A DNA stretch of 60,186 nucleotides, from assembly GCF_028307215.1 (NCBI RefSeq), contig NZ_JAQMHV010000016.1:1-60186 (forward strand). The letters run 5' to 3'. The notes beneath the pieces are model-generated. The model worked only from the letters and a program-made list of their open reading frames with translations. It was not told the origin of the DNA and made no database searches. Numbering within the stretch: the stretch's first letter is position 1; the number at the start of each line of letters is the position of its first letter. Origin of the DNA: Falsirhodobacter sp. 20TX0035. GTDB taxonomy: Bacteria; Pseudomonadota; Alphaproteobacteria; Rhodobacterales; Rhodobacteraceae. Shown in pieces: positions 1-60,186 of this stretch. The position numbers and the translations under genes were made by a program.

Positions 1-69
1 GAAGGCCCCACCTTCGCCCAGAACAGCCTCGACCCGAAACTCTTCGCAACACTCTTCCACGTTGGATGA
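1..69 (+). CDS. 3' end of an unidentified gene (partial)
   Basis: Frame 1 is open from the window edge and ends in TGA at 67-69, giving a C-terminus that finishes LFATLFHVG. It overlaps the trkH start by 8 bases, the close coupling expected of an upstream operon partner. Only 22 residues are visible and I do not recognise the family. The trkH frame is also open upstream, so this call depends on trkH starting at 62. Confidence 0.35.
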   Translation, partial: EGPTFAQNSLDPKLFATLFHVG

Positions 70-1540
70 AAGGGTCGCCAACCGGCGGGCGGTGATCGAC
101 CTGCGGCCCGTGGGCCACGTGATCGGCCTGCTGGTCGTGGCGATGGGCGTGGCGATGCTGGTGCCCGTCGTGTTCGACGCCTTCGCGGGGGACAGGCAGG
201 CCCCGATCCTGCTGCAGATCGCCATGCTGACTATGGTCACAGGCGGGCTGGTGGCCTTGGCCTGCGCCAACGGCGCGCGCGGCAGCATGACCCTTCAGCA
301 GATCTTCCTGCTGACGGTGGGGGTCTGGGTGGCCCTGCCGCTGTTCGGCGCGCTGCCGTTCATCGCGGGGGCCACGCAGGCCAGCTTCACCGACGCGATG
401 TTCGAATCCGTGTCGGGGATGACCACGACGGGGGCCACGGTCTTTGTGGGGCTGGACGATCTGCCCGTCGGCATCAACATGTGGCGGATGATCCTGCACT
501 GGCTGGGCGGCCTTGGCATCGTGATCGTGGCCATGCTGTTCCTGCCGGTGATGAAGGTCGGCGGCATGCAGTTCTTCAAGTCGGAAGGCTTCGACACGCT
601 GGGCAAGATCCTGCCGCGGGCGATGGACATCTCCTCGGCGCTGATCCGGATCTACGTGGGCATGACAGTCGCCTGCGTGCTGACCTACAACGCGATGGGG
701 ATGAACGGCACGGACGCGCTGATGCACGCGCTGTCCACGGTGTCGACGGGGGGCTTCTCATCCTACGACGCGTCCTTCGGCGTGTTCTCGGGGCCCTTGG
801 AATACGCGTGCGTGTTCTTCATGCTGGCGGCGACGCTGCCCTTCATCCGCTATGTCCAGATGATGCAGGGCTATTACACGCCCATGTGGCGCGACCAGCA
901 GGTCCGGGCCTACCTGCGCTGGAACCTGTATGCGGCGCTGGCCATCGCGGCCTATCACATATGGGTCGACAACGTCCCCACCCACACCGCCTTCCGCGAG
1001 GCTCTGTTCAACGTCGCCTCCTCCTTCTCCGGCACGGGCTTTGTCAGCACGGACCTGTCGCAATGGGACGCGTTTCCCCTGCTGGTCATCATCATCGTGG
1101 GGCTGATCGGGGGGTGCACCTCCTCCACCGGCTGTTCGGTGAAGGTGTTCCGCTACCTGATCCTGTTCGAGGCGATCAAGGTCCAGATCAAGCGCCTGCG
1201 GTCCCCCAGCGCGGTGATCGCCGTCCGCTACGAAGGCAAGGTCGTGGGGCAGGACGTGCTGGATTCGGTCATCCTGTTCTTCACGATGTTCCTTCTGACC
1301 TTTGGCGTGCTGGTCGTCCTTCTGTCGCTGACGGGGCTGGACGTGCGCGCCTCCATCACGGCGGCCTGGACCTCCATCGCCAATGTGGGGCCGGTGTTCG
1401 GGGCGGGGGTGCGGCCCAGCGGGGCGCTGACCGATTTCCCCGACAGCGCGAAGTGGATCATGATCATCGGCATGCTTCTTGGCCGGCTGGAGCTTCTGAC
1501 CGTCTACGTCCTGCTGATGCCGCGGTTCTGGATGCGTTGA
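62..1540 (+). CDS. trkH: Trk-type potassium uptake membrane protein TrkH
   Basis: Inner-membrane K+ translocating subunit that works with the cytoplasmic NAD-binding TrkA. The 492-residue product is strongly hydrophobic with about ten membrane spans. The four pore-loop selectivity-filter motifs of the family are visible: TTGAT (122-126), STGGF (228-232), SGTGF (323-327) and NVGPVFG (441-447). The start taken is TTG at 62; the frame stays open to the window edge, so a start further upstream is possible, but the hydrophobic core begins about 20 residues after this TTG, as in relatives. No trkA is visible here. Confidence 0.93.
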
Positions 1541-1593
1541 CGCCTTCCGCCGTGCCGCCTATGCAATGGCGGACCGCGAACGAAGGAGCCGTC

Positions 1594-2514
1594 ATGACCG
1601 CCACCACGCCCCCCCGCAGTTTTCAGGAGATCATCCTGCGGCTGATGACCTATTGGGGATCGCGAGGTTGCGCCGTCCTTCAGCCCTACGACATGGAGGT
1701 GGGGGCGGGCACGTTCCACCCGGCCACCACGCTGCGCTCGCTCGGTTCCAAGCCTTGGGCCGCCGCCTATGTCCAGCCCTCCCGCCGCCCGACGGACGGG
1801 CGCTATGGCGAAAACCCGAACCGGCTTCAGCACTACTACCAGTATCAGGTGATCCTGAAGCCGTCGCCGCCGGACCTTCAGGCCCTGTATCTTGGCAGCC
1901 TTGAGGCGATCGGCGTGGACATGGACCTGCACGACATCCGCTTTGTCGAAGATGACTGGGAATCCCCGACGCTGGGCGCATGGGGTCTGGGATGGGAAGT
2001 GTGGTGCGACGGCATGGAAGTGTCGCAGTTCACCTATTTCCAGCAGGTCGGCGGCCACGACTGCAAGCCGGTGAGTGGGGAGCTGACCTACGGGCTGGAG
2101 CGTCTGGCGATGTATGTCCTTGGCGTCGATCACGTCATGGACATGCCCTTCAACGATCCCGACAGCCCGACGCCGCTGACCTATGGCGACGTGTTCCGTC
2201 AGGCCGAACAGGAATATTCGCGCTGGAACTTCGACATCGCGGACACGGACATGCTGCTGCAGCATTTCGTCGATGCCGAGGCCGAATGCGACCGCATCCT
2301 GTCCGCGCCCGAAACGGACTGGGCGGGGCGCCGGATCATCATGTCGCAGCCCGCCTATGACCAGTGCATCAAGGCGAGCCATCTCTTCAACCTCATGGAT
2401 GCGCGGGGCGTGATCTCCGTCACCGAACGGCAGGCCTATATCGGGCGGGTGCGGGCGCTGGCCAAGCGCTGCGCCGACGCCTTCGTGATGACCGACGCCG
2501 GCGCGTCCCACTGA
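1594..2514 (+). CDS. glyQ: glycyl-tRNA synthetase alpha subunit
   Basis: Class II aminoacyl-tRNA synthetase subunit that activates glycine and, as an alpha2beta2 enzyme with GlyS, charges tRNA-Gly. The 306-residue product has the expected family length. It has the highly conserved opening [17 protein letters not shown] and the [14 protein letters not shown] block of bacterial GlyQ. ATG at 1594 is chosen because AAGGAG lies at 1583-1588; the reading frame extends upstream only as a shadow of trkH. glyS follows after 14 bases, so the two subunits are co-transcribed. Confidence 0.97.
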
Positions 2515-2528
2515 CGGATTCCTGTATC

Positions 2529-4622
2529 ATGCCCGATCTTCTGCTCGAACTCTTTTCCGAGGAAATCCCCGCCCGCATGCAGGCCCGCGCGCGCGCCGAT
2601 CTGCAAAAGCTGGTCACCGACGGTCTGGTGGAGGCGGGGCTGACCTATGCCTCGGCCGGTGCCTTCTCCACCCCTCGCCGTCTTGTGCTGGCGGTGGAAG
2701 GGCTGACGACTGAGTCCCCCACCGTGCGCGAGGAACGCAAGGGCCCGAAGGCCGACGCCCCCGAACAGGCGCTGGCCGGTTTCCTGCGTGGCCTTGGCAT
2801 CACTGATGCGGCGCCCGTCATGGCGCTGGCGGGCCAGCCTTCGGGCGCGCATGTGCACCTGAATGGCGTCGTGGTGGAAGTGCGCGACGACAAGAAGGGC
2901 CAGATCCTCTTCGCCAAGGTCACGAAGCCCGGCCGTCCGGCGGCCGAGATCGTGGCCGAGGTGGTCGAACGCACCATCCGCACCTTCCCATGGCCCAAAT
3001 CCATGCGTTGGGGTTCGGGGCAACTGCGCTGGGTGCGCCCCTTGCATTCCATCCTGTGCCTGCTGACGACCGAGGCTGGAAGCGACGTGGTGCCCGTCAT
3101 CGTCGATCACCTGACGGCCGGCAACACCACCGAAGGCCACCGTTTCATGGCGCCGGGTCGCTTTGCCGTGTCGTCCTTCGACGACTACCGCGCCAAGCTG
3201 GCGGCCGCCCATGTGGTGCTGGACAGCGACGAGCGTGAGGCGATCATCTGGAACGACGCCACCACCGCCGCCTTCGCCCAGGGGCTGGAGGTCGTGGAGG
3301 ACAAGGGCCTGCTGGCCGAGGTGGCGGGGCTGGTCGAATGCCCCGTGGTCCTGATGGGCACCATCGGCGAAGAGTTCCTCGGCCTGCCGCCCGAGGTGCT
3401 TCAGACGTCGATGAAGGAGCATCAGAAGTTCTTCTCGGTGAAGGCCCACTCGGGCCGGATCGAGAAGTTCGTGACCGTGGCCAACCGCACCACCCGCGAC
3501 GACGGCGCGACCATCCTGAAGGGCAACCAGAAGGTGCTGTCGGCCCGCCTGTCCGACGCGCGCTTCTTCTGGGACAATGACCTGCGGACGGTAAAGGCCG
3601 AAGGGCTGGAAGGCATGGGGGCGGGCCTGTCCGGCGTCACCTTCCACAACCGTCTGGGCAGCCAGGCCGACCGCGTCGCGCGGATCGCCGATCTGGCCGA
3701 ACGCCTGGCCCCGATGGTGGGCGCGGACGCCGCGCTGGCCCGCCAGGCCGCGCAGGTGGCCAAGGCCGACCTGCAATCGGACATGGTGGGCGAATTCCCC
3801 GAGCTTCAGGGCCTGATGGGCCGCTATTACGCGACCGCCGCGGGCCTTGATGCGCAAGTGGCCGAGGCGTGCCAGTGGCATTATTCACCGCTGGGCCCGT
3901 CGGACGTGGTGCCTGTCGCCCCCGTCACGGTGGCGGTGGCGCTGGCCGACAAGATCGACACGCTGACCGGTTTCTGGTCCATCGACGAAAAGCCCACCGG
4001 CTCGAAGGATCCCTTCGCGCTGCGCCGCGCCGCGCTGGGCGTGATCCGTCTGGTGCTGGGCAACGGCCTTCGCCTGCCGCTGGCGGATCTGGTGGGCGAG
4101 GATCTGCTGGCCTTCTTCCACGACCGGCTGAAGGTCTACCTGCGCGATCAGGGCGTGCGGCACGACGTGATCGACGCCTCCATCGCCATGCCCGGCAACG
4201 ATGATCTGGCCTTGCTGGTTCGCCGGGCCGAGGCGCTGCAGGCGTTCCTCGACACCGAGGACGGGACCAACCTGCTGCAGGGCTTCCGTCGCGCCAACAA
4301 CATCCTGAACCAGGCCGAGGCGAAGGACGGGGTGGAGTATTCGTTCGGCGCCGATCCGAAATTCGCCGAGGACGACACGGAGCGGGCGCTGTTCACGGCC
4401 TTGGACGCGGCGGACGCCCGCATCCGTCCCGCCCTGGGGTCCGAGGATTTCGCGGCCGCCATGTCGGCCCTGGCCGGTCTGCGCGGCCCGATCGACGCCT
4501 TCTTCGAGGCGGTTCAGGTGAACGCCGAAAACCCGATCCTGCGGCGCAACCGGCTGAACCTTCTGCACCGTATCCGTTCGGCCTGCGCGCAAGTGGCGGA
4601 CCTGACGAAGATCGGCGACTGA
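2529..4622 (+). CDS. glyS: glycyl-tRNA synthetase beta subunit
   Basis: Beta subunit of the bacterial heterotetrameric GlyRS, providing the HD-like and anticodon-binding parts needed for tRNA-Gly recognition. The 697-residue product starts MPDLLLELFSEEIPARM, the standard GlyS N-terminus, and has the DKIDTLTGFW and GSKDPFALRR blocks. The start at 2529 is fixed by this conserved N-terminus; the frame runs on upstream through glyQ. It lies directly behind glyQ in one operon. Confidence 0.97.
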   Translation: MPDLLLELFSEEIPARMQARARADLQKLVTDGLVEAGLTYASAGAFSTPRRLVLAVEGLTTESPTVREERKGPKADAPEQALAGFLRGLGITDAAPVMALAGQPSGAHVHLNGVVVEVRDDKKGQILFAKVTKPGRPAAEIVAEVVERTIRTFPWPKSMRWGSGQLRWVRPLHSILCLLTTEAGSDVVPVIVDHLTAGNTTEGHRFMAPGRFAVSSFDDYRAKLAAAHVVLDSDEREAIIWNDATTAAFAQGLEVVEDKGLLAEVAGLVECPVVLMGTIGEEFLGLPPEVLQTSMKEHQKFFSVKAHSGRIEKFVTVANRTTRDDGATILKGNQKVLSARLSDARFFWDNDLRTVKAEGLEGMGAGLSGVTFHNRLGSQADRVARIADLAERLAPMVGADAALARQAAQVAKADLQSDMVGEFPELQGLMGRYYATAAGLDAQVAEACQWHYSPLGPSDVVPVAPVTVAVALADKIDTLTGFWSIDEKPTGSKDPFALRRAALGVIRLVLGNGLRLPLADLVGEDLLAFFHDRLKVYLRDQGVRHDVIDASIAMPGNDDLALLVRRAEALQAFLDTEDGTNLLQGFRRANNILNQAEAKDGVEYSFGADPKFAEDDTERALFTALDAADARIRPALGSEDFAAAMSALAGLRGPIDAFFEAVQVNAENPILRRNRLNLLHRIRSACAQVADLTKIGD

Positions 4623-4665
4623 ACGGGCCATTGGCGAACGGGCGGGGTGCGGCTATCATCCTTGG

Positions 4666-7245
<2,580 letters not shown>

Positions 7246-7280
7246 CCTCTCTTAACTCTCGTTGTGGACTTTTGTTCGTT

Positions 7281-7299
7281 CAGGCGCTATTTGCGCCTG
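7281..7299. other. short perfect hairpin between PPDK-like gene and wall hydrolase
   Basis: CAGGCGC / GCGCCTG with a five-base TATTT loop, 36 bases after the PPDK-like stop. It is not followed by a T-run, so it is at best a weak terminator or an mRNA 3'-end structure. Confidence 0.35.
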
Positions 7300-7366
7300 C
7301 TGTTGTGCGTAGATGGGCAGAAGGGGCGTCCGGCCGCACGGCGAGAAACAACGCGAGACGGACATC

Positions 7367-7981
7367 ATGCGACTGTTGGGACTGGGCCTGGCCTTTGCGG
7401 CGGCCCTGTGGGCGGGCACGATGGGGGCCAATGCGGACCCTTGGAAGACGGCGCGCAGCGGGGATGCCACCGTTCACCAAGTGGCCTACACCGAAAGCCT
7501 TGGCCGGTCCCTGTCCATGTCACCCCGCACCGCCTTGCCCATGATCCGCTACGACCTGGACTGGCTGAACGCACAGGCGCCAGACGTGGCGCTGGACGCC
7601 GACTGGGAATGCCTGACCGAAGCCTTGTATTTCGAGGCGCGCGGAGAGCCGCTGAAGGGCCAGTTCGCCGTGGCCGAGGTCATCCTGAACCGGGTGGACG
7701 CACGGGGCTATCCCTCATCGGTGTGCGACGTGGTCCGGCAGGGGGAAAAGAACGGCAAGGCCTGCCAGTTCAGCTTCATCTGCGACGGCCTGCCCGAAAC
7801 GGTGACTGAACAGGCCGCCTATGATCAGGCGGGAAAGATCGCGGCCGTGATGCTGGCCGGCGCGCCCCGGGCGCTGACACGGGGGGCCACGCATTTCCAC
7901 ACGTCGGCCGTGCGTCCATCCTGGGCGGCCCATCTTCCGAAAACGGTGCAGATCGGCGATCATCTCTTCTATCGCGAATGA
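7367..7981 (+). CDS. SleB-family cell wall hydrolase, exported
   Basis: 204 residues with an N-terminal signal peptide ([20 protein letters not shown]) followed by a Hydrolase_2/SleB-like domain. The motif [10 protein letters not shown] contains the likely catalytic Glu, and [10 protein letters not shown] and THFHTS match the family core. Such enzymes cleave peptidoglycan glycan strands; in Gram-negatives they act in the periplasm on growth or turnover. ATG at 7367 is chosen because it opens the signal peptide. The substrate specificity is not known from sequence. Confidence 0.85.
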
Positions 7982-8000
7982 TTTGCGGATAGGCGGGGCC

Positions 8001-8750
8001 ATGGACCGGATCTTTCTGCGCGACCACGTGGTCGAAACCGACATCGGCGCCTTCGAGGTGGAACGCGGCCGGCCCCAGCGCCTGCGCTTTGCCGTGGAGG
8101 TCGAGGTCGCGCATGTGCAGGCCCATGACAACGTGGACCTGATCCTGTCCTACGACCGCATCCGCGAAGCCATCACCGACGAACTGGCCCGAGGCCGCGT
8201 GGCGCTTCTGGAAACGCTGGCCGACGGCATCGCTGCCCGGCTTCTGGCGCATCCCCAGGCCCGCGTGGTGCATCTGGAGATCGAGAAGATGGACCGCGGT
8301 CCCTTCCGCCTGGGCATCCGCGCCACCCGCCGCCGCGGAGAGGTGGAACTCGCGACCCGGGACGCCGAGGCGCCGACCGTCGTCTATCTGGGGCAGGGCG
8401 GGCAACCCGTGGCGGGCGCGGTGAACTGCGTGGCCGGAACGCCCGCGACCGGCCCCGACGCGCCGGCCCAGCGCCGGCTGAATCTTCTGGCGGTGGAGCA
8501 GGCGGCCTGGCTGCGGAGCGGCCCCGGCACCACCGTCGCCGGAACATGGACCGAGATGGACTGGGCCCTGCGCCAGGGCCTGGCCGTGATCTGGGCACCC
8601 TCGAAGATGGTGCTGGAGGCGGCCGATCCCCCATCCTCCACCGCGCCGGACGCGCTGGCGGTCTGGCTGGCCGAGCAGTTGGGCTGCCGGACGATCACGG
8701 CCCTTGAAACCATTTCGGCGGAAAGCCGCGTCGCGGTGATCCCGGGCTGA
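8001..8750 (+). CDS. folB: dihydroneopterin aldolase with extra C-terminal domain
   Basis: Residues 1 to about 115 are a FolB domain of folate synthesis, splitting dihydroneopterin to hydroxymethyl-dihydropterin. The substrate Glu (DIGAFEVERG), the SYDRI tyrosine and the catalytic Lys (IEKMDRG) are present. Residues ~120-249 are extra; a stretch reading WAPSKM...TAPDALAVWLAEQLG resembles the end of amino-acid-kinase folds such as MfnE, without its N-terminal phosphate loop. ATG at 8001 follows AGGCGGGG. folP follows after 35 bases. Confidence 0.85.
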   Translation: MDRIFLRDHVVETDIGAFEVERGRPQRLRFAVEVEVAHVQAHDNVDLILSYDRIREAITDELARGRVALLETLADGIAARLLAHPQARVVHLEIEKMDRGPFRLGIRATRRRGEVELATRDAEAPTVVYLGQGGQPVAGAVNCVAGTPATGPDAPAQRRLNLLAVEQAAWLRSGPGTTVAGTWTEMDWALRQGLAVIWAPSKMVLEAADPPSSTAPDALAVWLAEQLGCRTITALETISAESRVAVIPG

Positions 8751-8785
8751 CTTGCCATGCGGCCCCGCATCGGTAGAAGTGCCGG

Positions 8786-9760
8786 ATGACCTGTTACCGT
8801 CCCATCGCCCAGACCGATCCCGCCCGTTCCCCCGGCGCGCTGACCCTTGCGGGCGGCTGGTGCTGGTTCGACCGGGTGGAGGTGATGGAGCGGGGCCGTC
8901 GCGAGATCATCGCCGCCCATGAGTTGCCCGAGGTCGCACGCCAGCGTCTGACCGATCCCCGGCCGCCCTTGCACGGGCTGACCTGGGACGCGCCGCGCGT
9001 CATGGGGATCGTGAACGCGACACCCGACAGCTTTTCCGACGGCGGCACCTATGACCCCGTGGCGCAAGGGCGCGCCCTCGCGGCCGACGCCGATCTTCTG
9101 GACATCGGCGGCGAAAGCACCCGCCCCGGCGCGCAGACGGTGGCCGAGGAGGAGGAGATCCGCCGCATCCGCCCGGTGATGGACGCGCTGCGCGGGCTGC
9201 GCCCCCTGTCCATCGACACACGCAAGGCGGCGGTGGCCAAGGCGTCGGACGCGGACATGGTGAATGACGTGTCGGCGATGCTCTATGATTCGGCCATGGC
9301 GGGCACCGTGGCGCGCATGGGCGCGTCGGTCTGCCTGATGCACGCGCAGGGTGTGCCGGAAACGATGCAGGACGATCCCCGCTATTCCGACGTGCTGCTG
9401 GACGTGTACGACCATCTGGCCGAACGGATCGCGATGGCCGAGGCGGCGGGCATCCCCCGAAGCCGCATCGTGGTCGATCCGGGGATCGGCTTTGGCAAGA
9501 CGATGACGCACAACCTGACCCTGATCCGCGGGCTGTCGGCCTTTCACGGGCTGGGCTGTCCCATCCTTCTGGGCGTGTCGCGCAAGGGCTTCATCGGCCG
9601 GATCGGGCAGGCCGCCACCCCGGCCGACCGGATGCCAGGGTCGGTGGCGGTGGCGCTGGCGGGCGTGGCGCAGGGCGCGCAGATCTTGCGCGTGCATGAT
9701 GTGGGGGCGACGCGGCAGGCGCTGGCGCTCTGGATAGCCTCGACAGGAGAGATGAGATGA
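8786..9760 (+). CDS. folP: dihydropteroate synthase
   Basis: Condenses 6-hydroxymethyl-dihydropterin diphosphate with p-aminobenzoate; the sulfonamide target. The TIM-barrel motifs are all present: [39 protein letters not shown] and GVSRKGF. The 324-residue product has an N-terminal extension of about 70 residues before the first barrel motif, longer than the textbook enzyme. It overlaps glmM by ATGA and follows folB, making a folB-folP-glmM operon. Confidence 0.96.
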
Positions 9761-11097
9761 CTCGCAAGCTTTTCGGCACCGACGGGGTGCGCGGAACCGC
9801 CAACACGGCGCCCATGACGGCTGAGATCGCGCTGCGGCTGGGACTGGCCGCCGGCAAGTATTTCCAGCGCAAGTCGGCCCTGCCGCGCGTGGTGATCGGC
9901 AAGGACACGCGCCTGTCGGGCTACATGCTGGAAAACGCGCTGACGGCGGGGCTGACCTCGATGGGAATGAACGTGCTGCTGCTGGGCCCCGTGCCCACGC
10001 CGGCGGTGGGCTTTCTGACGCGGTCGATGCGGGCTGATCTGGGAGTCATGATTTCGGCCAGTCACAACCCGCATCAGGATAACGGGATCAAGTTCTTCGG
10101 CCCCGACGGCTTCAAGCTGTCCGACGCGGCCGAGGCGGAAATCGAGGCGCTGCTGGACACCGATATCCCCTTGGCCGATCCGGCCGAGATCGGCCGTGCG
10201 AAACGGATCGAGGATGGGCGGGGGCGGTATCAGGAATACGCTAAGACGACGTTCCCACAAGGCCTGCGGCTGGACGGGCTGAAGGTCGTGATCGACTGCG
10301 CCAACGGGGCCGCCTATCGCGCAGCACCCGAGGTACTGTGGGAGCTGGGCGCCGACGTGATCCCGGTTGGAACCTCGCCCAACGGCAAGAACATCAACCT
10401 GCGTTGCGGGTCGACGCATCCCGAGGCTGCGGCAGAGGCCGTTGTGGCCCATGGCGCCGATGTGGGCATCACGCTGGACGGGGACGCCGACCGCGTGATG
10501 ATCCTGGACCAGCACGGCCGCGTGGCGGATGGCGACCAGATCATGGCGCTGTTGGCCGCGCGCTGGGCCGAGGATGGTCGCCTGAAAGGCGGAGCACTGG
10601 TGGCCACCGTGATGTCGAACCTGGGGCTGGAGCGATTCCTGCAGAGCCGCGGCCTGCGGCTGGAGCGGACGCCGGTGGGCGACCGTTATGTGGTCGAACG
10701 GATGCGGGAAGGCGGGTTCAACCTTGGCGGCGAACAATCCGGCCACATCGTGATGACGGACCACACCACCACCGGCGACGGGCTGGTGGCCGGCCTGCAG
10801 TTCCTGGCCGAAATGGCCCGTTCCGGCAAGCCCGCGTCCGACCTGACCCACAGCTTCGAGACGGTGCCGCAGATGCTGAAGAACGTCCGCTACACGGCCG
10901 GTCGCGAACCGCTAAAGGCAGAGGCGGTCCAGTCCGTCATCGCGCGGGCCGAAGCGCGGCTGCAAGGGCATGGACGGCTGCTGATCCGCAAGTCGGGGAC
11001 CGAGCCCCTGATCCGCGTGATGGCCGAGGCGGAAGATCCCGCCCTGCTGTCGGACGTGGTGGACAGCATCGTCCAAGCGGTGGAGAACGCGGCTTGA
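9757..11097 (+). CDS. glmM: phosphoglucosamine mutase
   Basis: Interconverts glucosamine-6-phosphate and glucosamine-1-phosphate on the route to UDP-GlcNAc for peptidoglycan and LPS. 446 residues, normal length. The phosphoserine loop [11 protein letters not shown], the metal loop DGDADRV, the sugar loop GGEQSGH and the phosphate-binding RKSGTEP are visible. The start overlaps the folP stop (ATGA), so translation is coupled. Confidence 0.97.
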
Positions 11098-11118
11098 GGA
11101 ACCTTTTGCACCCATTGC

Positions 11119-11150
11119 GGGTTTCCTTTTCGGAAACGCGAAAAGGAACC
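11119..11150 (+). promoter_or_regulatory. two mutually exclusive hairpins over a ribosome binding site
   Basis: GTTTCC (11121-11126) pairs perfectly with GGAAAC (11132-11137). Alternatively GGTT(T)CCTTTT (11120-11130) pairs with AAAAGGAACC (11141-11150), burying the AAGGA that serves the microprotein starting at 11157. The two stems cannot form together. This is direct sequence observation; a regulatory role is inference. Confidence 0.45.
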
Positions 11151-11156
11151 GAACGG

Positions 11157-11270
11157 ATGCAGCTTGAAGCACTTGTCGTCCTTGGTGCGGGTCTGAGCCT
11201 TCTGGCGATGGTCGTGGCTACCTTGGCCGCCACGCCCGCAAAGGCGAAGGTCGCGGCGGGACGTAAATGA
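11157..11270 (+). CDS. 37-residue single-span membrane microprotein
   Basis: ATG at 11157 follows AAGGAA with good spacing, and the 37-residue product (MQLEALVVLGAGLSLLAMVV...) is one hydrophobic span followed by a basic tail ending AAGRK. That is an N-out/C-in topology by the positive-inside rule. It lies between glmM and a strong terminator, so it is the last gene of the folB-folP-glmM unit. No family is recognised. Confidence 0.55.
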   Translation: MQLEALVVLGAGLSLLAMVVATLAATPAKAKVAAGRK

Positions 11271-11296
11271 AAAGGGCGCCCGTGGGGGCGCCCTTT
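11271..11296. terminator. bidirectional terminator between glmM unit and ilvC
   Basis: AAAGGGCGCC (11271-11280) pairs perfectly with GGCGCCCTTT (11287-11296). A-run and T-run flank the GC stem on both sides, so it can serve both the plus-strand microprotein and the minus-strand ilvC, whose stop is at 11302. Confidence 0.8.
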
Positions 11297-11301
11297 CCGC
11301 A

Positions 11302-12450
<1,149 letters not shown>

Positions 12451-12452
12451 TC

Positions 12453-12908
12453 ATGCTGGACGATACGGATCGACGGCTTCTGCGCCACCTTCTGGCCGAT
12501 CCGGCCCAGCCCAACGCCGTTCTGGCCGAACGCGTGGGCGTGGCCCCCGCCACCGCCTGGCGACGGGTGGAGCGGTTGACAGAACAGGGCATCATCCGCG
12601 CGCAGGAGGCGGTGATCGACTGGCGGGCGCTGGGCTATGGCGTGGAGGTGTCGCTGCGCTTCACCCTCGACAAGACGGTGCCGCGCGCGTTCGAGGATTT
12701 CATCGAGGCCGCGCGCCGCGTGCCCGAGGTGCTGGCGATCGAGACGTTTCTGGGCCGGGTGGACCTGCGCCTGAACGTCATCGCCCGCGACATGACCCAC
12801 TGGCAGGAGATCTACCGCACCCGCATCCTGACCTTGCCGCACATCGCCGACATTGAGGCGTTGATGCTGATCTCCACCCTCAAAGACGCGGAGGCGCTGC
12901 CCGTATGA
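12453..12908 (+). CDS. Lrp/AsnC family transcriptional regulator (first of a pair)
   Basis: 151 residues: N-terminal winged HTH (about 3-60, with AERVGVAPATAWRRVERL as the recognition region) and a C-terminal RAM/AsnC ligand domain. Proteins of this family form octamers and sense amino acids. It overlaps the second Lrp gene by ATGA and is divergent from ilvC, so control of branched-chain amino acid synthesis is a reasonable inference, not shown. Confidence 0.9.
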   Translation: MLDDTDRRLLRHLLADPAQPNAVLAERVGVAPATAWRRVERLTEQGIIRAQEAVIDWRALGYGVEVSLRFTLDKTVPRAFEDFIEAARRVPEVLAIETFLGRVDLRLNVIARDMTHWQEIYRTRILTLPHIADIEALMLISTLKDAEALPV

Positions 12909-13360
12909 TCGATCTGGACGACACCGACCGCGCCCTGCTGCGGGCACTGGCGGCGGACGCGACGCAATCGGCGGGCGGGCTGGGGCGCAAGCTGGGTCTG
13001 TCCCAGCCCGCCGCTTGGCGCCGCATCCGGCGGCTGGAGGAGGCGGGTATATTGGCGGGGTGCCGCGTGGTGGTGGACCGTCAGGCGCTGGGCTTCGGCG
13101 TGACGGTGTTTCTGGGCATCAAGCTGGCCACCAAGGGCCGCGTGAGCCTTGAGGATTTCGAGCGTGCGGTGATGGCGATCCCCGAGGTGCAGATCGTGCA
13201 GCACGTGCTGGGCCTGTTCGATTACCGCCTGCGCGTCGTAGCGCGCGACATCGGGGATTTCGAACGCATCCTGCGCCGCCGCATCATGACCCTGCCGGGC
13301 GTGGGGCAGGTGGAGGCGAACGTCCTTCTGACCGAGGAACGCCGCCCGGGCCCGATCTAG
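12905..13360 (+). CDS. Lrp/AsnC family transcriptional regulator (second of a pair)
   Basis: 151 residues, same architecture as its upstream neighbour: HTH with GRKLGLSQPAAWRRIRRL, then an AsnC ligand domain (VPEVQIVQ-type strand, here IPEVQIVQHVLG). Start overlaps the first gene's stop, predicting stoichiometric synthesis and possibly mixed oligomers. Its TAG stop shares the CTAG tetranucleotide at 13357-13360 with the convergent monooxygenase gene. Confidence 0.9.
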   Translation: MIDLDDTDRALLRALAADATQSAGGLGRKLGLSQPAAWRRIRRLEEAGILAGCRVVVDRQALGFGVTVFLGIKLATKGRVSLEDFERAVMAIPEVQIVQHVLGLFDYRLRVVARDIGDFERILRRRIMTLPGVGQVEANVLLTEERRPGPI

Positions 13361-14523
13361 CGCCCGCCCAGACCCGCGCGCATCAGCGCCCGCCGCACCG
13401 GTTGCACCGAATACAGCGTGTCCAGCATCGTCGCCCGCAGATCGCGCATCACGGGCCAGGAGAGCATGGAGGCGCGGTTCAACGCCTCGATTCCCAGGGC
13501 GCGGGTGCGGATGTCACCGTGGCGGCGGCGGTGATAGGCGTCGAGCATCGCCGCATCGCCCAGAGTGTCGGGCGTGGCCAGATCCAGAAGCGCCGCCAGA
13601 TCGGCCAGCGAGGTGTTCAACCCCTGCGCGCCGATGGGCGGCAGCACATGCGCCGCCTCGGCCATCAGGGCCAGCCGTTCGCCCGACATCCGCGCCGCGA
13701 TCTGGCCGATGATCGGGAAGATCCCTACGGGGGAGGCGAGGGTCAGCGGCCCCAGAACCCCCGCCGACCGCGCGCTGGCGGCCAGGGAGAACTCCTCGGC
13801 GGGGAGGGCGCGCAGACGCTCCGCCTCCGCCCCCGTTTCCATCCACACCACGGCCGAGGCGGGACGCCCGTCGCGATCGGGCAGCGGCACCAGCGTAAAC
13901 GGCCCGCCCGACCGGTGCACCTCGGTCGAGACGTTGTTGTGGGGGATGTCGTGCCGCACGGCGAAGGCCAGCGCCTTCTGGCCGAAGCGGGTGGTGCGGA
14001 CCGGGATGCCCGCCGCCTGCCGCATTGGGCTGTCGCGCCCGTCGGCCGCGATCACGAGCCGCGCCGTCACCGTCCGCCCGTCCGTCAGCCCCACCCGGGC
14101 CTGAGAGGTGCGGGTGGCCAGCGTCCGCGTGCCGACCCCCGGCAGATGCGTGACGTCGGGCAGTTCCGTCAGCCGTTCGGCCATCACCGTCCGCAAAAGG
14201 GCGTTGGGCAGGTTCCACCCGAAGGGCTGGTCCGAGATCTCGGAGGCGTCGAAGGCCTTCGCCAGACGCGGTTCGTTCAGGGGCCCGCCCGCGTCCACGA
14301 TCCGCATGACCTGCAAGGGCGCGGCCGAGGGGAACAGCCGGTCCCAGAGGCCCGCCGCCTTCAGCACGGGGATGGCGGGCTGCAGAAACGCCGTGGATCG
14401 CTGGTCGCCCGCCGCCCCCGCCATGGGATCGACGCAGATCACGCGATAGCCGGCGCTGCCGAAGGCCGCCGCCGCCGTCAGCCCGGCGATGCCGCCGCCC
14501 GAGATGAGGATGTCAGTGTCCAT
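13357..14523 (-). CDS. UbiH/VisC-type FAD-dependent monooxygenase
   Basis: 388 residues. Rossmann FAD motif GGGIAGLTAAAAFG at the N-terminus, the DG motif VIAADGRDSPMRQAAG in the middle, and the second FAD motif (GERLALMAEAAHVLPPIGAQGLNTSLAD, seen as separate blocks) near residue 285 place it with UbiH/UbiF/UbiM ring hydroxylases of ubiquinone synthesis. Which ring carbon it hydroxylates cannot be told. The canonical GDAAH is here AEAAH. Start at 14523 overlaps the upstream HAD gene by 11 bases. Confidence 0.88.
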   Translation of the reverse strand: MDTDILISGGGIAGLTAAAAFGSAGYRVICVDPMAGAAGDQRSTAFLQPAIPVLKAAGLWDRLFPSAAPLQVMRIVDAGGPLNEPRLAKAFDASEISDQPFGWNLPNALLRTVMAERLTELPDVTHLPGVGTRTLATRTSQARVGLTDGRTVTARLVIAADGRDSPMRQAAGIPVRTTRFGQKALAFAVRHDIPHNNVSTEVHRSGGPFTLVPLPDRDGRPASAVVWMETGAEAERLRALPAEEFSLAASARSAGVLGPLTLASPVGIFPIIGQIAARMSGERLALMAEAAHVLPPIGAQGLNTSLADLAALLDLATPDTLGDAAMLDAYHRRRHGDIRTRALGIEALNRASMLSWPVMRDLRATMLDTLYSVQPVRRALMRAGLGGR

Positions 14524-15175
14524 CGACGCGCTCCTGCAGACGCCCGAGGAATGCCGCCAGGTCGTCGGTGTGATGGTGGATGTGGGGCGCCGGGGCCGCC
14601 ATCTCAGCCACGTGCACGGTGCGCATGCCCAAGGCATGGGGCACCGCAAGGTTCCGCGGATCGTCCTCGAACATCGCACCCTCGGCAGGGTCGAGGTTGT
14701 CGAGCGCGAAGATCGCCTCGAACGCGTCCCGGCGGGGTTTGGGGCGGTAGCTCGCGTGCTCCACGCCATAGACGGCGTCGAAGAGGCCCGACAGGCCCCG
14801 CGCCTCCAGCACCCGTTCGGCATAAGGGGCGGTGCCGTTGGTGAAGATGATGCGCCGCCCCGGAAGCGCGCCGATCTGCCGGGCCAACAGCGCGTCCGGC
14901 GTCAGGTGCGATAGCGAGATGTCGTGCACGTGTTCCAGCCAAGCCACGGGATCGACCTCGTGTTCGTGCATGAGACCCGCCAGCGTGGTGCCATGCAGCT
15001 GCCAGTAGCTGGAGCGCAGCAGGTCCGCCTCCTCCCGGCCAAGGGCGAGGTTGCGCATCAGCCAGTCGGTCATCTTCACCTCGATCTGGTCGAACAGGCG
15101 GGCGGAGGGGTGATAAAGCGTGTTGTCGAGGTCGAAGACCCAGACGCGCACGTGCTGGAAGTCCTTGGAAATCAT
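14513..15175 (-). CDS. HAD-family pyrimidine 5'-nucleotidase
   Basis: 220 residues with HAD motif I FDLDNTLYHP, motif II FTNGT, and motif III/IV EDDPRNLAVP. The FDLDNTLY form and the length match the SDT1/YjjG-like pyrimidine 5'-nucleotidase group, which dephosphorylate (often damaged) pyrimidine nucleotides. ATG at 15175 was chosen over a TTG 36 bases upstream; neither has a clear ribosome site. It is followed in the same direction by the UbiH-like gene. Confidence 0.87.
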   Translation of the reverse strand: MISKDFQHVRVWVFDLDNTLYHPSARLFDQIEVKMTDWLMRNLALGREEADLLRSSYWQLHGTTLAGLMHEHEVDPVAWLEHVHDISLSHLTPDALLARQIGALPGRRIIFTNGTAPYAERVLEARGLSGLFDAVYGVEHASYRPKPRRDAFEAIFALDNLDPAEGAMFEDDPRNLAVPHALGMRTVHVAEMAAPAPHIHHHTDDLAAFLGRLQERVDGH

Positions 15176-15257
15176 GGAAGGGATGATAGCTTTCGGACAA
15201 GGGCGCGGCAATCTGTCACCCGATGGCCGGTTGCATCACTTTGCCGCAGGGGCATAG

Positions 15258-15920
15258 ATGCCGCGATCACAGAAAGGGACCGTGGTGCAGAAGGACGCAT
15301 ATTCGCTGATCATCGACGCGATCGAAACCGGGACCTACAAGCCCGGCGACCGTCTGGTGGAATCGGAACTGGCCGAACGGCTGGGCGTGTCCCGCACCCC
15401 CGTGCGCGAAGCGCTGCAGCGGTTGGAAACCCAGTCCATGCTGGTGCGCGACGGGCGCAGCCTCATCGTCGCCGCGCTGGACCATAACCAGCTGGCGGAA
15501 TTCTACGCCGTGCGGTCCGAACTGGAAGGGCTGGCCGCGCGTCTGGCCGCCCGCCACGCCCGGGACGAGGAGATCGTCGTCCTGCGCCGCATGGCCGAGG
15601 AGGACAAGGCGCTGATCGGCGGGGATCCGCAACTGCTCAGCCGCGCGAACCGGCGGTTCCACAAGCAGATCCACCTTGCGTCGCACAACCGGTTCCTGGT
15701 GCAGCAGCTGGGGCTTCTGTCGCGGTCGATGGCGCTGATGGCCGGAACCTCGCTTGCGGCCGAGGGGCGCGATGGATCGGCCATGGCCGAGCATGAGGCG
15801 ATCGTGGCCGCCATCGCCGCCCGTGACGGGGAAGCGGCGGACGAGGCGCTGCGCAAGCACATCTCCCGCGCGTTCGAGACGCGGCTTCTGGTGGACGCGG
15901 GCGAGCTGAAGCTGCGCTAG
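15258..15920 (+). CDS. GntR-family regulator, FCD subfamily
   Basis: 220 residues: GntR winged HTH (about 15-80, LVESELAERLGVSRTPVREALQ split over the recognition helix) followed by an all-helical FCD ligand domain (EFYAVRSELEG, RFHKQIHLASHN with metal-type His, and MAEHEAIVAAI). FCD regulators usually answer organic acids or sugar acids. It stands alone between a divergent HAD gene and a convergent glycosyltransferase, so the target is unclear; autoregulation is likely. Confidence 0.92.
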   Translation: MPRSQKGTVVQKDAYSLIIDAIETGTYKPGDRLVESELAERLGVSRTPVREALQRLETQSMLVRDGRSLIVAALDHNQLAEFYAVRSELEGLAARLAARHARDEEIVVLRRMAEEDKALIGGDPQLLSRANRRFHKQIHLASHNRFLVQQLGLLSRSMALMAGTSLAAEGRDGSAMAEHEAIVAAIAARDGEAADEALRKHISRAFETRLLVDAGELKLR

Positions 15921-15932
15921 CCGGCCCGATCC

Positions 15933-17774
15933 TCAGCCGAAATGCCCGTGGGTGGTCTTGTCCCAGTAGAAGGGCCGCCGCACCATTTCCCACAACGCCT
16001 TATAGACCGAGAAGGTCAGCATCGGGAAATAGAAGATCAGCGTCGGCACCCACAGGGGGTTCATCCGGTGATCCGTCCGGCGCAGGGCGAGGATGCCGAT
16101 GGTGATGTTCACGGCCTCGGTCAGCAGGAACAGGGCCACGAGGGCGATCACGCTCCACCCCGGCAGGCTGTCGGTCACGGGATGGGGCAGGCCCAGCGCC
16201 AGCAGCCAGTAAGACCACAGGACCGGCGCGAGGATCGCCTGCGACAGGGCGCCGAAGAACATGATCTGGAAGCCCGCGAAGCCCCGGGGGCCGATTTCGG
16301 CCCAAAGACGGCGGGGGTCGCGCATGTGCACGATCCACGTCATCATGTAGCCCTTCTGCCAGCGCGACCGCTGCTTGACCCAGGCGAGGGGCAGGCAGTT
16401 CGCCTCCTCCTGCGTGACGGTGGGGATCACCTCGGTCCGGTAGCCGTGGCGGGCGATGCGGATGCCCAGATCGGCGTCCTCCGTTACGTTGTGGGCGTCC
16501 CATGCGCCGATCTTCGCCAGAACGTCGCGCTGGACATACAGCGTGGTGCCGCCCAGCGGGATCGCCATGCCCATCCGCTGCAGGCCGGGCAGGATCACGC
16601 GGAACAGCGTGGCGTATTCCACCGTGAAGCAGCGCGCGATCCAGTTCGTGCGCGGGTTGTAATAGTCGAGGATGCCCTGAAGGCAGGCCAGATCGGGCCC
16701 CGCGCTGTGAAAGCGTTCGGCGATCCGGCGGATCTGGTCGGGGGCGGGGGCGTCCTCGGCGTCGAAGATGCCGACGATGCTGCCCCGGCAGAACCGCAGC
16801 GCGTGATTGAGGGCGCGCGGCTTCGTCTTCAGCTTGCCATGCGGGGTGACGATCACGCGCATCCAGTCAGGCAGGGCGGCGCGGGCCAGCGCCTCGCGCG
16901 TCAGGTGGTCCCGCTCCTCCACCGCCAGCAGGATCTCCAGCTTGTCGCGGGGATAATCGAGGCGGGACAGGCGCAGGATCAGGCGTTCGGCGATGTCCGC
17001 CTCGCGGTAGAGGGCCACGATGACGGACACGGTGGGCCAGTGGGCGACGGTGGCGACGGGCGGCCGCGGCACGTCGCGGAAGGCGGCGATGGCCGCGGCC
17101 AGCTTCAGCCCGACGCAGGCCAGAAGCGACAGGATGCCCCAGATGGACGCGACGGCCAGAACGGTCGCCGGCCACAGGATCGTCGCGCCCAGAAGCGCCA
17201 GCAGGCCCAGAATCACCGGTTGGCGGACGGCTGCGGTGTTCCAGGTGCGGCAGCTGTAGGTGTCGGTCAGCGCGGACTGCGCCTGGGCGGCCAACGTGGG
17301 GCCGCGCACCTCCAGAAGCGCCGTCTGGATCGCATCCTGATCGGCCAGCGCGCAGACGACCGGGCCGAAGCACTCCGCCAGATGTTCGCGATGCGCCTCA
17401 TAGATCTCGGGGAGGGGGGCGAGGATGACGGTCACGTTGCCGCTTTGCCGCCAGGGCAGCAGTCCGTGACGCAGGCACAGGTCCAGCCCCGCCTGATCGA
17501 TCAGGCGGGGGTCGGGCGCATGCGATCGCGGGTCGATCCACCGCATCCCGTAGTGGCGGACCAGGAGAGGGGGCAGACCTTCCGCCGGAACGATGCGCAG
17601 GCTCAGCGTGGCCAGCGGCAGGCTGCACCCCCGTTCCACCGAAAAGGCGACGGCCCGTTCCACGTCAGCCTTCGACACGCCCTCCGCCGCGCGCAAGAGC
17701 GCGGTGAAGGACGGCTGACCGCCGGAACGTGGCCGCTCCGTCGGGCGGGCGTGAAGTAGCGGGCTGACACTCAT
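15933..17774 (-). CDS. membrane glycosyltransferase family 2 with GspE-like N-terminal domain
   Basis: 613 residues. Residues ~1-165 are soluble and resemble the MshEN/GspE N-terminal domain (a helical cyclic-di-GMP-binding fold in some secretion ATPases), then two membrane spans (185-230). The processive GT2 domain has DAED (338-341), TEDAD (431-435) and QRSRW (468-472), the D,D,D,QxxRW set of cellulose/hyaluronan synthase-like enzymes. Several C-terminal spans follow. It should polymerise or transfer sugars across the inner membrane. No partner exopolysaccharide genes are adjacent; product unknown. Confidence 0.88.
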   Translation of the reverse strand: MSVSPLLHARPTERPRSGGQPSFTALLRAAEGVSKADVERAVAFSVERGCSLPLATLSLRIVPAEGLPPLLVRHYGMRWIDPRSHAPDPRLIDQAGLDLCLRHGLLPWRQSGNVTVILAPLPEIYEAHREHLAECFGPVVCALADQDAIQTALLEVRGPTLAAQAQSALTDTYSCRTWNTAAVRQPVILGLLALLGATILWPATVLAVASIWGILSLLACVGLKLAAAIAAFRDVPRPPVATVAHWPTVSVIVALYREADIAERLILRLSRLDYPRDKLEILLAVEERDHLTREALARAALPDWMRVIVTPHGKLKTKPRALNHALRFCRGSIVGIFDAEDAPAPDQIRRIAERFHSAGPDLACLQGILDYYNPRTNWIARCFTVEYATLFRVILPGLQRMGMAIPLGGTTLYVQRDVLAKIGAWDAHNVTEDADLGIRIARHGYRTEVIPTVTQEEANCLPLAWVKQRSRWQKGYMMTWIVHMRDPRRLWAEIGPRGFAGFQIMFFGALSQAILAPVLWSYWLLALGLPHPVTDSLPGWSVIALVALFLLTEAVNITIGILALRRTDHRMNPLWVPTLIFYFPMLTFSVYKALWEMVRRPFYWDKTTHGHFG

Positions 17775-17825
17775 GGCGATGCTTTCCCTTCGGGGGAAGC
17801 ATCGTCCAGGAAGGTTAACCGGTCG

Positions 17826-18977
17826 TTAAGCGCGACGCGCCTTCATCGCTTCGGCGAACCGTTCGAACAGGTGATAGCTGTCCTGCGGGCCGGGGCTCGC
17901 CTCCGGGTGATACTGTACGGAGAAGACAGGCTTGCCTTCCATCGAGATCCCGCAGTTCGATCCGTCGAACAGGCTGACATGCGTTTCCACCACGCCCGCG
18001 GGCAGGGTCTGGCTGTCCACGGTGAAGCCGTGGTTCATGGACGTGATCTCCACCTTGCCGGTGCCGACGTCCTTCACGGGGTGGTTCGCGCCATGATGGC
18101 CGTGGTTCATCTTCACGGTCTTGGCGCCCAGCGCCAGCGCCAGCATCTGGTGGCCAAGGCAGATGCCAAAAACGGGGACGTCCTTTTCCAGCACGCCCTG
18201 GATCATCGGCACGGCATATTCACCGGTGGCGGCCGGATCGCCCGGGCCGTTCGACAGGAACACGCCTTCGGGGTTCAGCGCCAGCACATCCTCGGCCGTG
18301 GCCGTGGCGGGCAGGACGGTGACGTCGCAACCGGCCGAGGCGAGGCAGCGCAGGATGTTGCGCTTTGCACCGTAGTCGATGGCCACCACCTTCAGGCCCG
18401 CGCCTTCGCGCGCCTTGAAGCCTTCGGGCCAAGCCCAGCGCATCTCGTCCCAGCGGTAGGACTGGGCGCAGGTCACGTCCTTGGCCAGATCGAGGCCGAC
18501 CAGACCGCGCCAGGCGCGCGCCTTCGCGACAAGGCCCGCCACGTCGAAGTTTCCGTCGGGATCATGGGCCAGCGCCACATGCGGCGCGCCCTGCTGCCGG
18601 ATCGCCCGGGTCAGGCGCCGCGTGTCCAGACCGCCGATGCCGATGCGGCCCTTGGAGGTCAGCCAAGCCTTCAGCTCCTGCGTCGCGCGCCAGTTGGAGG
18701 CGTCCGTGGGATCCCATTTCACCACCATGCCGGCGGCGACGGGATCGGCCGTCTCGTCATCCTCGGCCGTGGTGCCGACATTGCCGATATGGGGGAAGGT
18801 GAAGGTCACGATCTGCCCGGCATAGGACGGATCGGTCATGATCTCCTGATACCCGGTCATGGCGGTGTTGAAGACGAGTTCGGCCACCGTCTCGCCCACA
18901 GCGCCGAAGCCGCGACCGTAGAAGACCGTCCCGTCCGCCAGCGCCAGGCAGGCCGTGGGTTTGGATTGCGTCTCCAT
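17826..18977 (-). CDS. carA: carbamoyl-phosphate synthase small subunit
   Basis: Glutaminase subunit feeding ammonia to CarB for arginine and pyrimidine synthesis. 383 residues with the class I amidotransferase nucleophile in GICLGHQML and the His/Glu pair in VQYHPEASPGP. ATG at 18977 is chosen because GAGGAG lies just upstream; an in-frame extension upstream lacks conservation. carB is not in the window, as is common in alphaproteobacteria where carA and carB are apart. Confidence 0.96.
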   Translation of the reverse strand: METQSKPTACLALADGTVFYGRGFGAVGETVAELVFNTAMTGYQEIMTDPSYAGQIVTFTFPHIGNVGTTAEDDETADPVAAGMVVKWDPTDASNWRATQELKAWLTSKGRIGIGGLDTRRLTRAIRQQGAPHVALAHDPDGNFDVAGLVAKARAWRGLVGLDLAKDVTCAQSYRWDEMRWAWPEGFKAREGAGLKVVAIDYGAKRNILRCLASAGCDVTVLPATATAEDVLALNPEGVFLSNGPGDPAATGEYAVPMIQGVLEKDVPVFGICLGHQMLALALGAKTVKMNHGHHGANHPVKDVGTGKVEITSMNHGFTVDSQTLPAGVVETHVSLFDGSNCGISMEGKPVFSVQYHPEASPGPQDSYHLFERFAEAMKARRA

Positions 18978-19109
18978 CGCGCGACTCCTCATTTCTGGAT
19001 AAACGGTCGTTACGTATGGCGGGCGCGGAGCGGGGTCAAGCGGAACATGCGGGTTTCCACCCGCGTTGGCGCGCGGTAACCTGTGCCCCTGAACACCAGA
19101 GGTATCGTC

Positions 19110-19565
19110 ATGACCATCCGCGAAAAGCTGCAAGCCGCCCTGAAGGACGCCATGCGCGCCAAGGAGGCCGACCGGCTGTCCACGCTGCGTCTGATCAACG
19201 CCGCCATAAAGGACCGCGACATCGCCGCCCGCGCCGAAGGAACGGACGCCGTGCCGGACGCCGAGATTCTGGCCGTGCTGGGGCGCATGGTGAAGCAGCG
19301 CCAGGAAAGCGCCCGCGTCTATGACGAGGGCGACCGCCCCGAACTCGCCGCCAAGGAGCGGGCCGAGATCCGCGTGGTGGAGGAGTTCCTGCCCCGCCGC
19401 CTGTCGGACACCGAGGTGGCCACGGCGGTGGACGAGGCCATTGCCGCGACCGGCGCCAGCAGCCTGCGCGACATGGGCCGCGTGATGGCGGAGTTGAAGG
19501 CGAAATACACGGGCCAGATGGATTTCGGCGCGGTGGGCGCCCTGCTGAAGGCGCGTCTGGGCTGA
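19110..19565 (+). CDS. GatB/YqeY domain protein
   Basis: 151 residues, a full-length YqeY protein: helical tail domain related to the tRNA-binding part of GatB. Motifs include LRLINAAIKDRDI, EEFLPRRLSD and DMGRVMAELKAKYTGQMDF. Its function is thought to be tRNA-related (transamidosome relatives) but is not settled. Start at 19110 matches the MTIREKL opening of relatives. It is divergent from carA. Confidence 0.93.
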   Translation: MTIREKLQAALKDAMRAKEADRLSTLRLINAAIKDRDIAARAEGTDAVPDAEILAVLGRMVKQRQESARVYDEGDRPELAAKERAEIRVVEEFLPRRLSDTEVATAVDEAIAATGASSLRDMGRVMAELKAKYTGQMDFGAVGALLKARLG

Positions 19566-19642
19566 AATCCCGAAGGTTCGGAACCAACCGGGCCCGGCCG
19601 GGTTGCCCCAACTGTGACCGACGCATCGCAGGAAGGGGCGCC

Positions 19643-19828
19643 ATGGCGAGGGTCAGGGGAGAGTATGTCGCGGAACATGCGGGTGTCGCCTTGGCCGCCC
19701 GCCGCGGGCTGATGACCCTTCGCGCCCTCAGCAGCCGGTCCCGCGCGATGTACGACACCCTGACGTTGGCGGAACTGGAAGAAATGGCGCCGCCGGATGT
19801 CGTGGAACTGCAGCGGGCCGTGCGCTAG
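19643..19828 (+). CDS. 61-residue hypothetical protein
   Basis: ATG at 19643 follows GGAAGGGG with good spacing. The product is basic and helical in its first half, then carries TLTLAELEEMAPPDVVELQ. No hydrophobic segment and no recognised domain. Its TAG stop is shared as CTAG (19825-19828) with the convergent oxidase-like gene. Codon use looks like neighbouring genes. It may be real but conservation has not been tested. Confidence 0.5.
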   Translation: MARVRGEYVAEHAGVALAARRGLMTLRALSSRSRAMYDTLTLAELEEMAPPDVVELQRAVR

Positions 19829-21081
19829 GCGCGCAGGGCGTCCGGCTCTGCCTCGGCCTCCCAAGCGGCCGGGGTGGTCGCGCCGAAGCGGATCGCCCAA
19901 GTCGTGACGATCAGGAAGCCTGCGAAGGACGCAAAGGACAGGGCCGCGCCCGCCACCTCCACCATGCCCGACCAGCCGAAGATGGGGGCAAGGAAGGACA
20001 GGTTCGCGCCCGCGAACATGAGGGCTGCGTGCAGCATAGCCCAGCCTTCCGGCACCCGGCGCGCCGTCATCTGCGGCAGCCACAGATAGAAGCCGCCAAA
20101 GGCCGCGAACACCGCACCGACGCCGGCCGCATAATGGAACCGTGCCACCCCGTCCTGTCCGGCCGTCAGCGCCGCCGCGCCCAGCGTCAGCGCCATGAAG
20201 CCGACCGCCCACAGAAGGGGGGAGCCGACATGCCGCACGCCGCGCGCCAGCGTCAGGACCCACGCGGCGAGGATGACCAGCGACGGCAGCAGGACGGCCG
20301 TGGCCGCCGCTCCGAAGAAGGCACCCTCTTCCGTCGGGTGATACAGATCCTGCATCCACAGCGTCACGCCTAGCCCGGCCAGAACGCCCATGGCCAACAG
20401 GATCGCAGGCTTCATCGCCAGCGGCCGCCGGGCGAAGCGTTCCACGATGTCCGTCACGATGCCCAGAGAGGGGAGGATCAGCACGAAGACCAGCGGATGG
20501 GCCAGCGCCGCAGCCGCCTGACGCAGATCCTCCGGATCGAAGGGCGGCCGCAGGGCCAGAAGCAGCGCGGCGGCGGCGATGGTGGGCACGGCCAGAAGCA
20601 TCAGCATCGCCGTCATGGCCAGCGACCAGGCGAAGACGGGCACCTCGGGCAGGGGCATGCCTTGGCGCTGCGTCAGGAATGTGGTGAGGGTGTTGATCGC
20701 GATCAGCAGGGACGAAAGGCCCGCAAGCGACAGCGCCAGCAAGCCGAGTGTAACCGATCCCCCCAGCATTGCCCCCGCCGCCAGCAGCAGCGACACCGCA
20801 TGCGCCACCCAGGAGGCCAACCCAACGCGCGGGAAGGCTAGTTGTTCGGCGCCCACCTGCACGGGCAGGCGCCACAGGCCAAGGCCGCCGCACAGGGCGG
20901 GCATCAGCGTGAACGCCATCATCATCAGCCCGTGGGTCGTGGACAGCATCGCCCAGGTGGGGCTGTCCACCCCGCCCATGCGCAACCGTCCCGTCACCGC
21001 CAGCGACAAAAGGGCGCCGAGGGTGGAGCTGACCAGAAACAGGGCCCCGATCCGGCGTGATGCGAAGGTCAGTCTGGCCAC
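19825..21081 (-). CDS. heme-copper oxidase subunit I homologue lacking active-site ligands
   Basis: 418 residues, about 12 membrane spans, co-linear with CtaD. Compared with the intact subunit I at 24121: the low-spin heme ligands persist (H50 in STTHGLMMM, H316 in RFHY). The CuB-side HPEVY is HPLVF (H195 kept, Glu and the cross-link Tyr lost), the CuB pair HH is MQ (243-244), and the high-spin heme ligand His is R314. It should therefore bind at most one b- or a-type heme and cannot reduce oxygen. It has no partner subunits adjacent; lipB lies upstream in the same direction. Confidence 0.8.
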   Translation of the reverse strand: MARLTFASRRIGALFLVSSTLGALLSLAVTGRLRMGGVDSPTWAMLSTTHGLMMMAFTLMPALCGGLGLWRLPVQVGAEQLAFPRVGLASWVAHAVSLLLAAGAMLGGSVTLGLLALSLAGLSSLLIAINTLTTFLTQRQGMPLPEVPVFAWSLAMTAMLMLLAVPTIAAAALLLALRPPFDPEDLRQAAAALAHPLVFVLILPSLGIVTDIVERFARRPLAMKPAILLAMGVLAGLGVTLWMQDLYHPTEEGAFFGAAATAVLLPSLVILAAWVLTLARGVRHVGSPLLWAVGFMALTLGAAALTAGQDGVARFHYAAGVGAVFAAFGGFYLWLPQMTARRVPEGWAMLHAALMFAGANLSFLAPIFGWSGMVEVAGAALSFASFAGFLIVTTWAIRFGATTPAAWEAEAEPDALRA

Positions 21082-21118
21082 AAGGCTCTCCGTGTTCGTG
21101 GGCGGGCTGCCAAGGGGA

Positions 21119-21790
21119 TTATACGCCCGTGGCGGGCAGGTTCAACATGGGGAAGTGGCGGGGGAAGGTGGCCATCAGCGCCGCGTCCACGTCGTCCATG
21201 GTCACGGGCAGCCCCAGATCGACCAGGCTCGTCACCCCATGGTCGCGGATGCCGCAGGGCACAATGCCGTCGAAATGCGACAGGTCGGGTTCGACGTTCA
21301 GGCTGATGCCGTGGAAGCTGACCCAGCGGCGCAGCTTCACGCCGATGGCCGCGATCTTGTCTTCCCGCGGGGCGCCGTCTGGGCCGGGGGCCTTATCGGG
21401 GCGGACCACCCAGACCCCGACGCGGCCCGCGCGGCGTTCGCCCTTCACGCCGAATTCGGACAGCGTGTCGATCACCCAGTTTTCCAGATTGCACACAAAG
21501 CGGCGCACGTCACGGCCGCGCGCGCCCACGTCCAGCATCACATAGGCCACGCGCTGGCCGGGGCCGTGATAGGTGTATTGCCCGCCGCGCCCGGCCACGA
21601 ACACCGGGAACCGGTCGGGCGCCACAAGGTCGGCCGCGTCGGCCGAGGTGCCGGCGGTGTAAAGCGGCGGATGCTCCAGAAGCCAGACGGCCTCCTCCGC
21701 CTCTCCGCGTGCGATGCGGGCGACCCGATCCTCCATCGCGGAAAGGGTCTGGATGTAGTCGGCCTGGCCGGGAAGGTGGGTCCACTCCAT
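21119..21790 (-). CDS. lipB: octanoyl-[acyl-carrier-protein]:protein octanoyltransferase
   Basis: Moves octanoyl from ACP to lipoyl domains of 2-oxoacid dehydrogenases and GcvH, first step of lipoate synthesis. 223 residues. [12 protein letters not shown] forms the substrate pocket, and the catalytic Lys (IGVKLRRW) and Cys (VPCGI) are visible. Start at 21790 is preceded by GAGGG on the minus strand. Confidence 0.96.
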
Positions 21791-21800
21791 GGAAGTCCCT

Positions 21801-21822
21801 CATGTCTGACGGGGCAGACATG
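21801..21822. promoter_or_regulatory. 8-bp inverted repeat in the lipB leader
   Basis: CATGTCTG-ACGGGG-CAGACATG is a perfect 8-6-8 inverted repeat ending 10 bases upstream of the lipB start, next to its ribosome site. It could be a protein operator or an mRNA hairpin that controls lipB translation. Confidence 0.4.
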
Positions 21823-21870
21823 GGGGAAAGCGGGGCCCGTTACAATCGTGAAATCGGCGCAAGAATCCGC

Positions 21871-21899
21871 TTTCCAAGCGTCGCGCGCTCGGCTACAAG
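21871..21899 (+). promoter_or_regulatory. possible promoter of tRNA-Leu
   Basis: TTTCCA, 17 bases, TACAAG, with the -10 about 22 bases before the mature tRNA 5' end. The -35 is poor; the assignment rests on spacing and position. Confidence 0.3.
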
Positions 21900-21921
21900 C
21901 CCGTCACCAAGTCAAGACTGT

Positions 21922-22008
21922 GCGGTCATGGCGGAATTGGTAGACGCGCAGCGTTGAGGTCGCTGTGGGGTAACTCCCGTGGAGGTTCGAGTCCTCTTGA
22001 CCGCACCA
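21922..22008 (+). tRNA. tRNA-Leu (anticodon GAG)
   Basis: 87 bases including an encoded CCA. The acceptor GCGGTCA pairs with TGACCGC, the anticodon stem CAGCG pairs with CGCTG around the loop TTGAGGT (anticodon GAG, reading CUC/CUU), there is a long class II variable arm, and the T arm is GAGGTTCGAGTCCTC. It is followed directly by a strong terminator. Confidence 0.96.
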
Positions 22009-22012
22009 TTTG

Positions 22013-22053
22013 AAAACGCGGCCACCGGACACGGTGCGCCGCGTTTTGGTTTT
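22013..22053. terminator. bidirectional terminator after tRNA-Leu
   Basis: AAAACGCGGC (22013-22022) pairs with GCCGCGTTTT (22038-22047), and inside it CACCG pairs with CGGTG around GACA. GGTTTTC follows on the plus strand and an A/T flank on the other, serving the tRNA and the convergent serine hydrolase. Confidence 0.8.
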
Positions 22054-23030
22054 CAGGCCCGGCGCAGGTCGGGCAGGATCTGGTTTTCCATCAAGGCCGT
22101 CAGGTCGCCGAAATACCCCTCGCTCCGGGCCGGGCGCGTCGGGTCCGAAGTGATGACGACGCTGGCCTTCTCCTCGGGGAAGAGGGCGATGATCTGGCCG
22201 CCATATCCCCGCGCCAGCGCCATGGGCGTTCCGGCCAGCCGCCCCAGGAACCAGCCATAGCCGTAGTCGAAGCCGGAAAACGGCGACCGCGTGCGGGGCG
22301 TCAGGGAGGCGCGCATCCAGTCCTCGGACAGCACGTCGCGGCCGCCCGTGCGCGCCATCTCGGCGAATTGCAGCATGGCGCGGGGGGACAGCGCCATCTC
22401 GTTCCCGCCAAGGTAGAAGCCCTGCGGATCGCGGGTCCAGGCCGGGATCTCGATGTCCAGCGGCGCGCCGATCCAGTCGCGCATGACCTGCAGCAGCGTG
22501 GCGTCGGCCCGCCGCGCGATCACCGCGCCCAGGATGTGGAACGATCCGGTGGAATAGAGCATTCGGGCCCCCGGCTCCGCCTCGAACGGGCGGGACAGGG
22601 CGAAGGACAGCCAGTTGCGGCTGGACACCCATGCGCCGTAGTTCGGGCCGGAGGTGCGCTGCAGCCCGGCCTGCATGGTCACCAGATCCTCCACCGTGAT
22701 GCCGCCTGTGCGCGGATCGGCGGAGGACGGGATCAGGTCGGGAATGACCTCGGCCAGCGTGGTGTCGAGGGTGAGGAGGCCGCGACCGATCGCCGCTCCC
22801 GTGGCGGCGGCGACCAGCGTCTTCGACACGGACTTGACGTTGACGGGCTGGCGGGTAGGCGGGCCGCGGAACGCTTCCTCCAGCAGGACCTGCCCGTCGC
22901 GGGCCACGATCAGGCTGTTCAGCTGGTTCATTCCGGCCGCCACGCGCCGGGTTTCGGCAAAGGCGCCTTGTGCGCGTACGGGCAGGGCGAGTGCGCAGCC
23001 GATCGCGGCCAGCAGGATGCGTCGGTGCAT
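22053..23030 (-). CDS. serine hydrolase of the beta-lactamase/esterase (class C) family, exported
   Basis: 325 residues with an N-terminal signal peptide (RRILLAAIGCALALPVRAQG). The active-site SxxK is SVSK about residue 66-69, the second motif is YST, and the third is in the ARGYGGQ region. Such proteins are periplasmic esterases, D,D-peptidases or 6-aminohexanoate hydrolase relatives; substrate unknown. ATG at 23030 chosen because GAGG precedes it; an upstream TTG adds eight residues. Confidence 0.87.
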   Translation of the reverse strand: MHRRILLAAIGCALALPVRAQGAFAETRRVAAGMNQLNSLIVARDGQVLLEEAFRGPPTRQPVNVKSVSKTLVAAATGAAIGRGLLTLDTTLAEVIPDLIPSSADPRTGGITVEDLVTMQAGLQRTSGPNYGAWVSSRNWLSFALSRPFEAEPGARMLYSTGSFHILGAVIARRADATLLQVMRDWIGAPLDIEIPAWTRDPQGFYLGGNEMALSPRAMLQFAEMARTGGRDVLSEDWMRASLTPRTRSPFSGFDYGYGWFLGRLAGTPMALARGYGGQIIALFPEEKASVVITSDPTRPARSEGYFGDLTALMENQILPDLRRA

Positions 23031-23125
23031 GAAGCCTCGGATAAATCGGGACAAAGGGAAGCGGTCTCTGGACTATGCCTCCTCGCGCCATAAGGTTGCA
23101 TCACGCATTGGTGAGGCAGCAACGT

Positions 23126-24124
23126 ATGATACGCAGCTTGGCAGGATCGGGACGACGGCTGGTAGCCATGGCGCTGATGATGGCGCTGGCCGGATGCGCG
23201 GGCCGTCAATCGGCCCTGTCCCCTGCGGGCGAGGATGCGAGCTGGCTGCACGACCTGTGGATCGTGATGCTGGTGGGGGCCGTGATCCTGTGGACGGCGC
23301 TGAACGGCCTGTTCTTCTTCGTGACACGCGTCCGCCCCAACGACTGGCCCGAACGGCACGCCAACCGCCTGATCATCGGAGGCGGGGTGATCTTTCCCAC
23401 GGTTCTGGTGGGAACGCTTCTGGCCTACGGCCTGTCGATGATGCCGCACATGCGCGCCGATGGCGACGGGCTGGTCGTGAAGGTCCGGGCCGAAGAATGG
23501 TGGTGGCGCGTGGAATACTGGCCCGCCGGGGCCACCGCCCCCATCGTCACCGCGAACGAGATCCGGCTGCCCACGGGCCAGCGCACAGAACTGCTGCTGG
23601 ACGCGAACAAGTACATCCATTCGTTCTGGGTTCCGGCGCTGGGCGGCAAGATGGACATGTTCCCGGGGCGCGAGACGCGGATGACGCTGCGGCCCGAAAC
23701 GCCCGGCGTCTATCGCGGCCAATGCGCCGAGTTCTGCGGCCCGTCGCACGCGCTGATGGCGTTCGAGGCGGTGATCCTGACGCCCGGGGACTTCGCCGCA
23801 TGGCTGGAGGCCGAAGCCGCCCCCGCCGCCCCGCCCGCCACCCCCGAGGCGCAGCGCGGCCAAACGCTGTTCCGCGACGAGGGCTGCGGCGCCTGCCACG
23901 CCGTGCGCGGCACCGAATTCGACGGCCTCGTCGGGCCGGACCTGACCCACCTCGCCTCGCGCCAGTCGCTGGGCGCGGGGATCATGGAGGTCACGCGCGA
24001 GGATCTGACGGATTGGATCGCCCACACGCGCGACATCAAACCCGAGGTGGCCATGCCCGCCTATGACTGGCTGGAGGCCGCAGAGCTGGCCGATCTGGCC
24101 GCCTATCTTGAGGGACTGAAATGA
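23126..24124 (+). CDS. ctaC: cytochrome c oxidase subunit II with fused cytochrome c (caa3-type)
   Basis: 332 residues. Lipoprotein signal with lipobox LAGC (Cys24), two membrane spans (43-68, 84-105), then the periplasmic CuA domain with H165, C200, E202, C204, H208 and M211. A C-terminal class I cytochrome c follows (C254-G-A-C257-H258). It receives electrons and passes them through CuA to subunit I. First gene of a five-gene operon; its stop overlaps the next start (ATGA). Start at 23126 opens the lipoprotein signal. Confidence 0.95.
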   Translation: MIRSLAGSGRRLVAMALMMALAGCAGRQSALSPAGEDASWLHDLWIVMLVGAVILWTALNGLFFFVTRVRPNDWPERHANRLIIGGGVIFPTVLVGTLLAYGLSMMPHMRADGDGLVVKVRAEEWWWRVEYWPAGATAPIVTANEIRLPTGQRTELLLDANKYIHSFWVPALGGKMDMFPGRETRMTLRPETPGVYRGQCAEFCGPSHALMAFEAVILTPGDFAAWLEAEAAPAAPPATPEAQRGQTLFRDEGCGACHAVRGTEFDGLVGPDLTHLASRQSLGAGIMEVTREDLTDWIAHTRDIKPEVAMPAYDWLEAAELADLAAYLEGLK

Positions 24125-26667
24125 TCGACCGGCGCCCGCAGGGCATCTACCCCCCGACCGAGGAGATGCTGGCCGAACCCGTCCCGGCCGAGGTGCAGGA
24201 GCGTCAGGCCGACAGCCTGACCAAGGTCTGGAAGACCAAGACCGGCATCCGCTACCTCATGTCGGTCAACAACTCAGAAATTGGGAAGTGGTATTCGCTG
24301 ACCTGCTTCGGCTTCATGCTGCTGGCGGGAATCCTGGCGCTTCTGGTGCGGGTGCAGCTGGCCTATCCCGACATGCAGTTCCTGGACGCGGACCGGTTCA
24401 ACCAGTTCTTCACCATGCACGGCACGGCGATGATGTTCCTGTTCGCCGTGCCCCTGTTCGAGGCGATGGCGATCCTTCTGCTGCCGGCCTTCCTGGGCGC
24501 GCGGGACATGCCGTTCCCGCGGCTGTCCTCGTTCGGGTACTGGTCGTTCCTGATCGGCGGCATCTTCGTGATGGGGTCGGTGCTGTTCGACGTGGCGCCG
24601 AATTCGGGCTGGTTCATGTATCCGCCGCTGGCGACGGAAGCGCCGGGGCCGGGGTCCGACATCTGGCTTCTGGGCCTGTCCTTCATCGAGGTTGCCTCCA
24701 TCGCCGCCGCGGTCGAATTGATCGTGGGCGTGCTGAAGTGCCGCCCGCCGGGAATGCGCATCAACATGATGCCGCTTTACGCGTGGTACGTGCTGGTCGT
24801 GGGGGGCATGATCCTGTTCGCCTTCCCGCCCCTGATCGCGGGCGACCTGCTGTTCGAACTGGAACGCGCGCTGGACTGGCCGTTCTTCGACGCGACGCGC
24901 GGCGGCGATCCCCTGCTGTGGCAGCACCTGTTCTGGATCTTCGGCCATCCGGAAGTCTACATCGTCTTCCTGCCGTCCATCGCCATCGCGGCCATGATCG
25001 TGCCGACCGTCGCGCAGCGGCCCATCGTCGGGTATTCGTGGATCGTGCTGTCGGCCGTGGGGACGGGCTTCCTGTCCTTCGGCCTGTGGGTCCACCACAT
25101 GTTCACGACGGGGCTGCCGAACATCTCGCTCGGCTTCTTCTCGGCCGCGAGCGAGGCGGTGGTGATCCCCACGGGCATCCAGATCTTCGTCTTCGTAGCG
25201 ACCCTGATGGTGGGACGAGTGAAGATCAGCCTGCCCATGCTGTGGATTGCGGGGGCGCTGGCCATCTTCACCGCCGGCGGGCTGACCGGCGTCATGATCG
25301 CCATCGCGCCCTTCGACTGGCAGGTGCACGACACCTACTTCATCGTGGCGCATTTGCACTACACGCTGTTTGGCGGGATGGTGCTGCCGGTCTTCGCAGG
25401 AATCTACTACTTCCATCCCTTCTTCATGAAGACCTACCTGTCCGAGAAGGCGGGGAAGTGGGCTTTCTGGCTGATCTTCGGCGGCTTCAACCTGACCTTC
25501 CTGCCCATGCACCTGACGGGCCTGAAGGGGATGCCGCGCCGCGTCTACACCTATCCCGGCGATCTGGGGTGGAACTGGCTGAACCTGATCTCCACCGTCG
25601 GGGCGTTCATCATCGCGGTGGGCTTCCTGATCTTCCTGATCGACCTGCTGCGGCCGGGCAAGCGCAAACTGGACCACCGCAACCCTTGGCGCGCGGGCAC
25701 GCTGGAATGGACCGACACTCTGACGGGCGAGGATTGGGGCGTGCGGTCCATCCCTTACATCACCTCGCGCTATCCCCTGTGGGATCAACCGAAGCTGGTG
25801 GAGCGGATGGATGCGGGCCGCTATTACCTGCCGGATGCGCCGGAAGGTCTGCGGGAAACGATGGTCACCTCCGTCATCGACGCGCGGCCGGTGCAGGTGC
25901 AGCGGGTGACGGGCGACGCCTGGGTCACCCTGTGGGCGGCGGTGTTCACGGGGGCGGCCTTCATCCTGCCGACCTTCCACATGTACAAGCCCGCCATCGT
26001 GGCCGGGGCCTTCGCCATCGTCAGCATCCTCTACTGGCTGTGGACCTCCACCGCGCGGAAGCCGGAAAAGGAGATGAAGGACGTGGGCCTCGGCCTGTCG
26101 CTGCCGACCTATGCCTCCGGCGCCTCGGCCGTGGGGTGGTGGGCGATGTGGATCACCATGCTGGGGGATTCCACGGCATTCGCCAGCCTGATCTTCGGGT
26201 TCTTCTTCTACTGGACGGCGCGGCCCGATTTCCCGCCGATGGGCGCGGACCATGCCGACGGGTGGCTGGTCGCCCTGACCACTGGCGCGATCCTTCTGTC
26301 CTGGGCCCTGACCGTGGGGGCGAGGGAGTTGAACCGCCGCGGCCACGTCAACCCGGCGCGGCTGTGCCTTGTGGCGGGGCCGGTTCTGGCGGGGGTGGCC
26401 ATCTGGCTTCTGACGCTGTCGGTTCTGGGTCTGTCGCCGTCCACCCACACCTATCCCGCGACGGTCTGCGCCATCGTGATCTGGGTGGTGGCCCATGCGG
26501 GTCTGGGCATCCTGATGCAGCTCTATTGCCTTGCCGGCAGCCTGTTCGGCAAGCTGGATCCGGATCACGACGCCGACCTTTGGAACGTGACGCTGTTCTG
26601 GCACTTCCACGTCCTGACCGTTCTGGTGGCCACCGCCGTCATCGGCCTGGCCCCCCGCATCCTGTGA
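24121..26667 (+). CDS. cytochrome c oxidase subunits I and III fused
   Basis: 848 residues. Residues ~1-590 are subunit I with heme a ligand in FTMHG, CuB/heme a3 motifs FGHPEVY and HHMF, and the AHLHY double ligand. The D-channel Asp in ARDMPFPR is present, but the K-channel lysine position reads PTGIQIF (Gln). Residues ~640-848 are subunit III (seven-helix type, GDSTAFASLIFGFFFYW, and WHFH near the end). Fusion of I and III is known from caa3-type and CoxMNOP-like oxidases. It is a proton-pumping terminal oxidase. Confidence 0.95.
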   Translation: MIDRRPQGIYPPTEEMLAEPVPAEVQERQADSLTKVWKTKTGIRYLMSVNNSEIGKWYSLTCFGFMLLAGILALLVRVQLAYPDMQFLDADRFNQFFTMHGTAMMFLFAVPLFEAMAILLLPAFLGARDMPFPRLSSFGYWSFLIGGIFVMGSVLFDVAPNSGWFMYPPLATEAPGPGSDIWLLGLSFIEVASIAAAVELIVGVLKCRPPGMRINMMPLYAWYVLVVGGMILFAFPPLIAGDLLFELERALDWPFFDATRGGDPLLWQHLFWIFGHPEVYIVFLPSIAIAAMIVPTVAQRPIVGYSWIVLSAVGTGFLSFGLWVHHMFTTGLPNISLGFFSAASEAVVIPTGIQIFVFVATLMVGRVKISLPMLWIAGALAIFTAGGLTGVMIAIAPFDWQVHDTYFIVAHLHYTLFGGMVLPVFAGIYYFHPFFMKTYLSEKAGKWAFWLIFGGFNLTFLPMHLTGLKGMPRRVYTYPGDLGWNWLNLISTVGAFIIAVGFLIFLIDLLRPGKRKLDHRNPWRAGTLEWTDTLTGEDWGVRSIPYITSRYPLWDQPKLVERMDAGRYYLPDAPEGLRETMVTSVIDARPVQVQRVTGDAWVTLWAAVFTGAAFILPTFHMYKPAIVAGAFAIVSILYWLWTSTARKPEKEMKDVGLGLSLPTYASGASAVGWWAMWITMLGDSTAFASLIFGFFFYWTARPDFPPMGADHADGWLVALTTGAILLSWALTVGARELNRRGHVNPARLCLVAGPVLAGVAIWLLTLSVLGLSPSTHTYPATVCAIVIWVVAHAGLGILMQLYCLAGSLFGKLDPDHDADLWNVTLFWHFHVLTVLVATAVIGLAPRIL

Positions 26668-26674
26668 GGTGACG

Positions 26675-27085
26675 ATGACCGATCCGAAGACCCAGACCGG
26701 CAGCCGGCAGGACGAGTTCGAGTTCTTCGAGGAAAGCAACGCGCTGTGGTGGATCACCCTCGCGCCGACCACTTGGGCGGTGCATTTCGTGCTGGCCTAT
26801 GGCGGCACCGCCGTGTGGTGCGCCAAGTTCGGCGAAACGCAGGGCGTGACGGTCGCCCGCCTGTCGATCGCGGGTCTGACGGTGCTGGCGCTTGGGTTCA
26901 TCGGCTGGCTGGGCTGGCGGTCCGTCCGCCGGTGGAAGCCGCGCCAGAACGACATGGAGGATTTGTCCCATCCCGAGGGACGCCATGAGTTCCTTGGCCA
27001 TGCCGCGTTCCTTCTCTGCATCATCTCGGCCATTGGGGTGGTGTATGTGGCGATGCCCGCCCTTTTCATCACCACCTGCCGATGA
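26675..27085 (+). CDS. small membrane protein of the oxidase operon (subunit IV-like)
   Basis: 136 residues with three predicted membrane spans (about 25-50, 60-85, 105-133) and an acidic N-terminus. It takes the subunit IV position in this operon but I see no definitive family motif. ATG at 26675 follows GAGGT; a GTG six bases earlier is possible. Its stop overlaps ctaG (ATGA). Confidence 0.82.
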   Translation: MTDPKTQTGSRQDEFEFFEESNALWWITLAPTTWAVHFVLAYGGTAVWCAKFGETQGVTVARLSIAGLTVLALGFIGWLGWRSVRRWKPRQNDMEDLSHPEGRHEFLGHAAFLLCIISAIGVVYVAMPALFITTCR

Positions 27086-27651
27086 AGGCGCTGGCGCTCC
27101 TGTCCCTCGTGCTGGCCTGGGCCCCGCCGTGGGAGGCGTGGCTGGGGGTGTTTCCGGCCCACATGTTGCGGCACATGATCCTTGTGGCGGTGTCGGCCCC
27201 GCTTCTGGTGCTGGCCTTTCCGGGCTTCGGTCGCGCGATGGCGGTGCCGCCGGTGCTTGCGACGGCGTTGGAATTTGCGATGATCTGGGGTTGGCACCTG
27301 CCGGCGGCGCATGGGGCGGCCTATCGCCACCTGCCGCTGTTCGTGGTCGAACAGGCCAGCTTCCTGCTGGTCGGCTGCCTGATCTGGGGGGCCTGTCTGG
27401 ACCGGCGCGGCCCGGGGCAGGCGCTGGCGGGGGCGGGGGGCCTCTTGCTGACCTCGATGCACATGACGCTGCTGGGCGCGCTGATGATCCTGGCCCCGCG
27501 TGATCTTTACGCCGAATGGTGCGGCACCGTGCCGTCGGTGTCGGGCCAGCAACTGGGCGGCATGATCATGCTGGCGGTGGGTACGCCGATCTATCTGATA
27601 GGGGGGCTGTGGCGCGTGTCGCAGGTCCTGAACGACGGGAGAACCGCATGA
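27082..27651 (+). CDS. ctaG: CtaG-family (caa3_CtaG) oxidase assembly protein
   Basis: 189 residues, about six membrane spans, with the PAHMLRHMILV and LTSMHMTLLG Met/His-rich segments of the caa3_CtaG family. These proteins are needed for assembly of caa3 oxidase, probably in copper delivery, and are unrelated to Cox11. Overlaps both neighbours by ATGA. Confidence 0.9.
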   Translation: MKALALLSLVLAWAPPWEAWLGVFPAHMLRHMILVAVSAPLLVLAFPGFGRAMAVPPVLATALEFAMIWGWHLPAAHGAAYRHLPLFVVEQASFLLVGCLIWGACLDRRGPGQALAGAGGLLLTSMHMTLLGALMILAPRDLYAEWCGTVPSVSGQQLGGMIMLAVGTPIYLIGGLWRVSQVLNDGRTA

Positions 27652-28631
27652 CGTTGCGTGGCATTCTGACGGTGGTGGCCGTGCTGGCCGGCCTAGGGGC
27701 AGCGGGGGGCGGGGCGGTGGTGGCCTTCGGGCTTTACAACACCTCGGCCCATAGCGGGCACTGGGCCGTCACGGAATGGGCGCTGCACACCACGTTCGAA
27801 AACGCGGTGGCACTGCGGGCGCCGGCCGAATCCGAGGTGCCCGACCTGTCGGACCCGGCGCTGATCGAACTCGGCGCCCGGCATTACGACGGCGCCTGCG
27901 CCATGTGCCATGCCTCGCCCGGAGAGATGGCGCCTGCCACCATCGCCTGGATGGAGCCGGAGCCGCCGCAGGTCGAACAGGCCGTCGAACCCTGGACCGC
28001 CGCCGAGATGCACTGGATCGTCCATGAGGGCGTGAAGATGAGCGGGATGCCCGGCTGGCCCGCCGCCGCGCGTGAGGACGAGGTGTGGGCGGTCGTGGCC
28101 TTCCTTCAGGCCGTTCAGCAGGGGATGAACGCTGACGGCTATGCCGCGCTGACCGGGGGCGAAAGCTATTGCAGCGGGTGCCATGACGGGGGCAACAGCC
28201 GCATTCCCCGGCTGGACATCCTGTCGCCCCCCTATATCGAGGAGTCGCTGCACGCCTATCGTCTGGGCACGCGGGCCAGCGGGATCATGGCGCAGGCGGC
28301 CACCGTCATGTCGCCGGATCGCTACGCCGCCTTCGCGCAGCGGGTGGGCACCACGGCCCCGCGCCCGGCGACGCCCAACCCGCCGCCGGTCGCGGCGCAA
28401 GGGCGCGGGGATGTGCCAAGCTGCCTGTCCTGCCACGGCGCCGGCAACGACAACCCCGACATTCCGACCCTGAACGGCCAGTCGCGCGATTACCTGGCGA
28501 CGCAGCTTTGGTTGTGGCGCGACGGCGTGCGGGGCGGAGGGGAGCGTGCGCCCCTGATGACTGCAGCTGCGCAAGGGCTGACGGACGCCGAGATCGACAT
28601 TCTGGCCGACTACTTCTCGGCCTTGCCATGA
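27648..28631 (+). CDS. membrane-anchored triheme cytochrome c
   Basis: 327 residues with an uncleaved N-terminal anchor (8-30) and three CXXCH sites: CAMCH (84-88), CSGCH (175-179), CLSCH (259-263). The arrangement suggests one N-terminal cytochrome c domain plus a diheme c4/c553-like half with PXLXGQ-type motif PTLNGQSRDYL. It ends the oxidase operon and probably delivers electrons to the fused CuA/cytochrome c subunit. Confidence 0.9.
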   Translation: MTLRGILTVVAVLAGLGAAGGGAVVAFGLYNTSAHSGHWAVTEWALHTTFENAVALRAPAESEVPDLSDPALIELGARHYDGACAMCHASPGEMAPATIAWMEPEPPQVEQAVEPWTAAEMHWIVHEGVKMSGMPGWPAAAREDEVWAVVAFLQAVQQGMNADGYAALTGGESYCSGCHDGGNSRIPRLDILSPPYIEESLHAYRLGTRASGIMAQAATVMSPDRYAAFAQRVGTTAPRPATPNPPPVAAQGRGDVPSCLSCHGAGNDNPDIPTLNGQSRDYLATQLWLWRDGVRGGGERAPLMTAAAQGLTDAEIDILADYFSALP

Positions 28632-28690
28632 CTCTGGGCAAGGCGGCTTTGTGCAGGTATGCCATTCCCAACATTCGGGGATAGGATCAT

Positions 28691-29665
28691 ATGGCCTTTT
28701 TGAAACGCTTCGGCATCGATGTTTACATGCTGCTTCTGCTGGGAACGGTGGTTCTGGGGGCGGTTCTGCCGGTGCGCGGAGTGGCGGCGGACGGTCTGGG
28801 CTATGTCACCTGGGCGGCGGTGGCCCTTCTGTTCTTCCTGTACGGCGTCCGGATGAACGCGGCCGAGGTCTGGGCCGGCCTGACCAACTGGCGCCTGCAG
28901 GGCACCAGCTTCGTCGCGACATTTGCCTTGTTTCCGGTTCTGGGTGTCATCATCGCGGCGGTGATGCGGCCGGTTCTGGGCGATCAGCTGGCCGTGGGCA
29001 TCCTGTTCCTGTCGGTGCTGCCCTCCACCATCAACTCTTCCATCGCGTTCACGGGCATGGCGGGCGGGAACGTGTCGGGGGCGATCTGCTCGGCTTCGCT
29101 CTCGAACCTGATCGGGGTGGTGCTGACGCCGGCGCTGGCGGCGGTCGTGCTGCATCAGGGCGGTGGGATTGTCACCGCCGAAGGGGTGCTGAAGATCGCG
29201 ATGCAGATTCTGCTGCCCTTCGTGGTCGGGCAGTTGCTGCGCCGGTGGCTGGGAGCGTTCGTACGCCGCCACAAGGTGCTGACGATGGTGGTCGATCGTG
29301 GGTCGATCCTGCTGATCGTCTATTCGGCCTTCAGTGCGGGGACCGTGGCGGGCATCTGGCACCTGATCCCGGCGGAAACGCTGGTGATCCTGTTCGTCGT
29401 GATCGGCGTCTTCCTGGCCGTCGCCATGGGGGCGGTGATGTGGATGGGGCGGCTGGCGCGGCTGAAGACGCCGGACCGCGCCGCGCTATTCTTCTGCGGA
29501 TCGACCAAGAGCCTGGCCAGCGGCCTGCCCATCGCGGCGGCGCTGTTCCCGGCCGACGTGATCGGGACGACCATCCTGCCGGTGATGATGTTCCACATGA
29601 CGCAGCTTCTGGTCTGCGCCGTGATCGCGCAGCGCATGGCCCAGCGGCAGGCCGTCCCGGCCTAG
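28691..29665 (+). CDS. bile acid:sodium symporter-like (SBF/BASS, PF13593 type) transporter
   Basis: 324 residues, about ten membrane spans. The LPSTINSSIAFTGMAGGN and SLSNLIGV segments are the crossover helices that bind Na+ in BASS transporters. Substrate unknown; relatives take organic anions. It stands alone, and its TAG stop shares CTAG (29662-29665) with the convergent yacG. Confidence 0.88.
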   Translation: MAFLKRFGIDVYMLLLLGTVVLGAVLPVRGVAADGLGYVTWAAVALLFFLYGVRMNAAEVWAGLTNWRLQGTSFVATFALFPVLGVIIAAVMRPVLGDQLAVGILFLSVLPSTINSSIAFTGMAGGNVSGAICSASLSNLIGVVLTPALAAVVLHQGGGIVTAEGVLKIAMQILLPFVVGQLLRRWLGAFVRRHKVLTMVVDRGSILLIVYSAFSAGTVAGIWHLIPAETLVILFVVIGVFLAVAMGAVMWMGRLARLKTPDRAALFFCGSTKSLASGLPIAAALFPADVIGTTILPVMMFHMTQLLVCAVIAQRMAQRQAVPA

Positions 29666-29826
29666 TGGTGGACGGGGGGGTCGTCCTCTTCGGGCGGCTC
29701 ATCCTCGGTCGCGGGGATGGCGTAGCTGCCGTTCAGCCACTTCGCCAGATCCACGTCCGCACAGCGTTTCGAACAGAAGGGGCGGTAGGCGGGATCCGCC
29801 GGCCGTCCGCAGATCGGGCACTTCAT
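29662..29826 (-). CDS. yacG: DNA gyrase inhibitor YacG (zinc finger)
   Basis: 54 residues with a four-Cys zinc site CPIC...CSKRC at the N-terminus and an acidic Pro-rich tail ending DDPPVHH. In E. coli YacG binds GyrB and inhibits gyrase. ATG at 29826 overlaps the upstream RNase gene stop by ATGA, last gene of the infA-maf-RNase-yacG operon. Confidence 0.93.
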   Translation of the reverse strand: MKCPICGRPADPAYRPFCSKRCADVDLAKWLNGSYAIPATEDEPPEEDDPPVHH

Positions 29827-30851
29827 GCCAGCGCCTCGGTCAGGGGAAGGCGGTCGCGCTTGCGCACGATCTCGTACAAGCCCATGGCGGTCCAACCGAC
29901 AAGGCTGGTTTCCGAAGGTTCGGCCTTGAACGCGGCGCGCAGGACCTGATCCAGCGTCGCGCGGTCCTTTTTCGACATGGGCGCGAAATCGACCACAATC
30001 TGCCCGCCAAGGCCGCGCAGGCGCAACTGCCGCGGCAGGTCGCGGGCCACGGCCACGTTGGCCTTCATCCCCGCGGCGGGGGAGGTGTCGGGCCCGGTGT
30101 TCACATCCACCGCCACAAGGGCGCGCGTGGTCTCGATCACCATGGACCCGCCGGCCGCCAGCGGCACGGTCGCGTCCAGTACGGCGTCGATCATCTCCAG
30201 CACACCGTGTTCGGCAAAGGCGCCTTCGGTCACCTCGTCGGGTTCCTCGTCGCTCCAGTCGCGCCAGGCGGCCTCGTGGGGGGAGGGGCCGTCGACCAGC
30301 AGTTCGGGGTCGCCGTTCACGTCGGCCAGAACCGCCTCGGCCAGCGCACGGGTGGCGGCGATGTCCTCGGCGATCGCCTCATCCCCGGCATGTTCGCAGG
30401 CCGATCGCAGGATGAGGCCGTCCTCGGAGCCCGCCATGCCGGCCAAGGCCAGCGCGGTCAGCTCCTCGCGCAGCGCCTCGTCCCGGATGCGGCGCGAGAC
30501 GTTGAGGCCGGGCGCGCCGGGCGTCACGATGCAGAAGCGGCTCTTGAACAGAAGGCGGGTGGTGACGGGAATCGCCTTGCCAGCCTCGGCCGTGCCGGAC
30601 ACCTGCACCAGAACGCGCTGGCCGGGGGCCAGGCCCGACGCCTGCCGCAGGAAGCCCGAACCGTCGGGAAGGCGGACGAAGACGCCGCCCTGACCCTTCA
30701 CCGGCCGGTCCACGATGGCACGGAAGATCGCGCCGGGCAGGATCGTATCCTCGGCCGGGGCGATCAGCAGGTCCTGAAGCTGACCGTCAACGACCAGCGC
30801 CGCGGCCTCGTGGCCCCGGACCTGATCCAGATGGATGACGCGACCGATCAT
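29823..30851 (-). CDS. short ribonuclease E/G-family protein
   Basis: 342 residues, related to the catalytic core of RNase G/E. The metal-binding aspartates are in VAVDVNTG and IVVDFAPM, as in the DNase I-like domain. The zinc-link CPxC and the small dimerisation domain of RNase E/G are missing, so it is shorter than RNase G. It is coupled by ATGA to maf upstream and yacG downstream. It may be a specialised rRNA/mRNA processing enzyme; a separate full RNase E would be expected elsewhere. Confidence 0.85.
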
Positions 30852-31423
30852 GCGGATCTCCAGACAGGCCAGCCCGCGGCAGCCAGAAGCTGTGCGGTTT
30901 CGGCCAAGGGTAGGCCGACGATGCCGGTGAACGAACCCTCGATCCACGGAATGAACGCCCCGGCGGCGCCCTGGATGCCGTAGCCGCCCGCCTTGCCCTG
31001 CCAGTCGCCGGAATCAAGGTAGGCGTTCAGTTCGACGTCCGACAGGCGCTTCATCTTGGCCTGGCTCACGACCTCGCGCGTCCAGACGCGATCGCCGCGC
31101 CGCACGACGACGGCGGTGATGATCTGGTGGCGGCGTCCGCCCAGCGCGATCAGGAACTGCGCGGCCTCGGCCTTGTCGGCGGGCTTGCCCAGGATGCGGC
31201 GCCCCAGCGCGACGGTGGTGTCGGCGCACAGGACGACATCCTCGGCCCCGGCCACGATCGCCTCGGCCTTGGCCTTGGCGATCCGCGCGCAATAGGGGCG
31301 GGGCAGCTCGCCCTTCAGGGGCGTCTCGTCGATGTCGGGCGGGGTAATGGCGTCCGGCGTGACACCAAGCTGCGCCAGCAGCTCTTTCCGCCGCGGGCTG
31401 GCCGAGCCGAGGATCAGGCGCAT
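30848..31423 (-). CDS. maf: Maf-family nucleoside triphosphate pyrophosphatase
   Basis: 191 residues; removes pyrophosphate from non-canonical or dTTP/UTP-type nucleotides and is linked to septum control. N-terminal [16 protein letters not shown], the catalytic Asp in ADTTVALG and [10 protein letters not shown] are the family motifs. It lies six bases after infA and overlaps the RNase gene. Confidence 0.95.
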
Positions 31424-31429
31424 CGGGCC

Positions 31430-31648
31430 TTACTTGAACCGGTAGTTGATGCGACCCTTAGACAGGTCGTAGGGGGTCATCTCGACCTGAACCTTGTCAC
31501 CCGCCAGAACCCGGATCCGGTTCTTGCGCATCTTGCCTGCCATCGTCGCGATCAGTTCATGGCCATTGTCGAGTTCGACCTTGAATGTCGCGTTGGGCAG
31601 CAGTTCCTTAACGACACCCGGGAACTCGAGAATGTCTTCCTTGGCCAT
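31430..31648 (-). CDS. infA: translation initiation factor IF-1
   Basis: 72 residues, the normal length, single OB fold: [13 protein letters not shown]..., [19 protein letters not shown], and the C-terminal GRINYRFK. Binds the 30S A site during initiation. First gene of infA-maf-RNase G-like-yacG, read from the promoter at 31699-31727. Confidence 0.98.
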
Positions 31649-31670
31649 GCTGTCTCCGAAAAAGAATTGC

Positions 31671-31727
31671 GCCCCGCAAAACGCGGGGCTTGCGCGGTTA
31701 GATGCGCCCGAGAATCATTTTTTTCAA
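31671..31727 (-). promoter_or_regulatory. infA promoter and 5'-terminal hairpin
   Basis: On the minus strand TTGAAA (31727-31722), 17 bases, CATCTA (31704-31699) make a good sigma-70-type promoter with a start near 31692. The transcript would begin with a GCCCCGC/GCGGGGC hairpin (31671-31689, loop AAAAC as read on plus) just before TTCTTTTTC and the GGAGA ribosome site. A hairpin this close to the 5' end more likely protects the mRNA than terminates it. Confidence 0.6.
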
Positions 31728-31757
31728 GAGGGAAAGCGATTCGGAGGCGAACGAGGC

Positions 31758-32171
31758 ATGACAGCGCAGATCCACGAGGCGGCCTGCCACTGCCGATCCG
31801 TCCGTTTCCGCGTGACGCTGGAGGGTGGTTTTTCCAGCGCCCGGCGGTGCGACTGTTCGCTGTGCCGGATGCGTGGGGCGGTGGTCGTGTCCACCCGGCT
31901 GGACGGGATCGAGTTTCTGGAGGGCGAGGATCTCCTGACGCTTTACCGGTTCAACACGGGCGCGGCGAGGCACTGGTTCTGTTCGCGCTGCGGCATCTAC
32001 ACCCACCACCAGCGCCGGTCGTCACCCGAGGAGTTCGGAGTGAACATCGCCTGTCTGGAGGGCGTCAGCCCGTTCGACGTCGCAACGGTGCCGGTCATGG
32101 ACGGCGTGAACCACCCCTCCGACGGCCACAGCACCGGCCGGGTCGGAACGCTCGTGTTTCAGCGGGACTGA
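31758..32171 (+). CDS. GFA/CENP-V-type zinc protein
   Basis: 137 residues with paired Cys motifs ACHC, RCDCSLC and FCSRCGIYT, the zinc-binding set of the glutathione-dependent formaldehyde-activating (GFA) family. Many members are not formaldehyde enzymes. ATG at 31758 follows GAGGC. It is the only plus-strand gene in a run of minus-strand operons and overlaps the convergent phosphatase gene by 13 bases. Confidence 0.88.
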   Translation: MTAQIHEAACHCRSVRFRVTLEGGFSSARRCDCSLCRMRGAVVVSTRLDGIEFLEGEDLLTLYRFNTGAARHWFCSRCGIYTHHQRRSSPEEFGVNIACLEGVSPFDVATVPVMDGVNHPSDGHSTGRVGTLVFQRD

Positions 32172-32614
32172 GGCTCGCCGAAGCGGGTCAGGATGCGGCT
32201 GCGGATCTGGTCGCGGGTCCGGCGATAGGCGTCCAGCCGCGCGTCGCGCGTTTCACCCTGCGCGGCGGGGTCGGGGATCGGCCAGTATTCCACGTCCACG
32301 GGATGGGCGGTGGCCAGGCGCTGCGCCACGGCGTGGCTGGCGGGCGACAGGGCGATGATCAGGTCGAAGCCCGAGATCTCCTCCCCCCAGTCGCGCATGT
32401 CTTCGAACGAGCGGGCGCGGTGGCGGTCCAGCTCCACGCCGATCTCGTGGCAGACGGCGACGGAAAAGCCGTCAATGTCCACATCGTTGCGCACCCCGGC
32501 GGACTGGACGTAGCTGCTGGTGCCATAAAGCTGCTTCATCAACCCTTCGGCCATGGGGGACCGGATGGTGTTGTGGTCGCAGCAGAACAGGATGGCGGTC
32601 GGGAACCCGGTCAT
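32159..32614 (-). CDS. low-molecular-weight protein-tyrosine phosphatase family protein
   Basis: 151 residues with the P-loop CX5R as CDHNTIRSP at the N-terminus and the general-acid segment WPIPDP near residue 110. ArsC-type arsenate reductases share this fold, but the extra resolving cysteines are not evident. Its ATGA overlap with UPF0262 and the hisD linkage are a usual Rhodobacterales arrangement. Substrate unknown. Confidence 0.88.
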   Translation of the reverse strand: MTGFPTAILFCCDHNTIRSPMAEGLMKQLYGTSSYVQSAGVRNDVDIDGFSVAVCHEIGVELDRHRARSFEDMRDWGEEISGFDLIIALSPASHAVAQRLATAHPVDVEYWPIPDPAAQGETRDARLDAYRRTRDQIRSRILTRFGEPQSR

Positions 32615-33036
32615 CGTTGCATCGCGCAGACAAGGGTGAACAGGCGGCGCGCGGTGTCCAGATCGACGGCGGCCTTGCCGTCCAGCCGTTCCTGCAACAG
32701 GCGCGCGCCTTCGTTGTGGATGCCGCGGCGGGCCATGTCGATCGCCTCGATCCGGTGGGGGGGCATCTGGCCCTGCGCCTCGGCCAGCGCGTTGCAGATC
32801 TGGGTGTAGTCCTTCAGGATCTGCCGGAACGGGCCAAGCGACAGGTGGAATTCGCGGGCCGCGGCGGGAGCCGTCACGCCAAAGGCGATGCGCCGGTCCA
32901 CCATGGCCAGCCGCAGGCGGTAGGGGCCTTCCAGGTCGGGCAGGGTGAAGGCGTTGTCCTGCAGCAGGTCGGCCATGGCGATGCGCGAATCGTCGTTCGC
33001 CGCGGCCTCGATCTCCACATGCGACAGGCGAGTCAT
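32611..33036 (-). CDS. UPF0262 family protein
   Basis: 141 residues, no signal or membrane segment. MTRLSHVEIEA, FHLSLGPFRQILKDY and EAIDMARRGIHNEGA match the uncharacterised UPF0262 family of alphaproteobacteria. It is translationally coupled (ATGA) to hisD and to the phosphatase gene. No function is known. Confidence 0.88.
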   Translation of the reverse strand: MTRLSHVEIEAAANDDSRIAMADLLQDNAFTLPDLEGPYRLRLAMVDRRIAFGVTAPAAAREFHLSLGPFRQILKDYTQICNALAEAQGQMPPHRIEAIDMARRGIHNEGARLLQERLDGKAAVDLDTARRLFTLVCAMQR

Positions 33037-34334
33037 CGGTTCAGCCGATCCAGCCGGGCGCGCACGGACAGGCCGTGCGCCTCCAAGCTTTCGGAGATGG
33101 CCAGACGTTCGGCCGCGGGGCCGATGGCGGCCAGCGCTTCGGGCGTCATGCGGGCAAGCGTGGTGCGCTTCAGGAAGTCCATCACCGATAGGCCCGAGGA
33201 GAAGCGGGCCGAACGCGCCGTCGGCAAAACGTGGTTCGGGCCGCCGACATAGTCGCCGATGGCCTCGGGCGTCCAGGCGCCCAGGAAGATCGCGCCGGCA
33301 TGGGTGATGCGGTCGGCCAGCCCTTCGGGGTCGGCCACGCACAGTTCCAGATGTTCGGGGGCCACGCGGTTCGACAGGGCGGCCGCCTGGTCCAGATCGT
33401 CAGTCACGATGACGGCGCCGAACTCCTCCCAGCTCTTGCGGGCGATGGCGCGGCGTTCCAGCGTGTGCAGGCGCGCCTCCACCGCGGCGGCCACGGCGCG
33501 GCCGAAGGCGGCGTCATCCGTGATCAGGATGGACTGGGCGCTTTCGTCATGCTCGGCCTGGCTCAGCAGGTCCAGCGCGATCCAGTCGGGGTCGTTGTCG
33601 GCGTCGGCGATCACCAGGATCTCGGACGGGCCGGCGATCATGTCGATGCCGACCTTGCCGAAGACGCGCCGTTTCGCCGCGGCGACAAAGGCGTTGCCGG
33701 GGCCGGTGATCTTGTCGACCGGGCGGATCGTGTCGGTGCCATAGGCCAGCGCCGCGATCGCCTGCGCGCCCCCGATGCGGTAGACCGCATCCACCCCGGC
33801 AATGGAGGCGGCCAGCAGCACCAGCGGGTTCACCACGCCGCCGGGGGTGGGGCAGGTGACGACCAGCCGCTCCACCCCCGCCACCTTGGCCGGGATCGCG
33901 TTCATCAGGACCGAGGAGGGATAGCTCGCAAGCCCGCCGGGCACGTAAAGCCCCGCCGCCGACACCGGCGTCCAGCGCCAGCCAAGCGAGGCGCCGGACG
34001 CGTCCGTCCAGCGCTGATCTTCGGGCATCTGACGTTCGTGATAGGCGCGGATGCGGTCGGCGGCCAGTTCCAGCGCCGTCCGATCCTCGGGCGAGACCTT
34101 GGCGATCTCGGCCTCGATCTCCTCGGGTGTGAAGGCCAGCGTTTCGGGCGTCAGGTCCAGCCGGTCGAAGCGCGAGGTCAGTTCGATCACCGCCGCGTCG
34201 CCCCGGGCGCGCACGTCGGCGATGATGTCGGCCACGGCGGCGTCCACGTCCGGGCTGTCTTCACGCTTCATGCCCAGAAGGGCGGTGAAGGCCGGCTCGA
34301 AATCGACATCGCGGGTGGACAGGAACTGGGGCAT
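33033..34334 (-). CDS. hisD: histidinol dehydrogenase
   Basis: Last two steps of histidine synthesis (histidinol to histidine, 2 NAD+), Zn-dependent. 433 residues, normal. Blocks YVPGGLASYPSSVLMNAIPA (as parts), GPGNAFVAAAKR, IAGPSEILV, the zinc Gln/His in SQAEHDESAQ, and APEHLEL with GGPNHVLPT are present. ATG at 34334 follows AAGGAG. First gene of hisD-UPF0262-phosphatase. Confidence 0.97.
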   Translation of the reverse strand: MPQFLSTRDVDFEPAFTALLGMKREDSPDVDAAVADIIADVRARGDAAVIELTSRFDRLDLTPETLAFTPEEIEAEIAKVSPEDRTALELAADRIRAYHERQMPEDQRWTDASGASLGWRWTPVSAAGLYVPGGLASYPSSVLMNAIPAKVAGVERLVVTCPTPGGVVNPLVLLAASIAGVDAVYRIGGAQAIAALAYGTDTIRPVDKITGPGNAFVAAAKRRVFGKVGIDMIAGPSEILVIADADNDPDWIALDLLSQAEHDESAQSILITDDAAFGRAVAAAVEARLHTLERRAIARKSWEEFGAVIVTDDLDQAAALSNRVAPEHLELCVADPEGLADRITHAGAIFLGAWTPEAIGDYVGGPNHVLPTARSARFSSGLSVMDFLKRTTLARMTPEALAAIGPAAERLAISESLEAHGLSVRARLDRLNR

Positions 34335-34385
34335 CGCGGTCTCCTTTCCCTGACGCATAGCAAGGGGGCCGCGCCCCCTCAAGGC

Positions 34386-35087
34386 TCAGCGCCGGATCAG
34401 GCGGGCGGCACCATACAGCGTGTCGGTCCGGATCTCGGTCACGCGCATCATGTCGCCGGCGGGCTTGTAGGTCATCATGAAGGGAAAGACGCGCTTTTCC
34501 GCCATCTCCTTTTCGGAATAACCGGCGATGCGCCGGAACTCTCCGTTGCACGTCGTGGTGCCGTTCTGGCGGCGGGGGGCCGAGAAAGCGACCTCGGTCG
34601 CGCGCCGGCCGTCGAAAAGGCGCAGCGACCGGCCGCATTCCTGACCGGCCGGCACGTCGCGCAGCGCGGCGTAAAGCGCAGTCAGCGTGTCCACCGTGCC
34701 GCCTTGGGTCGCGGGGTTCACGTCATCCTCGTCGGGTTTGCGGGGCGGGTCGTAGGCCTTCACCTGCGGCACGCCCGACCGGTATTCCATCGTGGCGCTG
34801 CGGGTGCGGCCGTTGTTGTCGGACCGTTCGGAATAGGCGGAGGGCACGAAGCGGTCCCCTACCACGCGCCCCTGCGCCGAAGCGTCATAGCGGATGCTGC
34901 GCAGGATGCCGACCAGCCCGCCGCTTTGCAGCGACCCGCTGACGGCATAGCGGTTGCCCGTCACCTCGCCGTTGATCTGGAGCGTTCCGGCGCTGACCCC
35001 GCGGATCGTCAGGCCGTAGACGGCGGTTTCGGCCTGTGCGGGCAGGGCCAGCAGCAGGGGGGTCAGAAGGGCGAGGATCTTCAGCAT
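34386..35087 (-). CDS. exported DUF3108-type protein
   Basis: 233 residues with a signal peptide (MLKILALLTPLLLALPAQA) and a beta-rich body: YGLTIRGVSAGTLQI, GGLVGILRSIRYDASAQG, ATMEYRSG. It resembles DUF3108 periplasmic proteins of unknown function, possibly lipocalin-like. Two Cys (CGRS, TTCNG) could form a disulfide. It lies 51 bases upstream of hisD in the same direction, possibly the same transcript. Confidence 0.82.
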   Translation of the reverse strand: MLKILALLTPLLLALPAQAETAVYGLTIRGVSAGTLQINGEVTGNRYAVSGSLQSGGLVGILRSIRYDASAQGRVVGDRFVPSAYSERSDNNGRTRSATMEYRSGVPQVKAYDPPRKPDEDDVNPATQGGTVDTLTALYAALRDVPAGQECGRSLRLFDGRRATEVAFSAPRRQNGTTTCNGEFRRIAGYSEKEMAEKRVFPFMMTYKPAGDMMRVTEIRTDTLYGAARLIRR

Positions 35088-35153
35088 GGCATGTCCTTTC
35101 GGCGTTCCGCCCTATATATGGCGCATCCGCGTTCCGGCCATGTCGCTTGCCGC

Positions 35154-35182
35154 TTGACGGCGGAAGGCTTTGCGCTTAAGGA
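35154..35182 (+). promoter_or_regulatory. rpmB promoter
   Basis: TTGACG (35154-35159), 17-base spacer, TAAGGA (35177-35182). It lies about 64 bases upstream of rpmB in an otherwise empty divergent region. A good match to the sigma-70 consensus. Confidence 0.65.
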
Positions 35183-35245
35183 CGCCCAACGGATTTTCGG
35201 CGCGCTGCCTTTTGGCGGTGCCCATCATGTTTGAAGGATAACATC

Positions 35246-35533
35246 ATGTCGCGCGTCTGCGAATTGAGCGGTAAGGGCCCGATGACGGGCAACAAGATCT
35301 CCCACGCCAACAACAAGACCCGTCGGCGCTTTCTGCCGAACCTGAACGACGTCACCCTGATCTCGGACGTTCTGGGTCAGTCGTTCAAGTTCCGCATCTC
35401 GGCCGCCGCCCTGCGCACCGTTGATCACCGCGGTGGTCTGGACGCCTTCCTGGCCAAAGCCAAGGACGAGGAACTGTCGGTCAACGCGCTGAAGATCAAG
35501 AAAGACATCGCGAAAGCTCAGGCAACCGCCTGA
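35246..35533 (+). CDS. rpmB: 50S ribosomal protein bL28
   Basis: 95 residues, the usual length in alphaproteobacteria, opening [20 protein letters not shown] with the N-terminal rRNA-binding loop [12 protein letters not shown]. Start at 35246 follows GAAGGA. Single-gene unit with its own promoter and terminator. Confidence 0.98.
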
Positions 35534-35559
35534 TCCCGCGTCGATATCCGAAAAGATCG

Positions 35560-35589
35560 GGCCTCGCCATCGGCGGGGCCTTTGCTTTT
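35560..35589 (+). terminator. rpmB terminator
   Basis: GGCCTCGCC pairs with GGCGGGGCC (one G-U) around ATC, followed by TTTGCTTTT. Intrinsic terminator for rpmB. Confidence 0.75.
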
Positions 35590-35598
35590 GGCGCGGCC

Positions 35599-35898
35599 TT
35601 AACGGCACTGCGCCTGCGCGGTTTCGCCAAAGCGGCTGTAGCGTTTCCAGAAAGCGTTGTCGGCGCTGGTGCGCGACAGGCGGACGGCCTGCGCCCGCTC
35701 CGGATCACCAAAGAGGGATGCCGCGCGCCGCTGTTCGCTGCCGTTCAGCGTTGCGTCCGCCGCCCGCTGGATGCAGGTGCAGGTGGACGACCGGGAGGCC
35801 CCCCGGTCGGTATCGAGGCAGGCGCGCTTCACCGGACCGGATCCGGCGCAGGCGGCAAGGCTCGCGGCCATGACAATGGCAAGGGAAAGCTTCTTCAT
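35599..35898 (-). CDS. small conserved lipoprotein
   Basis: 99 residues with lipoprotein signal MKKLSLAIVMAASLAACAG (Cys at 17). The body has four further cysteines (ACLD, CTC, QCR end) and the block LNGSEQRRAASLFGDPERAQ. I recognise the family as common in Rhodobacterales (sometimes labelled arginine transporter without support). Function unknown. Confidence 0.75.
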   Translation of the reverse strand: MKKLSLAIVMAASLAACAGSGPVKRACLDTDRGASRSSTCTCIQRAADATLNGSEQRRAASLFGDPERAQAVRLSRTSADNAFWKRYSRFGETAQAQCR

Positions 35899-36020
35899 TC
35901 ATCTGCCTCGTTCGGATGGGGCGGTCTGGTGCCGCCTGACGGTATTGCGGCAGGAGTATGGGGCGGTGCCGGGATTCTTCAACCGACGCCGAAACGCTCG
36001 CGCGGATGTGACGCGATGCG

Positions 36021-36039
36021 AAGGCCATTGACCGGCCTT
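36021..36039 (+). other. hairpin upstream of lepA
   Basis: AAGGCC-ATTGACC-GGCCTT, followed by TGTTTC, 24 bases before the lepA start. Could be a weak terminator of readthrough or a leader structure; TTGAC in its loop may also act as a -35. Confidence 0.3.
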
Positions 36040-36062
36040 TGTTTCATGGTCATATGCGCGCC

Positions 36063-37862
36063 ATGACCCAGCTTGATCGCATCCGCAACTTCTCCATCGT
36101 GGCGCATATCGACCACGGCAAATCCACCCTCGCAGATCGGCTGATCCAGCTGACGGGGACGGTGGCCGAACGCGACATGAAGGCCCAGATGCTGGACAGC
36201 ATGGACATCGAGCGTGAGCGGGGCATCACCATCAAGGCCAACACCGTGCGGATCGAGTATCCGGCGAAGGACGGTCACACCTATATCCTGAACCTGATCG
36301 ACACCCCCGGCCACGTCGACTTCGCCTATGAGGTGTCGCGGTCGATGCGCGCCGTCGAAGGCTCGCTTCTGGTCGTGGACGCGTCGCAGGGCGTGGAAGC
36401 GCAGACGCTGGCCAACGTGTACCAAGCGATCGACGCAGGGCACGACATCGTGCCGGTGCTGAACAAGATCGACCTGCCCGCCGCCGAACCCGACCGCGTG
36501 AAGGCGCAGATCGAGGATGTGATCGGCATCGACGCCTCGGACGCAATCCCGATTTCGGCGAAATCCGGTATGGGCATTCCGGAGGTGCTGGAGGCGATCG
36601 TGACGCGTCTTCCGGCGCCGAAGGGTGAACGCGACGCGCCGTTGAAGGCGATGCTGGTCGATTCGTGGTACGACCCCTATCTGGGCGTGGTCGTCATGAT
36701 CCGCGTGATGGACGGCGTCATCCGCAAGGGCGACCGCGTGAAGATGATGCAGACGGGCGCCGTCTATGGCATCGACAAGCTGGCCGTGCTGAAGCCAGCG
36801 ATGGTCGACATCGCCGAGCTTGGACCGGGCGAGATCGGCGTTCTGACCGCCTCTATCAAGCAGGTGCGCGACACGCGGGTGGGGGACACCATCACGCATG
36901 AACGCAAGGGCACCGACACGGCGCTGCCGGGCTTCAAGCCGGCGCAGCCCGTGGTGTTCTGCGGCCTGTTCCCGGTGGACGCCAACGATTTCGAGGATCT
37001 GCGCGACGCGATCGAGAAGCTGGCGCTGAACGACGCCTCCTTCAGCTACGAGATGGAAACCTCGGCCGCGCTGGGCTTCGGCTTCCGCTGCGGCTTCCTT
37101 GGGCTGCTGCATCTTGAGGTGATCCGCGACCGTCTGGAACGTGAATACGACATGGACCTGATCACCACCGCGCCGTCGGTGGTCTTCAAGCTGTTCATGA
37201 AGGACGGGGAAGTGCGCGAGCTGCACAACCCCGCCGACATGCCCGACCTGACCTATGTCGACCATATCGAGGAGCCGCGCATCAAGGCCACGATCATGGT
37301 GCCGGACGACTATCTGGGCGACATCCTGAAGCTGTGCCAGGACCGTCGCGGCATCCAGCTGGACCTGTCCTATGCCGGATCGCGCGCGATGGTCGTCTAT
37401 GACCTGCCGCTGGCCGAGGTGGTGTTCGACTTCTACGACCGGCTGAAGTCGGTGACGAAGGGCTACGCCTCCTTCGACTACCAGATCTCGGAATACCGGG
37501 AGGATCATCTGGTGAAGATGTCCATCCTCGTGAATGACGAACCCGTGGACGCGCTGTCCATCATGGTGCACCGCGACCGTGCGGAGTCGCGCGGCCGGGC
37601 CATGGTGGAGAAGCTGAAGGATCTGATCCCGCGGCACATGTTCAAGATTCCGATCCAGGCCGCGATCGGCGGGCGGGTCATCGCGCGGGAAACGCTGTCG
37701 GCGATGCGCAAGGACGTGACGGCCAAATGCTATGGCGGCGACGCCACCCGGAAGAAGAAGCTTCTGGAAAAGCAGAAGGCCGGCAAGAAGAAGATGCGCC
37801 AGTTCGGCAAGGTGGAGATTCCGCAGGAAGCCTTCATCAGCGCCCTGAAGATGGACAACTGA
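36063..37862 (+). CDS. lepA: elongation factor 4 (LepA) GTPase
   Basis: 599 residues, normal. G1 [10 protein letters not shown]2 region RGITIKA, G3 DTPGH, G4 NKID and the LepA-specific C-terminal domain ([22 protein letters not shown]) are present. It binds ribosomes and aids subunit assembly or back-translocation under stress. ATG at 36063 gives the family N-terminus [19 protein letters not shown]; an in-frame ATG at 36054 is possible. Confidence 0.97.
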
Positions 37863-37891
37863 AAACGGGGCCTAGCGCCCCGTTTCCTTTT
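37863..37891. terminator. terminator between lepA and the DUF3072 gene
   Basis: AAACGGGGC (37863-37871) pairs with GCCCCGTTT (37877-37885), loop CTAGC, then CCTTTTT. Starts one base after the lepA stop and overlaps the stop of the convergent small gene. Confidence 0.85.
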
Positions 37892-38075
37892 TCAACGCGT
37901 CGATGCGTTCGCTGGCCTGCGCCTTGGTCAACGTGTCGTCGAATTCGGCATTGGCTTCCTCGCTCAACGTCTTGAGGTAGCTGGCCTGCGCGCCGGTCAT
38001 CGGCTCGTCGCCCGTCACCCAATCGTCGGGGTTCTTTTCAGCGTTGCCGGTGGGGTGGGATTTCGGATTGTCCAT
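37872..38075 (-). CDS. DUF3072 small protein
   Basis: 67 residues, hydrophilic, with MTGAQASYLKTLSEEA and LTKAQASERIDALKKETGR. These are the two repeats of DUF3072, where the second is a SAP-like/Lsr2-like helix pair. Function unknown. Its end lies inside the lepA terminator. Confidence 0.85.
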   Translation of the reverse strand: MDNPKSHPTGNAEKNPDDWVTGDEPMTGAQASYLKTLSEEANAEFDDTLTKAQASERIDALKKETGR

Positions 38076-38152
38076 GATGCCCTCGTGTTCATCGAATGTT
38101 CACCAACCCGGCCGGGCGGAAAAGGTTCCGCCCTGGCCCTGTCACCCTTGGG

Positions 38153-39154
38153 TCAGATCAACTTGCCCATGGCCACCGCGGTGTCCGACATGCGGTTGGA
38201 GAAGCCCCATTCGTTGTCGTACCACGTCAGGATGCGCACCATCCGGCCTTCCATGACACGCGTCTGGTCCATGTGGAAGATGGACGAACGCGGATCGTGG
38301 TTGAAGTCGGTGCTGACGTTGGGCGCGTCGGTGTAGCCGAGAATGCCCTTCAGGCGCCCGTCGGCGGCCGTGCGGATCGCGGTGTTGATCTCCTCCACCG
38401 TGGTGTCGCGGGCGGCCTCAAACACGAAGTCCACGACTGACACGTTCGGCGTAGGCACGCGGATGGCGACGCCGTCCAGCTTGCCCTTCAGCTCCGGCAG
38501 CACCAGACCCACGGCCTTGGCCGCGCCGGTGGAGGTCGGGATCATTGACAGGGCCGCCGCGCGGGCGCGGTAGAGGTCCTTGTGCATCGTGTCCAGCGTC
38601 GGCTGATCGCCGGTGTAGGAGTGGATGGTCGTCATGAACCCCTTGGAGATGCCGATCGCGTCGTTCAGCACTTGCGCCACCGGCGACAGGCAGTTCGTCG
38701 TGCACGACGCGTTGGAAACGACCAGATCGTCCTTCGTCAGGCTGTCATGGTTCACGCCATAGACGATCGTCTTGTCGGCCCCGTCGGAGGGGGCGGAAAC
38801 CAGCACGCGCTTTGCGCCGCTTTCCAAGTGGATCTTCGCCTTCTCCTTGGCGGTGAAGATTCCGGTGCATTCCAGCACGACGTCCACATGGCCCCAGGGC
38901 AGTTCGGCGGGGTTCTTCAGGGCCGTCACCTGCATGGGGCCCCGGCCCGCGTCGATGGTGTCGGAGGTGGTGGTCACTTCGGACGGAAAACGACCGTGCA
39001 CCGAATCGAAGCGCAGCAGGTGGGCGTTCGTTTCGACCGGACCCAGATCGTTGATGGCCACCACCTCGATGTCGGTGCGGCCGGATTCGATGATGCTGCG
39101 CAGCACGTTGCGCCCGATACGACCGAAGCCGTTGATGGCAACCTTGACAGACAT
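38153..39154 (-). CDS. gap: glyceraldehyde-3-phosphate dehydrogenase, NAD-type
   Basis: 333 residues. Rossmann motif NGFGRIGR, catalytic Cys in SNASCTTNC, active His in [14 protein letters not shown]. Asp36-Leu37 follows the second strand (AINDLG), the residue pair that excludes NADP, so the likely role is NAD-linked glycolysis. Start at 39154 gives the standard [11 protein letters not shown]. It is preceded by the inverted repeat at 39168-39185 and shares the locus with a second GAPDH. Confidence 0.95.
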
Positions 39155-39167
39155 GCGCTCTCTCCCA

Positions 39168-39185
39168 GTTAGCGTTGGCGCTAAC
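39168..39185. promoter_or_regulatory. LacI-type operator upstream of first gap
   Basis: GTTAGCG-TTGG-CGCTAAC is a perfect 7-4-7 inverted repeat. It contains GTTGGCGCTAAC (39174-39185), 11 of 12 matches to the palindrome GTTAGCGCTAAC. It starts 14 bases upstream of the gap start codon, where a bound repressor would block transcription. Related half-sites lie upstream of the second gap gene. Confidence 0.6.
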
Positions 39186-39224
39186 ATGGGGTCGAACGGC
39201 ACAGGTGGCAAGGGTGACAGCCCC

Positions 39225-39365
39225 TCAGCGCCAGAATTGCAGCCAATCGATCAGCTTCACGAAGCGCCGCATCAGGAAGGGCACGCCCCCCAGATCCAGC
39301 GCCAGATCAAGGCAAATGGCCGCGGTGATCACCGCGGCCAGCCAAAGTGCAATCCTGTTCGTCAC
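39225..39365 (-). CDS. 46-residue membrane microprotein between the gap genes
   Basis: GTG start at 39365 with AAAGGGG 6-12 bases upstream; product [20 protein letters not shown]... ending [12 protein letters not shown] at 39225-39227. One membrane span (4-25) and an amphipathic basic, Trp-rich C-terminal helix. It lies 12 bases after the second gap gene and 70 before the first, all on the minus strand. I believe similar small proteins occur at this place in other Rhodobacterales, but this needs a search. Function unknown. Confidence 0.7.
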
Positions 39366-39377
39366 GTCCGCCCCTTT

Positions 39378-40382
39378 TCAGTGAAGGAGGCGCCCCATCG
39401 CGGCGGCCACGTCGGCCATGCGGCAGGAGAAACCCCATTCGTTGTCATACCAGGCCAGAACGCGGACGGTGCGTCCGCCGATCACCTTGGTCTGGTCCGG
39501 GGCGAAGATAGACGAGAACGGCGTGTGGTTGAAGTCGATCGAGACCTTGGGTTCGGGATCGTAGGACAGCACGCTGCCCATGGCGCCGGCGGCGGCCTCG
39601 GCCACCACGGCGTTCACGTCGGCCACGGTCACGTCCTTGCTGGCCACGAAGGTCAGGTCCACGGCGGACACGTTGGGCGTGGGCACGCGGATGGCGGACC
39701 CGTCCAGCTTGCCCTTCAACTCGGGCAGAACCTCGGACAAGGCCTTGGCCGCGCCGGTGGAGGTGGGGATCATCGCCATGGCCGCGGCGCGCGCGCGGTA
39801 CAGGTCGTCATGGCGACGGTCCAGCGTCGGCTGGTCACCAGTGTAGGAATGGATCGTGGTCATGATGCCCGATTCGATCCCGATCGCGTCGTTCAGCACC
39901 TTGGCCAGCGGCGCGAGGCAGTTCGTCGTGCAGGAACCGTTCGACACCAGCTTATCCGAGATCAGGAGGTCGCGGTCGTTCACGCCGTAGACCACGGTGC
40001 GATCCACGTTCTTGGCCGGGGCGGAGATCAGGACGGACTTCGCCCCACGCTCCATATGCGCCTTGGCCTTGGTGCCGTCGTTGAACTTGCCGGTGCATTC
40101 CAGCACGACGTCCACGCCGTCCCATTCCAGCGCGCCAAGGTCGTAGGTGGACATCATGCGGATCGGGCTGCCGCCCAGGTCCAGCATCCCGTCCTTTACC
40201 CGCACCGTGCCGGGGAAGCGGCCATGGACCGAGTCGTATTTCAGCAGGTGCGCGTTCGTTTCCACCGGCCCGGTCGCGTTCACGGCCACCACCTGAATGT
40301 CGTTCCGGCCCGATTGCGCGATATGCGCCAGCGTGCAGCGCCCGATCCGTCCGAAACCGTTGATGCCAACCGTGATGGTCAT
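39378..40382 (-). CDS. gap: glyceraldehyde-3-phosphate dehydrogenase, probably NADP-using paralogue
   Basis: 334 residues, with NGFGRIGR, catalytic SNGSCTTNC and [14 protein letters not shown]. The Asp that selects NAD is Ala36 (VNATG), as in NADP-linked GapB of Bacillus. The LP pair of NAD enzymes in the S-loop is Arg-Arg (TLDRRHDDL), suited to a 2'-phosphate. A gluconeogenic or biosynthetic role is inferred. It is upstream of the 46-residue gene and the other gap in the same direction. Confidence 0.93.
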   Translation of the reverse strand: MTITVGINGFGRIGRCTLAHIAQSGRNDIQVVAVNATGPVETNAHLLKYDSVHGRFPGTVRVKDGMLDLGGSPIRMMSTYDLGALEWDGVDVVLECTGKFNDGTKAKAHMERGAKSVLISAPAKNVDRTVVYGVNDRDLLISDKLVSNGSCTTNCLAPLAKVLNDAIGIESGIMTTIHSYTGDQPTLDRRHDDLYRARAAAMAMIPTSTGAAKALSEVLPELKGKLDGSAIRVPTPNVSAVDLTFVASKDVTVADVNAVVAEAAAGAMGSVLSYDPEPKVSIDFNHTPFSSIFAPDQTKVIGGRTVRVLAWYDNEWGFSCRMADVAAAMGRLLH

Positions 40383-40464
40383 GAACCCGATCCTTTTACG
40401 ATGTTGTCGGGAATGTAGGATGTTCAGCCGCCGAACGAAAGCAAAAATCGAACGTTTTCAATAT

Positions 40465-40494
40465 GTTAACGCAAACATGGGCGATTGCGCTAAC
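40465..40494. promoter_or_regulatory. inverted repeat / paired LacI-type operators upstream of second gap
   Basis: GTTAACGCAA and TTGCGCTAAC face each other across 10 bases. Each also sits in a 12-mer close to GTTAGCGCTAAC: GTTAACGCAAAC at 40465-40476 and GATTGCGCTAAC at 40483-40494, each 10 of 12. They lie 83-112 bases before the gap start, also 69 bases before the divergent DUF808 gene, so either could be controlled. Confidence 0.55.
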
Positions 40495-40562
40495 GGCTTG
40501 CTTGCCCCGGCCGAACCCCCGGGCCAGATAAGGCGAAGGAATTTCACAAGGGTATCAAGGTC

Positions 40563-41498
40563 ATGAGCGGACTTCTCGCATTGCTGGACGACGTGGCGGG
40601 CATCGCCAAGGTGGCGGCGGCCTCGGTCGACGACATCGCGGCGGCGGCCGGCAAGGCGGGCACCAAGGCAGCCGGGGTGGTCATCGACGACACCGCCGTG
40701 ACACCACGCTACGTCACGGGAATCGACGCCTCGCGCGAATTGCCGATGATCGGACGGATCGGGCTGGGGTCGCTGAAGAACAAGATCCTGATCCTGCTGC
40801 CAGCCTTGTTGATCCTTCAGACGTTCCTGCCTTGGGTGATCACGCCCCTTCTGATGATCGGGGGCGCCTATCTGGCCTACGAGGGGGCGGAGAAGGTGCT
40901 CCACATGGTGGCTCCCGGATCGGACGCCAAGGCCGACGCCGACCACACCCCCCGCGATCCCGCCAAGCTGGAGGAGCAAAAGGTCGCCGGCGCGATCAAG
41001 ACCGACTTCATCCTGAGCGCCGAGATCATGACCATCGCGCTGAGCCAGATCGAGAACGACAGCCTGTGGGTCGAGGCGATCGCCCTGGCCGTCGTGGGCA
41101 TCGCGGTGACGCTGGGCGTCTATGGCGCCGTGGCCCTGCTGGTGAAGATCGACGACATCGGGCTGGGGATGGCAAAACGTTCGCCGGGGATGCGCGGCTT
41201 CGGGATGGCGCTGGTGCGCGGGATGCCGAAGTTCCTTTCGGCGCTGGCCTTCATCGGAACGCTGGCCATGCTGTGGGTGGGCGGGAACATCCTGACCCAT
41301 GGGCTGCATGAAACCGTCTGGGCCGCCCCGTACGAGACGATCCACCACTGGGCGGAAGCGGTCGCGGGCGCCGTTGGGGTCGCGCATGGCTTTGTGGTGT
41401 GGCTGGTGGCGGCGATCTGCGACGGGATCATCGCGCTGGTGGTGGGCGGCCTGATCGTGGCCGTTACGCACCCCTTCATGAAAAAGGCCGCCCACTAG
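40563..41498 (+). CDS. DUF808 (YedI-like) membrane protein
   Basis: 311 residues, full length for the family: N-terminal LLALLDDVAGIAKVAAASVDDIAAAA, GVVIDDTAVTPRYV, then about six membrane spans with KTDFILSAEIMTIAL and DDIGLGMAK. Function unknown; inner membrane. It is divergent from the second gap gene and convergent with tkt. Confidence 0.92.
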   Translation: MSGLLALLDDVAGIAKVAAASVDDIAAAAGKAGTKAAGVVIDDTAVTPRYVTGIDASRELPMIGRIGLGSLKNKILILLPALLILQTFLPWVITPLLMIGGAYLAYEGAEKVLHMVAPGSDAKADADHTPRDPAKLEEQKVAGAIKTDFILSAEIMTIALSQIENDSLWVEAIALAVVGIAVTLGVYGAVALLVKIDDIGLGMAKRSPGMRGFGMALVRGMPKFLSALAFIGTLAMLWVGGNILTHGLHETVWAAPYETIHHWAEAVAGAVGVAHGFVVWLVAAICDGIIALVVGGLIVAVTHPFMKKAAH

Positions 41499-41508
41499 GG
41501 GCGGCCTT
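41484..41508. terminator. terminator between DUF808 and tkt
   Basis: AAGGCCGCCC (41484-41493) pairs with GGGCGGCCTT (41499-41508), loop ACTAG holding the DUF808 stop. On the minus strand the stem is followed by TTTTT, so it best serves tkt. Confidence 0.75.
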
Positions 41509-41514
41509 CGAAGG

Positions 41515-43530
41515 TCACAGAAGCGACTTCACCTTTTCGACCGTCGCCTCGGCCGTGATCCCGAACTCCTGATACAGGCGCTCGGCGGGGGCGGAGGCGC
41601 CGAAGCCGGTCATGCCGATGAAGCCGGCCTTCTTCTCGGTTCCACGCTCTCCCAACAGCCAGCGGTCCCACGGCATGCGGACGCCCGCCTCGATCGCGAC
41701 GCGGACGGGGCCGGGGGGCAGGACCTTGCGGCGGTAGGCCTCGTCCTGCTGGGCGAAGATCTCCATGCACGGGACAGAGACGACGCGGGTGCCGATGCCC
41801 TGGGCTTCCAGCATCTCGCGCGCCTTCATGGCGATGGCGACCTCGGTCCCCGTGGCCATCAGGATCACCTGACGCTTGCGGGTGGATTCCGCAAGGATGT
41901 AGGCGCCCTGTGCCGTCAGGTTGCGCTGCGTGTGGGTGGTGCGGACCGTCGGCACGCCCTGACGCGACAACGCCATGACGGACGGCGTGGTCTTTGTCGT
42001 CAGCGCCAGCTCCCACGCCTCGGCCGCTTCCACGGCGTCAGCGGGGCGGAACACCCAGGTGTTGGGGGTGGAGCGGGAGATGGTCAGGTGTTCGACCGGC
42101 TGGTGGGTCGGGCCGTCTTCACCCAGACCGATGGAGTCGTGGGTCATCACGAACACGCTCGGGATGCCCATCAGCGCCGCCAGACGCATCGACGGACGGG
42201 CATAGTCGGTGAAGGCCATGAACGTGCCGCCATAGGCGCGCAGCCCGCCATGCAGCGTGATGCCGTTGATCGCCGCGGCCATGCCGTGTTCGCGGATGCC
42301 GTAATAGACGTAGCGACCTTTCGGCGTGTCGATGTCGAAGACGCCCATGTCGGCGGTCTTGGTGTTGTTCGATTTCGTGAGGTCGGCCGAACCGCCGATG
42401 GTTTCGGTGACGATCGGGTTGATCGCTTCCAGCGCCATTTCAGACGCCTGACGGGTGGCCAGCTTCGGCGCCTTTTCCGTGATCGTCTTCTTCAGCGCGC
42501 GGATCGCGGCGGGCAGACGCTTGGGCATGTCGCCCGCGACCTGACGCGCGAACTCTACCTGCTTGGCTTCGGACAGGGCGCCCAGACGGGCCTTCCACGC
42601 GGCATGGGTGGCGGCGCCCTTCTGGCCGATGGCCTCCCAGGCGGATTTCACGTCGGCCGGGATCTCGAACGGGCCATGGGCCCAGCCATAGGCGGTGCGG
42701 GTGTCCGCGATCAGCTTGGCGTCCGTCAGCGCGCCGTGACCCGTGGAGGTGTCCTGCGCCGAGGAGCCAAGCGCGATGTTCGTCGTGCAGGCCACCATCG
42801 CGGGGCGAGGCGAGGCCTTGGCGGCCGTGATCGCGCGGTCGATGTCGGCCGGATCATGGCCGTCGCATTCGAACACGTCCCACCCCGAGGCCGCGAAGCG
42901 CGCCTTCTGGTCCGTCACGTCCGACAGCGACACCTTGCCGTCGATGGTGATGTCGTTGTTGTCCCACAGAACGATCAGCTTCGACAGCTTCAGACGGCCG
43001 GCAAGGCCGATGGCCTCCTGGCTCACGCCCTCCATCAGGCAGCCGTCGCCGGCGATGACATAGGTGAAGTGATCGACGATCTTCTTGCCCCAGCGGGCGT
43101 TCAGATGCGCCTCGGCGATGGCGAAGCCGACCGAGGTGGCCAGGCCCTGGCCCAGCGGGCCGGTCGTCATCTCGATCCCGCCGGCATGGCCGTATTCGGG
43201 ATGGCCCGCCGTGATGGCGCCCCACTGGCGGAAGTTCTTGATCTGCTCCAGCGTCATGTCGGCATAGCCGGTCAGGTGCAGCAAGGAATACAGCAGCATC
43301 GAACCGTGGCCGGCCGACAGGATGAAGCGGTCGCGGTCGGGCCATTGCGGATCGGCGGCGTCGAACTTCATGTGCTTTTCGAACAGCACGGTCGCAACGT
43401 CGGCCATGCCCATGGGCATGCCGGAATGGCCGGAATTTGCGGCCGCGACCGCGTCCAGCGTCAGGGTGCGGATGGCGACGGCTTTCGACCAGTGCTCGGG
43501 GTGCTCTCGGCGCAGGGTGGGAAGATCCAA
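41515..43530 (-). CDS. tkt: transketolase
   Basis: 671 residues; thiamine-diphosphate enzyme of the pentose phosphate and Calvin cycles. ThDP motif [15 protein letters not shown]...[35 protein letters not shown] (in parts), catalytic [10 protein letters not shown] and [18 protein letters not shown] are visible. I place the start at TTG 43530, because AAAAGGAG lies 8 bases upstream and [14 protein letters not shown] fits relatives; an ATG at 43569 without a ribosome site would add 13 residues. Confidence 0.95.
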
Positions 43531-43691
43531 AGCGCGCGCTCCTTTTGTTCGATGGGATGGGTTGTCCATATCAGCCGGGGCGGCAAGATCAAGCGCGCCG
43601 GGGGATTGGGGGGCTAAATCCCGCGTGGATACGCGCTACACTTGGTGAAAGACGGCGCGAACCTCGATTCGCGCAGAAAGAAGGAGGCTGG

Positions 43692-44096
43692 ATGCAGGAT
43701 CTGGTGGAGTTGGAGCGGCGGATTTCCCGCGCGCTGGAACGGATCGGAACGGCGGCCGAAGGGTTGCAGGGCAACGCGTCAGGATCGCGGGCGGTGGAGG
43801 AGGAGCGGGACGTCAACGCCCAGCTGGCCGAACGCCTGCGGGTCGTGAAGGAACGCTCCGCCGCCCGCATCGCGGCGCTGGAGGCTGAGGTGGCGAGCCT
43901 GACCGAACAGCTGGAGACCCTGCGTTCCGCCGCCGGAGAGTTGCACGAGCAGCTGTCCGAGATGCGGGGCGACACCTCGGCCGCCGAGGTGGAAAGCTTG
44001 CGCGCCCTGCGCGCGTCGGACCGGGCCGAACTGGACGCGGTGCTGGCGGCGCTGGTGCCGCATGTGACCAAGGCCGAAGGGGTGCAGCATGGCTGA
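43692..44096 (+). CDS. coiled-coil protein upstream of zapA
   Basis: 134 residues, strongly preceded by AAGGAGG. Acidic/basic heptads run from about residue 5 to 110 (LVELERRISRALERIG, AARIAALEAEVASLTEQLETL), a long coiled coil without membrane span. It overlaps zapA by 8 bases. Coupling to ZapA, itself a coiled-coil FtsZ cross-linker, suggests a division role (ZapB-like by analogy). No sequence family is claimed. Confidence 0.85.
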   Translation: MQDLVELERRISRALERIGTAAEGLQGNASGSRAVEEERDVNAQLAERLRVVKERSAARIAALEAEVASLTEQLETLRSAAGELHEQLSEMRGDTSAAEVESLRALRASDRAELDAVLAALVPHVTKAEGVQHG

Positions 44097-44463
44097 TCTG
44101 GACATCGTCATCGGCAACAAGACCTTCACTGTGGCCTGCCAGGACGGGCAGGAACAGTTCCTGCGGTCCGCCGCGCGGCAGCTGTCCGAACAGGCCGACG
44201 CGCTTCTGGCGCAGATCGGCCGGATGCCCGCGGACCGGATGCTGCTGATGGCCGGCCTGATGCTGGCCGACAAGACCATCACGATGGAGCAGGAGCTGAC
44301 AAACACCCGTCACACCCTGCACGAGCTTCAGTCCCGTCCCGCCCCTCCGCCCGAACGGGTGGAGGTTCCGGTGATCCCGCCGGTGGTGGTGGAAACGATG
44401 GCCGAACTCGCTGCCCGGGCCGAGGCCGTGGCCGCCCGGATCGAGGAGCGCGCCGCATCATGA
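44089..44463 (+). CDS. zapA: cell division protein ZapA
   Basis: 124 residues. The N-terminal ZapA fold (MADLDIVIGNKTFTVACQDGQEQFL seen in parts, with AARQLSEQADAL) and helix MLLMAGLMLADKTITMEQEL match the family, followed by a Pro-rich and helical tail. Binds and bundles FtsZ filaments at mid-cell. Overlaps both neighbours. Confidence 0.92.
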   Translation: MADLDIVIGNKTFTVACQDGQEQFLRSAARQLSEQADALLAQIGRMPADRMLLMAGLMLADKTITMEQELTNTRHTLHELQSRPAPPPERVEVPVIPPVVVETMAELAARAEAVAARIEERAAS

Positions 44464-44789
44464 AGCGCGCCGCCCTGATCCTTTCGCTGCTGCTGCCCGT
44501 CGCGGCGCGGGCCGAAACGACGTTCGACAACGGCTCCTACACCTGCGATCGCGGTGTGCAGGTGCCCGTCACCTATGTGAACGCGGAGGATTTGTCGGTC
44601 GCAGTGCTGAACGTGGAAGGCAGCCAGATCACGTTGCAGGGGGAGACTGCCGCCTCGGGCGCGCGCTATGGCTGGCCGTCGGACGGTTCGCATTACGTCT
44701 GGTGGACGAAGGGGTCCGACGCGACGCTTCTGTGGCATGACGGAGAGAACGGGGAGGAGGCCGAACTGACCTCCTGCACCCGGAACTGA
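44460..44789 (+). CDS. MliC-type lysozyme inhibitor, exported
   Basis: 109 residues with a signal peptide (MKRAALILSLLLPVAARAE). The MliC/PliC domain shows YTCDRGVQVPVTYVN, the SasGarYgWPSDG-like loop ASGARYGWPSDG and VWWTKGSDATLLWHD, with a Cys pair (YTC...TSC). It lacks a lipobox, so it is probably periplasmic rather than membrane-bound. Coupled by ATGA to zapA. Confidence 0.88.
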   Translation: MKRAALILSLLLPVAARAETTFDNGSYTCDRGVQVPVTYVNAEDLSVAVLNVEGSQITLQGETAASGARYGWPSDGSHYVWWTKGSDATLLWHDGENGEEAELTSCTRN

Positions 44790-44791
44790 AA

Positions 44792-44813
44792 AAGCCCCGG
44801 GGAACCGGGGCTT
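44792..44813. terminator. bidirectional terminator
   Basis: AAGCCCCGG-GGAA-CCGGGGCTT, perfect 9-bp stem with A-rich and T/C-rich flanks, between the MliC gene and convergent grxD. Confidence 0.85.
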
Positions 44814-44817
44814 CTCC

Positions 44818-45180
44818 TCATTCGGCGTTGGCCTGACGGATCTTGTCCGCCGCCTCCTGATCGAAGGCGATGCCCTGGTTGGCGAACAGGGTGTCCAGTT
44901 CGCCCGACAGCGTCATCTCGGTGATGATGTCGCAGCCCCCGACGAATTCACCCTTCACATACAGCTGCGGGATCGTCGGCCAGTCCGAAAAGTCCTTGAT
45001 TCCCTGACGCAGTTCCGGGTCCGCCAGAACGTTCACGTCCTTGAACGCCACGCCCATGTAGTTCAGCACGCCCGCGACGCGGCTGGAAAAGCCGCATTGC
45101 GGCATCTGCGCCGTGCCCTTCATGAACAGCACGACGTCGTTCTGGTTGATCGTTTCGCGGATCTGGTCTTGTGCGGTCAT
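44818..45180 (-). CDS. grxD: monothiol glutaredoxin (Grx4/GrxD type)
   Basis: 120 residues with CGFS active site ([11 protein letters not shown]), glutathione site [23 protein letters not shown] glutaredoxins carry a shared [2Fe-2S] cluster and pair with BolA in iron-sulfur trafficking and iron sensing. Start overlaps the stop of the 55-residue gene (ATGA); AAAGGA precedes it. Confidence 0.96.
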
Positions 45181-45344
45181 CTGGAAATCCTTTCAGCGCG
45201 CCAGCGGTCGTATCTGCGTTTGCGTGGCCAGTAGCTGCCACCGTATTTCAGGAAGCCCACGATGTCGGGGCACATGCGGAAACGGGCGAACGGGGGAAGA
45301 TCGCGGATCACCAGAAGCGCGGTCTTTGCCCCGGCGCCCCGCAT
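45177..45344 (-). CDS. 55-residue basic protein between bolA and grxD
   Basis: ATG at 45344 shares a base with the bolA stop (TGATG) and its TGA at 45177-45179 overlaps the grxD start, so all three are translationally coupled. Product: [18 protein letters not shown]..., one Cys ([10 protein letters not shown]), then [20 protein letters not shown], very basic and aromatic. No signal or span. No family recognised; the context suggests an Fe-S trafficking accessory. Confidence 0.7.
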
Positions 45345-45583
45345 CACGGCGCCTTGGTGGTCAGCGCGAGGGCGTGCAGCTCGCCGTTCGATCCGTCCAT
45401 CTTGCCCTTCAGGCTGGCATAGACGGCCCGCTGCTGCTGCACGCGGTTCATGCCCTTGAAGCTTTCGTCCACCACCTCGGCCGCCCAGTGATTGCCGTCG
45501 CCGGCAAGGTCGGTGATGGTGATCTTGGCGTCCGGGAAACCTTCCCGGATCAGGGCTTCGATGTCTTGGGCTTCCATGGGCAT
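45344..45583 (-). CDS. bolA: BolA family protein
   Basis: 79 residues, BolA2/IbaG-sized: EALIREGFPDAKITITDLAGDGNHWAAEVV (in parts) with the cluster His, FKGMNRVQQQRAVYASL and LHALALTT. Forms a heterodimer with CGFS glutaredoxins holding a [2Fe-2S] cluster. First gene of bolA-(55 aa)-grxD, with AAAGGA upstream. Confidence 0.94.
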   Translation of the reverse strand: MPMEAQDIEALIREGFPDAKITITDLAGDGNHWAAEVVDESFKGMNRVQQQRAVYASLKGKMDGSNGELHALALTTKAP

Positions 45584-45616
45584 GGGAATGTCCTTTGGCT
45601 GGTCCCCCCTGATGTA

Positions 45617-45650
45617 GCCCCGCCCCCTGCCATGCGCAAGAAGGCGGGGC
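45617..45650 (-). other. possible purL 3' hairpin
   Basis: GCCCCGCC pairs with GGCGGGGC across an 18-base loop just after the purL stop on the minus strand. There is no T-run, so termination is uncertain. Confidence 0.3.
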
Positions 45651-45656
45651 CGGGGA

Positions 45657-47813
45657 TCAGGCGACGGCGGCTTCGAAGGCCGAACGGTAAAGGGCGGATA
45701 GTTCGGCCAGCGGCGCCTGCGCCTCGTCGAAGCGCACGGTGTCGCCGCCGAAGGTGCCCGCCACGTCCAGCCAGACGCCGGCCTTGTCCGCCGCCGCCTT
45801 CAGCGCGTGGATGTCCGACGGGTCGATCGCCACCAGATACCGGGCCTGATCCTCTCCGAACAGGGCGCCCGTCTGTGCGAAGGAGATGTCGAGACCGAGA
45901 CCCGCACCCTCCGCCATCTCGAACGCCGCGAGGGCAAGGCCCCCATCCCCGAGGTCCGTTGCCGCGTTGAACAGGGCGCGGTTGGCGCGCAGGAACTCGC
46001 CATGGCGGCGTTCCATCTCAAGGTCGACATGGGGGGCGTCGCCATCTTCGCGGCCCAGAAGTTCAGCCAGAACGGCGGACTGGCCCATGTGGCCGGTCGT
46101 CTGGCCGATCACCACGATCAGGTCGCCGTCCAGCGGCTGGCCCGCGATCAGTTCGTCCAGCGTCAGGATGCCCACGGCGCCGATGGTCGGCGTCGGCAGA
46201 ATGCCCTGACCGTCGGTTTCATTGTAAAGCGACACGTTGCCCGACACGATGGGCATGTCGAGGGCAATGCACGCCTCGCCGATGCCCTGGATTGCGCCGA
46301 CGAACTGGCCCATGATCTCAGGCTTTTCGGGGTTGCCGAAGTTCATGTTGTCGGTCGTGGCCAGCGGCTTGGCGCCGACCGCGGTCAGGTTGCGATAGGC
46401 TTCGGCCACGGCCTGACGGCCGCCCTGCACGGGGTTCGCCTTGACGTAGCGCGGGGTCACGTCGGAGGTGAAGGCCAGCGCCTTGTTGGTGCCATGCACC
46501 CGGATCACGCCCGCGCCCAGACCCGGCGCGCGGATCGTGTCGGCCATGACCATGCTGTCATACTGCTCGTAGACCCAAGCCTTGTGGGCATAGTTCGGGC
46601 TGCCGATCAGCGCCCGCAGTCCCTCGATCGGGTCGATCGCGGGAACCGGATCCATCGGCGCGGCGGCGGGCGTGGCCACCCACGGGCGGTCGTATTCGGG
46701 GGCCGAGGAGGACAGCTTCGACAGCGGAAGGTCGGCCTTCACCTCTCCGTTCAGCTGGATCAGGAAGCGGTCCTCGGGGATCGTCTCGCCCACGATGGCG
46801 AAGTCGAGGTCCCACTTCACGAAGATCGCGCGGGCCTCGTCCTCCATCTCGGGCTTCAGCACCATGAGCATGCGCTCCTGGCTTTCGGACAGCATCATCT
46901 CGTACGCGGTCATGTTCGTTTCGCGCTGCGGGACGTTCTCCAGATCCAGCCGGATGCCGAGCCCGCCCTTGTCGCCCATCTCCACCGCCGAACAGGTCAG
47001 ACCGGCGGCCCCCATGTCCTGGATGGAGATGACGGCGCCCGAGGCCATGAGTTCAAGGCAGGCTTCCAGCAGACGCTTTTCGGTGAAGGGGTCGCCGACC
47101 TGAACCGTCGGGCGCTTCTCCTCGATCGTGTCGTCGAATTCCGCGGAGGCCATGGTGGCCCCGCCGACGCCGTCACGCCCCGTTTTCGCGCCCAGATACA
47201 CCACCGGCATCCCCACGCCCGAGGCGGCGGAGTAGAAGATCGCGTCCGTGTCGGCCAGACCCGCGGCAAAGGCGTTGACCAGACAGTTGCCGTTGTAGGC
47301 CTTGTGGAAGCGGACCTCGCCCCCCACCGTGGGCACCCCGAACGCGTTGCCGTAGCTGCCGACGCCTTCCACCACGCCCTTCACCAGATGGGAGGTCTTG
47401 GGGTGCGACGGCACGCCGAAGGACAGCGCGTTCATCGCCGCCACGGGGCGCGCGCCCATGGTGAACACGTCGCGCAGGATGCCACCTACGCCAGTGGCAG
47501 CACCTTGATGCGGCTCGATGTACGAAGGGTGGTTGTGGCTCTCCATCTTGAAGATGACCGCCTGACCGTCGCCGATATCGACCACGCCCGCATTCTCGCC
47601 GGGGCCGCAGATCACCTGCGGGCCGGTGGTGGGCAGGGTGCGCAGCCATTTCTTCGAGGACTTGTAGGAGCAGTGCTCGTTCCACATCGCGCTGAAGATG
47701 CCGAGTTCGGTGAACGTCGGCTCGCGCCCGATGATGTCGAGGATCCGGTCGTATTCTTCCGGTTTCAAACCATGGGCGGCGATCAGTTCGGGCGTGATGG
47801 TGGGCTCGGACAT
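45657..47813 (-). CDS. purL: phosphoribosylformylglycinamidine synthase subunit PurL
   Basis: 718 residues, small-type PurL that works with PurS and PurQ in step four of purine synthesis. Motifs: [35 protein letters not shown] (parts), ATP site [17 protein letters not shown], and [14 protein letters not shown]. Start [10 protein letters not shown] at 47813 chosen by family alignment; the frame runs on upstream through a terminator, which argues against longer starts. purS/purQ are not in the window. Confidence 0.96.
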
Positions 47814-47879
47814 GGCTTCCTCGGGCGCTGGGGATTTGGCCCGCGTCATAAGGCGAAAGCCGCGTTTAGGGAAGGCACG

Positions 47880-48035
47880 AAAAAAAAGCCGGGCATAAGC
47901 CCGGCCCAAGTCCAACAGGGAGGTATGAAGTTGACGATCATGGACCGCCATCTTCAGAAGCCGATTTAAGAACGTGGTGCCTGTTTCGCAAGCAGATTAA
48001 GAACGATCGAACGCATACCTGCCATGCAGGAAGCG
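47880..48035 (-). ncRNA. probable small RNA or lysR 3' UTR with intrinsic terminator
   Basis: On the minus strand the stem GCCGGGC-TTAT-GCCCGGC (47905-47888) is followed by eight T (47887-47880): a textbook Rho-independent terminator placed 67 bases before purL. Just 5' of it is ATACCTCCCTG (47926-47916), an anti-ribosome-site stretch typical of base-pairing sRNA in alphaproteobacteria. The rest (to the lysR stop) holds the repeat CGTTCTTAA(A)TC twice and no convincing gene. The 5' end and independence from lysR are inferred. Confidence 0.45.
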
Positions 48036-48039
48036 CATA

Positions 48040-48939
48040 TTAGCTGTCCTGAAGCTTCTTGCGGTAGGCGATGATCTCTTCCGTGATGAAGTCGCGGAAG
48101 GCGGCCACGCGCTTGGAATGGCGCAACTCCTCGGGATAGGCGAGGAAGACAGGCACGTCGTTCGACGACACCTCGGGCAGCACGCGCACAAGATGGGGGA
48201 ATTCGGCCGCGAGGTAGTCGGGCAGCACGCCGATCCCCAGATGGTTCAGCACCGCTTGCATCACCCCGAAGTAGTTGTTCACCGTCAGGGTGGAGGGGAT
48301 GTCGTGGCTCATCAGCTCCGCGATGAGGGCGGCGCCGGCGCTGACCTGCGGGGTGCCCGCGTGCTGGCAGATCAGCCGGTGGCGGCTGAAATCGGCCATG
48401 GTCGTGGGCGTGCCGTGCTGCTCCAGATAATCGGGCGAGGCGTAAAGCTGCATCCGGATCGTCATCAGCCGCTTGCGGATCAGGTCGGCCTGCGACGGTT
48501 CCTTCATGCGGATGGCGACGTCGGCCTCGCGCATGGGCAGGTCCAGCACCCGCTCCTCCAGCATGAGGTCGATCTTCAGCGCGGGATACTTCTTGTAAAG
48601 GTTCACCAGCCGCGGGGCGAGCCACATGGTGCCCAGCCCGATGGTGGAGGTGACGCGCAACTCTCCGAAGACCTCATCCTCGCTGTCGCGGATGCGGGCG
48701 GCGGCGGCGTCCAGGCGCTTGGCCATGGCCGAGGTGGCGTCGAACAGCAGTTCGCCCTGTTCGGTCAGGATCAGGCCGCGGGCGTGCCGGTGGAACAGCG
48801 TGACGTTCAGGCTTTCTTCCAGCGCGCGGATCTGCCGGCTGACCGCCGACTGGGACAGGTGCAGCGTGTCCCCCGCATGCGTCAGGCTGCCCGCATCGGC
48901 AACCGCGTGAAAGATGCGAAGTTTGTCCCAGTCCATCAT
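48040..48939 (-). CDS. LysR-family transcriptional regulator
   Basis: 299 residues: N-terminal winged HTH (DKLRIFHAVADAGSLTHAG, LSQSAVSRQIRALEES) and a LysR substrate domain. AAGGAA precedes ATG ATG at 48939/48936; an ATG at 48963 has no ribosome site. It is divergent from murI but the target is unknown. Its transcript likely ends at the terminator at 47880. Confidence 0.9.
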   Translation of the reverse strand: MMDWDKLRIFHAVADAGSLTHAGDTLHLSQSAVSRQIRALEESLNVTLFHRHARGLILTEQGELLFDATSAMAKRLDAAAARIRDSEDEVFGELRVTSTIGLGTMWLAPRLVNLYKKYPALKIDLMLEERVLDLPMREADVAIRMKEPSQADLIRKRLMTIRMQLYASPDYLEQHGTPTTMADFSRHRLICQHAGTPQVSAGAALIAELMSHDIPSTLTVNNYFGVMQAVLNHLGIGVLPDYLAAEFPHLVRVLPEVSSNDVPVFLAYPEELRHSKRVAAFRDFITEEIIAYRKKLQDS

Positions 48940-49073
48940 CGTTTCCTTGGCCTTGGCGTCCATCTAATCGCGGCATGGCAGAGTTGCAAACACAACATGG
49001 CTGGAAACCGCCCATGGACACCATGCGGCAAGACGACTAGCCATACCCCGTGATCGGACAGGGGAGGGATGCG

Positions 49074-49886
49074 ATGGCCGTGGGCGTCTTCGATTCGGGG
49101 CTGGGCGGGCTGACGGTGCTGGACGCGCTGCAGCGTCGGTTGCCGCAGGTGCCCTTTGTCTATCTGGGCGACAACGCTCATGCGCCCTACGGCGTGCGCG
49201 ACGCCGATGACATCTACGACCTGACCACCCGCGCCGTGGAACGGTTGTGGGCCGAAGGCTGCGATCTGGTGATCCTTGCCTGCAACACGGCCTCGGCCGC
49301 GGCGCTGAAGCGCATGCAGGAGACGTGGATCCCGCCGGAAAAGCGCGTCCTTGGCGTGTTCGTCCCGCTGATCGAGGCGCTGACCGAACGGCAATGGGGC
49401 GACAACACCCCCCCGCGCGAAGTGGCGGTGAAGCACGTCGCCCTGTTCGCCACCCCCGCCACCGTCGCGAGCCGCGCCTTCCAGCGTGAACTCGCTTTCC
49501 GAGCTATCGGCGTCGACGTGGAGGCGCAGCCCTGTGGCGGCGTGGTCGACGCGATCGAGGCGGGAGACGAGATCCTGGCCGAGGCTTTGGTGAAATCCCA
49601 CGTGGAGGCGCTGCTGCGCCGGATGCCGCGCCCCGACGCCGCCGTTCTGGGCTGCACCCATTACCCGTTGATGGAAAAGGTGTTCCAGAAGGCGCTGGGA
49701 TCTGACGTGGCGGTCTTTTCGCAGCCCAACCTCGTGGCGGCGGCGCTGGACGACTATCTGGCGCGGCGGCCCGAATTTCTTGGCGTGGGCACCGAAAGCC
49801 GCTATCTGACGACCGGCAACCCCGACAGCGTGTCCGCCCACGCCACGCAGTTCCTGCGGCGCGGCGTCCGGTTCGAGGCCGCCTGA
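49074..49886 (+). CDS. murI: glutamate racemase
   Basis: Makes D-glutamate for peptidoglycan. 270 residues with [19 protein letters not shown], the catalytic Cys pair in LACNTAS and [11 protein letters not shown] at 49074 follows GGGGAGGG; a GTG 24 bases upstream is less likely. argC follows after 27 bases. Confidence 0.96.
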
Positions 49887-49913
49887 CCGATCGCCCGACA
49901 GAAAGGACATCCC

Positions 49914-50942
49914 ATGACCCATCGCATCGCCATTCTTGGCGCTTCCGGCTACACGGGGGCGGAACTGGTCCGTCTGATCTCCACCCATCCGTCGATGCGG
50001 ATCGTGGCGCTGTCGGGCGACCGCAAGGCCGGCATGGCCATGGCCGAGGTGTTTCCCTTCCTGCGCCATCTTGACCTGCCGAAGCTGCAGAAGATCGAGG
50101 AGATCGACTTTTCGAACGTCGATCTCGCGTTCTGCGCCCTGCCGCACGCGACCTCTCAGGCCGTGATCAAGGACCTGCCGCGCGACCTGAAGATCGTGGA
50201 CCTGTCCGCCGACTTCCGACTGCGCGACCCGGCCGAGTATCAGAAGTGGTACGGTCAGCCTCACGCCGCCGAGGAGATGCAGAAGGAAGCCGTCTACGGC
50301 CTGACCGAGTTCTATCGCGATGAGATCCGGGCCGCGCGTCTGGTCGCCGGCACGGGTTGCAACGCGGCCACCGGCCAGTATGCCGTCCGCCCGCTCATCG
50401 AGGCGGGCGTGATCGACCTGGACGAGATCGTGATGGACCTGAAGGCCGGCGTGTCCGGCGCCGGGCGCAGCCTGAAGGAAAACCTGCTGCACGCCGAGCT
50501 GTCGGAAGGCACCAACGCCTACAGCGCCGGCGGCAAGCACCGCCACCTTGGCGAATTTGATCAGGAATTCTCGAAGCTCGCCGGTCGTCCGGTGCTGATC
50601 CAGTTCACGCCGCATCTGGTGCCGATGAACCGCGGGATCCTAGCCGACGTCTATGTGCGGGGGGAGCCTGCGGCGATCCACAAGGCACTGGCCGACCGTT
50701 ACGCGGACGAGCCGTTCCTTCACGTCCTGCCCTTTGGCACGCTGCCCTCCAGCCATGACGTGCGCGGATCGAACCACGTGCACATCGGTGTGATCGGCGA
50801 CCGCATCCCCGGACGCGCGCTGGTGGTTGCGACCCTCGACAACCTGTGCAAAGGGTCCAGCGGTCAGGCGATGCAGAACGCGAACCTGATGCTGGGGATC
50901 GAGGAAACGGCCGGATTGACGCTGGCCCCCGTCTTCCCCTGA
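49914..50942 (+). CDS. argC: N-acetyl-gamma-glutamyl-phosphate reductase
   Basis: Third step of arginine synthesis. 342 residues, type 1 Arg[19 protein letters not shown], catalytic Cys in [12 protein letters not shown], and the closing [24 protein letters not shown] lies upstream of the start. Between murI and ccmE, all on the plus strand. Confidence 0.97.
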
Positions 50943-50966
50943 TCACGAGCCACCTTTGGGGACACC

Positions 50967-51407
50967 ATGAAGGGTTTGAAAAAACGCCGGCGCATCCAGA
51001 TCATTGCGCTGGCTTTCGTCGCCTTGTCGGCATCGACGGCGCTGGTCGGCTGGTCCATGCAGTCGGGCATCAACTTCTTCCGCTCTCCCAGCCAGGTGCT
51101 GAGTGATCCGCCCAAACCCGGCGAGGTCTTCCGCCTGGGTGGGCTGGTCGCCGAAGGCAGCCTGATCCGCGGGCAGGGGGAGGCGATCACCTTCAACGTG
51201 ACGGACGGCGCCGTGCTGGTGCCCGCCCGCTACACGGGGGTGCTGCCGGACCTGTTCGGGGAAGGGGAGGGCGTGGTCGGCACCGGCAAGATGGAGGGCA
51301 ACACCTTTGTCGCCACCGAGATCCTGGCCAAGCATGACGAGAATTACATGCCGAAGGAAGTGGTGGACGCATTGAAGGAACAAGGCGTCTACGAAGCTCC
51401 GAAATGA
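50967..51407 (+). CDS. ccmE: cytochrome c maturation heme chaperone CcmE
   Basis: 146 residues with an N-terminal membrane anchor (12-33) and a periplasmic OB fold. The heme-binding His is in LAKHDENYMP. It accepts heme from CcmABCD and passes it to CcmF/H for attachment to apocytochromes such as the c-type hemes encoded at 23-28 kb. ccmF/ccmH do not follow; a terminator does. Confidence 0.96.
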   Translation: MKGLKKRRRIQIIALAFVALSASTALVGWSMQSGINFFRSPSQVLSDPPKPGEVFRLGGLVAEGSLIRGQGEAITFNVTDGAVLVPARYTGVLPDLFGEGEGVVGTGKMEGNTFVATEILAKHDENYMPKEVVDALKEQGVYEAPK

Positions 51408-51435
51408 AAAGGACCGGCCCTTGGGCCGGTCCTTT
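51408..51435. terminator. bidirectional terminator between ccmE and gltA
   Basis: AAAGGACCGGCC (51408-51419) pairs with GGCCGGTCCTTT (51424-51435) across CTTG, directly after the ccmE stop and before the convergent gltA stop. Confidence 0.88.
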
Positions 51436-51438
51436 GTC

Positions 51439-52725
51439 TTAGCGGGTTTCCAGATCCGTGTAATCGCGGCGCGCCGGGCCGGTGTAGAGCTGGCGCGGAC
51501 GGCCGATCTTCAGCGACGGGTCCGAGATCATCTCTTTCCACTGGCTGATCCAGCCGACCGTGCGCGAGAGTGCGAAGATCGGGGTGAACATCGCCGTGGG
51601 GAAGCCCATCGCATCCAGGATGATGCCCGAGTAGAAGTCGACGTTGGGGTAGAGCTTCTTGGAGATGAAGTACTCGTCCTCCAGCGCGATCCGCTCCAGC
51701 TCCTTCGCCACTTGCAGCGTCGGGTTGTTGTGGATGCCCATGAGTTCGAGGACTTCGTCCGCCGACTCCTTCATGACCTTGGCGCGCGGGTCGAAGTTCT
51801 TGTAGACGCGGTGGCCGAAGCCCATCAGGCGGAAGGGGTCGTTCTTGTCCTTCGCACGCTCGATGAATTCGGGGATGCGGTCGACCGATCCGATCTCGCG
51901 CAGCATCTCCAGGCAGGCCTGGTTGGCGCCGCCATGGGCCGGGCCCCACAGGCAGGCGATGCCCGCCGCGATGCAGGCGAAGGGGTTCGCGCCGGACGAT
52001 CCCGCCAGACGCACGGTGGAGGTCGACGCGTTCTGCTCGTGGTCCGCATGCAGCAGCATGATGCGGTCCATCGCCTTGGCGAGGATCGGGTTCACCTCGT
52101 AGGGCTCCGCCGGGACCGAGAAGCACATGTGCAGGAAGTTCGATGCGTAATCCAGATCGTTGCGCGGATACACGAAGGGCTGGCCGATCGCGTATTTGTA
52201 GGCCATCGCGGCGATGGTCGGCAGCTTGGCGATCAGGCGGAACGAGGCCACCTCGCGCTGGTGCGGGTCGGTGATGTCGGTGCTGTCGTGATAGAAGGCC
52301 GACATGGCGCCCACGACGCCGACCATGGTCGCCATCGGGTGCGCGTCGCGGCGGAAGCCGCGGAAGAAGTTGTGCATCTGTTCATGCACCATCGTGTGAC
52401 GCGTGACGGTGGTGCGGAACTCCTCCATCTGCGCCTTGGACGGCAGATCGCCGTACAGCAGCAGATAGCACACCTCAAGGAAGCAGGACTGTTCGGCCAG
52501 CTGCTCGATCGGGTAGCCGCGGTGCAGCAGTTCGCCCTTGTCGCCGTCGATGAAGGTGATCGCGCTGTCGCAGGACGCGGTGGAGGTGAAGCCGGGATCA
52601 TAGGTGAACACGTCCAGCTCGCCATAGAGCTTGCGGATGTCGAGCACGTCCGGGCCGGCCGTCGGGCTGCGGACCGGAAGGTCCACGGTCTTGTCGCCGA
52701 AGGTCAGTGAGGCGCTTTTCGTCAT
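51439..52725 (-). CDS. gltA: citrate synthase
   Basis: Entry enzyme of the TCA cycle. 428 residues, the Gram-negative type II (NADH-sensitive) length. Catalytic His in [34 protein letters not shown] and the Asp region VDFYSGIIL are visible. GAGAGGG precedes the start. Confidence 0.97.
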
Positions 52726-52798
52726 AGGGTCATCCCTCTCCAGTCACGGAGGGACGAAATCGGCCCCCCAAACATCTTGCGGGGCCGCGGGGCGCAAT

Positions 52799-54187
52799 TC
52801 AAGCGGCGTCCCGAAGTCGCGCGATCGTTTCGTCCCGACCGATGGCCAGCATCATGTCGTAGACGCTTGGCGTCGCGGTCCGTCCGGCCAGTGCAGCGCG
52901 GATCGGGGCGGCCAGCTTGCCGAATCCCAGACCCCGTTCCTCCGCAAAGCCGGTCAGACGCGGCTCCAATTCCTCTTTGGTCCAGCTAGCATCCGCCAGC
53001 CGCTCCGTCAAATCTTTCAGTATGCTACGGGATACAAGGTCCAGCGCCGCCTCCGCCTTTTCGTCCCGTTCGACGGGACGGGAGACGAGGGCGAACCGTC
53101 CCTTTTCCAGCAGCTCCGGGAAGGTCTTGGCGCGGTCCTTCAGTGCGGGCATCGCGGCCAGCAGGCGTTCGCGCTGGATGCCATTCAGCGCCGGCTGGCC
53201 GCTGGCCGCAAGGAACGCCTCCAGTTCCGCCATCAGCGCCGTATCGTCCATCATGGCGATGTGCTGGCCGCAGGTGTGTTCCAGTTTCTTGAAGTCCAGC
53301 CGGGCCGGGGCGCGGCCGATGCCGGGCAGGTCGAACCACTCCTTCGCCTGTTCGGTCGTGAAGATCTCGTCGTCGCCATGGCTCCACCCCAGCCGGGCAA
53401 GGTAGTTGCGCATCCCGGCGGCGGGGTAGCCCATCACCTGATACTCCTCCACCCCGAGGGCGCCGTGGCGCTTGGACAGCTTCTTGCCGTCGGCGCCGTG
53501 GATCAGCGGGATGTGCGCCCAGACGGGAACGGTCCAGCCCATCGCGTCATACACCATTTGCTGGCGCGCGGCGTTGTTCAGGTGGTCGTCGCCGCGGATC
53601 ACGTGGGTCACCTCCATGTCGTGATCGTCCACCACCACGGCCAGCATGTAGGTGGGCGTGCCGTCCGACCGCAGGATGACCATGTCGTCCAGCGTGTTGT
53701 TGCGGAAGGTGACCTCGCCCTGCACCTCGTCGGCGATCACCGTGCTGCCCTCGCGCGGGGCCTTCATGCGGATCACGAAGGGGCCGTCGGGATGGTCCAT
53801 CCGGTCGCGCCATGGGCTCTGGAACAGGGTGGAACGCCCCTCGGCGCGCGCGGCCTCGCGGAAGGCCTCGATCTCCTCCTGGGTGGAGAAGCACTTGTAG
53901 GCCGCCCCCTTGGCCAGCATCTCGTGCGCGACGTCGGCGTGGCGGTCCTTGCGGTCGAACTGGCTGACCACCTCGCCGTCCCAGTCGAGGCCGAGCCAGG
54001 TGAGGCCCTTCAGGATCGCCTCCGTCGCTTCGGGGGTGGACCGTTCGCGGTCCGTATCCTCGATCCGCAGCAGGAACTTGCCGCCGCGCCCGCGAGCGTA
54101 CAGCCAATTGAAGAGCGCCGTCCGTCCGCCGCCGATGTGCAGATAGCCGGTGGGGGAGGGGGCGAAGCGGGTGACGATGGGGGTCAT
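52799..54187 (-). CDS. gltX: glutamyl-tRNA synthetase
   Basis: 462 residues, class I. HIGH motif [20 protein letters not shown] (as separate parts) and KMSKS motif [11 protein letters not shown]. Many alphaproteobacteria use one of two GltX forms also for tRNA-Gln followed by GatCAB. The start at 54187 gives [14 protein letters not shown]; an upstream in-frame extension is not conserved. Confidence 0.96.
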
Positions 54188-54262
54188 GAGGGGCGCCTTG
54201 TTAACGTTCTGGAAACCATGCCCGTGCAAGGTTTGTCGCCCCAGTGATTAGGCAATCGAGGC

Positions 54263-56302
54263 ATGAAGGACAAGCTTGTCGCCCCCCTTGTCGCCCTGTC
54301 CGGGATGGGCGGGGCGCTGTTCCCGCTGCTTCCGGTCTTTCTGGGCATGGGAATCGCCCTGTGGTTCGCCCTTCCGCGCGATCCGTCGGCGCTGGGCTAT
54401 GCCTTGGCCGGTGGTGTCCTTCTGTGCCTGACGGCGGTGGCCCTTCGCGGCCCGTTCTGGTGCCGGGTTCCGGCCTGGGGGCTCGTGGCGCTGGTGGCGG
54501 GCTTTCTGCTGATCGGCCTGCGCGCTTGGGTGCAGGAGGCGCCCATCCTCGGCTTTCGCTATTACGGCGCGGTGGAGGGGCGGGTGGTGGAGATCGACCG
54601 GTCCTCGGGCGATGACCTGCGCCTGACGCTGGACCGTGTGGTGCTGGAGCGGACGGACCCCGCGCGCACGCCGGACAAGGTCCGCGTGTCCCTTCACGGC
54701 GACCAGCCGTTCTTTGCGCCGGAGCCGGGGGCCCGGGTAATCCTGACCGCGCACCTGTCCGCCCCGATGCCGCCGACGGAGCCGGGCGGCTTCGACTTCC
54801 GTCGCATGGCGTTTTTCCAGCGGCTGGGGGCCATCGGCTACACCAGCACCCCCGTCCTGACCCTGACGGAGCCGGAGCCTTCGGCCCGCCTTGTCGGGCG
54901 GATGCGGGCGTGGCTGTCCGAAGGCGTCACCTCGCGCATTGACGGGCAGGCGGGGGCCTTTGCCGCGGGCGCGGTCACCGGCGACCGGTCGGCGATCACC
55001 CAGGATACGGTGGAGGCGCTGCGCGATTCCAACCTGTCGCATCTTCTGGCCATCTCGGGGATGAACCTCGCGTTTCTGGTGGGCTTCACCTTCGCCATCC
55101 TGCGCTATGGCCTTGCGCTGATCCCGTGGGTGGCGCTGCGGCTGGACACGAAGAAGATCGCGGCCGTGGCCTCTCTGGGTGTGGCGGGGTTCTACCTTGC
55201 ACTATCGGGCGGCAACGTCGCGACGGAGCGGGCCTTCATCATGTCCGCCATCATGCTGGGCGCCATTCTGGTGGAGCGTCGGGCGATGTCCATGCGGACG
55301 GTGGCGCTGTCGGCCCTGATCCTTCTGGCCCTTCAGCCCGAGGCGCTGGTGAACGCGGGCTTCCAGATGTCCATGGCCGCCACGGCGGCGCTGGTCTGGG
55401 GCTTCGGGATCGTGGACCGCCTGACCTTTCGCCAGACGTTGCCGCGCTGGACGGTTCCGGTCTACACCGCGCTTCTGTCCTCGGTGATCGGGGGGCTGGC
55501 GACGGGGCCGATCGCGGCGGCGCAGTTCAACCGCTTCGCGGAATTCGGGCTGCTGGCCAACCTGCTGACGGTGCCGGCGATGGGCACGCTGATCATGCCC
55601 GGCGCGGCGATCGCGGCGCTGCTGGGGCCGTTCGGCCTGCCGCAGCCCGGCCTGTGGCTGATGGAGCTGGGCGCGCGCTGGATCCTGATCGTGGCGCATT
55701 GGGTGGCGGGCTGGAAGGGTGCGGTCATCGGCGTTCCGTCGCCTCCGCCGGCGGTGATGCCGCTGATGATCCTGGGCGCCATCGGGATCATGGTCTGGCC
55801 GAACCGTTGGCGCGCGCTGGGCGCGGTGCCGATGGTCGCCGCCCTTGCGCTGTGGATCACGGCCAGCCGCCCACCTGTCCTTGTCAGCGGCGACGGGCTT
55901 CTGGTGGGCGTGATGGGGCCGGAAGGGAGGGTCCTGTCCCACCCCCGCGGCGGCCGTTTCGCCGCCGAGTCCTGGTTGCAGCGCGACGGCGATCTGGCCA
56001 CTCAGGAGATTGCAGCCGCACAGGTGGGTTTTGAGGATCAGGGAGAGGTGCGGACGATCGACCTTGGCGGCGTGCGTCTGGCCCATCTGAAAGGCAAGGC
56101 CGCCGAAGGAAAGGTCGTGGAAGCCTGCGGGATCGCGGACATCGTCATCATGGACCGCGAGTTGAAGGAGGACGCACCGGCGGGCTGCGCCATCTACGAC
56201 ACGGCGGCCCTGCGCGATACGGGCGCGCTGTCCTTGCAGGTGGACGGAAACAGCCTGCGCGTCATCCCGACCTTGGGCGCGCGCAGACCCTGGGATCAGT
56301 AG
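54263..56302 (+). CDS. ComEC/Rec2-family membrane protein
   Basis: 679 residues. N-terminal OB-like periplasmic domain (about 85-185), then the Competence channel domain with [27 protein letters not shown] and about ten spans. The C-terminal segment (after 550) has no HxHxDH, so the metallo-beta-lactamase-like nuclease domain of Bacillus ComEC is missing or strongly reduced. Role: translocation of single-stranded DNA across the inner membrane, relevant to natural uptake. Overlaps the lexA 3' end by 7 bases. Confidence 0.9.
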
Positions 56303-56976
56303 TTGCGGATCAGGCCGACGAGGCGGCCCTGCACCTTGACCAGCGCCTCAGGCAGGATCCGCGTCTCAAACGCCGGGTTGGCGGCTTCAAGCGAGATCAT
56401 GCCCCCCTTGCGGCGGAAGCGTTTCAGCGTCGCCTCATGCCCCTCGATGAGGGCGACCACGATGTCGCCGTTGTCGGCCGTGGTCTGCTGGCGGATGATG
56501 ACGGTGTCGCCGTTGTTGATCCCGGCCTCGATCATCGAATCGCCTTCGACCGTCAGCGCGTAATGCTGCCCACGCCCTGCGATCATCGATCCCGGCACGG
56601 CCACATGGTGGGTGATGTTCTGGATCGCTTCCACGGGAATGCCCGCAGCGATCTTGCCCATCACAGGGATGTCCAGCGCGTCGATGGAGATGGGCATCGC
56701 CCCGGCGGGGGCAGCGGCGCGATCACCGTCGATCACCTTGGGGGTGAAGCCGCGTTCCATCGCCTCGGGCAGCTTCACGATCTCGATCGCGCGGGCGCGG
56801 TGGGCCAGCCGGCGGATGAAGCCGCGCTCCTCCAGCGCCGTGATTAGGCGGTGGATTCCGGACTTCGACTTCAGGACCAGCGCTTCCTTCATCTCGTCGA
56901 ACGAGGGGGGGACGCCGTCGCGTTCCGTACGCTCCCGGATGAAGGTGAGCAGTTCCATCTGCTTGCGCGTGAGCAT
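56296..56976 (-). CDS. lexA: LexA SOS repressor
   Basis: 226 residues: winged HTH ([22 protein letters not shown] region), Ala-Gly cleavage site MGKIAAGIP, catalytic Ser in [10 protein letters not shown] and Lys in EATLKRF. Represses SOS genes until RecA-stimulated self-cleavage. Its own promoter region holds three GTTC elements spaced by seven (56995-57020), so autoregulation is well supported. Confidence 0.97.
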
Positions 56977-56990
56977 GCGTTCCCCGTTTC

Positions 56991-58061
56991 TTAGGTTCCG
57001 CTCTTGTTCTGCCCGTGTTCACTATTTGTGTCAAGTGGTTGGTGGTCGGGATCGTGATAATCGTGCACGTTGCCCTGCCAGTCGGTGATCCGCCAGCGTC
57101 CGGCCCCCAGCGACTGCGCGTAATCCGCCGTCAATGGCACCTTGCCGTAACCCCCCGGAATGTCCAGCACATAGGTGGGGATGGCGATGCCGGACAGTTG
57201 CCCGCGCAGCGCCGCCATTAGCGTCTGACCCTCGGCGATGGTGGTGCGGAAGTGGCTGGTGCCGCGCGCCAGATCGCAGTGATGCAGGTAATAAGGCTTC
57301 ACGCGGTTGCGGATCAGGCCGCGGAACAGGGCTGTCAGCGTATCCGCGTCGTCGTTGATGCCCCGCAGCAGGACCGATTGCGACAGAAGGGGAACGCCGG
57401 CGTCGGCAAGCCGGGCGAGTGCGCCCCGCGCCTCTTCCGTCAGTTCGGCCGGATGGTTGGTGTGCACGACCATATAGGTGGTGGAGCCGCGCAGCGCCTC
57501 CAGCAGTTCGGGCGTGATGCGGTGCGGGGCGACGACGGGGACGCGGGTGTGGAAGCGGATCACCTCCAGATGGGGCAGGGCGCGCAGGCGCGTCATCAGG
57601 CGGCCCAGACGGCGGGGAGACAGGACCAGCGGGTCGCCCCCGGTCAGGATCACCTCGTGGATCTGCGGATGATCGGCCAGATAGGACAGGATGGCGTCCA
57701 GCTCGGCCTCGGTCAGGGTGCCGTCCTCGCCCACCGTTTCGCGGCGGAAGCAGAAGCGGCAATAGACTTCGCAGGTCTGGGTGCTGTGCAGGATCACGCG
57801 GTCGGGATAGCGGTGGGTCAGCCCGTGGACGGGGCTGTAGGCATCGTCGCCGATGGGATCGTGCAACTCTTCGGGCCGGATGGTCAACTCGGCCGGGGTG
57901 GGCACGAACTGGGCGTCCACGCCGGGATCGGCCGCGTCGCGCATGGCGGCGGTCATGCGGATGCGGAACTGCTGCGCCACCTCCTCAAGCTCGGCCGTCG
58001 CTTCGGGAAGGCGTCCGTCGCGCACCAGATCGGACAGGTTTTCGGAGGCGCGGGAGGTCAT
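56991..58061 (-). CDS. KamA-family radical SAM protein (lysine 2,3-aminomutase or EpmB-like)
   Basis: 356 residues. Radical SAM cluster CEVYCRFCF (CX3CX2C), [27 protein letters not shown] and [17 protein letters not shown]. The family converts L-lysine to beta-lysine; shorter members (EpmB) act on lysine for EF-P modification. No efp or epmA lies in the window, so the choice is open. Start at 58061 follows GGGAGG-type sequence after trimming an unconserved extension. Its 3' end contains the lexA SOS boxes. Confidence 0.9.
56995..57020. promoter_or_regulatory. two overlapping SOS boxes (three GTTC, N7 apart)
   Basis: GTTC at 56995-56998, 57006-57009 and 57017-57020, each pair separated by exactly seven bases. 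GTTC-N7-GTTC is the known LexA site of alphaproteobacteria. The array begins 19 bases upstream of the lexA start, inside the last codons of the upstream KamA-type gene. Confidence 0.85.
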
Positions 58062-58171
58062 GGCAGAGCCTTCTGTCAGCGGGTGGGGCCTTATGCCGCG
58101 CGCGGCGCACCCTTGCAATGTCCCATCCCGCCGCGCCATCCTGCGGCCATGCCCATTGCAACGGACCCCTC

Positions 58172-58777
58172 ATGACGGATGAAAGCACCCCCGCCATCGG
58201 CCTGACCCTTCCGGAGGCGGAGGCCGCCCTTCTGCGGGACGCCTATTCCGAGGCGGATGTGATCCTGGAATATGGCGGCGGCGGGTCCACGCTTCTGGCG
58301 GCGGGCCTGCCGGGCAAGAGGGTGTTCTGCGTGGAGTCGGATCCCCTCTGGGCCGACAACCTGCGCGAGGCGTCGGCGGCGCTGCCATCCGTGCCCGCGC
58401 TGCATCATGTGGACATCGGGCGGGTGGGGGCCTGGGGGCGTCCGTTGACGCCGCGCCAGTGGCCGCGGTTTCATCTGTATCCGACGACCGTCTGGGATCG
58501 TCCGGACTTCGTTCATCCCGACGTCATCCTGATCGACGGTCTTCTGCGCCCCGCCTGCTTTGCCACCTGCGCTTTGCGGATCACGCGGCCGGTGATCGTG
58601 CTGTTCGACGATTACGTCCGGCGCCGTCCTTATCACGTGGTGGAGGAGATCCTGCGCCCCACGCTGATCGAGGGCCGGATGGCGGTGTTCGAGATGGTGC
58701 CCGGCCTTCTGGGTCCTTCCGACCTGACGCGCGTCCTTGGTATGTTCACACAGGTAAACTATGCCGGAGTTGCGTGA
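58172..58777 (+). CDS. methyltransferase-like protein
   Basis: 201 residues, soluble. ILEYGGGGST resembles a class I SAM-binding glycine loop (motif I), FCVESD is a likely acidic motif II, and VILIDGLLRPAC and VIVLFDDYVRRRPY follow. This pattern occurs in small methyltransferase-fold proteins near glycan genes. ATG at 58172 chosen as MTDESTPAIGL. It is 63 bases upstream of ugd on the same strand. Confidence 0.65.
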   Translation: MTDESTPAIGLTLPEAEAALLRDAYSEADVILEYGGGGSTLLAAGLPGKRVFCVESDPLWADNLREASAALPSVPALHHVDIGRVGAWGRPLTPRQWPRFHLYPTTVWDRPDFVHPDVILIDGLLRPACFATCALRITRPVIVLFDDYVRRRPYHVVEEILRPTLIEGRMAVFEMVPGLLGPSDLTRVLGMFTQVNYAGVA

Positions 58778-58840
58778 TGGACACCCAGCGTCCGGTGGGG
58801 TTTAGTGGCGCCACATGCGACAAGAACGACGGGAAAGATG

Positions 58841-60016
58841 ATGACGGATCGTAAGATTGCGATTGCAGGTATTGGTTATGTGGGTCTGTCAAACGCCGTG
58901 CTGCTGGCGCAGCACAACCGCGTCACCGCCGTGGACGTGAACGCCGACCGGGTGGCGATGCTGGAGCGGCGCGAATGCCCGATCGTCGATCGCGACCTGG
59001 AGGACTGGCTGGCCAACCGCGATCTGGATCTGCACGCCACACTGGACGCGAACGCCGCTTATGCCGATGCGGACTTCGTGATCGTGGCGACGCCCACGAA
59101 TTACGACCCGGTGACGAACTTCTTCGACACCTCCTCGGTGGAGGCCGTGATCGCGGCGGTGATCGCCGTGAACCGGACGGCGACGATCGTGATCAAGTCC
59201 ACGATCCCCGTGGGCTTCACGCAGGATGTCTCGGCCCGGCTGAACACGGATCAGGTGATCTTCAGCCCCGAATTCCTGCGCGAGGGCAGGGCGCTGCACG
59301 ACAACCTCCACCCCTCGCGCATCATCGTGGGCGAGAAGTCGGCGCGGGCCGAGGAATTTGCTGCCCTTCTGGTGGAAGGGGCCGAGGACAAGGACGTCCC
59401 CGTCCTGTTCACCGGCGCGGCCGAGGCGGAGGCGGTGAAGCTGTTCGCCAACACCTATCTTGCCATGCGCGTCGCCTTCTTCAACGAGCTGGACAGCTAC
59501 GCCCTCAGCCGTGGGCTGGCCACGCGCGAGATCATCGATGGCATCAGCCTGGATCCGCGGATCGGGGCCCATTACAACAACCCGTCCTTCGGCTATGGCG
59601 GGTATTGCCTGCCCAAGGACACGAAGCAGCTTCTGGCGAACTATTCCGAAGTGCCGCAGAACCTGATGCGCGCGATCGTGGACGCGAACCGCACGCGCAA
59701 GGACTTCATCGCCGACATGATCTTGGAAAAGAAGCCGCAGCGCGTCGGCATCTACCGGCTGGTGATGAAGGCGGGGTCCGACAACTTCCGCCAAAGTTCC
59801 ATCCAAGGGATCATGAAGCGGATCAAGGCCAAGGGGATCGAGGTCGTGGTCTACGAGCCGGCGATGGCAGAGGATCGCTTCTTCGGCTCGCGGGTGGAGC
59901 GGGACGTCCAGACCTTCAAGCAGGAGTGCGATATCATCGTCGCGAACCGCATGCTGCCCGAGCTGGAAGACGTGGCAGGCAAGGTGTTCACGCGTGACCT
60001 GTTTGGCGGAGACTGA
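58841..60016 (+). CDS. ugd: UDP-glucose 6-dehydrogenase
   Basis: 391 residues, short form closely resembling E. coli Ugd. Rossmann [34 protein letters not shown] (parts), catalytic Cys in [16 protein letters not shown] and the C-terminal [19 protein letters not shown]. Two NAD+ are used to make UDP-glucuronate for exopolysaccharide or LPS. ATG at 58838 or 58841 are both possible after GGGAAAG. Confidence 0.96.
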
Positions 60017-60048
60017 CAGGCCGCAGTAAATACGCTGTAGAAACAGAA

Positions 60049-60080
60049 GGTTCCGTGAAAGTTTTGCGGAACCGTCATTT
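60049..60080 (+). terminator. ugd terminator
   Basis: GGTTCCG (60049-60055) pairs with CGGAACC (60067-60073) over an 11-base loop, followed by GTCATTTTCTC. Plausible intrinsic terminator 33 bases after ugd. Confidence 0.6.
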
Positions 60081-60086
60081 TCTCAC

Positions 60087-60115
60087 TTGCGTCTTTTTGC
60101 GTGTGGGCCTAGATA
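60087..60115 (+). promoter_or_regulatory. strong sigma-70-type promoter directed out of the window
   Basis: TTGCGT (60087-60092), exactly 17 bases, TAGATA (60110-60115), start near 60122. The remaining 65 bases have no start codon with a ribosome site and read as an untranslated, GC-rich leader, so a stable RNA (possibly an rRNA operon) may follow. The transcript lies beyond the edge. Confidence 0.6.
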
Positions 60116-60186
60116 CCGCCTCACCGAAGCGGAGACGCTTGGGACGGAAGGCGGCGGACGGGAACGGAAGCTTGTTGACTGTGGAA

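Follow-up and report, generated by a model that had tools for sequence, protein, structure and literature searches.

A subunit I orthologue in the old slot of aa3 ctaD

The window analysed here, a stretch of 60,186 nucleotides from Falsirhodobacter sp. 20TX0035 (genome G000, 54 contigs), carries on its reverse strand an intact frame with a GTG start (19825-21081), whose 418-aa product has COX1 as its sole Pfam match (PF00115, E 1.3e-43, residues 13-378; Table 1). With 150 bits the protein passes the curated cut-off of this family (34.8 bits), which is matched by all five of the related forms discussed below; it fails TIGR02891, the CtaD_CoxA equivalog (166.2 bits against a cut-off of 670.75). 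Its closest sequence relatives in the PDB are alphaproteobacterial aa3 oxidases, with subunit I of the R. sphaeroides enzyme as the top match (E 1.9e-45). The genome has four COX1 matches, the other three being a 684-aa frame, which is probably a bo3 oxidase, and a pair of caa3-type I+III fusions (frames of 851 and 853 aa). We refer to the 418-aa protein and its counterparts as stripped CtaD.

Table 1. Features of the stripped ctaD locus (window coordinates; residue numbers of the 418-aa protein)
Feature	Position	Strand	Basis or state
carA, flank of conserved slot	17826..18977	-	Pfam CPSase_sm_chain + GATase
yqeY, flank of conserved slot	19110..19565	+	Pfam YqeY
Stripped CtaD (aa3 oxidase subunit I orthologue)	19825..21081	-	Pfam COX1, shared slot, AF2 model
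H316, low-spin heme axial His, TM X, kept	20134..20136	-	5/5 stripped, 7/7 intact, G594
R314 replacing heme a3 His	20140..20142	-	Arg 5/5 stripped; His 7/7 intact; Leu G594
Q244-D245 replacing CuB His pair	20347..20352	-	QD/QQ/QE/DR/QQ in G000/G247/G292/G294/G081
H195, third CuB His, TM VI, present	20497..20499	-	H/Q/H/Q/Q: His in G000 and G292, Gln in G247, G294, G081
H50, low-spin heme axial His, TM II, kept	20932..20934	-	5/5 stripped, 7/7 intact, G594
Ribosome-binding site GGAG of stripped gene	21088..21091	-	Sequence
lipB, upstream of stripped gene by 37 bp	21119..21790	-	Pfam LplA-B_cat
caa3 oxidase I+III fusion, about 4 kb away	24121-26667		Intact ligands

Twelve transmembrane helices are predicted for stripped CtaD, and its AF2 model (pLDDT 81.3, pTM 0.86) contains 12 long helices. 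The first Foldseek match of the model is the R. sphaeroides oxidase, with 29% identity, E 3.5e-17 and a TM score of 0.83 normalised to query length. This agreement with the oxidase fold is partly built in, as intact CtaD supplied 18 of the 21 rows of the AF2 input alignment. The first-pass annotation had described an undamaged gene with the full helix pattern. That description stands: stops and frameshifts are absent from all five forms, and the helices number twelve.

The gene is the aa3 ctaD orthologue in the ancestral slot lipB-ctaD-yqeY-carA. Intact CtaD occupies the same slot in two other Falsirhodobacter genomes, G293 and G295, and the four genes stand together at five of six outgroup loci, only lipB being found at the sixth (L058). 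In G000, G247, G292, G294 and G081 (the order used throughout for the five stripped forms) the slot holds a frame of 400-462 aa. Besides lipB, yqeY and carA, the slot has no conserved partner genes. The distance to lipB (window 21081-21119 in G000) is 37, 52 (or 19), 48, 32 and -4 bp in the five stripped genomes, against 115 bp in G293 and G295. Because the gaps are short, a purine-rich ribosome site precedes four of the five genes and the start of the fifth, in G081, overlaps lipB by 4 bp, the stripped gene is likely coupled to lipB and cotranscribed with it.

The first-pass annotation had measured the protein against the intact subunit I only 4 kb away. That subunit belongs to the caa3 fusion (COX1 match at window 24280-25611), which shares a superfamily with stripped CtaD and differs from it in subfamily, operon and the possession of intact ligands. 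Slot and similarity rule it out as parent or near kin, and the two genes lie some 60 kb apart in G292 and some 367 kb apart, on the same contig, in G247. It is thus an incidental neighbour, and the proper comparison is with the same-slot aa3 CtaD of G293 and G295. The caa3 cluster itself (window 23075-28631) encodes a COX2-cytochrome c protein, the COX1-COX3 fusion, a 138-aa ORF that matches no Pfam family, Caa3_CtaG and a cytochrome c protein in which two stretches are matched; SURF1 was not found among the eight window proteins scanned in this region.

Loss of the oxygen-reducing site and retention of the low-spin heme ligands

We compared residue columns of the five stripped forms with seven rows of intact CtaD. 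Both axial histidines of the low-spin heme had been described as retained in the protein of the window, and they are invariant in all five forms. The replacement of the heme a3 histidine by arginine, likewise described before, is also found in all five, as is the loss of the CuB histidine pair, so these losses are fixed among the homologues. The reading of that pair as MQ was out of register: the W-A-H-H of intact CtaD corresponds to W242-M243-Q244-D245, and HH has become QD. The reported loss of the cross-linked Tyr and of the Glu is borne out in G000 by F199 and L197, the two columns reading F/F/Y/V/T and L/E/Q/Q/H over the five forms. The K-channel Lys is replaced by I/L/A/I/F (I270 in G000), and the D-channel Asp column reads Q/G/D/G/G (Q80 in G000). 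An Arg column, which we take to be the residue contacting the heme a formyl in intact CtaD, reads R/R/R/S/R. Deletions in all five forms have removed the Arg pair for the heme propionates, as well as the Trp and the His-Asp located in the periplasmic loops.

Judged by the residues of a catalytic heme-copper oxidase, the low-spin histidine pair is present, while the a3 histidine and the set of three CuB histidines plus tyrosine are not. The low-spin pair is also the only one kept throughout; each of the other six site residues is lost in at least one of the five forms. The stripped forms share 41 invariant columns among 366 without gaps; 26 of these agree with intact CtaD, 5 are uniformly different (R9, L117, R187, L241, R314) and 10 are mixed. 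The only histidines among them are H50 and H316; the lost ligands have therefore not been replaced by another conserved histidine. This rules out that the ligands were shifted rather than lost, the outcome that would have overturned the earlier description. A working oxidase or NO reductase with displaced ligands could still point to the one CuB histidine left in G000 and G292, yet with no conserved histidines beyond the low-spin pair, and with CtaC and Cox11 absent, such an enzyme is refuted on sequence and we give it practically no chance.

The deletions are distributed unevenly over the fold. Summed periplasmic loops amount to 25, 34, 55, 23 and 21 residues in the five forms against 98 in G293, whereas the cytoplasmic loops amount to 35, 32, 36, 29 and 35 against 36 (with helix limits of our own; a second alignment gives 18-50 and 31-36, respectively). 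Of 351 helix residues, 316-336 remain. In aa3 oxidases, subunit II and cytochrome c dock on the periplasmic face. With periplasmic loops shortened and cytoplasmic ones kept, the deletions are thus nearly confined to this docking face.

In sum of residues, stripped CtaD resembles A-family aa3 CtaD (R. sphaeroides 3om3/1m56) in gene slot, 12-helix fold and both low-spin histidines, and differs from it in having no a3 ligand, no K- and D-channel residues, no propionate Arg loop and at most one CuB ligand.

Dismantling of the aa3 oxidase in one Falsirhodobacter clade

Across seven Falsirhodobacter genomes, intact CtaD occurs in two (G293, G295) and the stripped form in five. Cox11 and a strong CtaC-type COX2 match (E 1e-45) are each present in the two genomes with intact CtaD and in no other of the seven. 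In contrast to a genome with a complete aa3 complex, G000 has no CtaC and no Cox11; its only two COX2 matches lie at the caa3 locus and at the locus of the 684-aa oxidase. In G293 the operon runs ctaC-ctaB-ctaG(cox11)-ctaE-surf1-thrC. Searches with the G293 proteins (tblastn, 1e-6) gave no match to ctaC, ctaG or ctaE in the 16-17 kb around thrC in any of the five stripped genomes, where ctaB (80-86% identity), surf1 (39-47%) and thrC (79-84%) are still found. The ctaB of G000 lies on contig C44, away from the stripped gene. CtaA, as well as heme-copper oxidases other than CtaD, is kept in all seven genomes, so heme A supply is by itself uninformative.

The five stripped genomes form one clade beside G293 and G295 (SH-aLRT 94.7, UFBoot 89) in a species tree of six proteins, for which G295 and the outgroups contributed three or fewer; a single event can therefore explain the pattern. 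The clade that lacks ctaC, cox11 and an intact ctaE in the old operon is the one that holds stripped ctaD.

In two of the seven genomes a hydrophobic ORF lies between ctaB and surf1, at the old place of ctaE: L173:10774-11439 in G247 (221 aa) and L174:10719-11303 in G292 (194 aa). The two copies share 56% identity across an aligned stretch of 168 residues. The ORF is absent from the slot in the other three stripped genomes. The ORF has no Pfam COX3 match and a BLASTP E-value of 0.17 against CtaE of G293; hhalign gives a weak match (probability 15%, E 0.0018). Mainly from its position and this profile match, we suggest that it is a shrunken CtaE, perhaps a remnant of subunit III accompanying stripped CtaD. 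G000 has two SURF1 genes, one in the remnant aa3 operon (C44:60663-61256) and one near the 684-aa frame (C11:583683-584345).

Selection on the stripped gene

The stripped protein of G000 is 32-48% identical to the other four (best tblastn piece), against 84-87% for LipB, 76-83% for YqeY and 91-93% for CarA in the same genomes; pairwise identity among all five forms is 32-52%. With branch times fixed from lipB, yqeY and carA (752 codons), a grid and our own codon likelihood gave a dN/dS of 0.505 on the topology pairing G000 with G292 and 0.524 on that pairing G000 with G247, the pairing of the species tree (support 78.5/77). A value of 1 was rejected on both (2dLL 289 and 262). The neighbours have values of 0.076 (lipB), 0.087 (yqeY) and 0.039 (carA), 6-13 times lower. 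The estimate depends on how time is anchored. Scaling the times by 0.5, 2 and 3 changes it to 1.03, 0.25 and 0.17, the likelihood improving as times lengthen, and with free branch lengths the fit saturates at an uninformative 0.04. In neutral simulations along the tip branches, a lineage gathered on average 2.3-3.2 stops in this GC-rich gene, and the five lineages stayed free of stops in 13, 20, 4, 7 and 18 runs, respectively, out of 200.

Might the gene then be a slowly decaying relic, its purpose gone with the aa3 oxidase, that persists by chance and through the cost of a misfolded membrane protein? Such a relic would agree with a dN/dS near 0.5 where neighbours have 0.04-0.09, with the divergence of the five forms next to a conserved lipB, with the ctaE-like ORF shrunken in two genomes and gone from its slot in three, and with neutral lineages that gather so few stops and escape them in 4-20 of 200 runs. 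It is hard to square, however, with five stop-free lineages, whose joint chance under neutrality is about 4e-7 (frameshifts ignored), with the rejection of a dN/dS of 1, with the invariance of the low-spin pair and R314, with loop loss on one face only, and with the same outcome in a separate lineage described below. We consider a relic unlikely. A dN/dS below 1 together with stop-free frames indicates constraint on the frame, at a level far below that of the neighbouring genes. Gene decay, the fate that the first-pass annotation had weighed against its own reading, thus finds no sign in stops (none in five) and a partial one in the relaxed constraint.

Of the genes left in the old operon, surf1, kept in all five stripped genomes, also evolves fast, with a dN/dS of 0.29 against 0.06 for ctaB and 0.05 for thrC. 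Between G000 and G293, SURF1 identity is 49%; in other genera it spans 38-63% (60 of 61 genomes matched).

A separate origin in G594

Among the matches listed for 95 genomes of the class, one genome of another family, G594, whose lineage is probably that of acetic acid bacteria, encodes a COX1 homologue of 437 aa (Pfam E 1.1e-28); its other COX1-type match listed is a 670-aa frame. The ctaD-like gene overlaps ctaB (L179:7169-8482 and 8443-9441). Its product shares 25-27% of residues with intact CtaD and 18-25% with the Falsirhodobacter forms. As it also has a C-terminal tail of the intact type, we conclude that it arose separately. This independent case is a single genome. Both low-spin histidines are kept in it, the a3 histidine has become Leu and the CuB histidines Tyr, Lys and Met; the loops sum to 35 periplasmic and 36 cytoplasmic residues. 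All six forms together keep 16 of the 230 gapless columns that are invariant in canonical CtaD. H50 and H316 are among them, and of the six O2-site residues none is (0/6). If all columns were equivalent, a random draw would place two given columns within the 16 about 0.5% of the time; in fact the columns differ.

Matsutani (2014) reportedly described an incomplete ctaBD cluster in which ctaD is mutated. For Acetobacter, an orphan COX1 beside ctaB is already published, and the Falsirhodobacter case is a new variant. PMC10715153 describes, after the loss of cytochrome c oxidase, a 'deranged' COX1-like protein beside the heme O synthase gene ctaB, structural and without all cofactor-binding residues, which Degli Esposti and co-workers propose to stabilise CtaB. 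In three A. pasteurianus genomes ctaB and ctaD have conserved, consecutive locus tags (PMC5158111). The Falsirhodobacter protein resembles the Acetobacter orphan, as portrayed there, in being a CtaD left after oxidase loss, with no subunit II and no O2 site. Unlike that protein, published as ligand-free, it keeps the low-spin pair in five of five forms; its gene lies at lipB rather than ctaB, has a separate origin and is accompanied by a surf1 with raised dN/dS. G594 has the ctaD-ctaB layout of Acetobacter and, against that published wording, both low-spin histidines.

By analogy with that proposal, stripped CtaD might be a heme-free structural scaffold that, for example, stabilises CtaB. The overlap of the two genes in G594 and the retained helices and cytoplasmic face speak for it; yet a scaffold has no reason to keep precisely the two axial histidines of the low-spin heme in six of six forms, and the Falsirhodobacter gene adjoins lipB, not ctaB. 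A scaffold of this kind appears quite improbable.

Possible role of stripped CtaD

Fixed losses of the O2 site, frames with no stops, a dN/dS below 1 and an invariant pair of low-spin histidines make a selected, single-heme protein the best reading: stripped CtaD is probably a non-catalytic membrane protein with one predicted heme. A mono-heme protein kept by selection had been proposed in the first-pass annotation; the selection is supported by these data, and the heme is predicted from the two histidines and the fold. The Arg pair for the heme propionates, which in intact CtaD lies in the loop deleted here, is a counterpoint to heme binding.

Subunit I reportedly acquires its heme a site even when its partner subunits are missing. 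In this Falsirhodobacter clade ctaC and cox11 are gone and ctaD stayed in place; once Cox11 and subunit II were lost, subunit I would have retained its low-spin heme only, a possible starting state of the stripped gene. The gene evolved fast, with no stops. It lost the ligands of heme a3 and CuB, the K- and D-channel residues and the bulk of the periplasmic loops, and it kept twelve helices, the loops of the cytoplasmic side and the axial histidine pair. The product would bind one six-coordinate heme (A, O or B) and reduce no O2, with selection acting for the heme-bearing form.

What such a protein might do is suggested by the genes that remain. According to PMC9145763, Cox11 serves CuB and Surf1 promotes heme A trafficking or insertion; 50% of the oxidase made by R. 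sphaeroides without surf1 lacks heme a3. Given these roles and the retention and fast evolution of surf1 in all five stripped genomes, we favour, tentatively, a heme-bearing membrane protein that partners the heme O/A pathway (CtaB, CtaA, SURF1), holding or handing over heme, above a relic, a scaffold or a carrier or sensor. The caa3 and bo3-type oxidases that remain would still draw on this pathway. As between the carrier and the assembly factor suggested earlier, the association with ctaB and surf1 tips towards heme O/A handling; that the Falsirhodobacter gene does not adjoin ctaB is a counterpoint.

A single-heme carrier taking electrons from quinol or from a cytochrome c of the periplasm, or a sensor of redox state, NO or oxygen, would profit from a heme that, by the aa3 fold, may lie near the periplasmic side and be exposed by the shortened loops. 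One six-coordinate heme, however, offers neither a second redox site nor a free ligand position, no output domain is present, and the slot partners are only lipB, yqeY and carA. The same bis-His heme with no free site and the same lack of an output domain count against the sensor that had been among the earlier suggestions; we regard the carrier and the sensor together as very unlikely.

It is a serious possibility, if short of probable, that orphan CtaD has recurrently, in Falsirhodobacter and in the G594 lineage, become a bis-His protein with a single heme and a shaved periplasmic face, serving heme O/A or another non-respiratory task. The two lineages constitute a natural experiment on which part of a heme-copper oxidase stays useful once the oxidase is gone, and in each of them the answer is the cytoplasmic face together with the site of the low-spin heme. 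If this reading is true, the heme-copper oxidase fold has a role beyond electron transfer to O2, and the published claim that all cofactor ligands are lost in such proteins needs revision. COX1 profile matches or 'subunit I' annotations do not prove an aa3 oxidase in a genome. With a series from intact to stripped to gone across seven related genomes, the order in which parts were lost can be tested.

Further occurrences

An alignment-based scan of a contig collection returned 28 loci. Two hold Falsirhodobacter stripped forms (L050, F. deserti W402; L076, Falsirhodobacter sp. alg1) and the remaining 26 have CtaD frames of 557-618 aa; a single-sequence scan of the same collection gave no match. 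In a family search of 394 genomes, only G000 and G081 exceeded 500 bits among the matches listed, the next being a 738-aa frame at 306 bits. Plasmid searches gave no clear further orphan among the matches listed, and a full-text search, with poor coverage of subscription journals, found no paper on stripped CtaD in Falsirhodobacter.

Short COX1 frames (274, 282 and 493 aa) in G630 (C6:34171-34905, C7:7-753) and G580 (C64) are perhaps cut by contig ends. In G614, a 2.3 Mb genome of the class, there are COX1 matches at C34:4017-5309 and C22:21904-23067, one of which contains three in-frame TGA codons; TGA is possibly read there as an amino acid, or the gene is decaying.
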